Assembly (NCBI RefSeq): GCF_901521055.1 | Contig: NZ_CABEGA010000001.1 | Span: forward strand, 62,001-126,000 | Source of the DNA: Cellulomonas hominis | Lineage (GTDB): Bacteria; Actinomycetota; Actinomycetes; Actinomycetales; Cellulomonadaceae | Direction of reading: 5' to 3' | Length of the DNA: 64,000 nucleotides | Shown here: positions 1 to 64,000 of the stretch, one piece after another | Layout of the letters: each line of letters begins with the position of its first letter | Position numbering within the stretch: the stretch's first letter is position 1 | Notes under the pieces: generated by a model | Told to the model about the DNA's origin: nothing | Databases searched by the model: none | What the model saw: only the letters and a program-made list of their open reading frames with translations | Made by a program: the position numbers and the translations under genes

Positions 1-1
1 C

Positions 2-1456
2 CACGGCGGGCAGATCGTCTCCGTCGGCCAGACGGAGCACCAGCAGATCTTCCCGCGGGCCGGCTGGGTCGAGCACGACCCGAACGAGATCTGGACCAAC
101 ACCCGCGAGGTCGTCGGCCTGGCCCTGTCGCGCGCGAACAAGACGCACGCCGACCTCGCCGCGGTCGGCATCACCAACCAGCGCGAGACCGCGGTGGTGT
201 GGGACCGGACCACCGGCCAGCCGGTGTACAACGCCATCGTCTGGCAGGACACCCGCACCCAGAAGATCGCCGACGACCTGGCGGCGCTCGGCGGCGGCGC
301 CGACCGGTACAAGGAGCGCGTCGGCCTGCCGCTCGCGACCTACTTCTCCGGCCCGAAGATCCGCTGGATCCTGGACAACGTCGAGGGCGCCCGCGAGAAG
401 GCGGAGCGCGGCGAGCTCGCGTTCGGCAACACCGACTCCTGGGTGCTGTGGAACATGACCGGCGGGGTCGACGGCGGCGTGCACGTCACCGACGTCACCA
501 ACGCGTCGCGCACCATGCTGATGAACGTCGACTCCCTCACCTGGAACGAGGAGATCGCGGCGGAGATGGGCGTGCCGCTGTCGATGCTCCCCGAGATCCG
601 CTCCTCCTCCGAGGTGTACGGCCACGGGCGTCAGGGCGGGCTCGTCCCGGGCGTGCCGATCGCGGGCATCCTCGGCGACCAGCAGGCCGCGACCTTCGGC
701 CAGGCCTGCTTCGAGGTCGGTACCGCGAAGAACACCTACGGCACCGGCAACTTCATGCTGCTGAACACCGGCACCGAGCCCGTGCAGTCCAAGAACGGCC
801 TGCTCACGACGGTCGCGTACAAGATCGGCGACGCCCCGCAGGTCTACGCGCTCGAGGGCTCGATCGCCGTGACCGGCTCGCTGGTGCAGTGGCTGCGCGA
901 CAACCTGGGCATGTTCACCGACGCCCCGGACATCGAGTACCTGGCGAGCAAGGTCGAGGACAACGGCGGCGCGTACTTCGTGCCGGCGTTCTCGGGCCTG
1001 TTCGCGCCGCACTGGCGGTCGGACGCCCGCGGCGCGCTGGTCGGGCTCACCCGGTTCGTCAACCGGAACCACATCGCCCGCGCGGCGCTGGAGGCGACGG
1101 CGTTCCAGACGCGCGAGGTGCTGGACGCCATGAACGCGGACTCCGGCGTCGACCTGACCGAGCTGAAGGTCGACGGCGGCATGACCGCCAACGACCTGCT
1201 CATGCAGTTCCAGGCCGACATCCTCGACGTCCCGGTCATCCGGCCGCAGGTCGCGGAGACCACGGCGCTCGGTGCCGCGTACGCCGCGGGCATCGCCGTC
1301 GGGTTCTGGAACGGCGAGCAGGACGTCATCGACAACTGGGCCGAGGGCAAGCGCTGGACCCCGGACCTGGACTCGGGCGAGCGCGACCGGCAGTACCGGC
1401 TCTGGAAGAAGGCCGTGACGAAGACCTTCGACTGGGTGGACGACGACGTGCGCTGA
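2..1456 (+). CDS. glpK: Glycerol kinase, 5' end cut off by the window
   Basis: FGGY-family kinase that phosphorylates glycerol to sn-glycerol 3-phosphate in the cytoplasm, committing it to lipid synthesis or glycolysis. The reading frame is open from base 2, and the first visible residues ([20 protein letters not shown]) continue into [11 protein letters not shown] and [19 protein letters not shown], which are signature glycerol kinase segments. About 25 N-terminal residues lie outside the window. Further marks are AIVWQDTRT, the glycerol/ATP-site stretch [13 protein letters not shown] and the C-terminal [18 protein letters not shown]. The later in-frame GTG at 194 is internal, not the start. 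A strong hairpin follows the stop codon. Identification is secure. Confidence 0.97.
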
Positions 1457-1477
1457 CGCGCCCGGGTCCGCTCGCCG

Positions 1478-1526
1478 ACGCACGACGGCCCCGTCCCTCC
1501 ACGCGAGGGGCGGGGCCGTCGTGCGT
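1478..1526. terminator. Strong hairpin terminator between glpK and kdgK
   Basis: Perfect 16-bp inverted repeat: arms 1478-1493 and 1511-1526, 17-nt loop, about 20 nt after the glpK stop. There is no U-tract, as is common in high-GC actinobacteria. It lies between convergent genes and could serve both. Confidence 0.8.
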
Positions 1527-1555
1527 GCCCGTGCCGGCCGCGCGGGCCGCGCGGG

Positions 1556-2656
1556 TCAGCGGTCGACGCGCGCGCCGCCGCCCGCCGCGAGCTTGAGCAC
1601 CTCGGCCTTCGACGCCATCGTCGTGTCCCCCGGCGTCGTCATCGCCAGGGCGCCGTGCGCCGCGCCGTACTCCACGGCCGTCTGCAGCGGCTGCCCGTCG
1701 AGCAGGCCGTAGATCAGCCCGGAGGCGAACGAGTCGCCGCCGCCCACGCGGTCCAGGATCTCCAGCCCCGGCCGGTGGGTGGCCTGGACGAGCCCGGACT
1801 CCCGCGACCAGGCGATGGCGCCCCAGTCGTTGACCGTCGCGGTGCGGACCGTGCGCAGGGTGGTCGCGATGACCTGGAAGTTGTCGAACTCCCCCGCGAC
1901 GCGGTCGATCATCCGGGCGAACGAGTCGACCTCGATCGAGGAGATGTTCTCGTCCACCCCCTCGACGGCGAACCCGAGCGCCGCGGTGAAGTCCTCCTCG
2001 TTGCCGATCATCACGTCCACGTGGCGCGCGATCTCGCGGTTGACCTCCTGCGCGCGGGCCTGCCCGCCGACCGAGCGCCACAGGCTGGGCCGGTAGTTCA
2101 GGTCGTACGAGACGACCGTGCCGTGCCGCTTCGCGGCGGTGACCGCCGCCAGCGTCGTCGCGGCAGCCGTGTCGGACAGGGCCGCGAAGATGCCGCCGGT
2201 GTGCAGCCAGCGGACGCCGAGCTCGCCGAACAGGTGGTCCCAGTCGACGTCCCCGGGGGCGAGCCGGCTCACCGCGGTGTGGCCCCGGTCCGAGACGCCG
2301 ACCGCGCCCCGCACGCCGAACCCGCGCTCGGTGAAGTTCAGGCCGTTGCGCGCCTCGCGGCCGATGCCGTCGTACGGCACCCACCGGATGAGCGACGTGT
2401 CGACGCCGCCCTGGAGCACGAGGTCCTCCACCAGCCGGCCGATCTCGTTGTCCGCCAGCGCGGTCACCACCGCGGCCCGCAGCCCGAACGCGCGGCGCAG
2501 GCCACGGCTGACGTTGTACTCGCCGCCGCCCTCGGAGACCCGGAGCTGGCGGGCGGTGCGGATCCGCCCCTCCCCCGGGTCGAGGCGGAGCATGACCTCG
2601 CCGAGCGAGACGGCGTCGTAGCGGACATCGGCGGCGGGGCGGATCTGCAGGGACAC
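1556..2656 (-). CDS. kdgK: PfkB-family sugar kinase, probable 2-keto-3-deoxygluconate kinase
   Basis: 366-residue ribokinase-fold kinase. Its likely reaction is ATP-dependent phosphorylation of 2-keto-3-deoxygluconate to KDPG, the substrate of the aldolase encoded just upstream. The N-terminus has the PfkB sugar-binding pattern (GEVMLRLDPGEGR, then GGGEYNVSRGLRRAFG), and the C-terminal anion-hole/catalytic motif is RVGGGDSFASGLIYGLLDG. The GTG start is preceded by an AGAGGA Shine-Dalgarno 4 nt upstream. It follows eda by 42 nt and is surely co-transcribed. Substrate assignment rests mainly on this pairing; other keto-sugar kinase specificities cannot be excluded. Confidence 0.88.
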   Translation of the reverse strand: MSLQIRPAADVRYDAVSLGEVMLRLDPGEGRIRTARQLRVSEGGGEYNVSRGLRRAFGLRAAVVTALADNEIGRLVEDLVLQGGVDTSLIRWVPYDGIGREARNGLNFTERGFGVRGAVGVSDRGHTAVSRLAPGDVDWDHLFGELGVRWLHTGGIFAALSDTAAATTLAAVTAAKRHGTVVSYDLNYRPSLWRSVGGQARAQEVNREIARHVDVMIGNEEDFTAALGFAVEGVDENISSIEVDSFARMIDRVAGEFDNFQVIATTLRTVRTATVNDWGAIAWSRESGLVQATHRPGLEILDRVGGGDSFASGLIYGLLDGQPLQTAVEYGAAHGALAMTTPGDTTMASKAEVLKLAAGGGARVDR

Positions 2657-2698
2657 GGGTTCCTCTTCCAGGCGGGGGGTGGGGGGTCGGGCGGCGGG

Positions 2699-3352
2699 TC
2701 AGGCCGGGGTGAGCACGTCCGGGCGCAGGCGGGTGGCGAGCGCGACGGCGTCGGCGACCAGCGCCTGCACCCCGTCCAGGTCGCCCGCCAGGACGCGGTC
2801 GCGCGGGACCATCCACGAGCCGCCGACCGCCGCGACGCACGGCAGGGCGAGGTACTCGTGCAGGTTCGACGGGCCGACGCCGCCGGTGGGGACGAAGCCG
2901 ACGCCGCCGAACGGGGCCGCGAGCGCCGCGATCGCCCCGCTCCCGCCGGACGTGCCGGCGGGGAAGAACTTCACGGTGCGCAGTCCCAGGTCGAGCGCGG
3001 CCTGCACCTCGGTCGCCGTGACGGCCCCGGGCAGGACGGGCACGCCGTGCTCCTGGGCCCGCTCGACCACGGCCCGGGAGGTCCCGGGCGACACGAGGTA
3101 CCGGGCCCCGGCGGCGACGGCCGCGTCGACCTGCTCGGGCGTGACCACGGTGCCCGCGCCGACGAGCACGTCCCCGCGGTCCGCCATCGCGCGGATCGCG
3201 TCGGGTGCCGCCGCGGTGCGGAACGTGACCTCGGCGACGGGCAGCCCGCCGGCGACGAGCGCCTGGGCCAGGGGGCCGGCGTCGCGCGCCTCGTCGAGGA
3301 CGACCACGGGGACGAGCCGGTGCGCGGCGAGCTGGGTCAGGACGTCGGTCAT
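2699..3352 (-). CDS. eda: KDPG/KHG aldolase
   Basis: 217-residue class I aldolase that cleaves 2-keto-3-deoxy-6-phosphogluconate to pyruvate and glyceraldehyde 3-phosphate (lower Entner-Doudoroff/uronate route). The TIM-barrel motifs are present: catalytic Glu in AEVTFRT, GAGTVVTPEQVDAAVAAGARYLVSPG, and the Schiff-base Lys in GLRTVKFFPAG. I place the start at 3352 (MTDVLTQL) because an ideal GGAGG lies 5 nt upstream; a longer frame to 3412 would run through the operator region. First gene of the eda-kdgK operon, with two palindromic operators immediately upstream and an iclR gene next door. Confidence 0.95.
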   Translation of the reverse strand: MTDVLTQLAAHRLVPVVVLDEARDAGPLAQALVAGGLPVAEVTFRTAAAPDAIRAMADRGDVLVGAGTVVTPEQVDAAVAAGARYLVSPGTSRAVVERAQEHGVPVLPGAVTATEVQAALDLGLRTVKFFPAGTSGGSGAIAALAAPFGGVGFVPTGGVGPSNLHEYLALPCVAAVGGSWMVPRDRVLAGDLDGVQALVADAVALATRLRPDVLTPA

Positions 3353-3362
3353 GCGATCCTCC

Positions 3363-3379
3363 GTTGCGCTGTGCGCAAC
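3363..3379. promoter_or_regulatory. Operator-like palindrome 1 upstream of eda
   Basis: Perfect inverted repeat GTTGCG-N5-CGCAAC 11 nt upstream of the eda start codon, overlapping the edge of the ribosome-binding region. Probable site for the adjacent IclR regulator. Confidence 0.6.
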
Positions 3380-3383
3380 GAGT

Positions 3384-3400
3384 GCTGCGCTCTCCGCAAC
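3384..3400. promoter_or_regulatory. Operator-like palindrome 2 upstream of eda
   Basis: Near-perfect second copy (GCTGCG-N5-CGCAAC), starting exactly 21 bp after the first, so both lie on the same DNA face two helical turns apart. This fits cooperative binding by a dimeric or tetrameric IclR protein. Confidence 0.55.
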
Positions 3401-3522
3401 GCATCGTGGCACAGCACCGCCCGCGGATCAACGTCGGCGCACGACGAGGACGCGCACGACGACGGCGCGCATGCCGACGGCGCGCACGCCCCGGGGGCGC
3501 GCGCGTCGGACGCGGCGGTGCG

Positions 3523-4311
3523 TCAGGCCGGGAGGGCGAGGCCGTCCGGCAGCAGGGGCGGCAGGACGCGCAGCACGTCGGCGTGCAGGGCGGCCATGCG
3601 GTCGGGGTCCATCCGGTCCGCGGGGGCGGTGATGCTCAGCGCCGCCGCGGGCCGGCCGCCGCGCAGCAGCGGCACGGCGAGGCAGGCGATCCCGGGCTCG
3701 TTCTCCTGCACCTCGACGGCGTAGCCGCGCTCGCGCGCCCGGTCGAGCTCCGTGGCGACGTGGTCCAGGGCCACCCGCCCGGCCGGCTCGACCGCCTGCA
3801 CGTACCCGTCGAGGGCGGCGCGGGTGGTCCCGGCGAACGCGAGCATCGCGCGACCGAGGGCCGTGGTCGCCGCCCAGTTGCGGCGGCCGACCGCGGACCA
3901 CACCCGCACGGCGCGCTCCGGCTCCACCTTGTCCAGGTAGACCACCTGCACGCCGCTGAGGACGCCGAGGTGCACGAGCTCGTCCGTGGCGGCGCACACC
4001 GCGACCAGCGCGCCGTGCAGCCGGGCGGGCAGGTCCTCCTCCGCGAGGTACCGGTCGGCGAGCCGCAGGGCCGCGGGACCGAGCGCGTACCGCCCCGTCC
4101 CGGGGTCCTGGGCCACGTAGTCCCGGTGCCGGAGGGCCGCGAGCGAGCGGTGCACGGTCGTCTTGTGCACGCCGAGCGCCGCGGACAGGTCGGCGAGCGC
4201 CGCCCCCGCGGGACCCGAGGCCGCGACGACCTCGAGCACGCGCAGGGCCCGGTCGACGCCCTCCACCGGCGGCGTCGCGCCGGCCACCCGGTCGTCCGTC
4301 TCGTCCTGCAC
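3523..4311 (-). CDS. IclR-family transcriptional regulator, probable regulator of eda-kdgK
   Basis: 262 residues: N-terminal winged helix (about residues 18-80, with LADLSAALGVHKTTVHRSLAALRHRDYV) and C-terminal IclR effector domain (to about 255, ending with the usual SITAPADRM region). It lies directly upstream of eda-kdgK on the same strand with 170 nt between, and that gap carries two palindromic operators, so it probably controls this operon in response to a keto-sugar acid or KDPG. The GTG start sits 6 nt after a TAGGGT -10 element, so the mRNA is probably leaderless. The ligand is inferred from context only. Confidence 0.9.
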   Translation of the reverse strand: MQDETDDRVAGATPPVEGVDRALRVLEVVAASGPAGAALADLSAALGVHKTTVHRSLAALRHRDYVAQDPGTGRYALGPAALRLADRYLAEEDLPARLHGALVAVCAATDELVHLGVLSGVQVVYLDKVEPERAVRVWSAVGRRNWAATTALGRAMLAFAGTTRAALDGYVQAVEPAGRVALDHVATELDRARERGYAVEVQENEPGIACLAVPLLRGGRPAAALSITAPADRMDPDRMAALHADVLRVLPPLLPDGLALPA

Positions 4312-4317
4312 GCGCCC

Positions 4318-4323
4318 ACCCTA
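4318..4323 (-). promoter_or_regulatory. -10 element for leaderless iclR transcript
   Basis: TAGGGT on the minus strand, ending 6 nt before the GTG start of the IclR gene, which places the expected transcription start at or next to the start codon. Confidence 0.55.
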
Positions 4324-4342
4324 GGGTCTCGGCGCGGGTGCC

Positions 4343-5740
4343 TCAGCCGCCCAGCGCCGTGATCAGGACCCGCGCGACCGAGAAGTAGATGATCAGCCCG
4401 GTGCCGTCGACCAGCGTCGTGATGAGCGGGCCCGAGCCGACCGCCGGGTCGACCCCCACGCGGCGCAGGACCAGGGGCAGCACCGACGCGATCAGCGAGG
4501 ACCACACGATGATCGCCGCGGCGGAGACCGCGACGGTCAGCGCGACCTCGCCCCCGACGCCCTGCCACCACGCGCGCAGCCAGCCGGCCCCGGCGATCGT
4601 CACCGCGACCATCACGCCGGTGGTGAGCTCCTTGCGCACCACCCGGCCCGCGTCCCGCAGCCGGACGCTGCCGGTCGCCATCGCGCGGATCACCGTCGCC
4701 GTGATCTGGGTGCCGGCGTTCCCGCCCGCCCCGATGAGCAGCGGCACGAAGAAGCTGAGGGCCAGGACCGTCGCCAGCTCGTCCTCGTACGCCTCCAGCA
4801 CGCTGCCCGTGATCATCGACGCGACGAACAGCACGAGCATCCACACGATCCGCTTGCGCCACAGCAGGAACGGCGAGGCCCGCAGGTACGGCACGTCCAG
4901 CGGCTCCGCCCCGCCCTGCCGGACGGCGTCCTCGGTCGCCTCCTGCTCGACGATCTCGGCGACGTCGTCCGGGGTGAGCACGCCGAGCAGCCGCCCCTCG
5001 TCCACGACGGGCAGCGCGGGCAGCCGGTGCCCGTGCAGCAGCCGGGCGGCGTGCTCCCGGTCCGCGGTGGGCTCGACGGCGACGAGGTCCTCCCGCATCA
5101 GGTCCGCGACGAGCACGCCGGGCGCGGCGAGCACCAGGTCGCGGAACGACACGACGCCGAGCAGGGCGGCACCGGCGGCGTCGGCCGGGGCGGTCGTCAC
5201 GTACACCTCGCCGCTGCGGGCCGTCGCGTCGGGCTGCGCCCGCAGGGAGTCGACGGCCTCCCGCACCGTCATGGTCGGGCGGACGGTCACGACCTCCGGG
5301 TTCATCCACGCGGCGGCCGCCCCCGCCGGCCACGCGAGGAGCCCCCGCACGACGGCGGACCGGGCCACGCGCATGGCCCCGAGCAGCCGGCCGCGCACGT
5401 CGTCGGGCAGCACCCGCAGCACCTCGGCCGCCTCGTCGGCGCCGAGGCTGTCCACCAGCCCGGCACCGACCGCGGCGGGGACCACGAGCAGCACCTCGGC
5501 GGCGGCGTGCGGGTCGAGGGAGCCCAGCAGGTCGGCGGCGGTCGCCGGGTCGAGCAGCCGGACGAGGTCGCGGACCTGCGCGTCGGACAGGTCGGCGACC
5601 TGGTCGGCGCGGGCGCGGCGGTCGGTGGTCGACGCGAGCCAGAGCTCCACGGCGCGCCGGGTGCCGACGGCGACGACGTCGTGCAGGTCGAGGGCGGGCG
5701 CCGGGCGGCGCGCGTGCAGGACGGGGGTGGGCAGGTTCAT
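4343..5740 (-). CDS. mgtE: Magnesium transporter MgtE
   Basis: 465-residue Mg2+ channel/transporter of the plasma membrane. It has the cytosolic helical N domain (residues about 15-120, PDDVRGRLLGAMRVA), paired CBS domains (about 125-255, SLRAQPDATARSGEVYV and LLGVLTPDDVAEIVEQEATEDA) and a C-terminal five-helix membrane domain with the conserved pore-region sequence FVPLLIGAGGNAGTQITATVIRAMATG. I choose ATG at 5740 because AGGAG lies 6 nt upstream; an open frame continues to 5869 without comparable support. It is preceded by an approximately 390-nt leader with its own promoter, an upstream ORF and a long-range inverted repeat, implying control after transcription initiation. Confidence 0.95.
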   Translation of the reverse strand: MNLPTPVLHARRPAPALDLHDVVAVGTRRAVELWLASTTDRRARADQVADLSDAQVRDLVRLLDPATAADLLGSLDPHAAAEVLLVVPAAVGAGLVDSLGADEAAEVLRVLPDDVRGRLLGAMRVARSAVVRGLLAWPAGAAAAWMNPEVVTVRPTMTVREAVDSLRAQPDATARSGEVYVTTAPADAAGAALLGVVSFRDLVLAAPGVLVADLMREDLVAVEPTADREHAARLLHGHRLPALPVVDEGRLLGVLTPDDVAEIVEQEATEDAVRQGGAEPLDVPYLRASPFLLWRKRIVWMLVLFVASMITGSVLEAYEDELATVLALSFFVPLLIGAGGNAGTQITATVIRAMATGSVRLRDAGRVVRKELTTGVMVAVTIAGAGWLRAWWQGVGGEVALTVAVSAAAIIVWSSLIASVLPLVLRRVGVDPAVGSGPLITTLVDGTGLIIYFSVARVLITALGG

Positions 5741-5968
5741 GACGAGCTCCTGACGGGGCGGGCCACGCGACGCGGCGTCCCGGCGCACCGCGGCCGGGAC
5801 CCGGTGCGGCACCGTCATCGGCGCGGCGGCCCGCTGCTGCGGGGCGGCGCGCCATCGGCGGCACGGCACGGGACACCGGTGGGCGGTGGCACGGCGGACG
5901 TCACGGCGCGTCGTCGATGACGGGGGCCGGTGACGGGTGAGGGCGCCGCGCGGTGGCGGCGCGGGTGC

Positions 5969-6059
5969 TCCGTCGACGCCCGTCGACCTGCGCGGCAGGA
6001 GCCGGCGGCCCTCGAGGGCGGCTCAGGCCTGCGCGCGCAGCACGACGGGCGTCGACGGA
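5969..6059. repeat. 17-bp perfect long-range inverted repeat in the mgtE leader
   Basis: Arms 5969-5985 and 6043-6059 are exact reverse complements (17 of 17), separated by 57 nt. In the mgtE transcript the 5' arm is formed by codons 8-14 of the upstream ORF and the 3' arm lies after its stop codon. Ribosome occupancy of the ORF would therefore block the stem. The intervening segment contains a smaller 12-nt palindrome around 6008-6019. Confidence 0.75.
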
Positions 6060-6085
6060 TGCCGACTGCTCGCGGTGTCGTCCAT
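6023..6085 (-). CDS. 20-codon upstream ORF (leader peptide) in the mgtE 5' leader
   Basis: Encodes MDDTASSRHPSTPVVLRAQA. It starts with ATG 6 nt downstream of an exceptionally strong Shine-Dalgarno (GAGGAGGTG), inside the leader between the mgtE promoter and mgtE. It begins about 40 nt after the predicted transcription start and ends 282 nt before the mgtE start. Its codons for residues 8-14 form one arm of a 17-bp hairpin with downstream leader RNA, the arrangement of translation-coupled attenuators. I do not recognise the peptide family. It has two prolines (HPSTP) but is not the proline-rich MgtL type. Function as a leader peptide is inference; the ORF and its ribosome-binding site are visible. 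Confidence 0.6.
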   Translation of the reverse strand: MDDTASSRHPSTPVVLRAQA

Positions 6086-6110
6086 CGCGTCCACCTCCTC
6101 GCCGTCGTGC

Positions 6111-6132
6111 GGGCGGGCCGGCCGGCCCGCCC
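6111..6132. repeat. 22-bp perfect palindrome at the predicted mgtE transcription start
   Basis: Self-complementary G/C-only palindrome centred between 6121 and 6122. It starts 3 bp downstream of the -10 element of the mgtE leader promoter and lies 43 nt after the stop of the iron ABC ATPase gene. It could be a protein-binding operator over the start site, or a rho-independent-like end signal for the iron operon. Confidence 0.6.
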
Positions 6133-6135
6133 CGA

Positions 6136-6164
6136 ACCCTAGACTCCGGCCGGGAGCCTGCCAA
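6136..6164 (-). promoter_or_regulatory. Near-consensus sigma-70-type promoter for the mgtE leader
   Basis: On the minus strand: -35 TTGGCA (6159-6164), 17-bp spacer, -10 TAGGGT (6136-6141). Transcription would start near 6129 and produce an approximately 390-nt leader before mgtE. Confidence 0.7.
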
Positions 6165-6174
6165 CCCGTCCCCG

Positions 6175-6999
6175 TCAGCCCCGGCGCGAGGTCCGGGCGA
6201 GCGGCACCACCAGCGGCGTGCCGGCCTGGGGATCGGGCACGATCTCGCACGCGAGGCCGAAGACGTCCTGCACGAGCCCGGCGGTGATCACCGCGGCGGG
6301 CTCCCCCTGCGCCACGACCGCGCCGTCGCGCATGACCACGAGGTGCGTCGCGTACCGGGCGGCCTGGTTGAGGTCGTGCAGCACCGCGACGACCGTGCGG
6401 CCGTCGTGGTGCAGGTCCTGGCACAGGTCCAGCAGGTCGACCTGGTTCGCGATGTCCAGGAACGTCGTCGGCTCGTCCAGCAGCACGTACCGCGTGTCCT
6501 GCGCGAGGACGAGCGCGAGCCAGACCCGCTGCCGCTGCCCGCCGGACAGGTCGGCGACGGGCCGGTCCGCGAGGTCCGCGACCCCGGTGGCGGCGAGGGC
6601 GGCGTCCACGATGCCGGCGTCCTCCGGGCGCCACTGCCGCAGCACGGAGTGGTACGGGTGCCGGCCGCGGCCGACGAGGTCGCGCACCCGCACCTGGTCG
6701 GGCGCGACGGGCGACTGCGGCAGGAACGCGAGGCGGCGGGCGACCTCCTTGCTGCGGTACGTGCCGATCGGCCGTCCGTCCAGCAGCACCTCGCCCGCGT
6801 CCGGCCGGTGCGTGCGGGCGAGCGCCTTGAGGAGCGTCGACTTGCCGCAGCCGTTGGGCCCGACGATCGCCGTGAACCCCCCGGTCGGCACGTCGAGGTC
6901 CAGGTCCCGCGCCACGACGAGCCGGTCGTACGCCAGGGTCAGCCCCCGCGCCGCCAGGCCCGCCGTCGTCGTCCCCGCGTCGGTCGCCGTCGTCGTCAC
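6175..6999 (-). CDS. Iron-siderophore ABC transporter ATP-binding protein (FepC-like)
   Basis: 274-residue cytoplasmic ATPase powering siderophore-iron import. Walker A is GPNGCGKST, the signature LSGGQRQR, Walker B VLLDEPTTFLD followed by the H-loop VLHDLNQAARYATH. The FecE/FepC class is shown by LPQSPVAPDQVRVRDLVGRGRHPYH. GTG start overlapping the upstream permease stop by 4 nt (GTGA), so it is translationally coupled. Last gene of a four-gene operon (binding protein, two permeases, ATPase) under an iron box. Confidence 0.93.
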   Translation of the reverse strand: MTTTATDAGTTTAGLAARGLTLAYDRLVVARDLDLDVPTGGFTAIVGPNGCGKSTLLKALARTHRPDAGEVLLDGRPIGTYRSKEVARRLAFLPQSPVAPDQVRVRDLVGRGRHPYHSVLRQWRPEDAGIVDAALAATGVADLADRPVADLSGGQRQRVWLALVLAQDTRYVLLDEPTTFLDIANQVDLLDLCQDLHHDGRTVVAVLHDLNQAARYATHLVVMRDGAVVAQGEPAAVITAGLVQDVFGLACEIVPDPQAGTPLVVPLARTSRRG

Positions 7000-8075
7000 A
7001 TCCGTCCCTTCCGCCACTCCGCCAGGAGCAGGAACCCGAGGTACGCCCCACCGACCGCGCCGGTGAGGATGCCGACAGGCAGCCCGTCCGCCCAGGGCGC
7101 CTGCTGCACCACCAGGTCGGCGACCACCATGATCAGCGCGCCGGTGACCGCCGCCGCGAGGACCCCGGCCCCGGCCGAGCCGGTGAGCCGGCGCGCGACC
7201 TGGGGCGCGGTCAGCGCGACGAAGGCGATCGGCCCGGCGACGGTGGCGGCCGCCGCGGCGGCGAGCACCGCCACCACGATCGCGAGCGCGCGGGTGCGCC
7301 GCGCCTGCCCGCCGAGCGTGTCGGCGAGCTCGTCGCCCATCTCGATCAGCCGGAGCCGGTCCGACAGCACCAGGGCGAGCGGCAGGACCACCAGCAGCGC
7401 GAGCCCGATCAGCCGCGCGTCGGCCCACGACGCCGCGGCGACCGACCCGGTGAGGTACGCCGCGAGCTGCGCGGCCTGGTCCCGCAGCACTGTCGAGACC
7501 ACGTACTGCGTCACGGCGCTCGCCATCGCGGCCACGCCGATCCCCGCGACGATGACCCGGCCGGGCGAGCCGAAACCCGTGCCGGTGGCCAGCGCGACCA
7601 GCAGCATGGCCACGCCCGCGCCGGCGAGCGCCCCGAGCGGGACCGGGACGACGCCCGGCCAGAGCAGCGCGGCGAGCGCGGCCCCGGCGCCCGCGCCGGC
7701 ACCGAGCCCGATGACGTCCGGGCTGCCGAGCGGGTTCCGCGTCACCGTCTGGAACAGGGCCCCGGAGAGCCCGAGCGCGGCGCCGACGCCGGCGGAGACG
7801 ACGAGCCGCGGCCCGCGAAGCCGGTGCAGCACGAAGCCGGCCTTGCCGCCGGGGTCGTGCAGCAGCGTCCCGGGCAGGTCGGCGAGCGGGATGCCGAGCC
7901 GGCCGAGGGTGAGCGTGGCCACGCCGGCCGCCAGCAGGGCGAGCACGAGCACGCCGCCCCAGACGAGCGCGCGCGGGTCGACGGGCAGCGCGAGCACGCG
8001 CCCCACGCGCAGCACCCGGGCGGGCCGGCCGGCCGGCGGCGCGGGGGCCCGGGTCACCGGGGGCGCCGCGGTCAC
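6996..8075 (-). CDS. FecCD-family iron-siderophore ABC permease (second subunit)
   Basis: 359-residue integral membrane protein of the BtuC/FecD type with about ten helices. Family marks are the N-terminal PDVIGLGAGAGAGAALAAL stretch, and GPIAFVALTAPQVARRLTG near the ATPase-coupling region. GTG start at 8075 overlaps the stop of the preceding permease by 4 nt. It forms the heterodimeric channel with the neighbouring permease. Which siderophore is carried cannot be told from sequence. Confidence 0.92.
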   Translation of the reverse strand: MTAAPPVTRAPAPPAGRPARVLRVGRVLALPVDPRALVWGGVLVLALLAAGVATLTLGRLGIPLADLPGTLLHDPGGKAGFVLHRLRGPRLVVSAGVGAALGLSGALFQTVTRNPLGSPDVIGLGAGAGAGAALAALLWPGVVPVPLGALAGAGVAMLLVALATGTGFGSPGRVIVAGIGVAAMASAVTQYVVSTVLRDQAAQLAAYLTGSVAAASWADARLIGLALLVVLPLALVLSDRLRLIEMGDELADTLGGQARRTRALAIVVAVLAAAAAATVAGPIAFVALTAPQVARRLTGSAGAGVLAAAVTGALIMVVADLVVQQAPWADGLPVGILTGAVGGAYLGFLLLAEWRKGRM

Positions 8076-9064
8076 GCGCCCACCCGCGCGCGCCGGACGG
8101 CGTGCAGCAGGAACGGCGCGCCGACGAACGCGGTGACGACGCCGACCATGAGCTCCTCGGGACGCGCGACCACCCGGCCGACGATGTCGGACCCCACCAG
8201 CAGCACGCCGCCGAGCACCACCGCGAACGGCAGCTGCCACCGGTGGTCGGCACCGGCCACCGCGCGCACCACGTGCGGCACCGCCAGGCCGACGAACACG
8301 ACCGGCCCGATGGCCGCGGTCGCGGCGGCGCTCAGCACCGCCGCCGCGAGGATGCCGCCGCCGCGCACCCACGCCGTGCGGGCGCCGAGCGCGGTGGCCG
8401 TGGCCTCGCCGAGCGCGAGCACGTTGAGGCCGGACGCGAGCACGGCCGCGAGCAGCAGGCCGGCGACCACGAACGGCGCCACGTCCGCGAGCGCCGACAG
8501 GTCCCGTCCGGCGAGCGAGCCGACCACCCAGTACCTGTAGGAGTCGAAGACCTGCGGCCGCTGGAGCGTGACGCCCTGGATGTACGAGCCGAGCACCGCG
8601 GACACCACCGCCCCGGTCAGCACGAGCGGCACCGCGCTGCCCTCGGTGCGCCGCCCGCCGACGAGGTACACGACCAGGACGGTGAGCAGCGCACCGGGCA
8701 GGGCCACCCACACGGTCGCGCGCCCGCCGCCGAAGCCGAGGAACGCCGTCGCGGTGACCACGGCGGCCGACGCCCCGACGTGCACGCCGAGCAGCCCCGG
8801 GTCGCCGAGCGGGTTGCGGGTGATGCCCTGGATGAGGACGCCGGACACCGCGAGCGCCGCGCCGACGACGACGCCGAGCAGCGTGCGCGGGATCCGGCTG
8901 TCCACGACCGTCCGGACGTACTCGTCGCCGTGGCCCTGCAGCGCGGCCAGCACGTCGGCGACCGACGTCACCCTGCTGCCGGCCACCAGTCCGACGAGGC
9001 AGACCGCCACCAGCAGCAGGGTGCAGCCGAGGAGGGCGGCGGTCCGCCTGCCGGTGTCAGCCAA
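8072..9064 (-). CDS. FecCD-family iron-siderophore ABC permease (first subunit)
   Basis: 330-residue polytopic permease. Family marks are VSGVLIQGITRNPLGDPGLLGVHVGASAAVV and GPVVFVGLAVPHVVRAVAGADHRWQLPF. I use a TTG start at 9064 that overlaps the stop of the substrate-binding protein by 8 nt, giving [21 protein letters not shown] and leaving the first helix intact. Operon partner of the second permease and the ATPase. Confidence 0.92.
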   Translation of the reverse strand: MADTGRRTAALLGCTLLLVAVCLVGLVAGSRVTSVADVLAALQGHGDEYVRTVVDSRIPRTLLGVVVGAALAVSGVLIQGITRNPLGDPGLLGVHVGASAAVVTATAFLGFGGGRATVWVALPGALLTVLVVYLVGGRRTEGSAVPLVLTGAVVSAVLGSYIQGVTLQRPQVFDSYRYWVVGSLAGRDLSALADVAPFVVAGLLLAAVLASGLNVLALGEATATALGARTAWVRGGGILAAAVLSAAATAAIGPVVFVGLAVPHVVRAVAGADHRWQLPFAVVLGGVLLVGSDIVGRVVARPEELMVGVVTAFVGAPFLLHAVRRARVGA

Positions 9065-10103
9065 GCTTCGCGACGGCCTCGTCGATCAGCGCGGTGTACT
9101 CGTCGATCGCCCACGGCACGGTCAGCGGCGTGATGATCGAGGAGCCGGTCACGAACGGCTGGTCGGACGGCGCCACGACGGAGTCCCGGGCGATCGCGGG
9201 GATCGACTGGTACAGCGGCTGGGCGACGACCTCCTCCTTCGACTCCGGGCTGGAGTAGAAGGTGAAGACCAGGTCGGAGTCCTTCAGCTGGTCCGCGTTC
9301 TCCAGCCCGATGACGGCGGAGTCGGTGCCCTCGGTCTCCTCGAACGTCTCGACGACCGGGTCGACCTGCAGGCCGAGGCCGCGGACCATGGCGACGCGCT
9401 GCTCGTCGGGCAGGAAGACGCCGAGCGTGCCGGGGCCGGTCGTGTAGATGAACGAGAACGTGAGGTCGGCGTACTCCGGGTGCTCCGCCGCGGCGTCCGC
9501 CCACTCCTGCTCGATGCCGTCGATCAGGCCCTGCGCCTCGTCCGCGTGGCCGAGGGCCGTGGCGACCGTCTCGATCTGCTGGTCCCAGTCGGTGCTCCAC
9601 GGCAGGTCGGGGTAGGCGACCGTCGGGGCGATGTCGGACAGCAGGTCGAACTGCTCCTGGGTGATGCCGGACCACGGGGCGAGGATCACGTCGGGCTCGA
9701 GCTCGAGGATCGTGTCGACGTCGATCTCCTCCCCGCCGGTGAACTGGACCGGCAGCTCCGCGCCGAGGTCCTCGACGGCGTCGTGGATCCAGGGCAGGTA
9801 CCCGGTCTCGTCGCTGCCCCAGGGGTACTCCTCGATGCCGACCGGCACCACGCCGAGTGCGATGGCCGTCTCCGCGGACCCCTGGCCGAGCGTGACGACG
9901 CGCTCCGGCTGCTCCTCGATGACCGCCTCGCCGAGGGCGCTCTCGATGGTGACGGGCTCGAAGTCGCCGGACGCCGTGGTGCTCGCGTCGCCCGAGGCCG
10001 GGTCGTCCGAGCCGCCGCAGGCGGTCAGGGCCAGGGCGCCGACCACGAGGGTGACGGCGAGCGCGGGGCGGCGGCGCAGGGAGCGCGCAGAGGTCCGGTG
10101 CAT
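9057..10103 (-). CDS. Iron-siderophore substrate-binding lipoprotein
   Basis: 348-residue extracytoplasmic binding protein of the FecB/FhuD type. A lipoprotein signal peptide ([17 protein letters not shown]...[10 protein letters not shown], lipobox LTAC with Cys at about residue 29) is followed by a Ser/Thr/Asp linker and a periplasmic-binding fold ([54 protein letters not shown]). First gene of the iron-uptake operon. Ribosome site AAAGG is 8 nt before ATG. An iron box about 85 nt upstream predicts repression by a DtxR/IdeR protein when iron is plentiful. Confidence 0.94.
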
Positions 10104-10186
10104 GGAGAGCCTTTCGGTGCAGGGGCGCTGGTCGGGAGCGTGGCTGCCCGCCGCGGGCGTCCGGGCGGGGATCCACCCGGAGCGCC

Positions 10187-10209
10187 AAGGTTAGCGTCGC
10201 CTTACCTTA
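10187..10209. promoter_or_regulatory. DtxR/IdeR-type iron box, split-arm variant
   Basis: On the minus strand the arms read AAGGTAAG and CTAACCTT around a 6-nt centre (GCGACG). This matches the AGGTWAG/CTWACCT halves of actinobacterial iron boxes, but with wider spacing than the usual 19-bp site. It lies 84 nt upstream of the iron-binding lipoprotein gene. Confidence 0.6.
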
Positions 10210-10287
10210 CTCACGGCCAGCGCGGTGGAGAAGCCCGGCTGCCGCGACGCCCCTGGGGACGACGGGGGTGGGCCGTCCTGCCGCCAC

Positions 10288-10293
10288 TAGGCT
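10288..10293 (+). promoter_or_regulatory. -10 element for leaderless recQ transcript
   Basis: TAGGCT followed by 7 nt and the GTG at 10301. This supports 10301 as both transcription and translation start. Confidence 0.5.
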
Positions 10294-10300
10294 GGACGGC

Positions 10301-12349
10301 GTGACGCAGGCATGGGACGACGAGTGGCCGCTGCCCGAGGAGCCGCCGTACGACCCGGCCGACGAGCCGCCGTACGAGCCGGCGTACTCGCGCGCGGCCG
10401 CAGCCGCCGGTGACCCGGCCGAGCCGCGCCCCGTCCCCCGCCCGGCGCACTCCACCACCGCCGGCCGCCCCGCCGTCGACGTGCTGCGCGAGGTCTGGGG
10501 CTACGACGCGTTCCGCGGCGAGCAGGCGGAGATCATCGACACCGTCGTCGCCGGCGGCGACGCGCTCGTGCTCATGCCCACCGGTGGCGGCAAGTCGCTG
10601 TGCTACCAGGTGCCCGCGCTCGTCCGGGAGGGCACCGGGGTCGTCGTCTCGCCGCTGATCGCCCTCATGCAGGACCAGGTCGACGCGCTCTCGGCCCTCG
10701 GGGTGCGCGCCGGGTTCCTCAACTCCTCGCAGGACCTCGCCCAGCGCCGGGCGGTCGAGCGGGCCCTGCTCGACGGCGAGCTGGACCTGCTCTACCTCGC
10801 GCCGGAGCGCCTGCGCGTCCCGGAGACCCTCGCGCTGCTCGACCGCTGCGCCATCAGCCTGTTCGCGATCGACGAGGCGCACTGCGTGTCGCAGTGGGGG
10901 CACGACTTCCGGCCGGACTACCTGGGCCTGTCGGTGCTGCACGAGCGCTGGCCCGGCGTCCCCCGGATCGCGCTCACCGCCACCGCGACCGACGCCACCC
11001 GCACCGAGATCGCCCAGCGCCTGGAGCTCACGGACGCCCGGCAGTTCGTCGCGTCCTTCGACCGGCCGAACATCCAGTACCGGATCGTGCCGAAGGCCAG
11101 CCCGCGCCAGCAGCTGCTGGACCTGCTGCGCACCGAGCACCCCGGCGACTCCGGCATCGTCTACTGCCTGTCCCGGAGCTCCGTGGAGCAGACCGCCGAG
11201 TTCCTCTCCGCCCAGGGCATCACCGCGCTGCCTTACCACGCCGGCCTCGACCGGCAGGTCCGCGCGCGCAACCAGTCCCGGTTCCTGCGCGAGGACGGCC
11301 TGGTGATGGTCGCGACCATCGCGTTCGGCATGGGCATCGACAAGCCCGACGTGCGGTTCGTCGCGCACCTCGACCTCCCGAAGTCCGTCGAGGGCTACTA
11401 CCAGGAGACCGGCCGCGCCGGACGCGACGGGCAGCCGTCGACCGCGTGGCTGGCGTACGGCCTGCAGGACGTCGTGCAGCAGCGCCGGATGATCGACACC
11501 TCCGACGGCGACGCCGCCCACCGCCGCCGGCTGTCCGCGCACCTCGACGCGATGCTCGCGCTCTGCGAGACCGTCAGCTGCCGCCGCGTGCAGCTGCTCG
11601 CGTACTTCGGGCAGGACGCCGAGCCGTGCGGCAACTGCGACACCTGCCTCACGCCGCCGCAGACCTGGGACGGCACCGTCCCGGCGCAGAAGCTGCTGTC
11701 CACCGTCGTCCGCCTCGAGCGCGAGCGCGGCCAGCACTACGGCGCCGGCCACCTCGTCGACATCCTGCTCGGCAAGCACACCCCGCGGATCGACCAGCTC
11801 GGGCACGCGTCGCTGCCGGTGTTCGGCATCGGGTCCGACCTGACCGACACCCAGTGGCGCGGCGTCGTGCGGCAGCTGCTCGCCCAGGGGCTGCTCGGCG
11901 TCGACTCCGACGGCTACGGGACGCTGCGCCTGACCGAGGCGAGCGCCGCCGTGCTGCGGGGCGAGCACCCCGTCCCCCTGCGGCACGACACCGCCACCCG
12001 CTCGGCACGCGGCTCGCGATCGTCCGGCGGTGGACGCCGCGGGGGCGCCGCCGGTGCGGCCGCCGCTGCCGCGGAGCTCGGGGACGACGCCGCGGCGCTG
12101 TTCCAGCGGCTCCGCACCTGGCGGGCCGCCGCGGCCAAGGAGCAGGGCGTCCCCGCGTACGTCGTGTTCCACGACGCGACGCTCCGGGACATCGCCGTCG
12201 CCCGGCCCGCCGACCTCGACGCGCTGTCACAGGTGAGCGGCGTCGGTGCGGCGAAGCTGGACCGGTACGGCCCCGGGGTCATCGCGACGATCGAGGGCCG
12301 CCCGGCGGGCGAGGACGACGTGGAGGCGGCGGGCGCCACCGACGCCTGA
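10301..12349 (+). CDS. recQ: ATP-dependent DNA helicase RecQ
   Basis: 682-residue 3'-5' helicase for recombination and fork repair. An acidic/proline-rich N-terminal extension of about 50 residues precedes the helicase core: Walker A MPTGGGKS at about residue 92, DEAH box (FAIDEAHC) at about 190, and [12 protein letters not shown] motif VI. The zinc-binding domain has Cys at about 426 and CGNCDTC near 443-448, followed by the RQC winged helix and an HRDC domain (about 600-680, [33 protein letters not shown]). I start at GTG 10301 because of the leaderless -10; an in-frame GTG at 10268 exists. Its stop overlaps the next gene by 1 nt. Confidence 0.96.
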
Positions 12350-13317
12350 TGCTCGCCGTCCTGTCCGCGCTCGGCACGATCGCCGTCGTCGTCGCCGCCG
12401 GCTGGTTCGTCGGGCGGACCGGTGCGCTCGGCGACGGCGCGCAGCGGGTCCTCGCGGCCACCGCGTTCACCGTCGCGACGCCCGCGCTGCTCATCGACAC
12501 CCTCGGGCGGGCCGACCTCGGCCTCCTGGTGTCCCGGTCCGCGCTCGTCACGTTCGCCACCACGACCGTCGTCGCGCTGGTCGCCGCGGCGGTGCTCGGG
12601 CTGGTCCGCCGCCGGCCCGCGGGCGACCTCGTGGTCGGCGTCCTGGCGTCGTCCTACGTCAACGCCGGCAACATCGGCATCCCGCTGACCGCCTACCTGC
12701 TGGGCAGCATCGTCAGCGTGGTGCCCCCGACCCTGTACCAGCAGCTCGTGCTCGGGCCGCTCGCGCTCGTCGTCCTCGACGCCCGCACCCGGCGCGCGCG
12801 GGCGGTCGGGGACGCGACCGTCGCCGAGCCGGTCCCCGCCGCCCGGCTCGGCACCCTGCGGTCGGTGCTGCGCCGCACCCTGCGGAACCCGGTGATCATC
12901 GGCACGCTCGTCGGCATCGCCCTGGCCGCGCTGCCGTGGACCGTGCCGGACGTCGTGCTCCAGCCGTTCGCGCTGCTCGGTGCCGCCGCGCCGCCGCTCG
13001 CGCTGCTGACGTTCGGCATGTCGCTCGCCGTCCCCCGGGTCGGGGCCGAGGCCGCGCCGCGCGGGGACGTGGCGCTCGTGGCGGTGCTCCGCTCCGTGGT
13101 GCACCCGGCGCTGGCCATCGGGCTCGGCACGCTGCTCGGGCTGCACGGCGAGGCGCTGCTCGCGGTCGCGGTGGTGTCCGCGCTGCCGACCGCCCAGAAC
13201 GTGCTGGTCTACGCGATCCAGTACCGGCAGGGCACCGCGCTGGCCCGCGACGCCGGGCTGGTGACCACGGTGCTGGCGATCCCGTCGCTGCTGGTGATCG
13301 CCGCGCTGCTGGGCTGA
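12349..13317 (+). CDS. AEC-family (auxin efflux carrier-like) transporter
   Basis: 322-residue membrane protein with about ten predicted helices in two five-helix bundles. Family marks are the N-terminal LSALGTIAVVVAAGWFVGRTG, the mid-protein NAGNIGIPLTAYLLG and the C-terminal LPTAQNVLVYAIQYR. Bacterial relatives export dicarboxylates or other small anions; the substrate here is unknown. ATG overlaps the recQ stop (TGATG), so the two genes are translationally coupled despite unrelated roles. It converges on the hydrolase gene with only 17 nt between stops. Confidence 0.88.
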   Translation: MLAVLSALGTIAVVVAAGWFVGRTGALGDGAQRVLAATAFTVATPALLIDTLGRADLGLLVSRSALVTFATTTVVALVAAAVLGLVRRRPAGDLVVGVLASSYVNAGNIGIPLTAYLLGSIVSVVPPTLYQQLVLGPLALVVLDARTRRARAVGDATVAEPVPAARLGTLRSVLRRTLRNPVIIGTLVGIALAALPWTVPDVVLQPFALLGAAAPPLALLTFGMSLAVPRVGAEAAPRGDVALVAVLRSVVHPALAIGLGTLLGLHGEALLAVAVVSALPTAQNVLVYAIQYRQGTALARDAGLVTTVLAIPSLLVIAALLG

Positions 13318-13334
13318 CGCCCCGATCAGCCGCG

Positions 13335-14273
13335 CTACCGGGACCCCGCTGCGGCGTCCGGGGCCGCGGCGTCCGCGGCGGCGGCGTCCGCGGCGGCGGC
13401 GTCCGCGGCGGCGGCGTCCGCGGCGGTCACGGCCGCGTCGAGCGCCGCGAGGTACACGTCCAGCGCCTCCCGGCGGATGTTGTGCCCTGCCCCGGCCACC
13501 GGCACGTGCGTGAGCAGCCCGCCGGGCGCCGCGCCGAGGACCTCGCCCGCCCGCGCGGCCTGCCGCGGCGTGACGACGCCCCGCCCGGGCTCGGCGGTGA
13601 GCAGGGTGACGGGCACCCGGACGCCGGCGAGCGCCTCGACCCAGTCGCGGCCCACCCAGTCGTGCGGCACCTCGGCGAGCCGCGGGTCCAGCTGGCTCTT
13701 GGCCTCCGCCCAGCCCAGGACCTCCGCCTCGGACCAGCCGGGGTTGTCGATCCGGCCGCGGGCGGCGATCTGCTCGACCGTGCGCCCGGCGACCTCCGAA
13801 ATCGCGGGCGCGAGCCACGCGGGACGCCCGCCCACCGGCTCCCGGCCACCGTCCACACCGGTCGCGATCCCGACCACCGTGCCGTCGTCGTGCGCCGTGC
13901 CGTCGTCGTTCACCGTGCCGTCGTCGTCCGCCGCGCCGACCGTCCCGCGGTCGTGCCACGCCGGGTCCTCCAGCACCAGCCCCGCGACGAGCTCCGGCGC
14001 GACCAGCGCGAGCTCCTGCGCCGTGACCCCGCCCATGGAGTGCCCGACGACCAGCGCGGGCCCGAGGTCCAGCGACCGGAGCGCCAGCGCGGCGTCCGCG
14101 GCCAGGGCGGCGATCGTGAACGGCTCGTCGGGCAGCGTGCTCCCGCCGTGGCCGCGGGCGTTCAGCGCGACGACGGTCCGCCCGGTCTCCTCGTACCGGT
14201 GCAGCACGGTCGGCCAGCACGCGGCCGAGTCGGTGAGGCCGTGCAGCAGCACGACCGGCACCTGCACGCTCAC
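13335..14273 (-). CDS. Alpha/beta hydrolase with repeat expansions
   Basis: 312 residues. Oxyanion region HGLTDSAACW, nucleophile elbow GHSMGG (Ser), and His in GAGHNIRREAL near the C-terminus, so the catalytic set looks complete. Substrate unknown; probably a soluble esterase or lactonase. Two low-complexity insertions come from DNA repeats: an acidic DDGT tract (about residues 115-133) in the lid region and a C-terminal ADAAA tail. The GTG start overlaps the aldo/keto reductase stop by 4 nt (GTGA), so the two are co-translated. Confidence 0.85.
   Translation of the reverse strand: MSVQVPVVLLHGLTDSAACWPTVLHRYEETGRTVVALNARGHGGSTLPDEPFTIAALAADAALALRSLDLGPALVVGHSMGGVTAQELALVAPELVAGLVLEDPAWHDRGTVGAADDDGTVNDDGTAHDDGTVVGIATGVDGGREPVGGRPAWLAPAISEVAGRTVEQIAARGRIDNPGWSEAEVLGWAEAKSQLDPRLAEVPHDWVGRDWVEALAGVRVPVTLLTAEPGRGVVTPRQAARAGEVLGAAPGGLLTHVPVAGAGHNIRREALDVYLAALDAAVTAADAAAADAAAADAAAADAAAPDAAAGSR
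13371..13430. repeat. 15-bp tandem repeat, four copies, in the hydrolase 3' end
   Basis: The unit GTCCGCGGCGGCGGC recurs with starts at 13371, 13386, 13401 and 13416, encoding the ADAAA repeats of the C-terminal tail. Each copy adds five residues without shifting frame. Confidence 0.85.
13876..13929. repeat. 18-bp tandem repeat, about three copies, in the hydrolase lid region
   Basis: Imperfect units built on CCGTGCCGTCGTCG, encoding DDGT(V/A) repeats between the nucleophile and the rest of the cap. In-frame length variation is possible. Confidence 0.75.
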
Positions 14274-15310
14274 CGGCGTGCCGTGCCGTCGACGGCGTGC
14301 GGCTCGATCGCCGCGATCTCCTCGTCCGTGAGCGGCGCGGCGGTGAGGGCGGCGACGTTGTCCTCCAGCTGCGCGACCGACGACGCGCCGATGATCGCGG
14401 ACGTGACGCGCTGGTCGCGCAGCACCCACGTGAGCGCGAGCTGCGCCAGGGACTGGCCCCGCGCCTCCGCGATCGCGTTCAGGGCCCGCGCCCGGGCCAG
14501 GTAGGTGTCGCTGATCGCGTCGGCCGACAGGAACCGGCTGGTCGCCGCGCGGGAGCCGGCCGGGACGTCGCCGGAGAGGTAGCGGCCGGTCAGCAGGCCC
14601 TGCTGCAGCGGGGAGAACACGATCATCCCGACGCCGAGGTCCCCGACGGCGTCGAGCAGCGACTCGGACTCCCCCTCGGCGACCTGCTCGACGTGCCGGT
14701 TGAACATCGAGTAGCTGGGCTGGTGGATCAGCAGCGGGGTGCCGAGGTCGGCGAGGATGCGCGCGGCCTCGCGGGTGCGGGACGGCGAGTAGTTCGAGAT
14801 GCCGGCGTACAGCGCCTTGCCGCTCGTCACGGCGGTGTGCAGGGCGCCCATCGTCTCCTCGAGCGGCACGGACTCGTCCGGGCGGTGCGAGTAGAAGATG
14901 TCGACGTAGTCGAGCCCGAGCCGGGTCAGGGACTGGTCGAGGGACGACAGCAGGTACTTGCGGGAGCCGCCGTCGCCGTACGGGCCCGGCCACATGTCGT
15001 AGCCCGCCTTGGACGAGATGACGAGCTCGTCGCGGTACGGCCCGAGGTCCTGGACGAGGTGCCGGCCGAAGTTCGCCTCCGCGGAGCCGTACGGCGGGCC
15101 GTAGTTGTTCGCCAGGTCGAAGTGCGTGATGCCGAGGTCGAACGCCCGCCGGATGACCGCGCGCTGGGTCTCCATCGGGTTCACGTCGCCGAAGTTGTGC
15201 CACAGGCCCAGGGACAGCGCGGGCAGGTCGAGCCCGCTGCGGCCGGTGCGGCGGTACGGCATGCGGTCGTACCGGTCGTCCGCGGCGCGGTACGGGGGCA
15301 TGGTCAGCAT
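14270..15310 (-). CDS. Aldo/keto reductase, L-glyceraldehyde 3-phosphate reductase (YghZ/MgrA) type
   Basis: 346-residue NADPH-dependent TIM-barrel reductase. The catalytic tetrad is visible: Asp and Tyr in FDLANNYGPPYGSAE, Lys in VISSKAGYDMWPGPYGDGG and His in DYVDIFYSHRPD. The GPYGDGGSRKYLLSSLDQSL segment is typical of the YghZ subgroup, which detoxifies aldehydes and glyceraldehyde phosphates. Start chosen at ATG 15310 with AGAGGA 6 nt upstream; a nearby ATG at 15301 is possible. Co-transcribed with the downstream alpha/beta hydrolase through a 4-nt overlap. Confidence 0.9.
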   Translation of the reverse strand: MLTMPPYRAADDRYDRMPYRRTGRSGLDLPALSLGLWHNFGDVNPMETQRAVIRRAFDLGITHFDLANNYGPPYGSAEANFGRHLVQDLGPYRDELVISSKAGYDMWPGPYGDGGSRKYLLSSLDQSLTRLGLDYVDIFYSHRPDESVPLEETMGALHTAVTSGKALYAGISNYSPSRTREAARILADLGTPLLIHQPSYSMFNRHVEQVAEGESESLLDAVGDLGVGMIVFSPLQQGLLTGRYLSGDVPAGSRAATSRFLSADAISDTYLARARALNAIAEARGQSLAQLALTWVLRDQRVTSAIIGASSVAQLEDNVAALTAAPLTDEEIAAIEPHAVDGTARR

Positions 15311-15427
15311 CGAGGTCCTCTCGGGCAGTGCACGGGAGCGCACGGGAGCGCACGGGGTCGTGAGCTGCCCACGCTAACGCCCACCTGGGACATCACCCAC
15401 CGGCGGTGCCGGTGAGAGGATCGCCCG

Positions 15428-15892
15428 GTGCTGCACGTCGTCTTCTTCGAGCCCCGCATCCCCGGCAACACCGGCAACGCCATCCGGCTGGCCGCCGCCA
15501 CCGGGGCGACCCTGCACCTGGTCGAGCCGCTCGGCTTCGTCATGGACGAGCCGCGGCTCAAGCGGGCGGGCCTGGACTACCACGACCTCGCGCACGTCGT
15601 CGTGCACCCGGACCTCGACGCGGCGATGACGGCGCTGGCCGGCTCGCGGGTGTTCGCGTTCACCACGCACACCGAGCAGCGGTTCACCGACGTGTCCTAC
15701 CAGGACGGGGACGCGCTGCTGTTCGGGCCGGAGCCGACGGGGCTGCCGCCGGAGGCCCTGGAGCACCCCGGCGTGACCGCGCGGCTGCGGATCCCCATGC
15801 TGCCCGGCCGCCGCTCGCTGAACCTCACCAACGCGGCCGCCACGGCTGTCTACGAGGCGTGGCGGCAGCTAGGCTTCCCAGGCGGTATCTGA
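15428..15892 (+). CDS. trmL: tRNA (cytidine/uridine-34-2'-O)-methyltransferase TrmL
   Basis: 154-residue SPOUT methyltransferase modifying the wobble ribose of tRNA-Leu. Short, as expected for the minimal SPOUT fold without an RNA-binding extension. Motifs: EPRIPGNTGNAIRLAAATGATLHLVEPLGF at the N-terminus, LLFGPEPTGLP, and the trefoil-knot IPMLPGRRSLNLTNAAATAVYEAWRQ at the C-terminus. GTG start with GAGAGGA upstream. Confidence 0.95.
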   Translation: MLHVVFFEPRIPGNTGNAIRLAAATGATLHLVEPLGFVMDEPRLKRAGLDYHDLAHVVVHPDLDAAMTALAGSRVFAFTTHTEQRFTDVSYQDGDALLFGPEPTGLPPEALEHPGVTARLRIPMLPGRRSLNLTNAAATAVYEAWRQLGFPGGI

Positions 15893-15999
15893 CAAGTCGC
15901 CCGATCGGGTCTCACGTGTCGGACCTCGGCGCGCGAAGCAGCGCGGTCTCCGACATGCTCACGCGGCCCGTCCACAGCAGCCGACCGAGGAGCCCCCCG

Positions 16000-17523
16000 G
16001 TGCCCATCTCGAACCGCAGCGTCCTGCGCCGCAAGTCCGTCGAGCACGCGCTCGCCACGACCGACGACCCGGACCGGTCGCTCCGCCGGGACCTGACCGC
16101 GTGGGACCTCGCGGTGCTCGGCGTGGCGGTCGCGGTCGGCGCGGGCATCTTCTCCGTCGGCGCGACGGCAGCCGCCAACTACGCCGGCCCCGGCGTGATC
16201 GTCTCGTTCCTCATCGCCTCCGTCGTCTGCGCGCTGGCGATCATGTGCTACGCCGAGTTCGCGTCGACCCTGCCGGTCGCCGGGTCCGCGTACACGTTCT
16301 CCTACGCCACCGCCGGTGAGCTCGTCGCGTGGATCATCGGCTGGGACCTCATCCTCGAGATGCTGCTCGCGGCCGCCGTGATCGCGAAGTTCTGGGGCGT
16401 GTACCTGTCCGACGCGTTCGGCCTGTTCGGCGTCGACCTGCCCACGACGATCGAGCTCGGCCCGGTCGACCTGGAGTGGGGCCCCGTGCTCGTGGTCGGG
16501 GTCTTCACGACGCTGCTCGCCGTCGGCACCAAGCTGAGCACCCGCGTGAACAGCGTGTTCACGATCATCAAGGTCGGCATCACGCTGTTCGTCATCGTCG
16601 CCGGGTTCTTCTACGTGCGCGCCGAGAACTACTCGCCGTTCATCCCGCCGTCGCAGCCCGCCGAGTCCGCCTCGGGCCTGCACCAGCCGCTGTTCGCGTT
16701 CCTGTCGGGCTTCGAGCCGTCGACCTACGGCGTCATGGGCCTGCTGTCCGGCGCGGCGCTCGTGTTCTTCGCGTTCATCGGCTTCGACGTCGTCGCCACC
16801 ACGGCCGAGGAGACCAAGAACCCGCAGCGCGCGGTGCCCCGCGGCATCCTCGGCGGCCTGGCGATCGTCACCGTGCTCTACATCCTGGTCACCGTGGTGG
16901 TCACCGGCATGGTGTCCTACACCGACCTCGCGGCGTCCGAGTCCCCGTCCCTGACCACCGCGTTCGTGCTGGTCGGCGCCGACTGGGCGGGCAAGGTCAT
17001 CTCGGTGGGCATCCTCATCGGCCTGACCTCGGTGATCATGGTGCTGCTGCTCGGACTCACGCGGATCGTGTTCGCGATGAGCCGCGACGGGCTCCTCCCC
17101 CGCGGCCTGTCCCGCACGTCGGCCAAGTACAAGACGCCGATCCGCCTGCAGGTCGGCACCGGCATCGTGGTGGCGCTGATCGCGGGGCTGTCGAAGGTCG
17201 AGCTGCTGGAGGAGATGATCAACATCGGCACGCTGTCGGCGTTCGTGCTGGTCAGCTTCGGCATCCCGATCCTGCGCCGCACCCGCCCCGACCTGACGCG
17301 CGGGTTCAAGGTGCCGTGGTCGCCCGCGCTGCCGATCATCTCGGGCGTCGCCTGCCTGTGGCTGATGTCCAACCTCACCACCCTGACCTGGCTGCGGTTC
17401 GCCGCCTGGCTCGCCGTCGGCATGATCATCTACGCCGTCTACTCCTACCGGCACTCGCGCATCGGCCGCGGGGAGGCGCCGGACCCGGCGGACGAGCTGC
17501 CCGCCCCCGCCGGCGGTCACTGA
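16000..17523 (+). CDS. APC-superfamily amino acid permease
   Basis: 507-residue transporter with about twelve helices. It begins with LRRDLTAWDLAVLGVAVAVGAGIFSVGATAA, the conserved first helix with the GAGIF unwinding motif of amino acid-polyamine-cation carriers. The region FFAFIGFDVVATTAEETKNPQRAVPRGI is characteristic of the cationic/general amino acid permease subgroup. GTG start with GAGGAG 6 nt upstream. Substrate not determined. Only 9 nt separate its stop from the YdeI-like gene, so they probably share a transcript. Confidence 0.93.
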   Translation: MPISNRSVLRRKSVEHALATTDDPDRSLRRDLTAWDLAVLGVAVAVGAGIFSVGATAAANYAGPGVIVSFLIASVVCALAIMCYAEFASTLPVAGSAYTFSYATAGELVAWIIGWDLILEMLLAAAVIAKFWGVYLSDAFGLFGVDLPTTIELGPVDLEWGPVLVVGVFTTLLAVGTKLSTRVNSVFTIIKVGITLFVIVAGFFYVRAENYSPFIPPSQPAESASGLHQPLFAFLSGFEPSTYGVMGLLSGAALVFFAFIGFDVVATTAEETKNPQRAVPRGILGGLAIVTVLYILVTVVVTGMVSYTDLAASESPSLTTAFVLVGADWAGKVISVGILIGLTSVIMVLLLGLTRIVFAMSRDGLLPRGLSRTSAKYKTPIRLQVGTGIVVALIAGLSKVELLEEMINIGTLSAFVLVSFGIPILRRTRPDLTRGFKVPWSPALPIISGVACLWLMSNLTTLTWLRFAAWLAVGMIIYAVYSYRHSRIGRGEAPDPADELPAPAGGH

Positions 17524-17532
17524 GGCCCCGAC

Positions 17533-18117
17533 GTGCCGACCGGCCGGCTCGCGGACGCCCCGCGGTTCCACGCCGAGACCCCGGAGCAGTGGCGCGACTG
17601 GCTCGCCGCGCACCACGCGACGTCCGACGGCGTGTGGCTGGCCCGGTGGAAGCCCGCGACCGGCCGGCCGACGTTCGGCTACGAGGAGCTCGTGGCCGAG
17701 GCGCTGGCCGTCGGCTGGATCGACGGGCAGGCGTGGTCGCCGGACGACGAGGTCACGATGCTGTGGTTCACCCCGCGCCGGCCGGGGAGCGTCTGGTCGC
17801 GCCTGAGCAAGGAGCGGGTCGCGCGCCTGGAGGCCTCCGGGCGCATGCAGCCCACCGGGGCGGCGGCCGTCGCGGCGGCGCAGGCGGACGGGTCGTGGAC
17901 GCTGCTGGACGACGTCGAGGCCCTCGTGGAGCCGGACGACCTCGCTGCGGCGCTCGACGCGCTGCCCGGGGCGCGGGCGCACTGGGACGCGTTCCGGCCG
18001 GGCGCCCGCAAGGCGGTGCTGCGCTGGCTCGTGGACGCGCGGCGGCCGGAGACCCGGGCCGCGCGGGTGGCCGAGGCGGCCCGGTCGGCCGCGGAGGGCG
18101 TGCCCGCCCGGCGGTGA
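17533..18117 (+). CDS. YdeI/OmdA-family protein
   Basis: 194 residues. The N-terminus (PRFHAETPEQWRDWLAAHHATSDGVWLARWKPATGRPTFGYEELVAEALAVGWIDGQ) and the following WFTPRRPGSVWSRLSKERVARLEASGRMQPTG segment are the hallmark of the YdeI/bacteriocin-protection family. The C-terminal half fits the associated OmdA domain. Biochemical role is not established. GTG start, likely in an operon with the upstream permease. Confidence 0.85.
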   Translation: MPTGRLADAPRFHAETPEQWRDWLAAHHATSDGVWLARWKPATGRPTFGYEELVAEALAVGWIDGQAWSPDDEVTMLWFTPRRPGSVWSRLSKERVARLEASGRMQPTGAAAVAAAQADGSWTLLDDVEALVEPDDLAAALDALPGARAHWDAFRPGARKAVLRWLVDARRPETRAARVAEAARSAAEGVPARR

Positions 18118-18148
18118 GGACGGTGACGGGAGCCGCGGTGACGGCGCC

Positions 18149-18793
18149 TCAGGCCCCGGACGGGTCCGCGGGCCGCTCGGCGTCTCCGACGCGCTCGCGC
18201 AGGTCCGCGACGATCCGCGCCTCCGCGTCGTAGTACGCCAGGCCCCAGTCGGCCACCATCGCCGGGTACCGGACCTCCTCGCGGTCCCCCAGCATCTCCC
18301 GGACCGCCGCGAGGTCCCGCCGGTGCTCCGCGAGCGCCGTCACGTAGTCGTCGAGCATCGTGCGGACGGTCTCCGGGTCGCTCAGGTGGCCCATGAGCAG
18401 CCGCAGGGCGACCGGGTGCTTGAGCACCGGGAAGTCCGCGGGCGTGCCGGTGAGCCAGTCGCGCAGCACCCGCTCGCCGTCGTCGGTGATGACGTACCGG
18501 GTGGTGCGCCGCCCGGCGGGAGCCGCCCCGTCCGGCTCGTCCTCGTGCACGGCGGCCACGAGACCCGCGGCGACCAGCCGCGTGACCTCGGAGTACACCT
18601 GGCTCATCGCCGGCGCGACCCAGTAGTAGCGCAGCGTCCGGTCCGCGCGCTGCTTGAGCTCGTAGGCCGTGACCGCCGTGTCGGTGCGGCCCGCGAACAT
18701 GAGCAGGCCGAGCAGCGCGTACCCCGTCGGCGTGAGGGTGCCGGACCCCGGCCGCTCCGCAGATCCACCGGGGAAACCCATTGCCGTCGTCAC
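18149..18793 (-). CDS. PadR-family transcriptional regulator
   Basis: 214 residues: N-terminal PadR winged helix (about 22-100; TPTGYALLGLLMFAGRTDTAVTAYELKQRADRTLRYYWVAPAMSQVYSEVTRLVAAGLV) and a C-terminal helical dimerisation domain (about 125-205; LRLLMGHLSDPETVRTMLDDYVTALAEHRRDL). Divergently transcribed from a DrrAB-like exporter, which it probably represses until a toxic ligand binds. I place the start at GTG 18793, 7 nt after a TAGGTT -10 (leaderless). An inverted repeat between the two genes overlaps its -35 region, suggesting autorepression. Confidence 0.9.
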   Translation of the reverse strand: MTTAMGFPGGSAERPGSGTLTPTGYALLGLLMFAGRTDTAVTAYELKQRADRTLRYYWVAPAMSQVYSEVTRLVAAGLVAAVHEDEPDGAAPAGRRTTRYVITDDGERVLRDWLTGTPADFPVLKHPVALRLLMGHLSDPETVRTMLDDYVTALAEHRRDLAAVREMLGDREEVRYPAMVADWGLAYYDAEARIVADLRERVGDAERPADPSGA

Positions 18794-18800
18794 AGGCGCC

Positions 18801-18806
18801 AACCTA
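18801..18806 (-). promoter_or_regulatory. -10 element for leaderless padR transcript
   Basis: TAGGTT on the minus strand, 7 nt before the GTG at 18793. With a 17-bp spacer the -35 falls on the neighbouring inverted repeat. Confidence 0.5.
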
Positions 18807-18823
18807 CGCTGGTCTCGACCCTG

Positions 18824-18836
18824 TTCCTAAAAGGAA
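18824..18836. promoter_or_regulatory. Operator-like inverted repeat between padR and the exporter
   Basis: TTCCT-N3-AGGAA, an AT-rich island in GC-rich surroundings, at the padR -35 and upstream of the exporter genes. Candidate PadR binding site controlling both directions. Confidence 0.5.
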
Positions 18837-18866
18837 TAGCCACCGAGCCGGACGAGGGGTGCACGC

Positions 18867-19888
<1,022 letters not shown>

Positions 19889-19892
<4 letters not shown>

Positions 19893-20791
19893 GCATCGAC
19901 GACACCCGGTCCGCGACGGCCGGCACCACGACCGGCACCACGACCAGCACCGCGTCGGGGACCCCGGCCAGCACCGCGTCGACCGCCGACGCCGTCGCCG
20001 CCGTCCGCGGCGTCCTCGCGTCGGGCACCCGGCCGGAGCGGCCCAGCGGCCTGACCACGTCGCTGACGTTCGGCTGGCGCGCGCTGCTGAAGATCAAGCA
20101 CGTGCCCGAGCAGCTGTTCGACGTCACCGTGTTCCCGGTGATGATCACGCTGCTGTTCACGTACCTGTTCGGCGGCGCGATCGCCGGCAGCGTCGACGAC
20201 TACATCCAGTTCCTGCTCCCCGGGATCCTGGTGCAGGGCGTCATCATGATCACGATGTACACCGGCGTCACGCTGAACACCGACATCGAGAAGGGCGTGT
20301 TCGACCGGTTCCGGTCCCTGCCGATCTGGCGGCCGTCGGCGCTGGTCGGGATGCTGCTGGGCGACGCCGTCCGGTTCACGATCGCGTCGACCGTCGTGCT
20401 CGCGCTCGGCCTGGTCATCGGGTTCCGGCCGGCCGGCGGCCCGGGCGGCGTGGTGGCCGGCGTGGCCCTGCTGCTGCTGTTCGCGTTCTCGTTCGGCTGG
20501 ATCTGGACGTTCCTCGCCCTGGTGCTGCGCACCCCGAACGCGGTCATGGGCGTGTCGATGATGGTGATCACGCCGCTGACGTTCGGGTCGAACATCTTCG
20601 TCGACCCCTCCACCATGCCGAGCTGGCTGCAGGCCTTCGTCGAGGTCAACCCGATCTCGGACCTGGTGACGTCGGTGCGCGGGCTGATGAACGACGTGCC
20701 CGTCGGCAGCGAGGTCCTCACCGTGCTGGGCTGGAGCGCCGCGCTCGTGCTGGTGTTCGGACCCCTGACGATGCGGCGCTACGCGCGCTGA
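19889..20791 (+). CDS. DrrB-type ABC-2 exporter permease
   Basis: 300 residues. A Thr/Ser/Ala-rich disordered N-terminus (about 45 residues, itself partly repetitive) is followed by the six-helix ABC2 membrane domain. Diagnostic stretches are [61 protein letters not shown] and a late [26 protein letters not shown] overlaps the ATPase gene stop by 4 nt. Functions with that ATPase in efflux. Confidence 0.93.
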
Positions 20792-20799
20792 CCGCCGCA

Positions 20800-20853
20800 C
20801 GCCGGGCGGGCCGGGCCGGCTGGTCGTCCGCCCGCACACCCGCCCGCCCGGCG
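20800..20853. terminator. Hairpin after the DrrAB-like operon
   Basis: 11-bp perfect stem (20800-20810 with 20843-20853) starting 9 nt after the permease stop, with a 32-nt loop and no U-tract. A TACGGT -10-like element for the next gene follows at 20858. Confidence 0.45.
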
Positions 20854-20899
20854 CGGTTACGGTGGACGCCCGTCGTCACCGTCGCCCGAGGAGCCGTCC

Positions 20900-22780
20900 G
20901 TGTTCACCACCCGTCCCGAGATCGTCGGCACGCACGGCATGGTCGGCTCGACGCACTGGCTGGCGAGCGCGGTCGGCATGTCGGTCCTGGAGGCCGGCGG
21001 GAACGCGTTCGACGCGGCCGCCGCGGCCGGGTTCACGCTGCAGGTCGTCGAGCCGCACCTGAACGGGCCGGGCGGGGACGCGCCGATCATCGGGCACACC
21101 GCGCGGGACGGGCGCACCTTCGTCGTCTGCGGCCAGGGGCCCGCGCCCGCCGGCGCGACCATCGACGCGTACACGGGCCTCGGGCTGGACGTCGTACCGG
21201 GGACCGGCCACCTGGCGGCGGTCGTCCCCGGGGCGTTCGGGGCGTGGCTGGACCTGCTGGCCCGGTACGGCACCCTGCCCCTGGCCGACGTGCTGACGCC
21301 CGCGATCGGCTACGCCCGCGACGGGTACCCGCTGCTGCCGGCGGCCGTCCGGACCATCCGCACCGTCGGGCAGCTCTTCGCCGAGCACTGGCCGACGTCC
21401 GCCGCGGTGTACCTGCCGGACGGGCAGGTCCCGGAGCCCGGCGCCCGGTTCCGGAACCCCGCGCTGGCCGACACCTACACCCGCGTGCTCGCCGACGCCG
21501 CGGCCGCCGGGGGCGACCGGCTCGCGCAGATCGAGGCCGCCCGCCGGGCGTTCTACGAGGGGTTCGTCGCCGAGGCGGTGGCCGACTACGTCCGCACGCC
21601 GGTGCTGGACTCCTCCGGCGAGGCGCACGCGGGCGTGCTGACCGGTGACGACCTGGCCGGGTGGCGGGCGACCGAGGAGCCGACCGTGTCCGTCGACTTC
21701 GCCGGCGTCCAGGTGCACAAGACCGCCGCGTGGGGCCAGGGCCCGGTGCTGCTGCAGCAGCTGCGGCTGCTGGAGGCGCTCGGCGTCGCCGACGCGGAGC
21801 CCGGGTCCGCCGACCTGGTGCACACGTCGCTGGAGGTGACCAAGCTCGCGTTCGCCGACCGGGAGGCCTGGTACGGCGACCCCACCGACGGCGACGTGCC
21901 GCTCGACGCCCTGCTGTCGCGGGAGTACGCGGCGGAGCGGGCGCGGCTCGTCGGCCCGGACGCCTCCGACGACGTGCGCCCGGGCACCCCCGGCGGGCGC
22001 ACGCCGCGCCTGTCCGCGGTCTTCGGCGCGCCCGCCACCGACCTCGACGGCGCACCGGTGTGGCCCGGCCGGTACGAGGACGACCTGCCGGCGGGCGCGC
22101 CCGCCGCGGGCACCGGCGAGCCGACCCGCGGCCCGAGCGGCCCCGACGCGCTCGCCGTGGACGGGCCCGCCCTCGACGTGCGGCCCTCCGGCGAGACCCG
22201 CGGCGACACGTGCCACGTCGACGTCGTCGACCGCTGGGGGAACATGGTCTCCGCGACGCCGTCCGGCGGCTGGCTGCAGAGCTCCCCCGTCGTCCCCGGC
22301 CTCGGCTTCGGGCTGTCCACCCGCGCGCAGATGTTCTGGCTCGAGCCCGGGCTGCCGTCGTCGCTCGCCCCGGGCCGCCGGCCCCGCACCACCCTGAGCC
22401 CCGGCCTGGTGCTCCGGGACGGCGGCGGGTTCGCGTTCGGCACCCCCGGCGGCGACCAGCAGGACCAGTGGACCGTGCCGTTCCTGCTCCAGCACCTGCT
22501 GTTCGGGCAGGACCTGCAGGCGGCGATCGACGCGCCCGCCTGGCACTCGACGCACGTGCCGTCCTCGTTCCACCCCCGCACGAGCATCCGGCGCGGCGTC
22601 GAGGCCGAGTCCCGCCTGGGCGCCGACGTGCTGGCCGAGCTCGCCCGGCGCGGCCACGTCGTGCACGACGCCGGCCCGTGGTCGCTGGGCCGGGTCAGCG
22701 CCGCGGGCGTCCGCCCCGACGGCCTGCTGCACGCGGCGGCCAACCCCCGCGGCATGCAGGGCTACGCCGCCGGCCGCTGA
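20900..22780 (+). CDS. Gamma-glutamyltransferase/acylase-like Ntn hydrolase
   Basis: 626-residue gamma-glutamyltranspeptidase family protein. N-terminal GGNAFDAAAAAGFTLQVVEPHLNGPGGDAPIIG aligns with the large-subunit start. The predicted autoprocessing nucleophile is Thr at about 437 in TRGDTCHVDVVDRWGNMVSATPSGG, and the small subunit ends with ETAG-like RRPRTTLSPGLVLRDGG and GTPGGDQQDQWTVPFLLQHLL. No signal peptide is visible, unlike classical periplasmic enzymes, so it may act in the cytoplasm on gamma-glutamyl or acyl amides. GTG start; the next 248 nt are non-coding. Confidence 0.9.
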   Translation: MFTTRPEIVGTHGMVGSTHWLASAVGMSVLEAGGNAFDAAAAAGFTLQVVEPHLNGPGGDAPIIGHTARDGRTFVVCGQGPAPAGATIDAYTGLGLDVVPGTGHLAAVVPGAFGAWLDLLARYGTLPLADVLTPAIGYARDGYPLLPAAVRTIRTVGQLFAEHWPTSAAVYLPDGQVPEPGARFRNPALADTYTRVLADAAAAGGDRLAQIEAARRAFYEGFVAEAVADYVRTPVLDSSGEAHAGVLTGDDLAGWRATEEPTVSVDFAGVQVHKTAAWGQGPVLLQQLRLLEALGVADAEPGSADLVHTSLEVTKLAFADREAWYGDPTDGDVPLDALLSREYAAERARLVGPDASDDVRPGTPGGRTPRLSAVFGAPATDLDGAPVWPGRYEDDLPAGAPAAGTGEPTRGPSGPDALAVDGPALDVRPSGETRGDTCHVDVVDRWGNMVSATPSGGWLQSSPVVPGLGFGLSTRAQMFWLEPGLPSSLAPGRRPRTTLSPGLVLRDGGGFAFGTPGGDQQDQWTVPFLLQHLLFGQDLQAAIDAPAWHSTHVPSSFHPRTSIRRGVEAESRLGADVLAELARRGHVVHDAGPWSLGRVSAAGVRPDGLLHAAANPRGMQGYAAGR

Positions 22781-22839
22781 CCCCGGCCCGGCACCGACCC
22801 GCGGGTCCCGCACCAGTTCCCGCGCCAGCTCCCGCACCG

Positions 22840-22891
22840 AGTGGAGCGTTCGGCCCGACACGCCCTGGTGTGTCCGTCCGGACGCTCCACT
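22840..22891. repeat. Long imperfect hairpin after the gamma-glutamyltransferase gene
   Basis: Arms 22840-22861 and 22870-22891 pair at 19 of 22 positions around an 8-nt loop, 60 nt after the stop codon. Probably a terminator. Its length and purity exceed what termination needs, so a dispersed palindromic repeat is possible. Confidence 0.65.
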
Positions 22892-22967
22892 GCGTGCCCG
22901 GACGAGGGGGCCGACGGACGAGGGGGGGCCCGCGGGCGAGAGGCGCGTCACATCCCGCGCGGAACAA

Positions 22968-22982
22968 GTTGCCCTGCGCAAC
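22968..22982. promoter_or_regulatory. MarR operator 1 (overlaps -35)
   Basis: GTTGC-N5-GCAAC, perfect arms, placed over the -35 region of the marR promoter (-10 TAGTTT at 22991-22996). Confidence 0.6.
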
Positions 22983-22993
22983 CGTTGTGATAG

Positions 22994-23008
22994 TTTGCCT
23001 GCTGCAAC
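22994..23008. promoter_or_regulatory. MarR operator 2 (overlaps -10/start site)
   Basis: TTTGC-N5-GCAAC, one mismatch from the first operator, 26 bp downstream of it and covering the end of the -10 element and the likely transcription start. Two operators suggest tight autorepression of the marR-exporter operon. Confidence 0.55.
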
Positions 23009-23028
23009 CAATGAAAGGACCGGCTCCC

Positions 23029-23514
23029 GTGCCCACCACCCCCGCGTACCGCGCGCTGATCGACGCGATCTCCCGTCTTCAGCGCGTCCAGCGCGAGGCG
23101 GCGACCGAGCTGGCGCGCGAGCTCGACTGCCCGCGGGCCGCGATGAGCCTGCTCTGGCTGCTCGACAAGCGGGGCGAGACCGGCATCGGGGACATCGCGC
23201 AGCTGCTGCACGTGGACATCTCCGTGGCCAGCCGGCAGGTCAGCACCCTGGTCGGCTCCGGGCTCGCCGAGCGCACCACCCCGGACGGCCCCGGCACCGA
23301 CCGCCGCGTCCGGACCGTGCGCCTCACCGAGCGCGGCCGGGAGTTCACCGCCGGCACCAGGCGGTCGATGGACGCGCGGGCAGCCGCGGTCTTCAGCGGG
23401 TGGACCGTCGAGGACCTCGAGCTCGCGACCGCCCAGATCGAGCGGGTCACCGACACCGTGTCCGGCCTCGTCGGCACCCCGGCCGACGCCGGGCTCGTCG
23501 CCACGGCGACCTGA
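23029..23514 (+). CDS. MarR-family transcriptional regulator
   Basis: 161 residues with the winged helix in the middle (about 40-115; IGDIAQLLHVDISVASRQVSTLVGSGLAERTTPDGPGTDRRVRTVRLTERGREF, wing DRR present). Immediately upstream of a 14-TM drug exporter and preceded by two palindromic operators, so it is almost certainly its ligand-responsive repressor. GTG at 23029 has AAAGGA 9 nt upstream; an in-frame ATG at 23011 would add six residues but lacks a ribosome site. Confidence 0.92.
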   Translation: MPTTPAYRALIDAISRLQRVQREAATELARELDCPRAAMSLLWLLDKRGETGIGDIAQLLHVDISVASRQVSTLVGSGLAERTTPDGPGTDRRVRTVRLTERGREFTAGTRRSMDARAAAVFSGWTVEDLELATAQIERVTDTVSGLVGTPADAGLVATAT

Positions 23515-23631
23515 CAGACCCCCGGCCCGCAGCACCAGCCGGCACCAGCACGCGTCCCCCGGGCGCGCAGCACCACCACCACGTCCCGCCGACGGCGCCG
23601 GGCACCGCACCACAGTCGAAAGCAGAGACAC

Positions 23632-25341
23632 ATGACCAGCACCACCCGGGCCGAGAGCCCCGCCGTCGCGAGCGGCGCCGACGCACCCGCGATGACCCAC
23701 CGGCAGGTGATGGAGTCCCTCTCCGGGATCCTCCTCGGCATGTTCGTGTCCATCCTGGCCACGAGCGTCGTGTCGAGCTCCCTGCCGAAGATCGTCAGCG
23801 ACCTCGGCGGCTCGCAGTCCTCCTACACGTGGGTCGTCACGGCGACCCTGCTCACCACGACGATCACCACCCCGATCTGGGGCAAGCTCGCCGACCTGGT
23901 GAACCGCAAGCTGCTCATCCAGCTGGCGCTCGCGATCTCCGTGATCTCCTCCGCGGCGGCCGGCTTCTCCCAGAACGTCGAGTTCCTGATCGGCATGCGC
24001 GCGATCCAGGGCATCGGCGCCGGCGGCCTGACGGCCCTGGCGACGGTCCTGCTCGCGGACATCCTCAGCCCCCGCGAGCGCGGCAAGTACATGGGCCTCA
24101 TGGGCGGCATCATGGGCATCGGCATGGTCGGCGGCCCGCTGCTCGGCGGCGTCATCACCGACGCGATCTCCTGGCACTGGAACTTCTTCGTCGGTCTGCC
24201 GTTCGCGATCGCCGCGATCATCGTGCTCCAGCGCACGCTGCACCTGCCGCGCCTGCCCCGCAAGGTCGTGAAGATCGACTACTGGGGCGCCGCCCTGATC
24301 TCCGCCGGCATCGCGACCCTGCTGCTCTGGGTGACGTTCGCGGGCAACAGCTACGACTGGCTCTCCTGGCAGACCGCCGTCATGGTGATCGGCTCGCTGG
24401 TGATCCTCGCGGTCGCCTGCGTCGTCGAGACGAAGGTCGCCGACCCGATCATCCCGATGCACCTGTTCAAGAACCGCACCCTCGTCCTGTCCGTCATCGC
24501 CAGCGTCGCGGTGGGCGTGGCCATGTTCGGCACCTCGGTGTTCCTCAGCCAGTACATGCAGGTGGCGCGCGGCAAGACGCCGACGCAGTCCGGGCTGCTG
24601 ACCATCCCGATGATCCTCGGCCTGTTCATCTCGTCGACCATCAGCGGTCGGCTGATCACCAAGTACGGCCGCTACAAGGGCTTCATGGTCGCCGGCGCGG
24701 CCACGCTGACCGTCGGCCTGGCGCTCATGGGCACCATCCGGTACGACACGAGCTTCGTCCTGGTCGGCCTGTTCATGTTCGTCATGGGCGCCGGCATGGG
24801 CATGCTCATGCAGAACCTCGTGCTCGCCGTGCAGAACACCCTGGACGTCACCGAGGTCGGCTCCGGCACCTCGACCGTCGCGTTCTTCCGCAGCCTCGGC
24901 GGCGCGATCGGCGTCTCGGCGCTCGGCGCGGTGCTCGGCTCCCGGATCACGACCCTCGTGACCGACGGCCTGACCGGGATCGGCATCGACCCGTCGGCCC
25001 TGGGCGGCGGCACCAGCGCCGTCCCGGACGTCTCCACCCTGCCGGAGCCGATCAAGACGGTCGTCGAGTCGTCCTACGGCGAGGGCATCGCGGACCTGTT
25101 CCTCATCGCGGTGCCGCTGGGCGTCATCGCGCTGATCGCGGTGCTGTTCCTCAAGGAGGTGCCGCTCGGCCGCCGCTCCGGCGTGGAGCAGCTGCTCGAC
25201 CAGGAGCAGACGTCCGAGGCCGCCGTGGCCGAGGCCGGTACCCCCGGCGCCCAGCAGGCGGTGGGCCAGCAGGCCGACGCCGAGCTGACCGAGGACGACC
25301 CGGCCCGCGGCACGCTCTCGGAGAGCACGCCGCGCGCCTGA
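23632..25341 (+). CDS. EmrB/QacA-type drug exporter (MFS, DHA2, 14 helices)
   Basis: 569-residue proton-coupled multidrug efflux protein. Starts with FVSILATSVVSSSLPKIVSDLGGSQSSYTWVVTATLLTTTITTPIWGKLADLVNRKLL (motif A region, GKLADL), and continues with the MRAIQGIGAGGLTALATVLLADILSPRERGKYMGLMGGIMGIGMVGGPLLGG antiporter motif C. The hydrophobic pattern supports fourteen helices and an approximately 60-residue acidic cytoplasmic tail. Controlled by the preceding MarR gene (117 nt upstream) and followed by a strong hairpin terminator. Confidence 0.95.
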   Translation: MTSTTRAESPAVASGADAPAMTHRQVMESLSGILLGMFVSILATSVVSSSLPKIVSDLGGSQSSYTWVVTATLLTTTITTPIWGKLADLVNRKLLIQLALAISVISSAAAGFSQNVEFLIGMRAIQGIGAGGLTALATVLLADILSPRERGKYMGLMGGIMGIGMVGGPLLGGVITDAISWHWNFFVGLPFAIAAIIVLQRTLHLPRLPRKVVKIDYWGAALISAGIATLLLWVTFAGNSYDWLSWQTAVMVIGSLVILAVACVVETKVADPIIPMHLFKNRTLVLSVIASVAVGVAMFGTSVFLSQYMQVARGKTPTQSGLLTIPMILGLFISSTISGRLITKYGRYKGFMVAGAATLTVGLALMGTIRYDTSFVLVGLFMFVMGAGMGMLMQNLVLAVQNTLDVTEVGSGTSTVAFFRSLGGAIGVSALGAVLGSRITTLVTDGLTGIGIDPSALGGGTSAVPDVSTLPEPIKTVVESSYGEGIADLFLIAVPLGVIALIAVLFLKEVPLGRRSGVEQLLDQEQTSEAAVAEAGTPGAQQAVGQQADAELTEDDPARGTLSESTPRA

Positions 25342-25378
25342 CGCGTCTCGCACCACCCCGCACGACCCGCGCCACCCC

Positions 25379-25415
25379 AGCGGCGCCCGACCGTCCCCGA
25401 CGGCCGGGCGCCGCT
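25379..25415. terminator. Strong hairpin terminator after the exporter
   Basis: 17-bp stem with one mismatch and a 3-nt CCC loop (arms 25379-25395 and 25399-25415), 37 nt after the stop codon; no U-tract. Confidence 0.75.
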
Positions 25416-25488
25416 GTCGTGCGCCGTCCCGTCCCGTGCGCGCGCCGATCGCGTCGTCCCGCGCGCCCGCGTCGTCCACAATGGGCCC

Positions 25489-25956
25489 GTGGAGACCCCG
25501 ACCGACGACCCCGTCGCCCGCATCGAGTCCGAACTCGGGCTGCTGCTGCGGCGTGCGCGCGCCTCGTCGGAGCGCCTCGCGCGCCTGGTGCACCCGGACC
25601 TGGAGCCGTCGGCGTACCCGCTGCTGGTGCGGATCGAGCGGGAGCCGGGGGTGCGGGCGAGCGAGCTGGCCGAGCACATCGGCGTGGGGCGCGGCACGAT
25701 GTCGCGCCAGCTGAGCCGGCTCGAGCAGCTGGCGCTCATCGAGCGGTCCCCGGACCCGGAGGACTCCCGCGGCCAGCTGATCCGGGTCACCGCGGAGGGC
25801 GCACGCCGGGTGGACGCCGCCCGCGTGGCCCGCCGCGGCTACCTCGGGTCGGTGCTCGACGGGTGGTCGGACGACGAGCAGGCGCTGCTGGCCGAGCAGC
25901 TGCACCGGCTCAACGAGGCGATCGCCGCGTCACCGGCCCGCCCGCAGGAGGACTGA
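25489..25956 (+). CDS. MarR-family transcriptional regulator (second)
   Basis: 155 residues, winged helix about 45-115 (RASELAEHIGVGRGTMSRQLSRLEQLALIERSPDPEDSRGQLIRVTAEGARRV; the wing DPEDSRG is canonical). Unlike the first MarR it has no exporter next to it: downstream is a convergent NERD-like gene. The target is unknown. The GTG start lies 6 nt after a CACAAT hexamer, so the transcript may be leaderless. Confidence 0.9.
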   Translation: METPTDDPVARIESELGLLLRRARASSERLARLVHPDLEPSAYPLLVRIEREPGVRASELAEHIGVGRGTMSRQLSRLEQLALIERSPDPEDSRGQLIRVTAEGARRVDAARVARRGYLGSVLDGWSDDEQALLAEQLHRLNEAIAASPARPQED

Positions 25957-25981
25957 GCCGCCCGTCAGCGGCCTCGGCGCG

Positions 25982-26929
25982 TCAGAGCGCCCAGGTGAGC
26001 GCCCAGGTGGTCCGGCGGCGCGCCACCGCGGCGACGGCGTCCACGCGGCCGGTCGACCAGCGCGCGGCCATGGCCGTGAACACGTCGGGGACGGTGCCGT
26101 CGGCGATCACGAGCGCGTCGAACGGCGAGGGGTCGCGGACCTCGACCGGCCCGTGCACCACCAGGACGCCGCGCACGGCGACCGTCGACCCGACCGCGGT
26201 GCGCAGCAGCGACCCGGCGCGCGCGGCGGTGAGCCGCACGTCCCGCAGGTCCGCCACGCCGTGGCCGTCGACGCACAGGTGCCGGCCGTCGAGCACGAAC
26301 CGCTCCGGCCCGTCCCCGGCCGGGCGCTCGGCGACGGCGAACGCACCGGGAGGGCCGACCAGCAGGTGCGACACGACGGTGCCCTGCCGCCCGACGGGCA
26401 CGTCGTGCAGGACGTGCCAGCCGTCGAGCACCAGCCGGTCGAGCCGCTCGCACAGGGTCTCGCGCAGACCGCGGGGCTCCCCCTCCGGGCGCGGGCTGAC
26501 CAGGTCGTCGGCGCGGTGCCGGCCGCGGGCCGCGGACTCGCGCGGCGCGGGCTCGGGGGCGCCGTCCGCGTCCGGGTCGCCGGGGCGCGCGCGACGCCCG
26601 TGGGGCCGGGCCGCGGCGTCCACCGCCGCGGCCGCGGGGGCCGGCGGGTCGGGCAGGACGTCGGCCGTCGCGACCACGAGCTCCGGCACGTCGGCGCGGA
26701 GGTACGCCTGCGCGGCGGCGCGCACGGCGTCCTCCAGGCCGGGGCCCTCGAGGGGCAGCGCGTCGGCCTCGACGTCCACCTGACCGGTGGCCAGGTCGAC
26801 GCTGCCGAGGGGGGCGCCGGTCTCGGCCGTGACGTACAACCGGTCGGCGCCGTAACGGCGCCACCGGCGGACGATCAGGGCCTGCTCCACGTCCGGGATA
26901 TCGGCACGTCGGGCCCGGCCCTGAAGCAT
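25982..26929 (-). CDS. Conserved hypothetical protein with degenerate NERD-like domain
   Basis: 315 residues. The C-terminal half (about 155-300) resembles the nuclease-related domain: RLDRLVLDGWHVLHDVPVGRQGTVVSHLLVGPPGAFAVAERP corresponds to the DHLVVGP-GVFVI(D/E)xK core, but the usual Asp (here Ser) and Lys are not conserved, so nuclease activity is unlikely. The N-terminal part (about 1-90) is a separate small domain, joined by an Ala/Arg/Asp-rich linker. ATG at 26929 is chosen for the GGGGAGGGGA ribosome site. Function unknown. Confidence 0.65.
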   Translation of the reverse strand: MLQGRARRADIPDVEQALIVRRWRRYGADRLYVTAETGAPLGSVDLATGQVDVEADALPLEGPGLEDAVRAAAQAYLRADVPELVVATADVLPDPPAPAAAAVDAAARPHGRRARPGDPDADGAPEPAPRESAARGRHRADDLVSPRPEGEPRGLRETLCERLDRLVLDGWHVLHDVPVGRQGTVVSHLLVGPPGAFAVAERPAGDGPERFVLDGRHLCVDGHGVADLRDVRLTAARAGSLLRTAVGSTVAVRGVLVVHGPVEVRDPSPFDALVIADGTVPDVFTAMAARWSTGRVDAVAAVARRRTTWALTWAL

Positions 26930-26955
26930 CGGCGCTCCCCTCCCCCACATGGGGG

Positions 26956-27372
26956 TCAGCCTACGGTCGGCTCGAACGTCAGGCTGACGGAGTTCATGCA
27001 GAAACGGTCACCCGTCGGTGTCTGCGGCGCGTCGTCGAAGACGTGCCCCAGGTGCGACCCGCAGCGGGCGCAGAGCACCTCGGTGCGGACCATGCCGAGG
27101 CTGCGGTCCTCGATCAGCTCGACCTTGTCGCCGGCGAGCGGCGAGAAGAAGCTCGGCCACCCGCAGTGCGAGTCGAACTTGGTGTCGGAGCGGAACAGCT
27201 CGTTGCCGCACGCCCGACAGCGGTAGACGCCCTCGCGCTTCTCGTCGAGCAGCGCGCCGGTCCACGGCCGCTCGGTGCCGGCGAGCCGCAGCACCTGGAA
27301 CTCGGCCGGGTCCAGCTCGACCCGCCACTCCTGCTCGTCCTTGGTGACCTCGTAGGTCCTCTGCTCCGTCAT
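26956..27372 (-). CDS. msrB: Peptide-methionine (R)-S-oxide reductase MsrB
   Basis: 138 residues, repairs methionine-R-sulfoxide in oxidised proteins in the cytoplasm. Two zinc CxxC pairs ([11 protein letters not shown] and [14 protein letters not shown]) and the catalytic [11 protein letters not shown] are present, with SHCGWPSFF typical of the family. ATG at 27372 has a GAGAGGAG ribosome site 7 nt upstream. Confidence 0.97.
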
Positions 27373-27502
27373 CGCGGCACTCCTCTCACCCGGGCACCCC
27401 GGCCGGTCGGCCGCGGCGGTCCCGCGGCAGCAGAACATCCCCGGGGGGCGCGGTGTTCCGCGGTGCCAGCGTGCCGCGCGCGCGGCCCGGCCGCCACACG
27501 CA

Positions 27503-27560
27503 CGACGGGCGGTGCCGGCGCCCGTCGCTCGTGGCGAACGGGTGCCCGCACCGCCCGTCG
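27503..27560. terminator. Hairpin downstream of the DEAD-box gene
   Basis: 13-bp perfect arms (27503-27515 and 27548-27560) around 32 nt, starting about 20 nt past the helicase stop. An alternative shorter pairing (27503-27510 with 27520-27527) competes with it. Confidence 0.5.
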
Positions 27561-27578
27561 GCGTGCAGCGTGCGGGGA

Positions 27579-29204
27579 CTACTGGGCCGCGCGGGCCCCG
27601 GCGGAGCGACCCTGGCCGCCGCGGTGCCGACGCCGGCCCTGGCCCTCGGCGGAGCCGCCGGAGCGTGCCGGGGCGCCGGAGCGCGCCGGGGCGCCGCCGG
27701 TGCGCGAGCCGCCGCGGTCGCCCGCGCCGCTCGTGGGGGCGTCGCCGCCGGAGCTCCACCGGACCATCGAGCCGCCGAGCGCGGGGACGCCCTGGCCGCG
27801 GCCACGGCCGCCGGAGCGCGCGCGCCCGCCGCCGTCCGCGGGGCGGGAGCCGCCCTCGGCGGAGCGGGGAGCACCGGCACCGCCACGGCCGCGGGACCCG
27901 CCCGCGCCGCCACGGCCGGCACCCGCCGCGCGACCGGCACCCGCGGCACCCGCCGGGCGACCGGCACCGCGACCGCCGCCACCGCCGGCCGGACGCTGCC
28001 GTGCCGGGGCCTGGGCGACCGGGGGGGCCGGCGTGACCAGCGGCGCCACGTCGCCGACCAGCGCGGCCACGACGGACGAGCCGGGCGCGACGCGCTGCGG
28101 GGTGACGGTGATCTTCGCCTTGCGGGTCAGGTCCCGGACGTCGCCGGCCTGCTCGGGCAGCTGGACGGTGACGACGTCGCCGCCGGAGCCCGCGCGGGCC
28201 GTGCGGCCGGAGCGGTGCAGGTACGCCTTGTGCTCGGCCGGCGGGTCGACGTGCACGACGAGCTCGACGTCGTCGACGTGGATGCCGCGGGCCGCGATGT
28301 CGGTCGCGACCAGCACCTTCACGGCGCCGCTGGTGAACGCGGCGAGGTTCTTCTCGCGGGCGCCCTGACCGAGGTTGCCCTGCAGGTCGACGGCGGGGAT
28401 GCCGTCCTGCGTGAGCTGCTTCGCGAGCTTCTTGGCCTGGTGCTTGGTGCGGGTGAACAGCACCCGGCGGCCGGTGCCGGAGGCGAGCTCGCGCACGACC
28501 TCCTTCTTGGCGTCCGCGTCGGCGACCGCGAGCACGTGGTGCGTCATGGTCGACACCGGCGCGACCTCGGGGTCCACCGAGTGCGTCAGCGGCTTGTCGA
28601 GGTACCGCTTGACCAGCGCGTCGACGCCGTTGTCCAGCGTCGCGGAGAACAGCAGGCGCTGGCCGCCGCGGGGGGTGCGGTCGAGCAGGCGCTTCACGAC
28701 GGGCAGGAACCCGAGGTCGGCCATGTGGTCGGCCTCGTCCAGCACGGTGATCTCGACGGCGTCGAGCGCGCAGAGGTTCTGCTTGATGAGGTCCTCGAGC
28801 CGGCCGGGGCAGGCCACGAGGATGTCGATGCCGGCGTTGAGGGCGGACACCTGGCGGCTCTGCGCGACACCGCCGAAGACGGTGGTGCTGGTGAGGCCGG
28901 CGGCGACGGCCAGCGGCTCCACGGTCGCGTGGATCTGGGTCGCGAGCTCACGCGTCGGCGCCAGGATCAGCGCGCGGGGGCGGGCCTTGGCGCGCTGCGG
29001 CTTGGAGTCCGCGAGGCGCGCCACGACGGGCAGCGCGAACGCGAGGGTCTTGCCGGAGCCGGTGCGGCCGCGGCCGAGCACGTCGCGGCCGGCGAGCGTG
29101 TCGGGCAGCGTCGCGGTCTGGATGGGGAACGGGTCCGTGATGCCGTTGCCCGCGAGGGAGCGTGCGAGGGCGGCGGGAACACCGAGGTCGATGAAGCTGG
29201 GCAT
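27579..29204 (-). CDS. DEAD-box RNA helicase with RG-rich tail
   Basis: 541 residues. N-terminal Q-motif region ([33 protein letters not shown]), DEAD motif ([15 protein letters not shown]), SAT ([11 protein letters not shown]), and motif [15 protein letters not shown]; helicase core to about residue 375. The last 150 residues are an Arg/Gly/Ala/Ser-rich disordered tail ([14 protein letters not shown]), common in cold-shock and ribosome-assembly helicases, that likely binds RNA nonspecifically. ATG at 29204 has GAAAGG 10 nt upstream. Confidence 0.94.
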
Positions 29205-29286
29205 GTCGAGATCGCCTTTCCGGCGTCGGATGGGGTGCGTCCCGCGGACCCTGCGTACGGGGCGGCGACCGGCGCCGGCGGCTCGG

Positions 29287-29952
29287 TCAGGCGAGCGTCT
29301 GCTGGCGGCGCTGGGCGCCCTGCGTGCGCAGGACGTAGCGGAACAGCTCGTCCGTCTCCCGCGGGGAGGTCTCCGCGAACCGGCAGCCGTAGTGCATGCC
29401 AGAGCGCGAGGGCTGGGCACGGACGACGACCGCCTGCAGCCAGAACGCGGCCGACAGCTCGGGGAAGACGAACCTCACCGTGCTGCCGGGGGGCAGCGCG
29501 GTCTGACTCATCATACGCATCCCGTGCGCCGAGACGTCGAGGACGGTGAACTTGAGCGGGATCTCCTCGCCCGCACCGGCGCCCTCGCCGGCACCCTCGG
29601 GCGCCCCGTCGGCGGCCTCGCCGTCCGCGTCGTCCTCGGCCGCGAGCACCGCGAACCCCTCGCACTCGACCGTCACGGAGACCCGCGCGACGGCCCGCTT
29701 CTGCAGGGTCGACAGCAGCTCGACCCCGGTGAACGCGGCGGTGTCGGCGGTGACGCGCGCGCAGTCGCCCTGGTAGACGCACTCGCCGCGGACCTCGTCG
29801 AGCACCCGCAGGACGTACGTCTCCCCCTCCGAGACCCCGCGGACGATGTCCTCCGTGCCGACCCAGAGCACGCCGTCCTCGAAGGTGCGGACGTAGCCGC
29901 TCAGGACGGTGGCGGCGTCGGTCTCGACGGAGCACAGCGCGAGCTCGTGCAT
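29287..29952 (-). CDS. PilZ-domain cyclic-di-GMP receptor (YcgR-like)
   Basis: 221 residues. An N-terminal YcgR-N-like beta domain (about 1-80) is followed by PilZ with the ligand motif RAVAR (RxxxR) near residue 90 and DVSAHGMRM (DxSxxG) about 50 residues later; both binding motifs are intact. An acidic Gly/Ala/Glu insertion separates the two motifs. It is divergent from the GGDEF-EAL gene, so enzyme and receptor are neighbours. ATG 29952 or 29961 (adding MDP) are equally possible; neither has a strong ribosome site. Confidence 0.88.
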   Translation of the reverse strand: MHELALCSVETDAATVLSGYVRTFEDGVLWVGTEDIVRGVSEGETYVLRVLDEVRGECVYQGDCARVTADTAAFTGVELLSTLQKRAVARVSVTVECEGFAVLAAEDDADGEAADGAPEGAGEGAGAGEEIPLKFTVLDVSAHGMRMMSQTALPPGSTVRFVFPELSAAFWLQAVVVRAQPSRSGMHYGCRFAETSPRETDELFRYVLRTQGAQRRQQTLA

Positions 29953-29999
29953 GGGATCCATCCGTGGGGGTGCGGCGGGGGCGGGGCGAGGGCTGCTGG

Positions 30000-30028
30000 A
30001 GGTTACCCCGGTGCCGGTCGCGCGGTCA
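30000..30028 (-). promoter_or_regulatory. Predicted promoter of the PilZ gene
   Basis: Minus strand -10 TAACCT (30000-30005), 17-bp spacer, -35 TGACCG (30023-30028). Transcription would start near 29993, about 40 nt before the ATG. Confidence 0.4.
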
Positions 30029-30030
30029 TG

Positions 30031-30042
30031 ACCCGAACGGGT
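30031..30042. promoter_or_regulatory. 12-bp palindrome between PilZ and GGDEF-EAL genes
   Basis: ACCCGAACGGGT, a perfect palindrome just upstream of the PilZ -35. A related ACCCG-N5-CGGGC repeat occurs near 32217, upstream of the SipW-linked gene. Possible shared regulator site; the regulator is unknown. Confidence 0.35.
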
Positions 30043-30274
30043 AGTGCCTGACGTGTCGTCGATGACAGGGGTGCCGGCACCCGCTTCCGGACGAACCCGA
30101 CGAAACGCCCGGAAAGGATGATCTCGCCATATCCGGCATCGCGACCCTACTCTCAGCGCAGGCCGTCGAGCTCCCGGCGGCCTGCTTCCCTGCGAGCACT
30201 CGAGGCCCGAGCTGGCAACCGCACACCGCCGCTGGCCCCTGACCCGGTACTTCGCCGTCGTCAGTGTCGTCGCC

Positions 30275-32176
30275 ATGCTCGCGCTCGGCGTCGCGCTCGT
30301 GCTCGTCACGTCGAACGTCATGCAGGCGCAGGCGCAGCGGGACGGCATCGCGCTCGCGCGCAGCATCGAGTCCTACGCGTCGCAGTCCGTGCCCGAGCAG
30401 GCGTTCACCGTCGGCGTCCTCGGCCCGGCCGAGTCCGCGGTCGTGACCGACCAGGTCGACGGGTTCCGCGAGCTGCGCCGGCTGCGCATCTGGACGGTCG
30501 ACGGGACGCTGCTCTACGACTCCCAGGCCGACGCCACCGGGTTCCCCGACGGCGACCGGCTCGACGCCGCGACGCGTCAGCGGCAGCCCGTCGCAGAGGT
30601 CGTCACGGAGGTCCGCGGCGAGGAGTTCGGCGGCACGGAGACCACCCTGCTCGACGTGTACGTGCCCGTGCAGCACGACGGCGTCGTCGTCGGGGCGGCC
30701 GAGGTGATGCTCGACTACCAGGGCACGTCCGACGCGGTGGCCGCCGCGACCCGCACGGTGACGCTCGTGGTCGTCGGCGGGCTGGTGCTGCTGTGGCTGC
30801 TGCTGTTCCGCACGGTGTGGAACGCGTCGCGCCGGCTGCAGTCCTCCGCGCTGGAGAACGCGCGGCTCGCCCTGCTGGACTCGCTCACCGGCCTGCCGAA
30901 CCGGCGCATGCTCGCCGACCGGCTCGAGCGCGCCATCGGCGAGCACCGCGAGACCGGGTCCATCGTCGGGCTCGCGCTGCTCGACATCGACCGCTTCAAG
31001 GACATCAACGACTCGCTCGGGCACGACCGCGGGGACGAGCTGCTGCAGCAGGTCGCCGACCGCCTGCGGGGCGACCTGCGCGAGGAGGACGTCGTGGCGC
31101 GACTCGGCGGCGACGAGTTCGCGATCCTGCTGCCGGACGTCCGGTCGGTCGCGGACGCCGACGCCGCGGCCCGGCGCGTGCGGCAGCTGTTCGTCCCGCC
31201 GTTCATGCTCGGGGAGCTCGCCCTGCACGTCGACACGTCGATCGGCGTGGCGTGCCTGCCGGACCACGCCGACGACGCCTCCTCGCTGATGCGCATGGCC
31301 GACGTCGCGATGTACACGGCCAAGACGCACCGCCTGGGGGTGTCCGTGTACTCCCCGGAGGAGGACGACTCCTCCCCCGCACGGCTCGTGCTGCTCGGCG
31401 ACCTGCACCGGGCGCTGGGCGTCGAGGACGAGCTGGAGCTGCACTACCAGCCGAAGATCGACCTGCGCACCGGACGGACGGTCGGGCTCGAGGCCCTCAT
31501 GCGCTGGCGGCACCCGACGCGCGGGATGCTGCCGCCCGACCTGTTCGTGCCGCTCGCCGAGCAGTCCGGCCTGATCCACGACCTCACCAGGTACGCGCTG
31601 CGCACGTGCGTCGCGCAGCTCGAGCGGTGGCAGGCCATGGGCGAGCCGGTGCCGGTCGCGGTGAACCTGTCGGCGCACGACGTCACGTCGCACGCCGTCG
31701 TCGAGGTCATCGAGGGGCTGCTCGCGGCGCACGACGTGCCGTCGTCACTGCTCGAGGTCGAGATCACCGAGACCGCGCTGGTCAGCGACCCGTCCCGCGT
31801 CGTGCCGGTGCTGCAGCGGCTCGCGGACCTCGGGGTGCACGTGTCCATCGACGACTTCGGCATCGGCAACACCTCGATCTCCCAGCTGCGGGACCTGCCG
31901 GTGCACGGCCTGAAGATCGACCGGCTGTTCGTGGCCGACATGTCCGGCACCGGCCGCGAGGGCTCCGAGGTCATCGTCAAGGCGATGGTCGACCTCGCGC
32001 ACTCGTTCGGGCTGCAGGTGGTCGCCGAGGGCGTCGAGGACTCCGGGACCGCCGAGGCGCTGCGCCGGCTCACCGTCGACCAGGCCCAGGGCTACCTCTA
32101 CTCGCCCGCCGTCCCCGCCGACCGGCTGCGCGCCGAGGACCTCCCCCGGCACAACCCGGTGACGACCACCTCCTGA
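30275..32176 (+). CDS. Membrane GGDEF-EAL protein (cyclic-di-GMP synthase/phosphodiesterase)
   Basis: At least 633 residues. N-terminal helix, extracytoplasmic sensor region (about 25-170), second helix (about 165-183, LVVVGGLVLLWLLLF), GGDEF domain with intact active site RLGGDEFAIL (about residue 276) and I-site REED five residues before it, then EAL with EALMRW (about 405), NLS and DDFGIGNTS. Both catalytic centres look functional. Start is problematic: ATG 30275 cuts the first helix, while the frame stays open back to 30122 with coherent sequence (HRRWPLTRYFAVVSVVAML) but no ATG/GTG/TTG. A CTG at 30212 behind GAGG is the best upstream candidate. Confidence 0.92.
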   Translation: MLALGVALVLVTSNVMQAQAQRDGIALARSIESYASQSVPEQAFTVGVLGPAESAVVTDQVDGFRELRRLRIWTVDGTLLYDSQADATGFPDGDRLDAATRQRQPVAEVVTEVRGEEFGGTETTLLDVYVPVQHDGVVVGAAEVMLDYQGTSDAVAAATRTVTLVVVGGLVLLWLLLFRTVWNASRRLQSSALENARLALLDSLTGLPNRRMLADRLERAIGEHRETGSIVGLALLDIDRFKDINDSLGHDRGDELLQQVADRLRGDLREEDVVARLGGDEFAILLPDVRSVADADAAARRVRQLFVPPFMLGELALHVDTSIGVACLPDHADDASSLMRMADVAMYTAKTHRLGVSVYSPEEDDSSPARLVLLGDLHRALGVEDELELHYQPKIDLRTGRTVGLEALMRWRHPTRGMLPPDLFVPLAEQSGLIHDLTRYALRTCVAQLERWQAMGEPVPVAVNLSAHDVTSHAVVEVIEGLLAAHDVPSSLLEVEITETALVSDPSRVVPVLQRLADLGVHVSIDDFGIGNTSISQLRDLPVHGLKIDRLFVADMSGTGREGSEVIVKAMVDLAHSFGLQVVAEGVEDSGTAEALRRLTVDQAQGYLYSPAVPADRLRAEDLPRHNPVTTTS

Positions 32177-32239
32177 CACGTCGTGACACCTCGGCGCGAC
32201 ACGCCGTCATACTCGTCACCCGAGAAACGGGCAGAACGC

Positions 32240-32267
32240 CTCAAGGTGCGCGACGATCTGACCGATA
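32240..32267 (+). promoter_or_regulatory. Sigma-28 (FliA)-like promoter upstream of the SipW-linked operon
   Basis: CTCAA at 32240-32244, 16 nt, then ACCGATA (32261-32267). This resembles the flagellar sigma consensus (TAAA-N15-GCCGATAA in enterobacteria, and a CTCA-spacer-GCCGA form recalled for motile actinobacteria). Transcription would start about 40 nt before the ATG at 32317. Confidence 0.5.
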
Positions 32268-32316
32268 CCACCCGTTAAGACCGCTTCTGACTCACCCGTG
32301 AGGACGACCACCTGCG

Positions 32317-32943
32317 ATGGACGAGCTGCTCCGCGAGATGATCACGCCCCCGGCCCCGCGGCGGGACCCCGCCCGCCGGCGCCGGCTGGTCGCCACCGTG
32401 GCGATCCTCGGCATGGCCGGGCTGGGCATGACCTCGCTCGTGACCTCCGCGATCTTCACGGACAACGACGACGCGGGCCGCACGGGCATCACCACGGGCT
32501 CGGTCGACATCACCGCCGGCGAGGACGCCGCGTTCGTCCTGCCCCCCGGCAGCCTGGCCCCCGGCGACGAGGTCTACAGCCCCGTGACCGTGACGAACGC
32601 CGGCTCGCTCGCGCTGGTCTACGGCGTGCAGTACGCGGCCACGAGCGGTGTCGGCGGCCCCCTCGCCGACGCCATCAGCCTCGACCTGTTCGCGGTCCCC
32701 GCCGCGTCGTGCTCCGAGGCGGGCCTCGCCGGTGCGACGCCGCTCGGCACCGCGGGACCGGGCCTCGCCGGCGCGCCGACGGAGATCGTCCCGCTCGGCC
32801 GGAGCCTGTTCGCCGCGGCCGCCGAGGAGCTGTGCGTCCGCGTGTCGCTCCCGGACACGCTGGACAACACGTACCAGAACAGCACCGCGGACCTCGCGCT
32901 GACGTTCGTCGCCGAGCAGGACCCCACCGACCCGCACCGCTGA
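32317..32943 (+). CDS. SipW-dependent exported protein, TasA/camelysin-like
   Basis: 208 residues. A basic N-terminus (RRRRLVATVAILGMAGLGMTSLVTSAIFTDND) forms a SipW-type signal sequence with the characteristic A-x-FTD region after the helix. The mature part has the opening seen in TasA/CalY proteins (TGSVDITAG, then PGSLAPGDEVYSPVTVTNAGSLALVYGV), a beta-sandwich with two Cys. TasA-like proteins form extracellular matrix fibres in Bacillus; the equivalent role here is inference. Directly upstream of a SipW-like peptidase, 24 nt between, clearly its substrate. A sigma-28-like promoter precedes it. Confidence 0.8.
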   Translation: MDELLREMITPPAPRRDPARRRRLVATVAILGMAGLGMTSLVTSAIFTDNDDAGRTGITTGSVDITAGEDAAFVLPPGSLAPGDEVYSPVTVTNAGSLALVYGVQYAATSGVGGPLADAISLDLFAVPAASCSEAGLAGATPLGTAGPGLAGAPTEIVPLGRSLFAAAAEELCVRVSLPDTLDNTYQNSTADLALTFVAEQDPTDPHR

Positions 32944-32967
32944 CCGAGCGGAGGCTCTGGTACGCCG

Positions 32968-33702
32968 ATGAGCAGGAGGCCGCCCCCGACGGTCGAGCGC
33001 CGGGCTCCGCACGCGGAGCGTCCCCGGCACGCGGCCCAGGAGTCGACGCCCCGGCGCGCCCTGCGGACCGCGCTGTGGACGGTCATCGTCGTCTGCGGGC
33101 TCGCGTACGCCGGGTCGCTCGCCGTGCCGCTGTGGTTCCAGGCCAACGGGCAGCGGCTGCTCATCGTCACGTCGGGCTCCATGTCGGGGCCGGAGCAGGG
33201 CTCGTTCGACGCGGGCGACGCGGTCGTCATGCGGCGGATCGACGACCCCTCGCAGCTGCGAGTCGGCCAGGTGGCGACGTTCTGGCCCGCCGGCTCCGAC
33301 CAGCTGGTGACGCACCGCATCGTCGCGCTGAAGAACCTGCCGGTCATGCAGCAGGACGCCGTCACCGGGAAGATGGTCCAGACCGTCGACCCCGAGACCG
33401 GCGACCCCCTGACCAGGCCCTACATCTTCACCAAGGGCGACGCGAACGCCGAGCCGGACCCGAACGCCACCCCGCTGGCCCAGGTCCGCGGCATCATCTT
33501 GCACGTCTACCCGCGGTGGGGCTGGGTGCTCGACTGGGCCGGCTCGCCGCAGGGGCGGATGGTCATGCTGGTGCCGCCCCTCGCCGCGCTGGCCGCGCTC
33601 GAGCTCATGTCCCTGCTCGACGACCGCCGCGCCCGCCGGGCCGCCGGCGAGCACCGTGCAGGCGCCCGCGAACGGCACGACGATGCGCTCCTCCTCGGCT
33701 GA
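32968..33702 (+). CDS. SipW/ER-type signal peptidase I
   Basis: 244 residues. A basic N-terminal region, one helix (about 30-52, ALWTVIVVCGLAYAGSLAVPLWF), catalytic Ser in LLIVTSGSMSGPEQG and catalytic His in LVTHRIVAL in place of the Lys of ordinary bacterial type I peptidases, which marks the SipW/ER class. A conserved IFTKGDANAEPDPN follows, and a second helix near the C-terminus (about 193-215). It should process the exported proteins encoded on either side of it. Confidence 0.92.
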   Translation: MSRRPPPTVERRAPHAERPRHAAQESTPRRALRTALWTVIVVCGLAYAGSLAVPLWFQANGQRLLIVTSGSMSGPEQGSFDAGDAVVMRRIDDPSQLRVGQVATFWPAGSDQLVTHRIVALKNLPVMQQDAVTGKMVQTVDPETGDPLTRPYIFTKGDANAEPDPNATPLAQVRGIILHVYPRWGWVLDWAGSPQGRMVMLVPPLAALAALELMSLLDDRRARRAAGEHRAGARERHDDALLLG

Positions 33703-33934
33703 GGCGCCCGCGGCCGACGCCGCGGACGGACCCCTGCTGGGCCCCTGGGGCCGGCTGGTGCTCGGCACGCTGCTGGTCGCCGCGGCGCTGCTCGGCCCGG
33801 CGGTCGGGTTCGCGTCCGCGCAGTTCGGGGACGCAACGACCGTGACGATCTCGATCACCGTGGCCCCCACGGACCCGGCGCCCACCACCCCGGCCCCCAC
33901 GGCCACGCTCGAGGAGCCGGCACCGCTCCCCTGA
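33683..33934 (+). CDS. Small secreted or membrane protein, second candidate SipW substrate
   Basis: 83 residues from ATG 33683: RLVLGTLLVAAALLGPAVGFASAQFGDATTVTISITV looks like a SipW-type signal with the FASAQFGD cleavage neighbourhood, followed by a Pro/Thr-rich tail (APTTPAPTATLEEPAPLP). It overlaps the peptidase gene by 20 nt in another frame. Its shortness suggests a minor fibre subunit or anchor, paralleling TapA-like accessories, but this is conjecture. A GTG at 33656 would extend it by nine residues. Confidence 0.6.
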   Translation: MRSSSAEAPAADAADGPLLGPWGRLVLGTLLVAAALLGPAVGFASAQFGDATTVTISITVAPTDPAPTTPAPTATLEEPAPLP

Positions 33935-34015
33935 GCGTCTTGCCCCGCTCCCGCACGCCGCGCACCCTCCCGCACGCCGCGCCCACGCCCACGCGCCGCG
34001 CGCCGGCGGGCCACG

Positions 34016-34076
34016 CCGAGATGACAGTTCTCGCCTGCGCGGCGAGCGCAGCGACAGGCGAGAACTGTCATCTCGG
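34016..34076. repeat. 22-bp perfect hairpin element between operons
   Basis: Arms 34016-34037 and 34055-34076 are perfect reverse complements (22 of 22), 17-nt loop, with unusually high A/T content for this genome. It lies 80 nt after the SipW-linked operon. It could be a terminator (no U-tract) or a dispersed palindromic element. The surrounding 33935-34276 has no gene that I can support, but shows further short complementary segments (for example 7-bp arms near 34116 and 34176). Confidence 0.8.
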
Positions 34077-34263
34077 GGCACGGGCGGCACCAGAGGGGAC
34101 GAGGAACCCGCGCCGCAATCCTGACCCGTTCCGCCGGGCCCCGCCCTCGAGCACCGAGTGGGCAGCAGATGCGGGTCAGACGCCGCGGGAGCCAGCATCT
34201 TCTGCCCTCTCGGCGGGGCGATGGCGCGGGCGGGACGCGGGGCAGAGAGCGCAGGGGCGCGAG

Positions 34264-34269
34264 TAGCGT
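34264..34269 (+). promoter_or_regulatory. -10 element for leaderless phosphoribosyltransferase transcript
   Basis: TAGCGT, 7 nt before GTG 34277. Confidence 0.45.
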
Positions 34270-34276
34270 CGGGAGG

Positions 34277-34939
34277 GTGGCCGTGTCGCAGCCGTTCGCC
34301 GACCGGGCGCAGGCCGGGGCCGCGCTCGCGGGGCGGCTCGCCGCCTACGCCGGCCGGCCCGGGGTGCTGGTGCTCGCGCTGCCGCGGGGCGGGGTGCCCG
34401 TCGCGGCGCCGGTGGCCGCCGCGCTGCGTGCCCCGCTCGACGTCGTCGTGGTCCGCAAGCTCGGGCTGCCCGGGCAGCGGGAGCTCGCGATGGGGGCGCT
34501 CGCCGGGGTCGGCGGGGAGGTCGACGTGGTGCTGAACGAGCGGGTGCTGCGCGCCGCGCACGTCCGGCCGGCCGATCTCGACGCCGTGCGCACCGCGGAG
34601 CTCGCGGAGCTGCGCCGGCGGGAGGCGGCGTTCCGGCGGGACCTGCCGGCGCTGCCGGTCACGGGCCGGACCGTGCTGGTGGTCGACGACGGCGCTGCGA
34701 CGGGTGCCACGGTGCGCGCGGCGGTCGCGGCGCTGCGGCGGCACGGGGCCGCGTGGGTGGTGGTGGGGCTGCCGGTGTGCCCGCCGGACACCGCGGCGGT
34801 GCTGGCGCGCGAGGCGGACGAGGTGGTGTGCGTCCGGGTGCCGCGGCACTTCCAGGCGGTCGGCCTGGAGTACCGGGACTTCGAGCCGCCCGCGGACGCC
34901 GACGTCACGGCGCTGCTGCGGGCGGGGCGGCCTAGCTGA
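34277..34939 (+). CDS. Phosphoribosyltransferase-domain protein
   Basis: 220 residues with the type I PRTase PRPP-binding motif VLVVDDGAATGATV at about residue 134 and an N-terminal LALPRGGVPVAAPVAAALRAPLDVVVVRKLGLPGQRELAMGA segment typical of the family often annotated as predicted phosphoribosyltransferases. Substrate unknown. GTG 34277 fits a leaderless start; GTG 34283 has GGGAGG 6 nt upstream and is equally plausible. Its stop overlaps the convergent glycosyltransferase stop by 8 nt. Confidence 0.85.
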   Translation: MAVSQPFADRAQAGAALAGRLAAYAGRPGVLVLALPRGGVPVAAPVAAALRAPLDVVVVRKLGLPGQRELAMGALAGVGGEVDVVLNERVLRAAHVRPADLDAVRTAELAELRRREAAFRRDLPALPVTGRTVLVVDDGAATGATVRAAVAALRRHGAAWVVVGLPVCPPDTAAVLAREADEVVCVRVPRHFQAVGLEYRDFEPPADADVTALLRAGRPS

Positions 34940-35951
34940 AGCCGATCGCCCGCTGCGCGACCCGGTACGCGAGCACGGACACGCGCCGCCCGGCCGGCCC
35001 GGGCAGGTTCGAGATCTGCCCGAGCACCGACCAGCGCACCTTGCGGTACAGCCACGGGTCCTGCCGGCGCAGCTCCGACCACAGCCGGTCCTTCTCCGCC
35101 AGCGACTCCCGCGAGCCCGCCCGGATGAGCAGGATCGAGGACACCGCGCAGATGATCTCGACGTAGTGCAGGCGGTAGGCGCGCAGCCGCCGGTCGGCGA
35201 CCCGGACCTGGCCCACGTGGTCGAGCATGAGCCGGTTGACCCGGAGCTGCTGGTCGAGGCGGCGCAGCATCACGGACTCCTGCACGGACTGGTCGGCCCG
35301 CCCGATGAAGTACCGGTACAGGTCGACGTCCAGGTAGAACAGCGTGCGCACGTGGGCCAGCGGCACCAGCGCGTACAGGTTGTCGACGTAGAAGGTGCGC
35401 TCCGGCAGCCGCAGCCCCGCCGCCCGCAGCACGTCCGTGCGGTAGGTGAGCGCGTGCATCATCAGGTACTGCCGCTTGGCGAACCGGCGGGTCGCGGACC
35501 AGCCGATCACCCGGTCGCGGGGCAGCGCGCCGGCGTACCGGACGGCGGTCTTGTTCTTCTTGCCCTGCTTCTCGTAGACGAAGTTCGACACGAGCAGGTC
35601 GACGTCGCGGCCGTCGGCGACGAAGCCCCGGAGCGTCGCCAGCACCCGGGTCAGGGCGTCGCGGTCGAGCCAGTCGTCGGCGTCCACGACCTTGAGGTAG
35701 GTGCCGCGCGCGTGGTCGAGCCCCGCGTTGATCGCCGAGCCGTGGCCGCCGTTGGGCTTGCGCAGCAGCCGCACCTGGTCCGGGTACCGGTCGACGTAGG
35801 TGTGCGCGAGCGCGGCGGTGCCGTCCGTGGAGCCGTCGTCGACGACCAGCACCTCGACGTCCGGGCCCACGCCGACCACGGAGTCGAGCGCGCGGGCGAG
35901 GTACGGCTCCGCGTTGTACGCGGGCACCACCACGGACAGCACCGGGCTCAT
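34932..35951 (-). CDS. Family 2 glycosyltransferase
   Basis: 339 residues. GT-A fold: SPVLSVVVPAYNAEPYLARALDSVV, nucleotide-binding DDGSTDGTAAL, GGHGSAINAGLDHARGTYLKVVDADDWLD with the DAD metal-binding motif. The C-terminal part (about 230-339) is helical and lacks obvious transmembrane segments. It probably transfers a sugar onto a lipid carrier or surface glycan. Start ATG overlaps the GtrA gene stop by 4 nt, so the two are coupled; GtrA-type flippases typically move lipid-linked sugars made by such enzymes. Confidence 0.92.
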   Translation of the reverse strand: MSPVLSVVVPAYNAEPYLARALDSVVGVGPDVEVLVVDDGSTDGTAALAHTYVDRYPDQVRLLRKPNGGHGSAINAGLDHARGTYLKVVDADDWLDRDALTRVLATLRGFVADGRDVDLLVSNFVYEKQGKKNKTAVRYAGALPRDRVIGWSATRRFAKRQYLMMHALTYRTDVLRAAGLRLPERTFYVDNLYALVPLAHVRTLFYLDVDLYRYFIGRADQSVQESVMLRRLDQQLRVNRLMLDHVGQVRVADRRLRAYRLHYVEIICAVSSILLIRAGSRESLAEKDRLWSELRRQDPWLYRKVRWSVLGQISNLPGPAGRRVSVLAYRVAQRAIGFS

Positions 35952-36604
35952 GACGCGCGCACCTCGCTGGCGGGCGGGACCGGCGCGGCGGGCCCCGTGG
36001 CCCCGGCACCCGGGTCCGCGGGGTCGGACCGGAAGATGACCTTGAAGATCGGGAAGAACACCCAGAACGAGATGGCCGCGTTGATGATCATCGTGGCGAA
36101 GTCGGCGAGGGTCTCGCCGGTGCTGCCGAGGCCCCAGGTGTCGATGAACAGATCGTAGACGGGCGCCTTGTACAGCCCCTGCAGCGCGGCGGCGGCGATC
36201 GTGATGATGACGTAGGCGATCGCGTACCAGGTCGCTGCCTTCGCGACAGAGCTGGTCGACTTGAACGTGATGCTCCGCTGCGCGAAGAAGTTGATCACCT
36301 GCGCGACCAGCAGGGTGATCTGCACGGCGAGGAAGTAGGCCAGCCCGCCGCCGCCCTGCGGCAGCGCCCCGGCGGCGTAGTCGAAGACGTAGTACTGGGA
36401 GCCGTCGGGGTTCGAGCCGACGGGCCAGATCTGGAACGCGGTGTCCACCAGCGCCGTCATGCCGAACAGCCACTTGATCAGGGGCATCATCGCCAGCTGG
36501 AGCACGGTGATGCCGTTGCTCAGGACGAGGAACACGACGAACTGGGCGACGCCGGGGCGCTTCTCGGCGAACCGGCGCCAGGCGGCTCTCGGACGGGTCA
36601 GCAT
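35948..36604 (-). CDS. GtrA-like membrane protein (putative lipid-linked sugar flippase)
   Basis: 218 residues with four hydrophobic segments (VAQFVVFLVLSNGITVLQLAMMPLI; LAYFLAVQITLLVAQVINFFAQRSITF; ATWYAIAYVIITIAAAAL; FATMIINAAISFWVFFPIFKVIF). Spacing and the NFFAQRSITFKS motif match GtrA. ATG 36604 has GAGAGGGAG 6 nt upstream. Lies between a cytoplasmic GH3 gene and the family 2 glycosyltransferase on one transcript. Confidence 0.87.
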   Translation of the reverse strand: MLTRPRAAWRRFAEKRPGVAQFVVFLVLSNGITVLQLAMMPLIKWLFGMTALVDTAFQIWPVGSNPDGSQYYVFDYAAGALPQGGGGLAYFLAVQITLLVAQVINFFAQRSITFKSTSSVAKAATWYAIAYVIITIAAAALQGLYKAPVYDLFIDTWGLGSTGETLADFATMIINAAISFWVFFPIFKVIFRSDPADPGAGATGPAAPVPPASEVRAS

Positions 36605-36624
36605 GGGGGTCTCCCTCTCGGAGG

Positions 36625-39024
36625 TCAGGCGTCGCCGCGCAGGGCGCGGGCGCTGGCGCGGTTGGCGCGCCGGTTGCGGGCGAAGGCGCGGACCGTGGCC
36701 CCGGCGCCGGAGAAGAAGTGGCCGTTCACGACGCGGACGATGCCGTCGACCATCTCGGCGCTGACCATGCCGTTCGTCATCTTCCCGATGGCCCGGAACG
36801 GCATGTTCAGCAGGAACAGGGTGTTGAGGTCGGGCGCCCCCTTGCGGTCGGCCGCGTCGCGTCGCCACGCCAGGACGCGGTACGCGAGCCGGGCGAGGGG
36901 CGACCGGGCCTCGGCCATCCGGCCCAGGGCGTCGTTGGCGGTGAGCGGCCCGGACCACGTCGAGCGGGGCAGGGGGCGGCCGAGCAGGGCCGCGAAGTCC
37001 GCGTCCGGCACCCGGCGCACGTCGCCGGTGCGGTAGCGCTCCGGCACGTCGTCGACCCGGCCGGGGACGGTGCCGGTCACCTCGACCGGCACCGCGAGCG
37101 GCAGGTCGTCGACGTGCGCGCCGGCCAGCACCTCGTACGTGCCCTGCTGGACCTGCCAGGCGCCCGTCGCGGTGTCCCAGTGCCGGAACGCGGCGTCCCC
37201 GAGCGGGACGGTCACGGTGGCGGACTCCCCCGGCGCGAGCTCGACCCGGGCGAACCCGGCGAGGGTCCGGTCGGGCCGGTGCACGCCCGGCGTCAGCCGC
37301 CGCACGTACACCTGCACCACGTCGGCGCCCGCGACGTCGCCGGTGTTCGTGACGGTCACGCCGGCGGCGTCCGCGGTCGCGGTCAGCGCCGAGTGCGCGA
37401 ACGTCGTGTAGGAGAGCCCGTACCCGAACGGGAAGGTCACCGGCACGCCGGCGGTCGTGTAGTACCGGTAGCCGACGTACAGCCCCTCCCGGTACTCCGC
37501 GGTCCGCCCGGTCGCGGGGAACGCGTCCGCCGTGGGGGTGTCCGCCAGGGTGGCGGGGACGGTCTCCGCGAGGTGCCCGGAGGGGTTCACCGCGCCGGTC
37601 AGCACGTCGAGCAGCCCGCCCGCGCCCGCCTGGCCGGCGAGGTACCCGTGCACGACCGCCCGCGCCGACGCCAGCCACGGCATCTCGACGACGCCGCCCC
37701 CGGACAGCACCACGACGGTGGCGGGGTTCGCCGCGGCGACCGCGTGCAGCACCTCGACCTGCGCGGCGTGCAGGGACAGCGTGGACCGGTCCAGGCCCTC
37801 GGACTCGGCGATCTCGTCCAGCCCCAGGAACAGCAGGGCGACGTCCGCGTCCCGGGCGGCCTCGACGGCCTCGTCCCGCAGCGCGGCGTCGGGCGTGCCG
37901 TCGCGCCGGAACCCGGCGGCGAACGCGGTCGTCTTCAGGTCGGAGTCGCCGATCACGTCGAGCACCGAGTCCAGCCGGGTGGGGTTCACCGCCGAGGAGC
38001 CGGAACCCTGGTAGCGGGGCGTGCGCGCGAAGTCGCCGATCACCGCGACCCGGGCGCCGGGCGCGAGCGGCAGCACCGCGTCGTCGTTCTTGAGCAGCAC
38101 CGCGCTGCGGGCGGCGACCTCGCGGGCGAGGGCGTGGTGGGCGTCGGCGTCCACCGCCGGGGCGGTGCCGGGCACCCGGGCGTCGCGCACGACGCGCAGC
38201 AGCTCCGCGACGCGGGCGTCCAGGTCGGCCTCCGCGAGCCGCCCCTCCTGCACGGCGCGCACGAGCTGGCGCGCGGAGTCGAGGCCGGCGGCCGGCATCT
38301 CGAGGTTCGAGCCCGCGGCGACCCCCGCCACGACGTCGTTCGAGCCGCCCCAGTCCGTGACGACCGCGCCGTCGAAGCCCCACTCCTCGCGGAGCACGTC
38401 CGTCAGCAGGAACCGGCTCTCGTTCGCGTACACGCCGTTGACCAGGTTGTACGCCGACATGACGGTGCGGGGGGCGGCCTCGGTGACGACGATGCCGAAC
38501 GCGGTCAGGTAGATCTCCCGCAGCGTTCGCTCGTCGACCACGGAGTCGGACACCATCCGGCGCAGCTCCTGGGAGTTGGCCGCGTAGTGCTTCGGGCAGG
38601 CCGCGACGCCCTGGGACTGGATGCCGCGCACGTAGCCCGCGGCCATCTTCCCGGCGAGCAGCGGGTCCTCGGAGAAGTACTCGAAGCTGCGACCGCCCAG
38701 GGGCGAGCGCTTGATGTTCAGGCCCGGGCCCAGCAGCACGTCGACGTCCTGCGCGGCGGCCTCTGCCCCCAGGGCCGCACCGACCCGCTCGGCGAGCTGC
38801 ACGTCCCAGCTGTTCGCCACCGCGGCGGCCGTCGGGAAGCAGGTCGCGGGCTCCGAGGCGTGCAGCCCCAGGTGGTCGGCGGAGCCCACCTGCTTGCGGA
38901 CCCCGTGCGGGCCGTCCGCCAGCCACAGGGAGCGCACGCCGTGCCGCGGCAGGTCGTGGGTCTCCCACACCGACTTCCCCGTGAGCAGGGCGGCCTTCTC
39001 CAGCAGGGACAGGTTCTCGGTCAT
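36625..39024 (-). CDS. GH3 beta-glucosidase-type enzyme, cytoplasmic
   Basis: 799 residues, canonical order: GH3 N barrel (about 8-265) with KRSPLGGRSFEYFSEDPLLAGK, KHYAANSQE and the nucleophile Asp in GAVVTDWGGSND; GH3 C domain (about 310-510); fibronectin III-like domain (about 560-630); and an approximately 110-residue basic C-terminal extension (LNTLFLLNMPFRAIGKMTNGMVSAEMVDGIVRVVNGHFF). No signal peptide, so it acts inside the cell, probably on imported beta-linked oligosaccharides. ATG 39024 has GAGGACGTC upstream. Stop lies 20 nt before gtrA. Confidence 0.93.
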   Translation of the reverse strand: MTENLSLLEKAALLTGKSVWETHDLPRHGVRSLWLADGPHGVRKQVGSADHLGLHASEPATCFPTAAAVANSWDVQLAERVGAALGAEAAAQDVDVLLGPGLNIKRSPLGGRSFEYFSEDPLLAGKMAAGYVRGIQSQGVAACPKHYAANSQELRRMVSDSVVDERTLREIYLTAFGIVVTEAAPRTVMSAYNLVNGVYANESRFLLTDVLREEWGFDGAVVTDWGGSNDVVAGVAAGSNLEMPAAGLDSARQLVRAVQEGRLAEADLDARVAELLRVVRDARVPGTAPAVDADAHHALAREVAARSAVLLKNDDAVLPLAPGARVAVIGDFARTPRYQGSGSSAVNPTRLDSVLDVIGDSDLKTTAFAAGFRRDGTPDAALRDEAVEAARDADVALLFLGLDEIAESEGLDRSTLSLHAAQVEVLHAVAAANPATVVVLSGGGVVEMPWLASARAVVHGYLAGQAGAGGLLDVLTGAVNPSGHLAETVPATLADTPTADAFPATGRTAEYREGLYVGYRYYTTAGVPVTFPFGYGLSYTTFAHSALTATADAAGVTVTNTGDVAGADVVQVYVRRLTPGVHRPDRTLAGFARVELAPGESATVTVPLGDAAFRHWDTATGAWQVQQGTYEVLAGAHVDDLPLAVPVEVTGTVPGRVDDVPERYRTGDVRRVPDADFAALLGRPLPRSTWSGPLTANDALGRMAEARSPLARLAYRVLAWRRDAADRKGAPDLNTLFLLNMPFRAIGKMTNGMVSAEMVDGIVRVVNGHFFSGAGATVRAFARNRRANRASARALRGDA

Positions 39025-39112
39025 GACGTCCTCGATCGTGCGGCGGCCGGGAGGCCGTGGATCAGCGGTGCAGGGGGCGCGCGCGGGCGCACGGGGTCGT
39101 CGGGGCCGCCGC

Positions 39113-39143
39113 CGGGCCGGTGGTGGTGGGCGCCACCGGCCCG
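39113..39143. terminator. Hairpin between the two GH3 genes
   Basis: 11-bp perfect stem with 9-nt loop, 20 nt past the stop of the permuted GH3 gene. It may attenuate rather than end transcription, because no clear promoter follows it. Confidence 0.5.
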
Positions 39144-39162
39144 ACGGCGAACCCGCGAGCCG

Positions 39163-42100
39163 CTACTCCCGGTCGGCGCGACCGGCGGGGACCGCCGGCT
39201 CGTGCTCGGGGGCGCCCTGGGGGTCGCCCGCCGTGGCGCCGCGGTGCCGCAGCACCCGGCGCGTCACCAGGAACGCACCGGCCACCACGAGCAGGCCGAG
39301 CACGATCGACGCGATGATCTGGATGTAGACCCAGGTCGGCGGCGTGTAGCTCACCGTCGCGCCGGGCGCCAGCCCGTTCATGGCGTTGGAGTTGGCGACC
39401 GTGAACAGGATGTTGTGGGTCGCCTCGCGGATGTCGCTGACCGCCTTGGCCGACGTGGTGTCCGCGAAGGACTTCGACGGCTGGAACGTCAGGGTGAGGT
39501 CCGTGCCCGCGCTGATGCCCTGGTTCGGGTTCATGTACGGGTACAGGTTGAAGTCCGAGATCGCGAAGCCCTCGAAGCCCCACTCACCCCGCAGCACGTC
39601 CGTCATGAGCGCCTCGGAGCCGCCGGCCCAGGTGGCGCCGATGCGGTTGAACGAGCTCATGACGCCGCCCGCGCCGATCGTGGTCTCCTCGACGGTGCCC
39701 TCGGAGTCGGCGATGTACTGCACGTCCATCGAGATGTTCTTGACGGCCATCTCGAACGGCTTGAGGTAGATCTCGCGGATCGTCTGCTCCGTGGCCCACG
39801 TCGCGATGCCGTTGTTGACCCGGTTGGTCTCCTGGTCGTTCAGCGCGAAGTGCTTGAGCGTCGTGTACATGCCCTTGGTCGCCGCCCCGTTCGCGACCGA
39901 CGTGGCCATGGCGCCGGACAGGAACGGGTCCTCGGAGTAGTACTCGAAGTTGCGGCCGGCGAACGGCGAGCGGTGCAGGTTCATCGCCGGCGCGTACCAG
40001 CCGTTGATGTCCTTGAACATCGCCTCGTTGCCGAGCATCTCGCCCATCGCGGCGCCGAGCTCGACGTCCCACGTCTGCGCGATGAGGAACTCCGAGGGGT
40101 ACGCGACGCCGTTGATCGAGGAGTTGATGAACGACGAGAACCCGGCGGGGCCGTCGGGCTCGACGGTCTGCGGCTTGGCGATCGAGCCGATCGCGGCCGT
40201 CTGGTACGCCCCGTTCAGCAGCATGTCGGTCATGTCGTCGACCGACAGGGAGTCGAGCAGCTCGTCCCACTGCGGGTCGTCCTTCGGCAGGCCGCGCAGG
40301 TCGATCAGCGCGAGGTCGGTGTCCGCGCCGGTCGTGGGCGTCTCGCCCTCGAACTCGGCCGCCACCGCCTCGTGGTCCCAGGCCTCGAAGCCCTCGGCGA
40401 CGGCGTCGCTCGCGACCAGCTGGTCCGCGGTGGGCGCCGTCGGGAACGTCCCGGCGAAGTCCGCGCGGGACATCGACAGGATCTTGCCCTCGGCGGGCTC
40501 GGTGCTGAACTGCGCCGAGACGTCGTCGAACTGGTTGGTGACCTCGGCGAGGTCCGTGGAGCGGTGGTTCTCGCCGGAGTACACGACGTCGGAGTCGACG
40601 GTGTAGGTGATCGGCTCCGTGCCCGCGGCCACGGTGTGCGAGTCGGTGCGGACGCTCAGCAGGTAGTCGCCCGCCTCCAGGACGTAGGCGCGCTCGCCCA
40701 GGTGGTCGTAGGACGCCATGTCCTCGACCGCGATCTCCAGCGTCACGGTCTCGCTGGCGCCCGGCTCGATCACGCCGGTCTTCGCGAAGTCGCCGAGCAC
40801 GACCTCGGACTTCTCGATGCCGCCCGGGGTGTACGGGGCGGTGTAGTACAGCTCGACGACGTCCTTGCCCGCCGCGGCGCCGGCGTTGGTGACCTCGACG
40901 TCCACCGAGACGGTCCCGTCGACGGCACCGGCCTGCGTGCCCACGACCTCCCAGGTGAAGTCGGTGTAGCTGAGGCCGTAGCCGAACGGGTAGACCACGG
41001 CGTCGTCGTAGTCGAGGAAGCCCTCGGCGGCGGCGGTCTCGTAGTAGCGGTAGCCGAAGTAGATGCCCTCGGCGTAGTTCACGAACGGCGCCTCGTCGGT
41101 GACGGTCGCGTTCGACGTGGCGGTCTCGATCGACGACACGGGGTACGACACCTCGAGGCCGTCGTACAGGAAGCCGCCGAAGTTCACGTACGTCGGGTCG
41201 GCGGTGAAGTCCGCGGCCCACAGGTCGGCGGTGCGGCCGGACGGGTTCACGTCGCCGGACAGGATGCGGCCCAGCGCGTTCAGGCCCGTGGCGCCCGGCG
41301 AGCCGGCCAGCAGGATCGCGTCGACCTCGGGGTCGTCCTGCAGCGCGCCCATCTCCAGCGTGGTCGAGGCGTTGACCACGACGACCACGGTCTCGAAGCT
41401 CGCCTTCGCGAGGGCGACCAGGTCCTTCTCGTCCTGGTTCAGCTCCAGCTGGTGCTGGCCCTCCTCGGCGTTCTCGTCCCAGTCGGTCATGTCGGTGGTG
41501 AGGTCGCCGCCCTCCCCGCCGGGACGGCCGATGTAGACGACCGCGGCGTCGGAGTACTGGGCGAACGACGAGGACTGCGCCTCGTACTGGTCGACCGGCA
41601 TCTCGCCGATCGTGTAGGTGGAGATGTCCGGGCGGTCCATCTCGATGAAGCCGCGCGGGTTCTCGGCCGCGTACGCCTCGATCGCCGCGAACACCTGGTC
41701 GTTGACCTGGAAGCCGGCGTTCTCGAGGCCCGCGCGGGCGGTGACGGCGGAGTTGGTGTCGACGGAGCCGGAGCCCGAGCCGCCGAAGACCGGGTCCGCG
41801 GCGGCGCGGCCCAGCATGGTCACGCTCGCGCCCGCGGCCAGCGGCAGCGAGCCGCCCTCGTTCTTGGCCAGCACGATGCCGGCGCCGGAGATCTCCTCGA
41901 CGAGGGCCTGGGCCGCGGCGTCGACGTCGTCGATCGACTCGTAGTCGGCCGTGTAGTACTCGGTGTCCCAGTCGGCGGACTCGCCCGAGTTCGTGAACGT
42001 GTAGGTGCCGGACCCGAACTGGGACGCGACCCAGCCGCCGGCCACCGTGAGGGCCACGTTGGCCACGACGGTGACCACGGTGACCACCGCGAGGACGGGG

Positions 42101-42174
42101 ACCCAGATCCAGAGGAACTTCTTGTTCGACATCGGCTTCTTCGCGCGATCGGCGTTCTTCGCCTTGGCGTTCAC
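39163..42174 (-). CDS. Circularly permuted, doubly membrane-anchored GH3 glycosidase
   Basis: 1003 residues. N-terminal helix (about 20-46, WIWVPVLAVVTVVTVVANVALTV), then GH3 C-type domain first (about 90-350), fibronectin III domain (about 400-470), then the catalytic barrel last (about 590-940) with NLHRSPFAGRNFEYYSEDPFLSG, TLKHFALNDQETNR and nucleophile Asp in GFAISDFNLYPYMNPNQG. A second helix follows (about 955-977). The order is C-Fn3-N instead of N-C-Fn3, as in some bifidobacterial and lactobacillar GH3 enzymes. Both ends sit in the membrane with the enzyme outside. Preceded by a TAGCGT -10 and paired 21-bp-spaced repeats. Confidence 0.9.
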   Translation of the reverse strand: MNAKAKNADRAKKPMSNKKFLWIWVPVLAVVTVVTVVANVALTVAGGWVASQFGSGTYTFTNSGESADWDTEYYTADYESIDDVDAAAQALVEEISGAGIVLAKNEGGSLPLAAGASVTMLGRAAADPVFGGSGSGSVDTNSAVTARAGLENAGFQVNDQVFAAIEAYAAENPRGFIEMDRPDISTYTIGEMPVDQYEAQSSSFAQYSDAAVVYIGRPGGEGGDLTTDMTDWDENAEEGQHQLELNQDEKDLVALAKASFETVVVVVNASTTLEMGALQDDPEVDAILLAGSPGATGLNALGRILSGDVNPSGRTADLWAADFTADPTYVNFGGFLYDGLEVSYPVSSIETATSNATVTDEAPFVNYAEGIYFGYRYYETAAAEGFLDYDDAVVYPFGYGLSYTDFTWEVVGTQAGAVDGTVSVDVEVTNAGAAAGKDVVELYYTAPYTPGGIEKSEVVLGDFAKTGVIEPGASETVTLEIAVEDMASYDHLGERAYVLEAGDYLLSVRTDSHTVAAGTEPITYTVDSDVVYSGENHRSTDLAEVTNQFDDVSAQFSTEPAEGKILSMSRADFAGTFPTAPTADQLVASDAVAEGFEAWDHEAVAAEFEGETPTTGADTDLALIDLRGLPKDDPQWDELLDSLSVDDMTDMLLNGAYQTAAIGSIAKPQTVEPDGPAGFSSFINSSINGVAYPSEFLIAQTWDVELGAAMGEMLGNEAMFKDINGWYAPAMNLHRSPFAGRNFEYYSEDPFLSGAMATSVANGAATKGMYTTLKHFALNDQETNRVNNGIATWATEQTIREIYLKPFEMAVKNISMDVQYIADSEGTVEETTIGAGGVMSSFNRIGATWAGGSEALMTDVLRGEWGFEGFAISDFNLYPYMNPNQGISAGTDLTLTFQPSKSFADTTSAKAVSDIREATHNILFTVANSNAMNGLAPGATVSYTPPTWVYIQIIASIVLGLLVVAGAFLVTRRVLRHRGATAGDPQGAPEHEPAVPAGRADRE

Positions 42175-42204
42175 TGCAATCCTCCTCGAGTGCGGGCGGC
42201 GATC

Positions 42205-42210
42205 ACGCTA
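42205..42210 (-). promoter_or_regulatory. -10 element of the permuted GH3 gene
   Basis: TAGCGT on the minus strand, 31 nt upstream of the start codon. The 21-bp-spaced repeats lie about 45-77 nt upstream of the implied start site. Confidence 0.5.
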
Positions 42211-42241
42211 GGGGCGCCGGCCGGAGCCGCCCGCCGCGGGC

Positions 42242-42275
42242 GCACGATCTGTCGGTTCAGCGGCACGGACGGTCG
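42242..42275. promoter_or_regulatory. Paired 21-bp-spaced direct repeats (site A), candidate LytTR binding site
   Basis: GCACGATCTGTCG at 42242-42254 and GCACGGACGGTCG at 42263-42275 (10 of 13 identical, start-to-start 21 bp), just upstream of the predicted -35 of the permuted GH3 gene. Two near-9-bp cores at two helical turns is the usual LytTR geometry. Confidence 0.5.
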
Positions 42276-42341
42276 CCGCCGGGGGGCCGGGCGCCCGCCC
42301 GCCCATCAGCGGTGCGGGCACCCGGCCGGGTCTCCGGGTGA

Positions 42342-42761
42342 CTACTCGGTGACCTCGGTGATGGTGCCGTCCTGGTCGATCTGCCAGGTCTTGTCCGTGG
42401 CGGCCGAGTCGCCCTCGATCGTGTACTTGCCGTCCTCGATGTCGATGGTCCCCTGGATCCGGGACGCGGCGTCGGAGAAGGAGTAGGGCACGACCAGCAG
42501 GCCGTACTTCACGGTCGGCGCCTGCACGTCGCTCGCCAGCATGATCTGCGCCCAGGAATCGTCCTCGGCCAGAGCGTCCGCGACGGCGGTGCGCGCGTTC
42601 TCGAGGTCCTCCGCGATGTCGGACTCGCTGGCCGCCTGCTCCTCGGACGACGTCCCGCCGGCGCTGCCGCTGTCGTCGCTGGCGCAGGCGGTGAGCCCGA
42701 AGACGCCCGTGAGGGCCACCACGAGGCCGAGGCCGGTCGTCAGGGCGGTGTGTCGCTTCAC
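42342..42761 (-). CDS. Small lipoprotein of unknown function
   Basis: 139 residues from GTG 42761 (AAGGAG 9 nt upstream). Signal peptide KRHTALTTGLGLVVALTGVFGLTACASDD with lipobox LTAC (Cys near residue 27), an acidic Ser/Glu linker, then a compact domain of about 85 residues rich in beta strands (TVKYGLLVVPYSFSDAASRIQGTIDIEDGKYTIEG...TWQIDQDGTITEVTE). I do not recognise the family. It sits between two extracellular GH3 genes, 117 nt after the lipoprotein GH3, and may bind glycan or assist those enzymes. Confidence 0.8.
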   Translation of the reverse strand: MKRHTALTTGLGLVVALTGVFGLTACASDDSGSAGGTSSEEQAASESDIAEDLENARTAVADALAEDDSWAQIMLASDVQAPTVKYGLLVVPYSFSDAASRIQGTIDIEDGKYTIEGDSAATDKTWQIDQDGTITEVTE

Positions 42762-42878
42762 TTCTGTGTGCTCCTTGATGAGTGCTGACCGCGGGCCCAC
42801 CCCGCGGCCGGTCCCGCCGGGCCGGTGGCCGGCGACTGCGCGTCGCCGGTCACCGGTCCGGGCGGTGGTGCCGCGGGG

Positions 42879-46852
<3,974 letters not shown>

Positions 46853-46855
46853 GCC

Positions 46856-48184
46856 TCAGCGCGCCGCGGGCCGGTCCGCGGGCATCGGCAGCAGGATCCG
46901 CAGGACGAACCACCCGTCCTCCGCGTTGACCGTCATGGACCCGCCGTACTTCTCCGCGGTGTAGCGGATGGACTTCAGCCCGTAGCCGTGCCGGTCGCGG
47001 TCGGCCCGCCGGGTGACGATGTGCCCGTCCTCGGTCCGGAGCTCACCCGTGAAGTAGTTCTCGAACGTCATCATGACGAACCGGTCCCGGGCGAAGAGCG
47101 CGACCTTGATCACCCGCTTCTCCGGGTCCGGCACGGCGAGGACCCCGTCGATGGCGTTGTCGAGCGCGTTGCCGAACACCGCCGACACGTCCATCGCGGA
47201 CATGAAGTCGATCGCCGAGCCGTCCGCCACGTACGTGAGGTCGATGCCCCGCTCCGCGCACTCCAGGCTCTTGGTCGTGAGGATCACGTCCAGCACGCCG
47301 TTGCCCGTGTCCGCCTGCGCCGCGTAGCCGGAGACGCTCGCCTCCAGGCTGTCCAGGTACGACGCGCGCAGCCCCGGGTCGCCCTCCGCGCGGATGACGT
47401 TGATCTGGTGCTTGAGGTCGTGGTACTTCCGGTTGACGATCTCGATGCTGCGCTTGGACTGCAGGTACTGGCCGTGCTGGCGGCGCAGCATCTCGTCGAT
47501 CGCCTTCACCTCCGCGCGGGCCCGGTGCTGCAGCCGCTGCCCCTGCTGCGCGTACAGCGCGACGAACCCGCACAGGTCCACGAGCGTGCGGATGTAGAAG
47601 ATCTCCAGGCCCAGCCGGCCGCTGAACGGCGTGTTCGCGTTGAGGAAGCTGATGTTGCTCATGAAGAACGTGACCAGCGCGATCGCGATCGCCGAGGCCA
47701 GCTCGCCGTACGTGACGTCGAGCGGCTGCGCCGGCCGGAAGTGCCGGGCCTCGATCAGGTACGCGCCGACGAACGCGGCGCCGTACGCCGCCACGCCGAA
47801 CGCCACCTGCCAGCCGGTGCCCGGACGGCCCTCGGCCAGGAAGAAGAAGCAGTGGATCTGCCAGTGCGCCGCGGCCACCAGCTCCGCGAGCACCAGCGCG
47901 CGCGCCGCGAAGTAGCCCGCGTCGCGCGCCGACACCCGGGCGGCCGTGACGATGAACCCGTACATGGCGGCCACCGCCGCCGCCATGCCCGCCGACCACA
48001 GCGCGAGCGGCAGCCGGTCCGCGAGCTCCTGCACCCCGACCAGCACCACGAGGGCCGCGCCCGCCACCACGACCAGCCGCCCGGTCGGCAGCCGGTGCCG
48101 CAGCAGCACGTACACCAGGCACGCCGCCCACTCCGCGACCCCCGTGAGCAGCCGCGGGATGTCCGGCAGCGTCTCGATGATCAC
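46856..48184 (-). CDS. AgrC/GHKL-type sensor histidine kinase
   Basis: 442 residues. Six to seven N-terminal membrane helices (about 8-215), then a coiled segment and dimerisation region with the phospho-acceptor neighbourhood NRKYHDLKHQINVIR (about 270), and a GHKL ATPase domain (NALDNAIDG, then GYGLKSIRYTAEKYGGSM). Typical of kinases paired with LytTR regulators, which sense peptides or membrane state. GTG start overlaps the regulator gene stop by 4 nt. No cognate AgrD-like peptide gene is apparent nearby. Confidence 0.9.
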   Translation of the reverse strand: MIIETLPDIPRLLTGVAEWAACLVYVLLRHRLPTGRLVVVAGAALVVLVGVQELADRLPLALWSAGMAAAVAAMYGFIVTAARVSARDAGYFAARALVLAELVAAAHWQIHCFFFLAEGRPGTGWQVAFGVAAYGAAFVGAYLIEARHFRPAQPLDVTYGELASAIAIALVTFFMSNISFLNANTPFSGRLGLEIFYIRTLVDLCGFVALYAQQGQRLQHRARAEVKAIDEMLRRQHGQYLQSKRSIEIVNRKYHDLKHQINVIRAEGDPGLRASYLDSLEASVSGYAAQADTGNGVLDVILTTKSLECAERGIDLTYVADGSAIDFMSAMDVSAVFGNALDNAIDGVLAVPDPEKRVIKVALFARDRFVMMTFENYFTGELRTEDGHIVTRRADRDRHGYGLKSIRYTAEKYGGSMTVNAEDGWFVLRILLPMPADRPAAR

Positions 48185-48894
48185 GCGCTCCGCGCCCCGA
48201 GGTAGTCGGTGAGCGCCGCGAGGAACGCCTTCTTGCGCGGCCGGCTGATCAGGAGGTCGTGGCCGCCCATCATCAGGGCGCTGCTGCCGTGCACGCCCAG
48301 CACGTGCCGCAGGTTGACCACGTACCCGCTGTTGCTGCGGAAGAAGCTCTTGCCCTCGAGCTGCGCCTCGAGCGCCTTGAGCGGGCCGACCACGGAGTAC
48401 CGGCCGTCGACCGTGTGCACGGTCGTGCGGTGCTTGGCGCTCTCCAGGAACACGATGTCGTCGGTCGCGACCCGCACCAGCCCGCCGTCGACGGCGAGCA
48501 GGAGGTAGTCGGCGGACCGGCGCCGCAGGCGGGCCACGGACTTCTTGATCTCCTGGGAGAACGCGAAGTACGACACCGGCTTGAGGACGTAGCTCAGGGC
48601 GTCGACCTCGTAGCCGCGGATCGCGTACTGGGTCATGTTGGTGATGAACACGATCACCACGTCGCGGTCCACGAGCCGGATCCGCTCCGCCGCGCTGAAC
48701 CCGTCGAGCCCCGGCATCTCGACGTCGAGCAGCAGGATGTCGAACACGGGCCGGTAGCCGGCGACCACGTCCGCGCCGTCCGCGAACGTGGTGATCGCGA
48801 ACGACTCGTCGTGCTCCCGCTCGTACCGGCGCAGGTGCTCGACGAGCAGCAGGGCGCTCGCTGCGTCGTCCTCGACGATGCCGATCCTGATCAC
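48181..48894 (-). CDS. LytTR-family response regulator
   Basis: 237 residues. Receiver domain (about 1-120) with VEDD acidic pocket, phospho-Asp in ILLLDVEMPGLDGFSAAE (LLD at about 57), and conserved Lys in YVLKPVSY. LytTR DNA-binding domain from about 135 to 232 (IVFLESAKHRTTVHT and FFRSNSGYVVNLRHV, the hallmark segments). First gene of the two-component operon. LytTR proteins bind paired direct repeats about 21 bp apart, like those seen near GH3 and glf promoters in this window. Confidence 0.95.
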   Translation of the reverse strand: MIRIGIVEDDAASALLLVEHLRRYEREHDESFAITTFADGADVVAGYRPVFDILLLDVEMPGLDGFSAAERIRLVDRDVVIVFITNMTQYAIRGYEVDALSYVLKPVSYFAFSQEIKKSVARLRRRSADYLLLAVDGGLVRVATDDIVFLESAKHRTTVHTVDGRYSVVGPLKALEAQLEGKSFFRSNSGYVVNLRHVLGVHGSSALMMGGHDLLISRPRKKAFLAALTDYLGARSA

Positions 48895-49008
48895 GATGCC
48901 GTTTCCCGGGGTCTGGTCCCCCGCGGGCGCGGGGGACGTCGACCGGCCGGAGCGGTGCTGCGGCGGCGCGTCCCCTGGTCGCGGCCGCGGCTCCGGCAGG
49001 TCGCGCCG

Positions 49009-49037
49009 ATGCTAGGCGACGCGCGCCTGACGTGTCA
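49009..49037 (-). promoter_or_regulatory. Predicted promoter of the LytTR two-component operon
   Basis: Minus strand -10 TAGCAT (49009-49014), 17-bp spacer, -35 TGACAC (49032-49037; GTGACA if read with an 18-bp spacer). Leader of about 108 nt before the ATG at 48894. Confidence 0.5.
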
Positions 49038-49112
49038 CCCACGGTGCCCGTCGCCGAGACGGCACGACGACCGTCCAGGAGCTCGACCGCCGGGGCGCGC
49101 GACCGGCCCCGC

Positions 49113-49847
49113 TCACGTCGGGACGGCCATCGCCTCCTCCGCCTCGGCCTCGCCGTCGACCGCGCGCACGACGGCCGCCGCGAGGTCGTCCGGCCGGCTG
49201 AGCTGCGGCCAGTGCCCGGTCGGCAGCTCGACGATCGTCACGTCCTTGATCCGGCCGAGCTCCCGGACGTACGGGTGGTCCTTGGCGAGGAGGTCGCGCA
49301 GCACGGACTCCGGCATGGTCGAGGAGATGATCGTCACGGGGACGTCGTAGCGCCGCTCGTCGTGCAGGCGCTGCGGGCCGTTGGCGACCAGCGGCGGGAC
49401 GCTCACCGCGCGGGCGCGGAAGTCGGCGCGGATCTGGTCGGTGAGGCCCTCCAGCTCCTCCTCCTCGAACACGCCCCAGTCCGGCAGCGGCACGACGCCG
49501 TCCACGAGCGGCAGCTCGTCGTTCACCACGCCGCCCTCCCCGAGCGGCCCGCTGTCCACGTAGACCACGTGCTCGACGCGGTCCGGCCGGAGGTCCGCGA
49601 CGGCGTGCGCGACCGCACCGCCCCCGCTGTGCCCGACGACGGTGACGGGCCCGTCGAGCCCGTCGACCAGCTCGGCGACCGCGGCCGCCTGGTCGGCGAG
49701 CGTGATGCCCGCGACCTCGTCCGCCGCACCGCCGGCGCCCAGGGGCGTCACGGGGTGCGGGGTGTGTCCGGCGGCCGCGAGGGCCTCGGAGACCGGCGCC
49801 CACGAGGACGCGTCGAGCCAGAACCCGGGGATGAGGACGACGTTCAT
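49113..49847 (-). CDS. Alpha/beta hydrolase
   Basis: 244 residues: N-terminal NVVLIPGFWLDASSW, nucleophile elbow VVGHSGGGAVAHAVADL (Ser), and a late His in PTGHWPQLSRPDDLA. Small soluble esterase-like hydrolase, substrate unknown. ATG start. Divergent from the PEP-mutase-like gene with about 120 nt between, mostly non-coding. Confidence 0.88.
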   Translation of the reverse strand: MNVVLIPGFWLDASSWAPVSEALAAAGHTPHPVTPLGAGGAADEVAGITLADQAAAVAELVDGLDGPVTVVGHSGGGAVAHAVADLRPDRVEHVVYVDSGPLGEGGVVNDELPLVDGVVPLPDWGVFEEEELEGLTDQIRADFRARAVSVPPLVANGPQRLHDERRYDVPVTIISSTMPESVLRDLLAKDHPYVRELGRIKDVTIVELPTGHWPQLSRPDDLAAAVVRAVDGEAEAEEAMAVPT

Positions 49848-49966
49848 GCTCCGACCGTAGACGTGACCTCCGACACACCACCAGACCTCCCGGGCGCGGC
49901 GCTCCGCGGCAGGTGCCCGACGAAAATCGCGGGCCGGTGCCGCGGCGGACGTGGTGGGATCGGCCG

Positions 49967-50788
49967 GTGCCGTCCCTCGCCGATCTCGCCCGCCAGCTCC
50001 GCTCCCTGCACGTCCCCGGGGACCCCCTCGTGCTCCCGAACGCGTGGGACGCCGCGTCCGCCCGGCTGGTGGCCGACGCCGGTGCCGCCGCCGTCGCGAC
50101 CTCCAGCGCCGGTGTCGCGTGGTCGCTGGGGCACGGCGACGGGCACCGCCTGCCGCGGGCCGACGGTCTCGCGGCGCTGGCGCGGGTCGTGGCCGCCGTC
50201 GACGTGCCGGTCACCGCGGACGTCGAACGCGGGTACGCCGACGACCCGGCGGGCGTCGCCGAGACCGTCCGCGGCGTGCTGGCCGCGGGCGCCGTCGGCG
50301 TGAACATCGAGGACGCGCTCGCGCCCGTCCCCGAGCACGCCGCCCGGATCGCCGCCGCGCGCCGGGCGGCCGACGAGGCGGGAGTGCCGCTGTACCTGAA
50401 CGCGCGGGTCGACACCCACCGGCTGCGGGCCGTGCAGGACCCGGCGGAGTGGCTGGCGGCCACCCTCGACCGCGCCCGCGCGTACGTCGACGCCGGCGCC
50501 GACGGGGTGTTCGTGCTCGGCGCGCTGGACGCCGCGACCGTCGCCGCGCTCGCCGAGGGCGTGACCGTCCCGCTCAACGTCGCGGTCGGGCCGGGGACGC
50601 TGCCCGTGGCCGAGCTCGCCGCCGCCGGCGCGGCCCGGGTCAGCGCCGGCTCCGCGCTCGCCGAGGCCGCCTACGGGGTCGCGGCCCGCGCTGCACGCGA
50701 GCTGCTCGTCCACGGCACGACCGAGAGCCTGGCCGACCCGGTCGACTACGCCGCGTTCAACGCGAGCATGACGGCGCGCGGCCGCTGA
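49967..50788 (+). CDS. Isocitrate lyase/PEP mutase superfamily protein
   Basis: 273-residue TIM-barrel enzyme. PNAWDAASARLVADAGAAAVATSSAGVAWSLG, VPVTADVERGYADDP and GVNIEDALAP are the metal-binding and active-site loops of the PEP-mutase/2-methylisocitrate lyase superfamily; YLNARVDTHRL follows. The Cys-containing KKCGH loop of true isocitrate lyases is missing, so lyase activity on isocitrate is unlikely; oxaloacetate or phosphonate chemistry is possible. GTG 49967 chosen for alignment with family N-termini; an in-frame GTG at 49913 would add 18 residues. Confidence 0.85.
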   Translation: MPSLADLARQLRSLHVPGDPLVLPNAWDAASARLVADAGAAAVATSSAGVAWSLGHGDGHRLPRADGLAALARVVAAVDVPVTADVERGYADDPAGVAETVRGVLAAGAVGVNIEDALAPVPEHAARIAAARRAADEAGVPLYLNARVDTHRLRAVQDPAEWLAATLDRARAYVDAGADGVFVLGALDAATVAALAEGVTVPLNVAVGPGTLPVAELAAAGAARVSAGSALAEAAYGVAARAARELLVHGTTESLADPVDYAAFNASMTARGR

Positions 50789-50813
50789 GCCTCATCCGGG
50801 CCTCAGCCGGGCC

Positions 50814-51083
50814 TCAGGGCGCGATCGAGAAGTCGCCGGACCCCTCCGGCTCCGCGTCCTCGACCCGCACGCCGCTGACGTCCGCGAACCGCGGACCGCG
50901 TCGGGCCCAGTCCGTCAGCCGCGCGACCGCGTCCTCCGGCCCCTCCAGCAGCGCCTCGACCGACCCGTCCGCGCGGTTCCGCACCCACCCGGCGACGCCG
51001 TGCCGGCGCGCCTCGGCCGCGAGCGACGCACGGAAGCCGACCCCCTGGACCTGGCCCTCGACGACCAGACGGCGCGCAGTCAT
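50814..51083 (-). CDS. acyP: Acylphosphatase
   Basis: 89 residues, hydrolyses acyl phosphates. Full family signature: VEGQVQGVGFRASLAAEARRHGVAGWVRNRADGSVEALLEGPEDAV, with the catalytic Arg in GFR and Asn in RNR. ATG at 51083. Only 25 nt separate its stop from that of the convergent PEP-mutase-like gene. Confidence 0.94.
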   Translation of the reverse strand: MTARRLVVEGQVQGVGFRASLAAEARRHGVAGWVRNRADGSVEALLEGPEDAVARLTDWARRGPRFADVSGVRVEDAEPEGSGDFSIAP

Positions 51084-51129
51084 GCGCCCAGTCTGCGCGG
51101 ACGGCACCGGACCGCGCCAGGATGGGCCG

Positions 51130-51561
51130 GTGACCCGACCCCGCGCCGCCCGGCCCGCTGCCCGGCCTGCCCTCCCGGTGCAGCCGCTCGGCCGCGGGGC
51201 GCGCGGCCTCGTCGCCGCGTTCCTCGTCTCCGGGACCGTGCACCTGGTGCGCCCGCAGGTCTTCGAGGGCACCATCCCCCGGGCCCTCCCCCGGCCGCGG
51301 GACCTCGTCGTGTGGTCCGGGGTCGCCGAGCTGGTGTGCGCCGCCGGCCTGCTGGTCCCGGCCACGCGACGACCCGCCGGCGTCGCGAGCGCAGCGCTGC
51401 TGGCGGCCATTTACCCGGCGAACGTGCAGATGGCGGTCGACGGCGTGCGGGGCGTGCGACGGGCCCGCACCCCCGCCGCCGTCACGCGGGCCGTGCTCAC
51501 GCTCGCGCGGCTCCCGCTGCAGTGGACGCTCGCGCGCTGGGCCTGGCGCGCGGGACGCTGA
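51130..51561 (+). CDS. DoxX-like small membrane protein
   Basis: 143 residues with four hydrophobic segments (LVAAFLVSGTVHLVRP; DLVVWSGVAELVCAAGLLVP; ASAALLAAIYPANVQMAVDG; weaker C-terminal segment LTLARLPLQWTLARWAW). The GTVHLVRPQVFEGTIPRALPRPRDLVVWSGVAELVCAAGLLVPATRRPAG pattern is that of DoxX-like proteins. GTG start 6 nt after a CAGGAT hexamer (possible leaderless promoter). Overlaps the next gene by 1 nt. Confidence 0.82.
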   Translation: MTRPRAARPAARPALPVQPLGRGARGLVAAFLVSGTVHLVRPQVFEGTIPRALPRPRDLVVWSGVAELVCAAGLLVPATRRPAGVASAALLAAIYPANVQMAVDGVRGVRRARTPAAVTRAVLTLARLPLQWTLARWAWRAGR

Positions 51562-52385
51562 TGCGATCTTCTGACCGGACCCCGCGGGGCGGCATGGGCC
51601 GCGGGTTCCTCTGGCTCGTCGTGGTCGGCAACGCGGTGCTGGGTGGCGCACTGGCTGTCGTCGCCCTCGCCCTTCTGGCGCGACCGGGCACGTGGTCGAC
51701 GGCGACGTCGCTGCTGGTGGCGCTCACCGGGGTGTTCTGGGTCGCCGCAGGGTCGGTGGGCTTCCACCGGATGTACCTGCACCGACCGGCCCTCGACGGT
51801 GCGCGCGTGCGGCTCGAGCCGGTGCGCGGCCGGCCCGCGGTGGTGCTCCCCTGGTCCTCGACCGTGATCGCCGTCCCCACAGCCACGCTGACCGGCCTGA
51901 CCGCGCTGCTGGCGGCGGCGACCGTGCTGCAGCTCGCGGCCGGCGGCGGCGCGGGCGCGTGGTTCACCGGCGGGCTCGCCGTCGTCCTGCTCCCGCTGCT
52001 GCCCGACGCCTGGCTGCGCCTGCGGCGCCGGCCCTGGCTGGCGCTGACCGTCGAGGGCGTGACCGTGCACGGCTGGGACGGCGACGCGGAGCTGGTCTGG
52101 GACCGGGTGCGCGCGGTCGACCTCGCGGACGCGGGGTCCTGGACCACCCTGCGGGTCGTCGCACGCGCGGGGAGCGCTCCGGAGTGGCACCGCCGACGTC
52201 GGGTGCTCCTCGCGCCCGCGCCGCGCGGCCCGTACCTGGAGGTGCCGCTCCCCGCGCTGGACGTGGACCCGCACTTCCTCGCGGGGACGATCATGTTCTA
52301 CGCGGAGAATCCCGCGACGCGGCGCGAGATCGCCGACGGCACGGCACGCACCCGCCTGGTGGAGCGGCTGCGCCCGGTCGCCTGA
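51561..52385 (+). CDS. Membrane protein of unknown function with PH-like C-terminal domain
   Basis: 274 residues. Two helices at the N-terminus (FLWLVVVGNAVLGGALAVVALALLA; SLLVALTGVFWVAAGSV), another pair in the middle (about 100-150), then a beta-rich region (RPWLALTVEGVTVHGWDGDAELVWDRVRAVDL) reminiscent of bacterial PH-like domains. Unrecognised family. ATG overlaps the DoxX-like gene stop (TGATG), so the two are coupled. Confidence 0.75.
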   Translation: MRSSDRTPRGGMGRGFLWLVVVGNAVLGGALAVVALALLARPGTWSTATSLLVALTGVFWVAAGSVGFHRMYLHRPALDGARVRLEPVRGRPAVVLPWSSTVIAVPTATLTGLTALLAAATVLQLAAGGGAGAWFTGGLAVVLLPLLPDAWLRLRRRPWLALTVEGVTVHGWDGDAELVWDRVRAVDLADAGSWTTLRVVARAGSAPEWHRRRRVLLAPAPRGPYLEVPLPALDVDPHFLAGTIMFYAENPATRREIADGTARTRLVERLRPVA

Positions 52386-52393
52386 GCCCCTGC

Positions 52394-52426
52394 GGGCCGG
52401 TCCCTCCCCCTGCGCGGGACCGGCCC
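52394..52426. terminator. Bidirectional hairpin terminator
   Basis: 11-bp perfect stem (52394-52404 with 52416-52426), 11-nt loop, exactly between convergent stops at 52385 and 52437. Confidence 0.8.
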
Positions 52427-52436
52427 TGACGCGCCG

Positions 52437-53840
52437 TCAGCGCACGCCCGCGGCGACCGGCCGGTTGCTCCGGAACAGCCCGGACGAGTCGACGGCCGCC
52501 TTCACCGCCCGCAGCCGCTCGATCGTCGCGGCCGGGTAGCAGCGGTCGATCGCGTCGTCGCGGTCCAGGAACGTGAGCGGGGCGGTGCCGGCGCTCCAGG
52601 GCTCCACCACCGTGAACAGGTGGTCGAGCGCCGCGGTGACGAGCGGGGCGAGCTCGGGCACCGGGACCATCGCCATCCCGGTGAGCAGGAACGGTTCCGC
52701 CGCCGCGCCCGCCGCACCCGGCAGCGCCTCGCGGGCCAGCGCGCCACCGACGTGCCGCACCTGCACCTGCATCAGCGGCGAGCGCCCCGGCTCCCCGGCG
52801 AGATCGAGCACCGCGTCGATCGCGGCGTCGTCGAACGTGTGGAGCCGCGTGCCGGCGAGGACGGCCGGGCTCGGGTCGACCGGCTCCTCGGCGAGCAGCC
52901 CGACCTCCCCCGGCTGCAGCGGCCGGAACGTGTCACGGAGCACCGGTCCCGCGGCCCGCACCGGCGCGAGCAGCCGCTCGGCCTCGGCGGGGTCGCCCAG
53001 GTACGTCGCCAGCACGACCGCCAGCGAGGCGCCACGCAGCGGCTCCGGGATGAACGGCGCGTCGGGCAGGTGCAGCACGGACACCCACGTGCTGAGCTCC
53101 TCGGGCGCGGTCGCGGTGACCGCGGTGAACGCCCGGAACACCGCCGGGGCCGCCGCCGCGGGGAACGCCAGCATCCCGCCGTAGATCTGCGGTGCCGGGA
53201 ACAGGTCGAGCTCGACGGCGGTGACGAGCGCGAAGTCGCCGCCCCCGCCGCGCAGCGCCCAGAGCAGGTCCGCGTCGTCCGGCGACTCGTCGCTGACCCA
53301 GCGGTGCGCGCCGGTCGCGTCGACCACCTCGAACGACCGGACCGCGCCGGCGCCGCTGCCGAACGCCCGGCTGAACCACGACAGCCCCCCGCCCAGGCAG
53401 TACCCGACGACCGTGACGTCCGGGTTCGACCCGACGAGCCCCGTCAGGCCCGTGCCGTCCAGGGCGACCTGCAGGTCGCCCCACTTCACGCCGGCGCCGA
53501 CCCGGGCGACCCGGGCGCCGGCGTCGACCCAGATGTCGTCGAGGGCGGACGTCCGGACGAGCACGGCGCCGTCGAGCGAGCGGCTCGCGCCGTGCCCGTT
53601 CGGCTGCGCGGACAGCGGGACGCCGTGCGCCGCGGCCCACCGCACCGTGGCGGCGACGTCGGCGGCGTCGGCGGCGTGCACGACCGCGAGCGGGTGCTGG
53701 TCGACCAGGCGGTTCCACGCGAGGCGCGCGGTGTCCCAGCCGGCGTCGCCGGCGGCGGTGAGCGAGCCGGTCAGGGCGGAGCGGAGGTCGTCGAGGGCGG
53801 GCGTGCCGAGCGGCGTCGGTGCCGTGAGATGCGTCGTCAT
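52437..53840 (-). CDS. BBE-type FAD-dependent oxidase
   Basis: 467 residues of the berberine-bridge/6-hydroxynicotine oxidase family. FAD-binding type 4 domain (about 35-205): HPLAVVHAADAADVAATVRWAAAHGVPLSAQPNGHGASRS, where His is the likely covalent flavin ligand, and GSNPDVTVVGYCLGGGLSWFSRAFG. The C-terminal BBE motif (about 430-465) is FLDRDDAIDRCYPAATIERLRAVKAAVDSSGLFRSNRPV. Probably oxidises a sugar or alcohol; substrate unknown. Divergent from a LuxR regulator with palindromes between. Confidence 0.9.
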   Translation of the reverse strand: MTTHLTAPTPLGTPALDDLRSALTGSLTAAGDAGWDTARLAWNRLVDQHPLAVVHAADAADVAATVRWAAAHGVPLSAQPNGHGASRSLDGAVLVRTSALDDIWVDAGARVARVGAGVKWGDLQVALDGTGLTGLVGSNPDVTVVGYCLGGGLSWFSRAFGSGAGAVRSFEVVDATGAHRWVSDESPDDADLLWALRGGGGDFALVTAVELDLFPAPQIYGGMLAFPAAAAPAVFRAFTAVTATAPEELSTWVSVLHLPDAPFIPEPLRGASLAVVLATYLGDPAEAERLLAPVRAAGPVLRDTFRPLQPGEVGLLAEEPVDPSPAVLAGTRLHTFDDAAIDAVLDLAGEPGRSPLMQVQVRHVGGALAREALPGAAGAAAEPFLLTGMAMVPVPELAPLVTAALDHLFTVVEPWSAGTAPLTFLDRDDAIDRCYPAATIERLRAVKAAVDSSGLFRSNRPVAAGVR

Positions 53841-53877
53841 GGGATCGAGCGTCCTCGCGCCCCACGGCCGGCGGTAT

Positions 53878-53891
53878 CCCAGGAACCTGGG
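53878..53891. promoter_or_regulatory. Palindrome between the oxidase and LuxR genes
   Basis: CCCAGGAACCTGGG, perfect 14-bp palindrome, 38 nt upstream of the oxidase ATG. Candidate site for the divergent LuxR regulator. Confidence 0.45.
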
Positions 53892-53925
53892 GAGCATCCC
53901 GCCCGGCGCGGGGCAGGGGACGAAT

Positions 53926-53941
53926 CCCCACAAACATGGGG
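53926..53941. promoter_or_regulatory. Second palindrome between the oxidase and LuxR genes
   Basis: CCCCA-N6-TGGGG, 37 nt upstream of the LuxR ATG. Shares the C-rich/G-rich arm character with the neighbouring palindrome, 48 bp apart start to start. Confidence 0.45.
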
Positions 53942-53977
53942 GTACCGGGACGAACCCGACAGCGGGACCATCGGAGC

Positions 53978-55102
53978 ATGGCGACTCTGCGGACCGAGCC
54001 CGTGCAGCAGGGCCTCGACTCCCTGTCGCGCTCCGGGCTCGGCTGGCGCGAGTTCGTCCGGGAGGCGATCGAGCTGCTCGGCACGGTGATCCCGAACGAC
54101 GCCGCCTGCATCGGACCGGTCGACCCGGGCACCGGCCTGCTCACCGGGTCGGTCAAGCGGAACATCGGCGACGAGCGGGACGCCGAGTTCCTCGAGCACG
54201 AGTACGTGACCGACGACGTGAACCTGTTCCGCACGCTCGCGCGCCGCCAGAACCCCGTCGGCATCCTGGTGGACGACACCGACGGCGACCCCCGGCGGAG
54301 CAGCCGGCACCGGGAGATGTTCGTGCCGCACTGGTCGCTCGACCACGAGATGCGCGCGTCCGCCCGGTCGGACGGCCACGCCTGGGCCGCGATCGCGCTG
54401 TACCGCAACGGCGCCTCCAGCGGTTTCAGCCCGGCGGAGGCGGACTTCCTGGCCCGCGTGACCCGGTTCGTCGCCGTCGGCGTGCGGGCCGGGCTGGTGA
54501 CCTCCGTCGCGGCCGGCTCCGCGCGCCGGACGCCCCTGCCTGCCGGGCCCGCCGTCCTGGTCGTGGACGCCGACAACACGGTCCGGCAGGTCAGCCCCGC
54601 CGCCGAGGAGCGGATCGCCGAGCTCGGCGGCTCCGGCTGGGGCGCGCTGCCCACGCCGGTCGCCGCCATCACGTCGGCGGCGCGGGCCCTCGGCGACGGG
54701 CGGCTCCGCACGGTCCCGCGCCTGCGGGTGCGGACCCCCGCCGGGCAGTGGCTGGTCGTGCACGCCGCGCCGCTGGCCGGCCGGGACGGCGGCCGGCGCG
54801 AGGTCGTCGTGACCATCGAGGAGGCCCGCCCGACGGAGATCGTCCCGCTCGTGGTGGCCGCCTTCGGGCTGACCGGGCGCGAGCGGGACGTCGTCGCGGG
54901 CGTGCTGCACGGGGACAGCACGCAGGAGATCGGGCGGGCGCTGCACCTGTCGCCGTACACGGTGCAGGACCACCTGAAGGCGGTGTTCGACAAGTCCGGG
55001 GTCGGCAGCCGGCGCGAGCTGGTGGCGCGGGTCTACTTCGACCACTACGCCCCGCGGTACGCGAGCGACCTGGCGCCGTCGGGCTGGTACGCCGGGGTCT
55101 GA
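53978..55102 (+). CDS. LuxR-family transcriptional regulator
   Basis: 374 residues. N-terminal GAF-like sensory region (about 1-200; PVQQGLDSLSRSGLGWREFVREAIELLGTVIPNDAACIGPVDP), a middle PAS-like segment (about 190-290), and a C-terminal LuxR HTH (about 300-358; GLTGRERDVVAGVLHGDSTQEIGRALHLSPYTVQDHLKAVFDKSGVGSRRELVAR). No receiver domain, so it is not a classical two-component regulator. Divergent from the flavin oxidase, its likely target. ATG preceded by GGAG. Confidence 0.9.
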   Translation: MATLRTEPVQQGLDSLSRSGLGWREFVREAIELLGTVIPNDAACIGPVDPGTGLLTGSVKRNIGDERDAEFLEHEYVTDDVNLFRTLARRQNPVGILVDDTDGDPRRSSRHREMFVPHWSLDHEMRASARSDGHAWAAIALYRNGASSGFSPAEADFLARVTRFVAVGVRAGLVTSVAAGSARRTPLPAGPAVLVVDADNTVRQVSPAAEERIAELGGSGWGALPTPVAAITSAARALGDGRLRTVPRLRVRTPAGQWLVVHAAPLAGRDGGRREVVVTIEEARPTEIVPLVVAAFGLTGRERDVVAGVLHGDSTQEIGRALHLSPYTVQDHLKAVFDKSGVGSRRELVARVYFDHYAPRYASDLAPSGWYAGV

Positions 55103-55104
55103 CG

Positions 55105-55548
55105 TCAGCCGTCGGTGCGCCGCAGGGGGACGCCGAGCACGCTGGGTTCGGGCGCCGGGAGCGTGTCGGTGCCCGCGGGCGTCGCGGGGACCCCGCCGCC
55201 GGGGACCGGCCCGACCCACACCCGCCACACGTCGCCGTCGCGGTGCAGCCGTCCCGGTGCGACGAGGCGCGCGTGCCAGCCCGCCCGCTCGCGCTGTTCA
55301 GCGAGCGGCGCGGCCCGGTCGGCGGGGACGAACCCGACGACGACGTTCCGGCAGACCACCACGACCCGGCCGTCCCGCCCGGGCTCCAGGAGGAGCTCCA
55401 CCGGGACGTCGGCGCCCGTGGCGCGCTCCGCGGCCGCGAGGACGCCCACCAGGGAGACCTGGAGCGCGCGGGCCTCCGTCGCGTGGAAGCCCGCGGCGAT
55501 CTCGGCAGGCTCCTGGGCGCGGGCTCGGCGGGAGAGGATCACGGGCAC
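55105..55548 (-). CDS. Hypothetical protein, possible HIRAN-like domain
   Basis: 147 residues. The central part (AADVPVELL-type strand followed by DGRVVVVCRNVVVGFVPADRAAPLAEQRERAG) resembles the HIRAN-type small beta domain found in actinobacterial proteins. No membrane or signal segment. GTG 55548 has GAGG 10 nt upstream; GTG 55542 is an alternative. Its stop is 2 nt from the end of the convergent LuxR gene, and it follows the FemAB-like gene by 32 nt of short repeats, so they are probably co-transcribed. Function unknown. Confidence 0.6.
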   Translation of the reverse strand: MPVILSRRARAQEPAEIAAGFHATEARALQVSLVGVLAAAERATGADVPVELLLEPGRDGRVVVVCRNVVVGFVPADRAAPLAEQRERAGWHARLVAPGRLHRDGDVWRVWVGPVPGGGVPATPAGTDTLPAPEPSVLGVPLRRTDG

Positions 55549-55580
55549 CAGCGTCCCACCTCGGGTCACACCACGTCCGG

Positions 55581-56771
55581 TCACACCACCTCGGGCCGCA
55601 CCGCCGCGGGCCGCACCGCCGCGGGCCGCACCGCGAGCGCCCCGCGCCGCTGCACCACCCGCTGGGCCACCCGCAGCGCCGTCGCCGCGGGCCGCCCGGT
55701 CGCGACGAGCAGGTCGACGTGCTCGCGGCAGTCCGGGAAGATCCGGGCGCCGGTCGCGTACCGGGAGTCGAAGGCGGGGTCGAAGAACGGGGCGTCCGTC
55801 GTCGCGAACAGGTACGTCATGCTCGCCACCCGGCCGATCGAGCCGGGGCTGAACCGCCGGTGGCGCTCGGCGTACGCGTCGAGGAACCCGAAGTAGGCCC
55901 CGCCGGAGCGCAGCGCGTACCCGGTCCACACCGTCTCGCCGCCCGCCGCGAGCCGGACGACGAGGGCGTCCTTGTCCTGCCGGAAGCCGGAGACGACCGC
56001 GCGGAACCACCGTTCGGCGACGGGGTCGAGGCGCAGGGCGGCGCCGCCCTGGCCGGTGTCGCCCTTCCAGCCGGCCGCCTGGAGGTCGAGGAACGCGTCG
56101 TCCGCCGCCGGGTCCTGGCTCACGTCGTGGAGCTCGAGGGGCCCGCCGGCCTCCCGCGCGAGACCGCGGACGCCGCGGCGCATGTTCCGGCGCTCGTCGG
56201 TCCGCATGTGGTCCCAGGCGAGCGGCGGGTCGACGACCGGTCCGGACCCGCCCGGCAGCGGGGGCACCGTCGTGCTGCTGCGGCGCGCGAAGGCGCTGGT
56301 CTCGCGCCGGCGCTCGACCACGTGCGTCGACGTGCCGGCCACGACCTGCGTCAGCGCGGCGGCCAGCGGCCCGTCGGTCGGGACGTGCTGGAGCTGCAGC
56401 AGGCGCGGCAGCCCGAGCGTGCGCAGTCCCCGCAGCAGGGCCTCCAGCGCCTCCGCCTCGCGGCCGGTGCGGACCAGCGGGTGGTGCCGGTCGGCGTGGG
56501 TCGTCATGAACCCGCCGCCGGTCGTCGCCGCGCGCACGGGCACCCGCGGGGCGACGCGCTTGGTGGTCACCGCGAGCGCCGCCAGCCACTCGCCGCCGTC
56601 CTGGACGACGGCGAGCCGCAGGTCGGCGGCCTCGTGCCCCCGGTCGCGCGCGGGGACGAGGAACCGGGGGTCCAGGTACAGGTTGGGCTCGACGGCGTGG
56701 TCGGCGAGGCGCTGCCACGCCTGCGCGTCGGCCGCCGTGATGTCGGTCAGCGCGATCATCCGGACGTGCAC
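55581..56771 (-). CDS. GNAT/FemAB-like acyltransferase-fold protein
   Basis: 396 residues. Two tandem GNAT-like halves: an N-terminal half (about 20-160) and a C-terminal half with the FemAB/BioF2-like LELHDVSQDPAADDAFLDLQAAGWKGDTGQGGAALRLDPVAERWFRAVVSGFRQDKDALVVRLAAGGETVWTGYALR pattern. Such proteins transfer acyl or aminoacyl groups, often in cell-envelope biosynthesis; the substrate is unknown. GTG 56771 has GGAGG 5 nt upstream. The last 15 residues (RPAAVRPAAVRPEVV) come from a tandem DNA repeat. Confidence 0.82.
   Translation of the reverse strand: MHVRMIALTDITAADAQAWQRLADHAVEPNLYLDPRFLVPARDRGHEAADLRLAVVQDGGEWLAALAVTTKRVAPRVPVRAATTGGGFMTTHADRHHPLVRTGREAEALEALLRGLRTLGLPRLLQLQHVPTDGPLAAALTQVVAGTSTHVVERRRETSAFARRSSTTVPPLPGGSGPVVDPPLAWDHMRTDERRNMRRGVRGLAREAGGPLELHDVSQDPAADDAFLDLQAAGWKGDTGQGGAALRLDPVAERWFRAVVSGFRQDKDALVVRLAAGGETVWTGYALRSGGAYFGFLDAYAERHRRFSPGSIGRVASMTYLFATTDAPFFDPAFDSRYATGARIFPDCREHVDLLVATGRPAATALRVAQRVVQRRGALAVRPAAVRPAAVRPEVV
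55592..55636. repeat. 15-bp tandem repeat, about three copies, at the FemAB-like 3' end
   Basis: Unit GGGCCGCACCGCCGC, encoding RPAAV repeats. The adjacent 55559-55592 also carries two copies of GGTCACACCAC between the genes. Confidence 0.7.
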
Positions 56772-56820
56772 GAGGTCCTCCAGCGGGGGCGCGGTGCCTG
56801 GGTCGTGCGGGATGGCGCGA

Positions 56821-56855
56821 GCGTATTGTCCGCTTTGGGCGTATTTGTACGCTTT
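56821..56855. repeat. AT-rich direct repeats upstream of the FemAB-like gene
   Basis: GCGTATTGTCCGCTTT (56821-56836) and GCGTATTTGTACGCTTT (56839-56855) form a tandem pair about 50 nt upstream of the GTG at 56771; the second also contains GCGTA-N4-TACGC. Likely promoter/operator region. The rest of 56772-57050 shows no gene. Confidence 0.5.
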
Positions 56856-57050
56856 CCGGGGTGAATCGAATCCCGACCGCCGCAACGGGATGGCCCCGCC
56901 CCCGACGACCCGACGGGCACAGCGCGCGTCCGGGCTGCTCACAGCGACGCACACCGCCGTCCGCTCCCGTCCGGACCCGGCGGCCGGGCCGGACGCCCCG
57001 GCCAGGTACACCCGTTCGGGCTACCCCGGTCGGCCTAGTGCCGCGCGCGG

Positions 57051-58913
57051 CTACAGCGACATCTCCTCCACCCGCTCCGCCAGGATGATCCGCGCCGCCG
57101 CCTCGATCAGGGCCAGGTGCGAGAACGCCTGCGGGGTGTTGCCCAGGTGCTGGGAGGTGGCGACGTCGAACTCCTCCGCGTACAGGCCGAACGGCGACGC
57201 GACCCGGAGCAGCCGCTCCATCAGGTCGACGGCGCGCTGCTGCTCGCCGACGACCATGAGCGCGGAGACCAGCCAGAACGAGCAGATCACGAACGTGCCC
57301 TCGCGCCCGGCGAGCCCGTCGTCCGTCTCGTCCGTGCGGTACCGGAGCACGAAGCCGTCCTCCGTGAGCTCGTCGGCGATCGCCAGGACGGTGCTGTGCA
57401 GCCGCTCGTCCGTGCGGGGCAGCAGGCCGAAGTGCGCGGCGAGCAGCGCCGACGCGTCGAGGGCGTCGGTGTCGTAGTGCTGCCGCAGGACGCCCCGCTC
57501 GCTCACGCCGCGCGCCAGGATGTCCGCCTTGATCTCGTCGGCCGTGCCCGCCCACGTCTGCTGGAGCCCCGGCTCGCCCCAGACCCCGGCGAGCTGCGCG
57601 GCGCGGTCGAGGGCCACCCAGCACATGATCTTCGACGAGACGTAGTGCCGGGGCTCGCCGCGCGCCTCCCAGATGCCCTGGTCCGGCTCCTGCCAGACCG
57701 CGGTCGCGCGCTCCGCCTGGGCCTGCACCACCGGCCACAGCCGGGCGGGCAGCCGCTGGCTGCGCCGGGCGTGCAGCAGGACGGAGTCCAGCACGGACCC
57801 GTAGACGTCGTTCTGCCGCTGGTCGAACGCCCCGTTCCCGATGCGGACCGGGCGCGCGTTCTGGTAGCCGCTGAGGTCGTCCCGCGTGGACTCGGTGAGG
57901 TCCCGCCGCCCGTCGATCCCGTACATGATCTGCAGGCCGCCGTCCGGGTTCGGCTCGACGTCCGCGACGAACTGGAGGTACTCGTCCGCCTCCCAGTCCA
58001 GCAGCAGGTAGTGGAGCGCCTGGAGCGTGAACGTCGAGTCGCGGACCCACGTGTACCGGTAGTCCCAGTTGCGCTCTCCGCCGGGCGTCTCCGGGAGCGA
58101 GGTGGTCAGCGCGGCGACCGTCGCCCCCGTCGGCATGTACGTGAGCCCCTTGATCACCAGGGCGGACCGCTCCAGGTACGGGCGCAGGCGGTGGTCGGGC
58201 AGCCGCGCCCGTCCCAGCCAGCGCCGCCAGAAGTCCCGCGTCGCCGCGACCCGCGCCAGGGCGTCGGCGGCGTCGGTCGGACCGTCCAGCGCCACGTCCC
58301 AGGACAGCGCGCAGTAGGCGCTCTCCCCCGCGGAGAGCACGTGCCGGCCCCGCACCGCCTCGCCCTCGAGCCCGAGCGCGAGGTCGGTCCGCAGCCGCAG
58401 CGTCGCGCCCGGCCCCGTGACGTCCGCCGTGCCTCCGCCGGGGCCGACCGTCCACGGCACCCGCGTCCGCCCGTAGTCGAAGGCCGGCTGGCACACCAGC
58501 TCGACCTCGACGGACCCGTCCAGGCACGTCGCGGTCCGCACGAGCAGGTGGCTCGCGTCGTCGTCGGCGGGCGGCCGGGTGTGCGGCGTGGTCTCGTCGG
58601 TCCCGGTGCGCGGCGCCATCACCAGGGCGTCCTGGACCTCGACCCAGCCGCTCGGGGTGTGCCACGTCGTGATCAGGACGTTCGTGCCCGGCTCGTAGGC
58701 GCGCGAGGTCGGCACGTTGATCCCGTACGGCGCGAAGCGGAAGTAGCCCGCGCCCCGGTCCAGCAGGCTCCCGAACACGCTCGGGCTGTCGAACCGCGGC
58801 ACGCACAGCCAGTCCACCGACCCGTCCGGGCCCACGAGCGCGCCGGTGTGGCAGTCGGACAGGAACGCGTACTCCGCGATCGGCGGGAACGGTGACAGCG
58901 TCGGCTGGTCCAC
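57051..58913 (-). CDS. Glycoside hydrolase family 15 protein (trehalase/glucoamylase-like)
   Basis: 620 residues. N-terminal beta domain (PIAEYAFLSDCHTGALVGPDGSVDWLCVPRFDSPSVFGSLLDRGAGYFRFAP) and (alpha/alpha)6 barrel with NWDYRYTWVRDSTFTLQALHYL, NDVYGSVLDSVLLH, and the C-terminal EGTFVICSFWLVSALMVVGEQQRAVDLMERLL catalytic-base region. This layout is that of actinobacterial GH15 trehalases, which split trehalose in the cytoplasm; glucan exo-hydrolysis cannot be excluded. GTG 58913 has GGAGG 6 nt upstream. No signal peptide. Confidence 0.92.
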   Translation of the reverse strand: MDQPTLSPFPPIAEYAFLSDCHTGALVGPDGSVDWLCVPRFDSPSVFGSLLDRGAGYFRFAPYGINVPTSRAYEPGTNVLITTWHTPSGWVEVQDALVMAPRTGTDETTPHTRPPADDDASHLLVRTATCLDGSVEVELVCQPAFDYGRTRVPWTVGPGGGTADVTGPGATLRLRTDLALGLEGEAVRGRHVLSAGESAYCALSWDVALDGPTDAADALARVAATRDFWRRWLGRARLPDHRLRPYLERSALVIKGLTYMPTGATVAALTTSLPETPGGERNWDYRYTWVRDSTFTLQALHYLLLDWEADEYLQFVADVEPNPDGGLQIMYGIDGRRDLTESTRDDLSGYQNARPVRIGNGAFDQRQNDVYGSVLDSVLLHARRSQRLPARLWPVVQAQAERATAVWQEPDQGIWEARGEPRHYVSSKIMCWVALDRAAQLAGVWGEPGLQQTWAGTADEIKADILARGVSERGVLRQHYDTDALDASALLAAHFGLLPRTDERLHSTVLAIADELTEDGFVLRYRTDETDDGLAGREGTFVICSFWLVSALMVVGEQQRAVDLMERLLRVASPFGLYAEEFDVATSQHLGNTPQAFSHLALIEAAARIILAERVEEMSL

Positions 58914-59064
58914 TTCAGGCCTCCAGGTGCGGGGGCGGCGCCCGACGGCCGCCTCGTCCCCGAGCGTCCGCGTGCGATCCCCGGCCCACCACACCCCGGC
59001 GGGGTACGCCGGGCGCGAGCCGACGAGGTCCGCGAATCCCCCTTCGGGCGGGGCCGGCTCCGCC

Positions 59065-59070
59065 TAGAGT
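59065..59070 (+). promoter_or_regulatory. Predicted -10 of the flotillin gene
   Basis: TAGAGT, 52 nt before the ATG at 59123. No clear -35. Confidence 0.4.
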
Positions 59071-59122
59071 CGTGACCAGCCCATCCACCACCGGCCCCGT
59101 ACGGCCGCGCCCGAGGAGTCCC

Positions 59123-60676
59123 ATGGAGATCGCCGGCCCCGTCCTCATCGTCGCGGCGGCGGTCGTCGCCCTCGTCGTGCTGCTGCTCGTGGGCGTCGTC
59201 TACGCCAAGGTCCGGTTCAAGATCGCGACGCCGGACGAGGCGCTGATCATCACCGGCCGCAAGAGCGGCAAGCCGGTGATCAACCCGGAGACGGGCGACG
59301 AGACGACCGACCTGTCCGGCCAGCGCGTCGTCATCGGCGGCGGCACGTTCGTCAAGCCGGTGTTCGAGCAGGTCGCGCGCCTGTCGTTGGCGGCGCAGAG
59401 CTTCCCGGTCACCGCGGAGGACGCCACCACCAAGAGCGGCGTCGGCGTCACGCTGCGGTCCATCGCCGTCGTGAAGGTCGGCGGGACGGAGCGGATGGTG
59501 CGGGCCGCCGCCCAGCGGTTCGCCGGCCGGAGCCAGGAGCAGGTCATCGAGCAGCAGACCAGCGAGGTCCTGGTCGGCGTGCTCCGCACGATCGCGGGCA
59601 CGCTGACCGTCGAGTCGATCCTGTACGAGCGCCAGGACTTCTCGAAGGAGGTCAAGGAGATCGCCGTCCCGATGCTCGCGGAGCGCGGCCTGATCCTGGA
59701 GAACTTCGAGATCCAGACCGTCGAGGACTCCGGCAGCTACATCCGCAACCTCGGGCGCCCGCGCGCCGCCGCCGTGGCCCGGGACGCCGAGATCGCGGAG
59801 GCCCAGGCCCAGCAGGAGAGCACGCAGCGCTCCAACGAGGCGGCCGTGCAGATCGCCGAGTCGAACAAGGCCCTCGCGCTGCGGAACGCCCAGATCGCGC
59901 AGGAGACCGCCACCGCGCAGGCAGAGGCGGAGGCCGCGAAGGAGCGCGCCGAGGCGGAGGCCCAGCAGGAGGTGCTGGTCCAGCAGGAGCAGGTCGCGCT
60001 GCGCCGCGCCGCCCTGCGCGAGCAGGAGCTGCTGACCGAGGTCCGCAAGCCCGCCGAGGCCCGCAAGTACGAGGCCGCGCAGGAGGCGGACGCCCGCAAG
60101 TACGCCGCGGAGCAGGAGGCCGAGGCCGCCAAGACCACCGCGATCCGCCAGTACGAGGCGGAGGCGCAGCGCACCACCGCGCAGGCCGAGGCCGAGGCGT
60201 CCGCGGCCCGCGCCCGCGCCGAGGCCGCGCTCGTCGAGCAGCAGCGCCGCGCCGAGGGCGCCCTGGCGCTGGCCCGGGCCGAGGCGGACGGCATCCAGGC
60301 GCGCGGCGAGGCCGAGGCCGCCGCCGAGCGCGCGCAGGGCGAGGCCCGCGCCGCCGCGATCAAGGCCGAGTCGGACGCGTACCAGGCGTTCCCGGAGTCG
60401 GCGCGGCTGCAGATGGTGCTCGACGCGCTGCCGAAGGTCGCCCAGCCGTACGCCGACGCCCTCGGCAGCATCGACGGCATCACGATCATCGACAAGGACG
60501 GCGCCTCGCGGCTGCCGGGCCAGGTGTCGACGGGCGTGCAGGAGCTCGCGGCGCTGCTCAAGGCGCAGACGGGCATCGACGTGCTGGACCTGCTGCGCGG
60601 TGCGGGTGCCCACGACACGGCCCGGCCGCGCGTCGCGCACGCCGACGCCGACGTGTCGAACGGCGCGACCCGCTGA
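59123..60676 (+). CDS. Flotillin-like SPFH protein
   Basis: 517 residues. One N-terminal helix (about 4-27, GPVLIVAAAVVALVVLLLVGVVYA), an SPFH/band 7 domain (about 30-190), then a long coiled coil rich in Glu/Ala/Gln heptads (about 200-420, EAQAQQESTQRSNEAA...AEAEASAARARAEAA) and a C-terminal oligomerisation segment. Organises membrane microdomains. ATG 59123 with GAGGAG 4 nt upstream. The 3' end contains a threefold 15-bp repeat that spans its stop codon. Confidence 0.93.
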   Translation: MEIAGPVLIVAAAVVALVVLLLVGVVYAKVRFKIATPDEALIITGRKSGKPVINPETGDETTDLSGQRVVIGGGTFVKPVFEQVARLSLAAQSFPVTAEDATTKSGVGVTLRSIAVVKVGGTERMVRAAAQRFAGRSQEQVIEQQTSEVLVGVLRTIAGTLTVESILYERQDFSKEVKEIAVPMLAERGLILENFEIQTVEDSGSYIRNLGRPRAAAVARDAEIAEAQAQQESTQRSNEAAVQIAESNKALALRNAQIAQETATAQAEAEAAKERAEAEAQQEVLVQQEQVALRRAALREQELLTEVRKPAEARKYEAAQEADARKYAAEQEAEAAKTTAIRQYEAEAQRTTAQAEAEASAARARAEAALVEQQRRAEGALALARAEADGIQARGEAEAAAERAQGEARAAAIKAESDAYQAFPESARLQMVLDALPKVAQPYADALGSIDGITIIDKDGASRLPGQVSTGVQELAALLKAQTGIDVLDLLRGAGAHDTARPRVAHADADVSNGATR

Positions 60677-60708
60677 GCGGCGACCCGCTGAGCGGCGACC
60701 CCCTGAGC
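60664..60708. repeat. 15-bp tandem repeat, three copies, across the flotillin stop codon
   Basis: Unit GCGACCCGCTGAGCG (third copy diverged). CTGAGC recurs at 60673, 60688 and 60703; the first contains the flotillin TGA. In the GNAT frame it reads LSGDP repeats. Confidence 0.8.
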
Positions 60709-60780
60709 CCCGGGCCCGCGCTGCGGCTGCCGGTCGACCTGACCGGTCTCGACGCGGCGCCGCTGCGGACGGACCGGCTC

Positions 60781-61332
60781 GTGATCCGGCCGCTCCGGGA
60801 CACCGACGCGGACGACGTCGCCGCCTACCAGGGCCTGCGCGACGTGGTCGCGTACCTGCCGTGGCCGGTCCGCGACCGGGACGCGAGCCGCGCGCACACC
60901 GCCGCCCGCGCCGCCCGCCGGACCCTGGACGCCGACGGGGACGCCGTCGCGCTCGCGATCACGCTGCCGGGCGAGCCCGGCCTCGCCGACGCCGGCGCCG
61001 ACCGCGTCGTCGGGGACCTCACGCTGATCCTGAGCAGCGCGGGGCACGCCCAGCTCGCGGTCGGCTGGGTGCTGCACCCGGGCTACCAGGGGCGGGGTCT
61101 CGCGCGCGAGGCGGCCACCGCGCTCCTCGACCTCGCGTTCGACCTCGGCGCGCACCGGGTCGCGGCGACCGTCGACCCCGACAACGCCCCGTCGCTGGCC
61201 CTGTGCGACCGGCTCGGCATGCGCCGTGAGGCCCTGCACCGGGAGGACCGCCACGACGGGGCGTCCTGGCGCGACACCGTGGTGTGCGCGACCACGGTCA
61301 CCGAGTGGCGGGGCGGGCGTCCGGCACGCTGA
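60781..61332 (+). CDS. GNAT-family N-acetyltransferase (RimJ/RimL type), start uncertain
   Basis: 183 residues from GTG 60781. RimJ-like features: VIRPLRDTDADDVAAYQGLRDVV, GDLTLILSSAGHAQLAVGWVLHPGYQGRGLAREAATALLDLAF (acetyl-CoA loop GYQGRGLA), and HRVAATVDPDNAPSLALCDRLGM. But GTG 60781 lies inside the first strand (LRTDRLVIRPL): the frame continues upstream without a stop to and beyond the flotillin 3' end, with no ATG/GTG/TTG. A CTG at 60673 overlapping the flotillin TGA (CTGA) would give a coupled start. Modifies an amine, possibly ribosomal or antibiotic. Confidence 0.85.
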   Translation: MIRPLRDTDADDVAAYQGLRDVVAYLPWPVRDRDASRAHTAARAARRTLDADGDAVALAITLPGEPGLADAGADRVVGDLTLILSSAGHAQLAVGWVLHPGYQGRGLAREAATALLDLAFDLGAHRVAATVDPDNAPSLALCDRLGMRREALHREDRHDGASWRDTVVCATTVTEWRGGRPAR

Positions 61333-61356
61333 TCGCGCGACGGACACCCCGGCCCG

Positions 61357-63645
61357 TCAGCGCGCCGCGTAGTCCGCGATCCGGGAGTCGACGACCCAGT
61401 CCGCGTCCTCGGTGCGGTCGGGTGCCGCCTGCTCGTCGGTCTGCAGCAGGAACAGGTCCTGGCCCGCGGAGTCGTTCCACGTGACGTCGACGACCCGCCA
61501 GGACTCCCCGACCCGGACCTTGTTCCACGCGTGCCCCTCGCCCGAGCCGGTGGCGACACCCGTCACGTACACCGACTCCAGGCCCGCGGCGTCCGCGAGG
61601 GCCTTGAACCCCTGCGCGTAGGAGGCGCACACGCCGAGCCCGTCGAGCAGCACGCCCGAGGCCACCCACCCGTGCGGGTAGTCCTCGATGTCGCCGGCGT
61701 CCCGGGCGGCGAGCGCCGCGTCGTCGTACGCCGCCGTGCTGACGAGGTAGTCGTTGATCGCCGCGACCTTCCGCTCCTCGGACATGCCGTCCGTGATGAT
61801 CTCGCCGATCACGCGCTGGACCTCCGCGCCGAGCTGCTCCTGCTCCTGGCGCCGCTGCTCGGCGCTGTCGAAGCCGGAGTACGACACGAACAGCACCGAG
61901 CGCTCGTCCAGGTAGCCGACCTCGACGCGCGTGGCCGCGAGCGCCATGGGGTTCTGCGCCACCGCCTCGTCGACCGCGTCCCACAGCGCGACGCCGGTCG
62001 CGGTCGTGGTGGTGCCGGGCTCCAGGTAGGCGCTGAGGTCGATGAACTTCTGCCCGTCCACCAGGTTGGCCGCGATGTAGGTCGTGAGCGGGTTGCTGCC
62101 GCTGACCGGGTAGGGCACGTCGGGCGCGCTGGTGCTGATCGTCGCGTCGTCCAGGTCCCGCGGGTTCGTGCCGACGTACGTGTATGCCTGCTCGCCGCCG
62201 GTCCGCGCGCGCTCCGCCGCCGCGCGCTCCGTGGCCGCGCGGGCACCCGCCTGGGCCGCCGCCATGTCCGCGGCCTCGACCGTGTACTGGTCCGCGAACA
62301 TCGTGCCGACGACGGTGAACGGGATCCGGTAGTGCGTCTCGCGCCGGGAGGCGACGATGTTCCCCGCGTCGTCGGTCGTGCTGACGACGATGTCCGCGGT
62401 CTCGACGCGGTCCGGGTCGTACGCGATGGGGCGCAGCACCGTGGTGCCGTCAGCGAGGCTGATCGGGTACTGCGTCGGGAGCTGGTCGACGGTGTCGAGG
62501 TGGTTGCCCTGCACCCCCATCTCCTCGGCCGCGTTGAACGCGATGACGGACGGCAGCCGGCTGACCAGGTCGGCCCCGTTCACCGGGGCGACCGGGCTGA
62601 AGCCCTCCTCCGTCACCGCCATGACGCCGAACGCCGGGTCGGCCGCCGGGTCGTCGACGGTGCTGGTCAGGCCGTCGAGCGCGTCGTCCTCGGTCACGAT
62701 CGAGCTCTCGAGCAGCCGGTTCATCTGGATGACCTCCTGGTCGAGGAGGTCCTCGGCGGCCAGCGCCTCCTGGACGTCGTCGTCCTGCTCGATCGTGGTC
62801 CACGAGGTCCCGGTGGACGTCCCGATGACCGACATGCCGAGCTCGTCGACCTTCACCACGTAGTACTCCTCGGCGCCGTCGACCGGCTCCCACGAGAAGT
62901 GCCCCACGCCGTCGCCGTCGACCCGGACGGCGAACGGCGTCGTCGGCAGCTCCGTCTCGGGCGTGAACGCCGTCACCCGCGGCTCGTCGAGCGGCGCGCC
63001 CGTGGCCCGGTCCCGGTACTCGGCGATGTAGTACGTCTCGTACAGGCCCCACGTCCCGGCCTCGTTGACCTCCACGCCGTCCTGGTCGTCGAACAGGTCC
63101 CCGACGAGCAGCGTGGCCGTGACCGCGGAGTCGGACGGCTTCACGTGGAGCGCGCCGTCCCACCCGACGCTGGTCATGGCGTCCTCGGCGACGACGGTGA
63201 GCCGCGGGTCGACGTAGACCTGGACCACGTCGTCCGTCAGCGGCGCGTCGGCCAGGTCCTCCAGCTGCCACTCCACCGGGAGCGCGAACTCGTGGTCGCG
63301 CGGCACACCGAGCTGGACGTCCGCGAACTCGGCGTCGCCCAGGTCGGCGGGCCCCGCCGCGACCGCGTCGGCACCCTGGGGCTCGTCGGTCCCCGACAGC
63401 CCGCGCACCGCGAGGACGCCACCCGTGACCAGGACCAGGGCGACAGCGACGCCGCCGGCGGTCCAGGCGGCCACCCGACCCCGCCGGCCGGGACGCGCCG
63501 CTCCCGGCGCGGGTGCCGGCGCGGGCGGCTGCGGCGGGGGCGGGACGTCCGCGCGGGGGACGCCCCGCGCGGGGGTGCGGTCGGGGTCGTGCGTGCCGCT
63601 GGGGTCGTGGGGTCCGGGGGTCGGGCTGGGGTGCTGGTCGCTCAC
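61357..63645 (-). CDS. Membrane-anchored transglutaminase-like protein
   Basis: 762 residues. A Pro/Asp-rich cytoplasmic N-terminus (about 50 residues), one helix (about 57-80, VAAWTAGGVAVALVLVTGGVLAV), a long extracellular region with beta-rich segments (FAVRVDGDGVGHFSWEPVDGAEEYYVVKV resembles a fibronectin III strand pair), and a C-terminal transglutaminase-like domain (about 640-760) with the catalytic triad visible: Cys in LDGLGVCASYAQGFKAL, His in GSGEGHAWNKV and Asp in WRVVDVTWND. Probably a surface protease or crosslinker. I choose GTG 63645, which follows a GACACT hexamer by 6 nt; upstream ATGs at 63684 and 63693 are possible. Confidence 0.85.
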   Translation of the reverse strand: MSDQHPSPTPGPHDPSGTHDPDRTPARGVPRADVPPPPQPPAPAPAPGAARPGRRGRVAAWTAGGVAVALVLVTGGVLAVRGLSGTDEPQGADAVAAGPADLGDAEFADVQLGVPRDHEFALPVEWQLEDLADAPLTDDVVQVYVDPRLTVVAEDAMTSVGWDGALHVKPSDSAVTATLLVGDLFDDQDGVEVNEAGTWGLYETYYIAEYRDRATGAPLDEPRVTAFTPETELPTTPFAVRVDGDGVGHFSWEPVDGAEEYYVVKVDELGMSVIGTSTGTSWTTIEQDDDVQEALAAEDLLDQEVIQMNRLLESSIVTEDDALDGLTSTVDDPAADPAFGVMAVTEEGFSPVAPVNGADLVSRLPSVIAFNAAEEMGVQGNHLDTVDQLPTQYPISLADGTTVLRPIAYDPDRVETADIVVSTTDDAGNIVASRRETHYRIPFTVVGTMFADQYTVEAADMAAAQAGARAATERAAAERARTGGEQAYTYVGTNPRDLDDATISTSAPDVPYPVSGSNPLTTYIAANLVDGQKFIDLSAYLEPGTTTTATGVALWDAVDEAVAQNPMALAATRVEVGYLDERSVLFVSYSGFDSAEQRRQEQEQLGAEVQRVIGEIITDGMSEERKVAAINDYLVSTAAYDDAALAARDAGDIEDYPHGWVASGVLLDGLGVCASYAQGFKALADAAGLESVYVTGVATGSGEGHAWNKVRVGESWRVVDVTWNDSAGQDLFLLQTDEQAAPDRTEDADWVVDSRIADYAAR

Positions 63646-63836
63646 CCGGTCAGTGTCCCGGACCTGCGGTGTCACGGAGTCCATGACCAGCACCGCCGGG
63701 CGTCGCGGGTCCCGGATTTCCCTCGATCGGTCCAGCGCGGGCGCGCGCGGGACACCCGGCCGACGTGCCGAGGCTGCTTGCGCCGCGGGGGCGCCCTCCG
63801 GTGGGATCGGACCACGAGCGGAGGCGGGTGGGCCCG

Positions 63837-64000
63837 ATGACCGGCACGGTGCTGCTGCAGGGCGGCGAGTTCGTCATGGGGCACGACGGCCCGGACGGGT
63901 ACCCGTCCGACGGCGAGGGCCCGGCGCACGCGGTGCGTCTGCGCCCGTTCCGGCTCGACGCCACCGCGGTGACCACGGAGCAGTTCGCTGCGTTCGTCCG
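63837..64000 (+). CDS. SUMF1/formylglycine-generating-enzyme-domain protein, 3' end cut off
   Basis: 54 visible residues: MTGTVLLQGGEFVMGHDGPDGYPSDGEGPAHAVRLRPFRLDATAVTTEQFAAFV, the N-terminal signature of the SUMF1/FGE-sulfatase family. The copper-binding Cys pair that distinguishes true formylglycine-generating enzymes would lie beyond the window, so sulfatase maturase versus another SUMF1 function cannot be told. ATG 63837 (or GTG 63828 closer to a GGAGG). The 191 nt before it hold no gene. Confidence 0.8.
   Translation, partial: MTGTVLLQGGEFVMGHDGPDGYPSDGEGPAHAVRLRPFRLDATAVTTEQFAAFV

Follow-up and report, generated by a model that had tools for sequence, protein, structure and literature searches.

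Mg2+ sensing by leader peptides has been worked out in enterobacteria. Ribosomes translating MgtL, encoded in the leader of enterobacterial mgtA, drop off at an EPDP sequence when Mg2+ is low, in a system that includes Rho, according to the available text of the report (PMC11282234). MgtQ is an eight-codon ORF between Salmonella mgtC and mgtB, and the same kind of partial text states that its Asp2 and Glu5 lower its translation (PMC8092293). For actinobacteria, the literature that we found describes the M-box riboswitch as the route. In the mycobacterial pe20 Mbox leader an upstream ORF, uORF2, is translated and Rho-dependent termination is reported; the accessible portion of the paper calls the uORF2 peptide (Rv1805A) mycobacteria-specific and its role unknown (PMC12810186). 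A ribosome-protected uORF also precedes mgtE in Mycobacterium abscessus (MAB_2717c), and it differs from the ORF described here in that, in the part of the article at hand, it coincides with an M-box and is termed a VcgB homologue (PMC4974804). Motifs predicted computationally in the leaders of Mg2+ transporter genes, namely an mgtE motif of Thioalkalivibrio (PMC11109978) and a corA motif of Gammaproteobacteria (PMC6429828), belong to other phyla and are presented in the passages available as riboswitch candidates, descriptions that set them apart. Among the papers listed in literature searches, judged there by title and opening of the abstract and including few subscription journals, none dealt with an M-box-free mgtE leader peptide in actinobacteria.

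The mgtE leader of Cellulomonas hominis

The window, a stretch of 64,000 nucleotides from Cellulomonas hominis, carries on its minus strand a gene for a 465-aa magnesium transporter, mgtE (5740-4343; Pfam MgtE 1.7e-30, with CBS and MgtE_N domains). A leader of about 390 nt, counted from the inferred transcript start, lies between the end of an ABC-transporter ATPase gene and mgtE on the same strand. The first-pass annotation had noticed an unusual leader here, and its observation is confirmed: a 20-codon uORF with an ATG start and a TGA stop (MDDTASSRHPSTPVVLRAQA, 6085-6023) follows a strong Shine-Dalgarno (SD) site (GAGGAGGTGG, 6100-6091), and the mgtE ATG at 5740 is 282 nt downstream of the uORF stop. 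The promoter had been called strong. Its hexamers are present, TTGGCA (6164-6159) and TAGGGT (6141-6136) with a 17-nt spacer; the first has counterparts in several orthologues, and near the second the orthologues carry TAGGGT, TACCCT, TACACT, TATCCT or TAGACT. The attribute of strength is not borne out: by our own count 8 of their 12 positions agree with the consensus, and the hexamers are absent from the output of a promoter scan, which returned no consensus sigma-70 promoter in the leader.

The annotation had also found no M-box, and covariance searches agree: nowhere in the window does RF00380 score above its gathering threshold, and in 5700-6180 even a limit of E=10 brings up no match. No Rfam family reaches its gathering score in the window, and relaxing the search of the leader to E=10 gave just two chance-like matches. 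M-boxes do sit in mgtE leaders of the same phylum (L265 and L268); the window differs in lacking one, and the distance from the inferred transcript start to the uORF is only about 45 nt, compared with the 169 positions of the M-box model.

The closest described systems each share part of this arrangement. As in the mgtA leader, a short ORF precedes an Mg2+ transporter gene, its peptide begins with acidic residues (Asp2-Asp3 in the window), and leader conformation would be coupled to translation; the transporter family, the phylum and the peptide (EPDP in MgtL) are different, and Rho is a postulated participant in the window leader (PMC11282234, from the text available). The likeness to MgtQ is that its acidic Asp2 and Glu5 alter stem choice for an Mg2+ transporter, whereas MgtQ is intergenic and not in a leader, frees the mgtB ribosome site and acts on translation, as far as the accessible account goes (PMC8092293). 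With uORF2 the window ORF shares short length, a strong SD and a leader tied to Mg2+, but the window leader is without an M-box, and the published peptide has Pro7 in the text at hand (PMC12810186) where the window peptide has Ser7 and a proline at position 10. As for the codon pattern of the uORF2 type, AGT at codon 6 followed by C in our own reading of nine M-box loci, the window has AGC at codon 6 and AGT at codon 7, followed by CGG.

Conservation of the uORF within Cellulomonas

Conservation among relatives was the test that the first-pass annotation had set for itself, and the uORF passes it. The leader was recovered at 83-85% identity in four further genomes of 58 searched (its own included), and of 81 genomes of the genus 13 contain a close orthologue of mgtE (at E 5.1e-190 or better), while ten others have a more distant mgtE alone. 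We obtained 14 leader copies from 13 Cellulomonas genomes (G208 holds two), 11 of which directly precede mgtE; in the other three (L005, L055, L123) the contig ends before mgtE could appear. One mgtE copy (L070) has no leader element within 1.5 kb, and three (L074, L076, L092) begin at a contig end. The copies were collected by BLAST, by pattern matching and by searching for mgtE, and the SD site is invariant in 14/14 by a conservation script that is itself anchored on this sequence. The frame and stop are kept in all 14, the start is ATG in all except one (TTG), and the length is 19-20 codons. All copies share the peptide core ASSxxPSTPVV, the last quarter of the peptide varies freely, and a 75-nt core of the leader is nearly invariant within the clade. 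The uORF is, judging from this conservation, very probably translated.

Broader searches delimit the element. A degenerate SD-plus-peptide pattern occurs in 11 stretches among 84,980 species genomes, ten of them on Cellulomonas-type contigs, one of which is labelled Cellulosimicrobium cellulans DE0111; the remaining match, in Marinilabiliaceae, looks accidental. Seven of these ten contigs have mgtE downstream and three loci (L126, L127, L129) do not. A covariance model of the 75-nt core, run on 150 genomes of the family, retrieved three clade members at E 2.7e-17 or better and beyond them weak matches only (E 2.5e-4 and above), with some match at E 0.1 or better in 112 of the 150. A 23-nt core pattern matched 43 of 297 genomes of the order, the three mismatch-free matches all being from the Cellulomonas clade, and one 3-mismatch variant recurred. 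The 23-mer GCACCCGTCGACGCACGGCGTGC recurs in more than 10 genomes of the order and may be a conserved coding stretch. Two uORF peptides had no match in NCBIfam. The arms described below and the peptide core are confined to the Cellulomonas clade, and farther out only the start region is alike.

Several other mgtE copies in the genus are worth recording. L089 (G208:C333, Cellulomonas hominis CS1) is an additional mgtE that has a TAG in frame within its aligned portion, and its leader retains the uORF (with the TTG start) and the AGT AGT core. L090 (G231:C519) and L091 (G221:C172) have a second mgtE in tandem, immediately following the first and sharing 58-59% identity with the query, and the leader element is absent from the sequence read for these tandem copies. 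Upstream of the distant Cellulomonas mgtE genes (about 41% identical; L079-L085), a recurring inverted repeat like GTAACCTACGTGACCGTAGGTTAC, seen by eye in the intergenic region, replaces the uORF and possibly represents a repressor operator.

Predicted RNA structure of the leader

Within the uORF, arm 1 (TCCGTCGACGCCCGTCG, 6059-6043) is exactly complementary across 17 nt to arm 2 (CGACGGGCGTCGACGGA, 5985-5969), as had been reported; it had been assigned to codons 8-14, and it actually starts at base 3 of codon 9 and ends at base 1 of codon 15, counting Met as codon 1. The first 12 nt of arm 1 are identical in 13/14 copies. The 12-nt core of arm 2 (GGCGTCGnCGGA) is exact in 11/14 and lies 19-65 nt past the uORF stop, with variants in L077, L089 and L123, the last of which has lost much of arm 2. 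The 17-bp stem is found only in the window and is a 5-bp extension of this conserved core. Conservation of the stem thus extends over about 12 bp; the arms show no covariation across the 14 copies, and arm 1 is unable to covary because it is nearly invariant.

Comparison with shuffled sequences supports the pairing. In the window, pairing between the initial 12 nt of arm 1 and the 120 nt past the stop is better than in 300/300 shuffles. Arm 1:arm 2 beats 300/300 shuffles in 8/14 copies, and at most 1/300 is as good in 11/14; the exceptions are L077 (12/300), L069 (14/300) and L123 (37/300). Folding of 6110-5970 gives -93.6 kcal/mol (z -4.95), equalled by 0/200 shuffles.

A competing helix, P1, would pair GCACGACGG (6110-6102), upstream of the ribosome site, with CCGTCGTGC (6048-6040), which overlaps arm 1. 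The arms are paired in 96.2% of cells; with 0 pairs changed on both sides in 14 copies there is no covariation, and we do not take P1 as a proven helix. When the growing transcript is folded, P1 is predicted to form first (mean pairing 0.40-1.00), and once arm 2 has emerged the arm 1:arm 2 pairing is predicted at 0.69 or more in 9/14 copies, the switch being unclear in L068, L073, L077, L078 and L123. With P3 emerged as well the predicted value is 0.90 or more in 7/14, and L069 and L071 revert. The idea of competing stems is accordingly supported in part, by conservation of the 12-nt core, while the 17-bp version is particular to the window and the predicted switch fails in 5/14 copies with arm 2 out and in 7/14 with P3 out.

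P3, the hairpin GCGCCGC-CACCGC-GCGGCGC (5962-5943), starts 6 nt past arm 2. It was found by script in 12/14 copies and shows compensatory changes, GCGCCGC/GCGGCGC being replaced by GCACCAC/GTGGTGC and by GGCGCTGC/GCAGCGCC; in each of the 14 copies, 0-10/200 shuffles equal the strongest hairpin that follows arm 2. P3 is without a T run, and no intrinsic terminator was found in the leader. A C-rich, G-poor stretch (5974-5845) has a C/G ratio of 1.35-1.90 in 78-nt windows, and the excess of C over G in the window is greatest after arm 2 and P3. By its composition this stretch would suit Rho and may be a loading region.

At the 5' end of the leader, the hairpin P0 (GGGCGGGCC-GGCC-GGCCCGCCC, 6132-6111) reaches a stem length of at least 5 bp in 13/14 copies, in the forms GGGCC/GGCCC, GGACC/GGTCC and GGATC/GATCC. 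It is treated as possible only, because shuffles of this GC-rich stretch often equal it: at most 10/200 do so in just three of 14 copies (L066, L005, L123), and up to 191/200 in L069. As a hairpin in its own right P0 is thus a weak candidate.

The nearly invariant 75-nt core raises the possibility that a small riboswitch, binding Mg2+ or another ligand, surrounds the SD and start of the uORF, which would then be its expression platform. The consensus fold of the core (-27.6 kcal/mol) contains P1 and an imperfect stem over the SD and start, and elsewhere M-boxes precede the same kind of uORF (below), both of which fit such a reading. It is nevertheless unlikely: the 75-nt core is free of covariation, the covariance model returned the three clade members and then weak matches, and the stretch of about 45 nt ahead of the uORF is short. 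Masking of the SD by the uORF had seemed by eye to occur in single examples, before a shuffle test on 18 leaders; in that test, accessibility of the SD was below that of half of the shuffles in 6/18 leaders only, and in the other 12 the SD was no less accessible than with a shuffled uORF sequence, so that masking is rejected as a common theme; the same result counts against the riboswitch reading.

Look-alike uORFs in other actinobacterial mgtE leaders

Short ORFs of the same kind occur in mgtE leaders of the order, the class and the phylum, with peptides that begin MSSDSHSRRH, MSSDSCSHHP, MDDGNSRSTAP, MEDGHSRSTSP, MDTGSSSRHH or MSTDASSPRP, and MRAEPPSRLL, MRSEPPSRRP, MRSEPPSHHP, MSDPSSSPGL or MSEPSSSNGG. 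We defined them by a rule that calls for an SD followed by an ORF of 15-40 codons with AGT at codons 5-8 and then C. The rule is satisfied by 26 of 138 actinobacterial mgtE leaders (15/127 outside the Cellulomonas clade) and unmet in 112; the 138 are not independent, because 11 leaders of the Cellulomonas clade and several near-duplicates are included. Two runs of 100 shuffled sets gave means of 0.38 and 0.43 with a maximum of 2, and there were 0/138 matches in antisense, 0/98 further upstream and 0/98 inside the gene. Requiring AGT exactly at codon 6 leaves 4/138. An earlier first motif, shaped on some of the same leaders, was present in 30/138 (shuffle mean 0.35, maximum 2); the later rule came from the M-box loci and was widened to codons 5-8.

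The peptides of the rule set actually have 15-27 residues. All 18 distinct peptides, counting one corA peptide with the rule set, have an acidic residue at positions 2-5, which the rule did not demand, and acidic density is 0.31 in residues 2-5 against 0.041 from residue 8 onward. The 138 leaders were drawn from matches whose sequence was retrieved, which for the phylum-level search were loci L232-L260; L171, L173, L253 and L256 were left out as partial or truncated, L258, L283, L284 and L289 as repeats of one place, L005, L055, L074, L076, L090-L092 and L123 as contig-end or tandem copies, and L070 was left out also. Outside the 26, we assigned L217, L218, L224, L228, L249, L254, L265, L267, L268, L276 and L087 to the family by eye or by the first motif.

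Two further observations concern these leaders. A fluoride riboswitch (RF01734; L257:188-252, minus strand) lies upstream of an mgtE locus that also has a uORF (MSDPSSSPGLRGLLSPR). In L249, L250, L254, L257, L213 and L223, several uORFs share, after the AGT motif, a stretch like CCGCGCGGCC (PRG, LRG, PRE).

Association with corA and the M-box

The annotation had taken the element to be of a new type. A type without known relatives is not supported: other actinobacteria have a uORF of the same kind behind M-box riboswitches and ahead of corA. We scanned 98 genomes of the class with a bare DNA pattern, GGAGGTG-N3-9-ATG-N15-AGTC, designed after the family had been seen. It matched 13 times against 8 for a backward-read control, so that the evidence lies in what the matches precede and not in their number. 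Five are starts of open frames of 452-507 aa and eight are short ORFs, which comprise five family uORFs and three others (22, 28 and 9 aa). Two of the family uORFs precede mgtE (the window and G535) and three precede a CorA gene (Pfam CorA 6.5e-61 for the L309 protein, with the L304 and L305 proteins alike by reading).

M-boxes were found at nine places in 5 of 148 genomes. At all nine, a uORF that is preceded by an SD and has AGT as its sixth codon begins about 58-103 nt past the aptamer; Bacillus subtilis and Lactococcus lactis supplied control M-boxes for the search, and uORFs were read at these nine places. The peptides are MSPSDSP, MSSSDSP, MSPGHSP, MSSGSSP, MPEGNSQ and relatives, with Pro7 in 8/9 and an acidic residue at positions 2-5 in seven, none in the other two. 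At one locus (L292) the uORF stands before CorA, and at the remaining eight some of the genes that follow are not evident Mg2+ transporters. In an Rfam scan of 35 loci with look-alike uORFs, assigned partly by eye, the M-box is present in two only, L265 and L268, mgtE leaders whose look-alike uORFs (24 and 47 aa, by eye) have AGT at codon 15. The M-box uORFs fit the description of uORF2 given in the available text, with a strong second SD and a proline at position 7 (PMC12810186), and from place, SD and Pro7, and not from a shared sequence record, we infer that they correspond to mycobacterial uORF2 (Rv1805A).

The presence of look-alike uORFs before two unrelated transporter families, together with the near-letter conservation in Cellulomonas, suggests that the Cellulomonas uORF probably helps cells to match magnesium uptake to need.

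Codon-level constraint

The spelling of the uORF is conserved beyond its amino acids. Among the 11 copies with mgtE at hand, 636/674 same-amino-acid pairs (94%) in uORF codons 2-15 use the same codon, compared with 13269/18638 (71%) in mgtE. Ser6 and Ser7 are spelled AGT at 27/28 positions across the 14 copies, and AGT accounts for 0/172 serine codons in ten mgtE genes; CAT makes up 1.8% of histidine codons in those ten genes, yet is codon 9 in 13/14 uORFs. In L123, silent changes (TCG>TCC and CCC>CCG) leave PSTPVV intact. Codon identity is kept and the L123 changes preserve the peptide, so RNA or codon choice and the peptide both seem important, and the uORF seems to be constrained at the codon level (AGT AGT ... 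CAT) and at the peptide level.

Retention of AGT far beyond what serine requires, also at codon 6 of the nine M-box uORFs, could mean that AGT AGT and CAT, read by scarce or wobble tRNAs, report general translation capacity in place of Mg2+ and tune mgtE to growth rate. We regard such codon-driven pausing as doubtful, since AGT is not rare in every host (3/15 serine codons in the mgtE of L250) and the family uORFs among the whole-genome matches precede Mg2+ transporters, which suggests a link with Mg2+. Conservation of the N-terminal core would also suit a small protein that modulates the transporter in trans, as the authors on Rv1805A suggest, the leader position then reflecting co-expression; Rv0115A, a homologue in M. 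tuberculosis, is expressed from a place that is not near any Mbox, by the text at hand (PMC12810186). The freely varying last quarter, the small size of the rule-set peptides and the constraint on codons, not residues alone, make a trans-acting peptide quite improbable. A DNA-level element, with an incidental ORF and inverted repeats that serve as binding sites for a transcription factor, could draw on P0, palindromic DNA beside the -10-like box that is not clearly an RNA hairpin, but is very hard to credit when the letters of P3 change while its pairing stays and SD, frame and stop are kept in 14/14 copies.

Proposed mechanism

Our main reading, to which we give a probability of roughly 55%, is that the mgtE leader peptide belongs to an element that acts in cis and couples the control of Mg2+ transporters to translation. 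Ribosomes would load readily on the uORF, and Asp2-Asp3 followed by AGT AGT, rare in the host's mgtE genes, would make the first dozen codons fragile or slow. At low Mg2+, ribosomes would leave or pause early, arm 1 would be free to pair with arm 2, and polymerase would continue into mgtE. With ample Mg2+, ribosomes would cross arm 1 to the stop, and transcription would end past P3 in the C-rich stretch, probably by Rho. Which of the stems corresponds to the on state is guessed by analogy with MgtL and MgtQ.

The good SD, which is not systematically masked, the acidic precedents of MgtL and MgtQ, the lack of an intrinsic terminator and the C-rich stretch together point to ribosome behaviour at the early codons as the likely sensor, and to the choice of stem together with Rho as its likely output. 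We infer that sensing may work by early ribosome drop-off, as in MgtL, feeding stem choice and Rho termination. Several points tell against this explanation: two acidic residues are a weak destabiliser, and 2/9 M-box uORFs have none at positions 2-5; P1 and the arms lack compensatory changes, and the switch is predicted in only part of the copies; P0 is mostly no stronger than its shuffles; the arms and peptide core stay within the Cellulomonas clade; no intrinsic terminator was found; 112/138 mgtE leaders lack the uORF by the rule; and the backward control of the whole-genome pattern matched 8 times against 13.

More tentatively, and at somewhat less than even odds, Actinomycetota may have in common a class of Mg2+ leader peptides that has not been described before, recognisable by the start, an acidic residue at positions 2-5 and a serine AGT near codons 5-8. 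In this class the ribosome, as it translates, would itself report Mg2+. The peptide would be the constant part, standing alone before mgtE or corA, the M-box an optional front module in some lineages, and mycobacterial uORF2 one member.

If this holds, a phylum-wide peptide before two unrelated transporter families, whether or not an M-box is present, would suggest a role for the mycobacterial uORF, and the idea of the ribosome as an Mg2+ sensor would become testable in a second phylum. The fixation of AGT in high-GC genomes would give that question a concrete handle.
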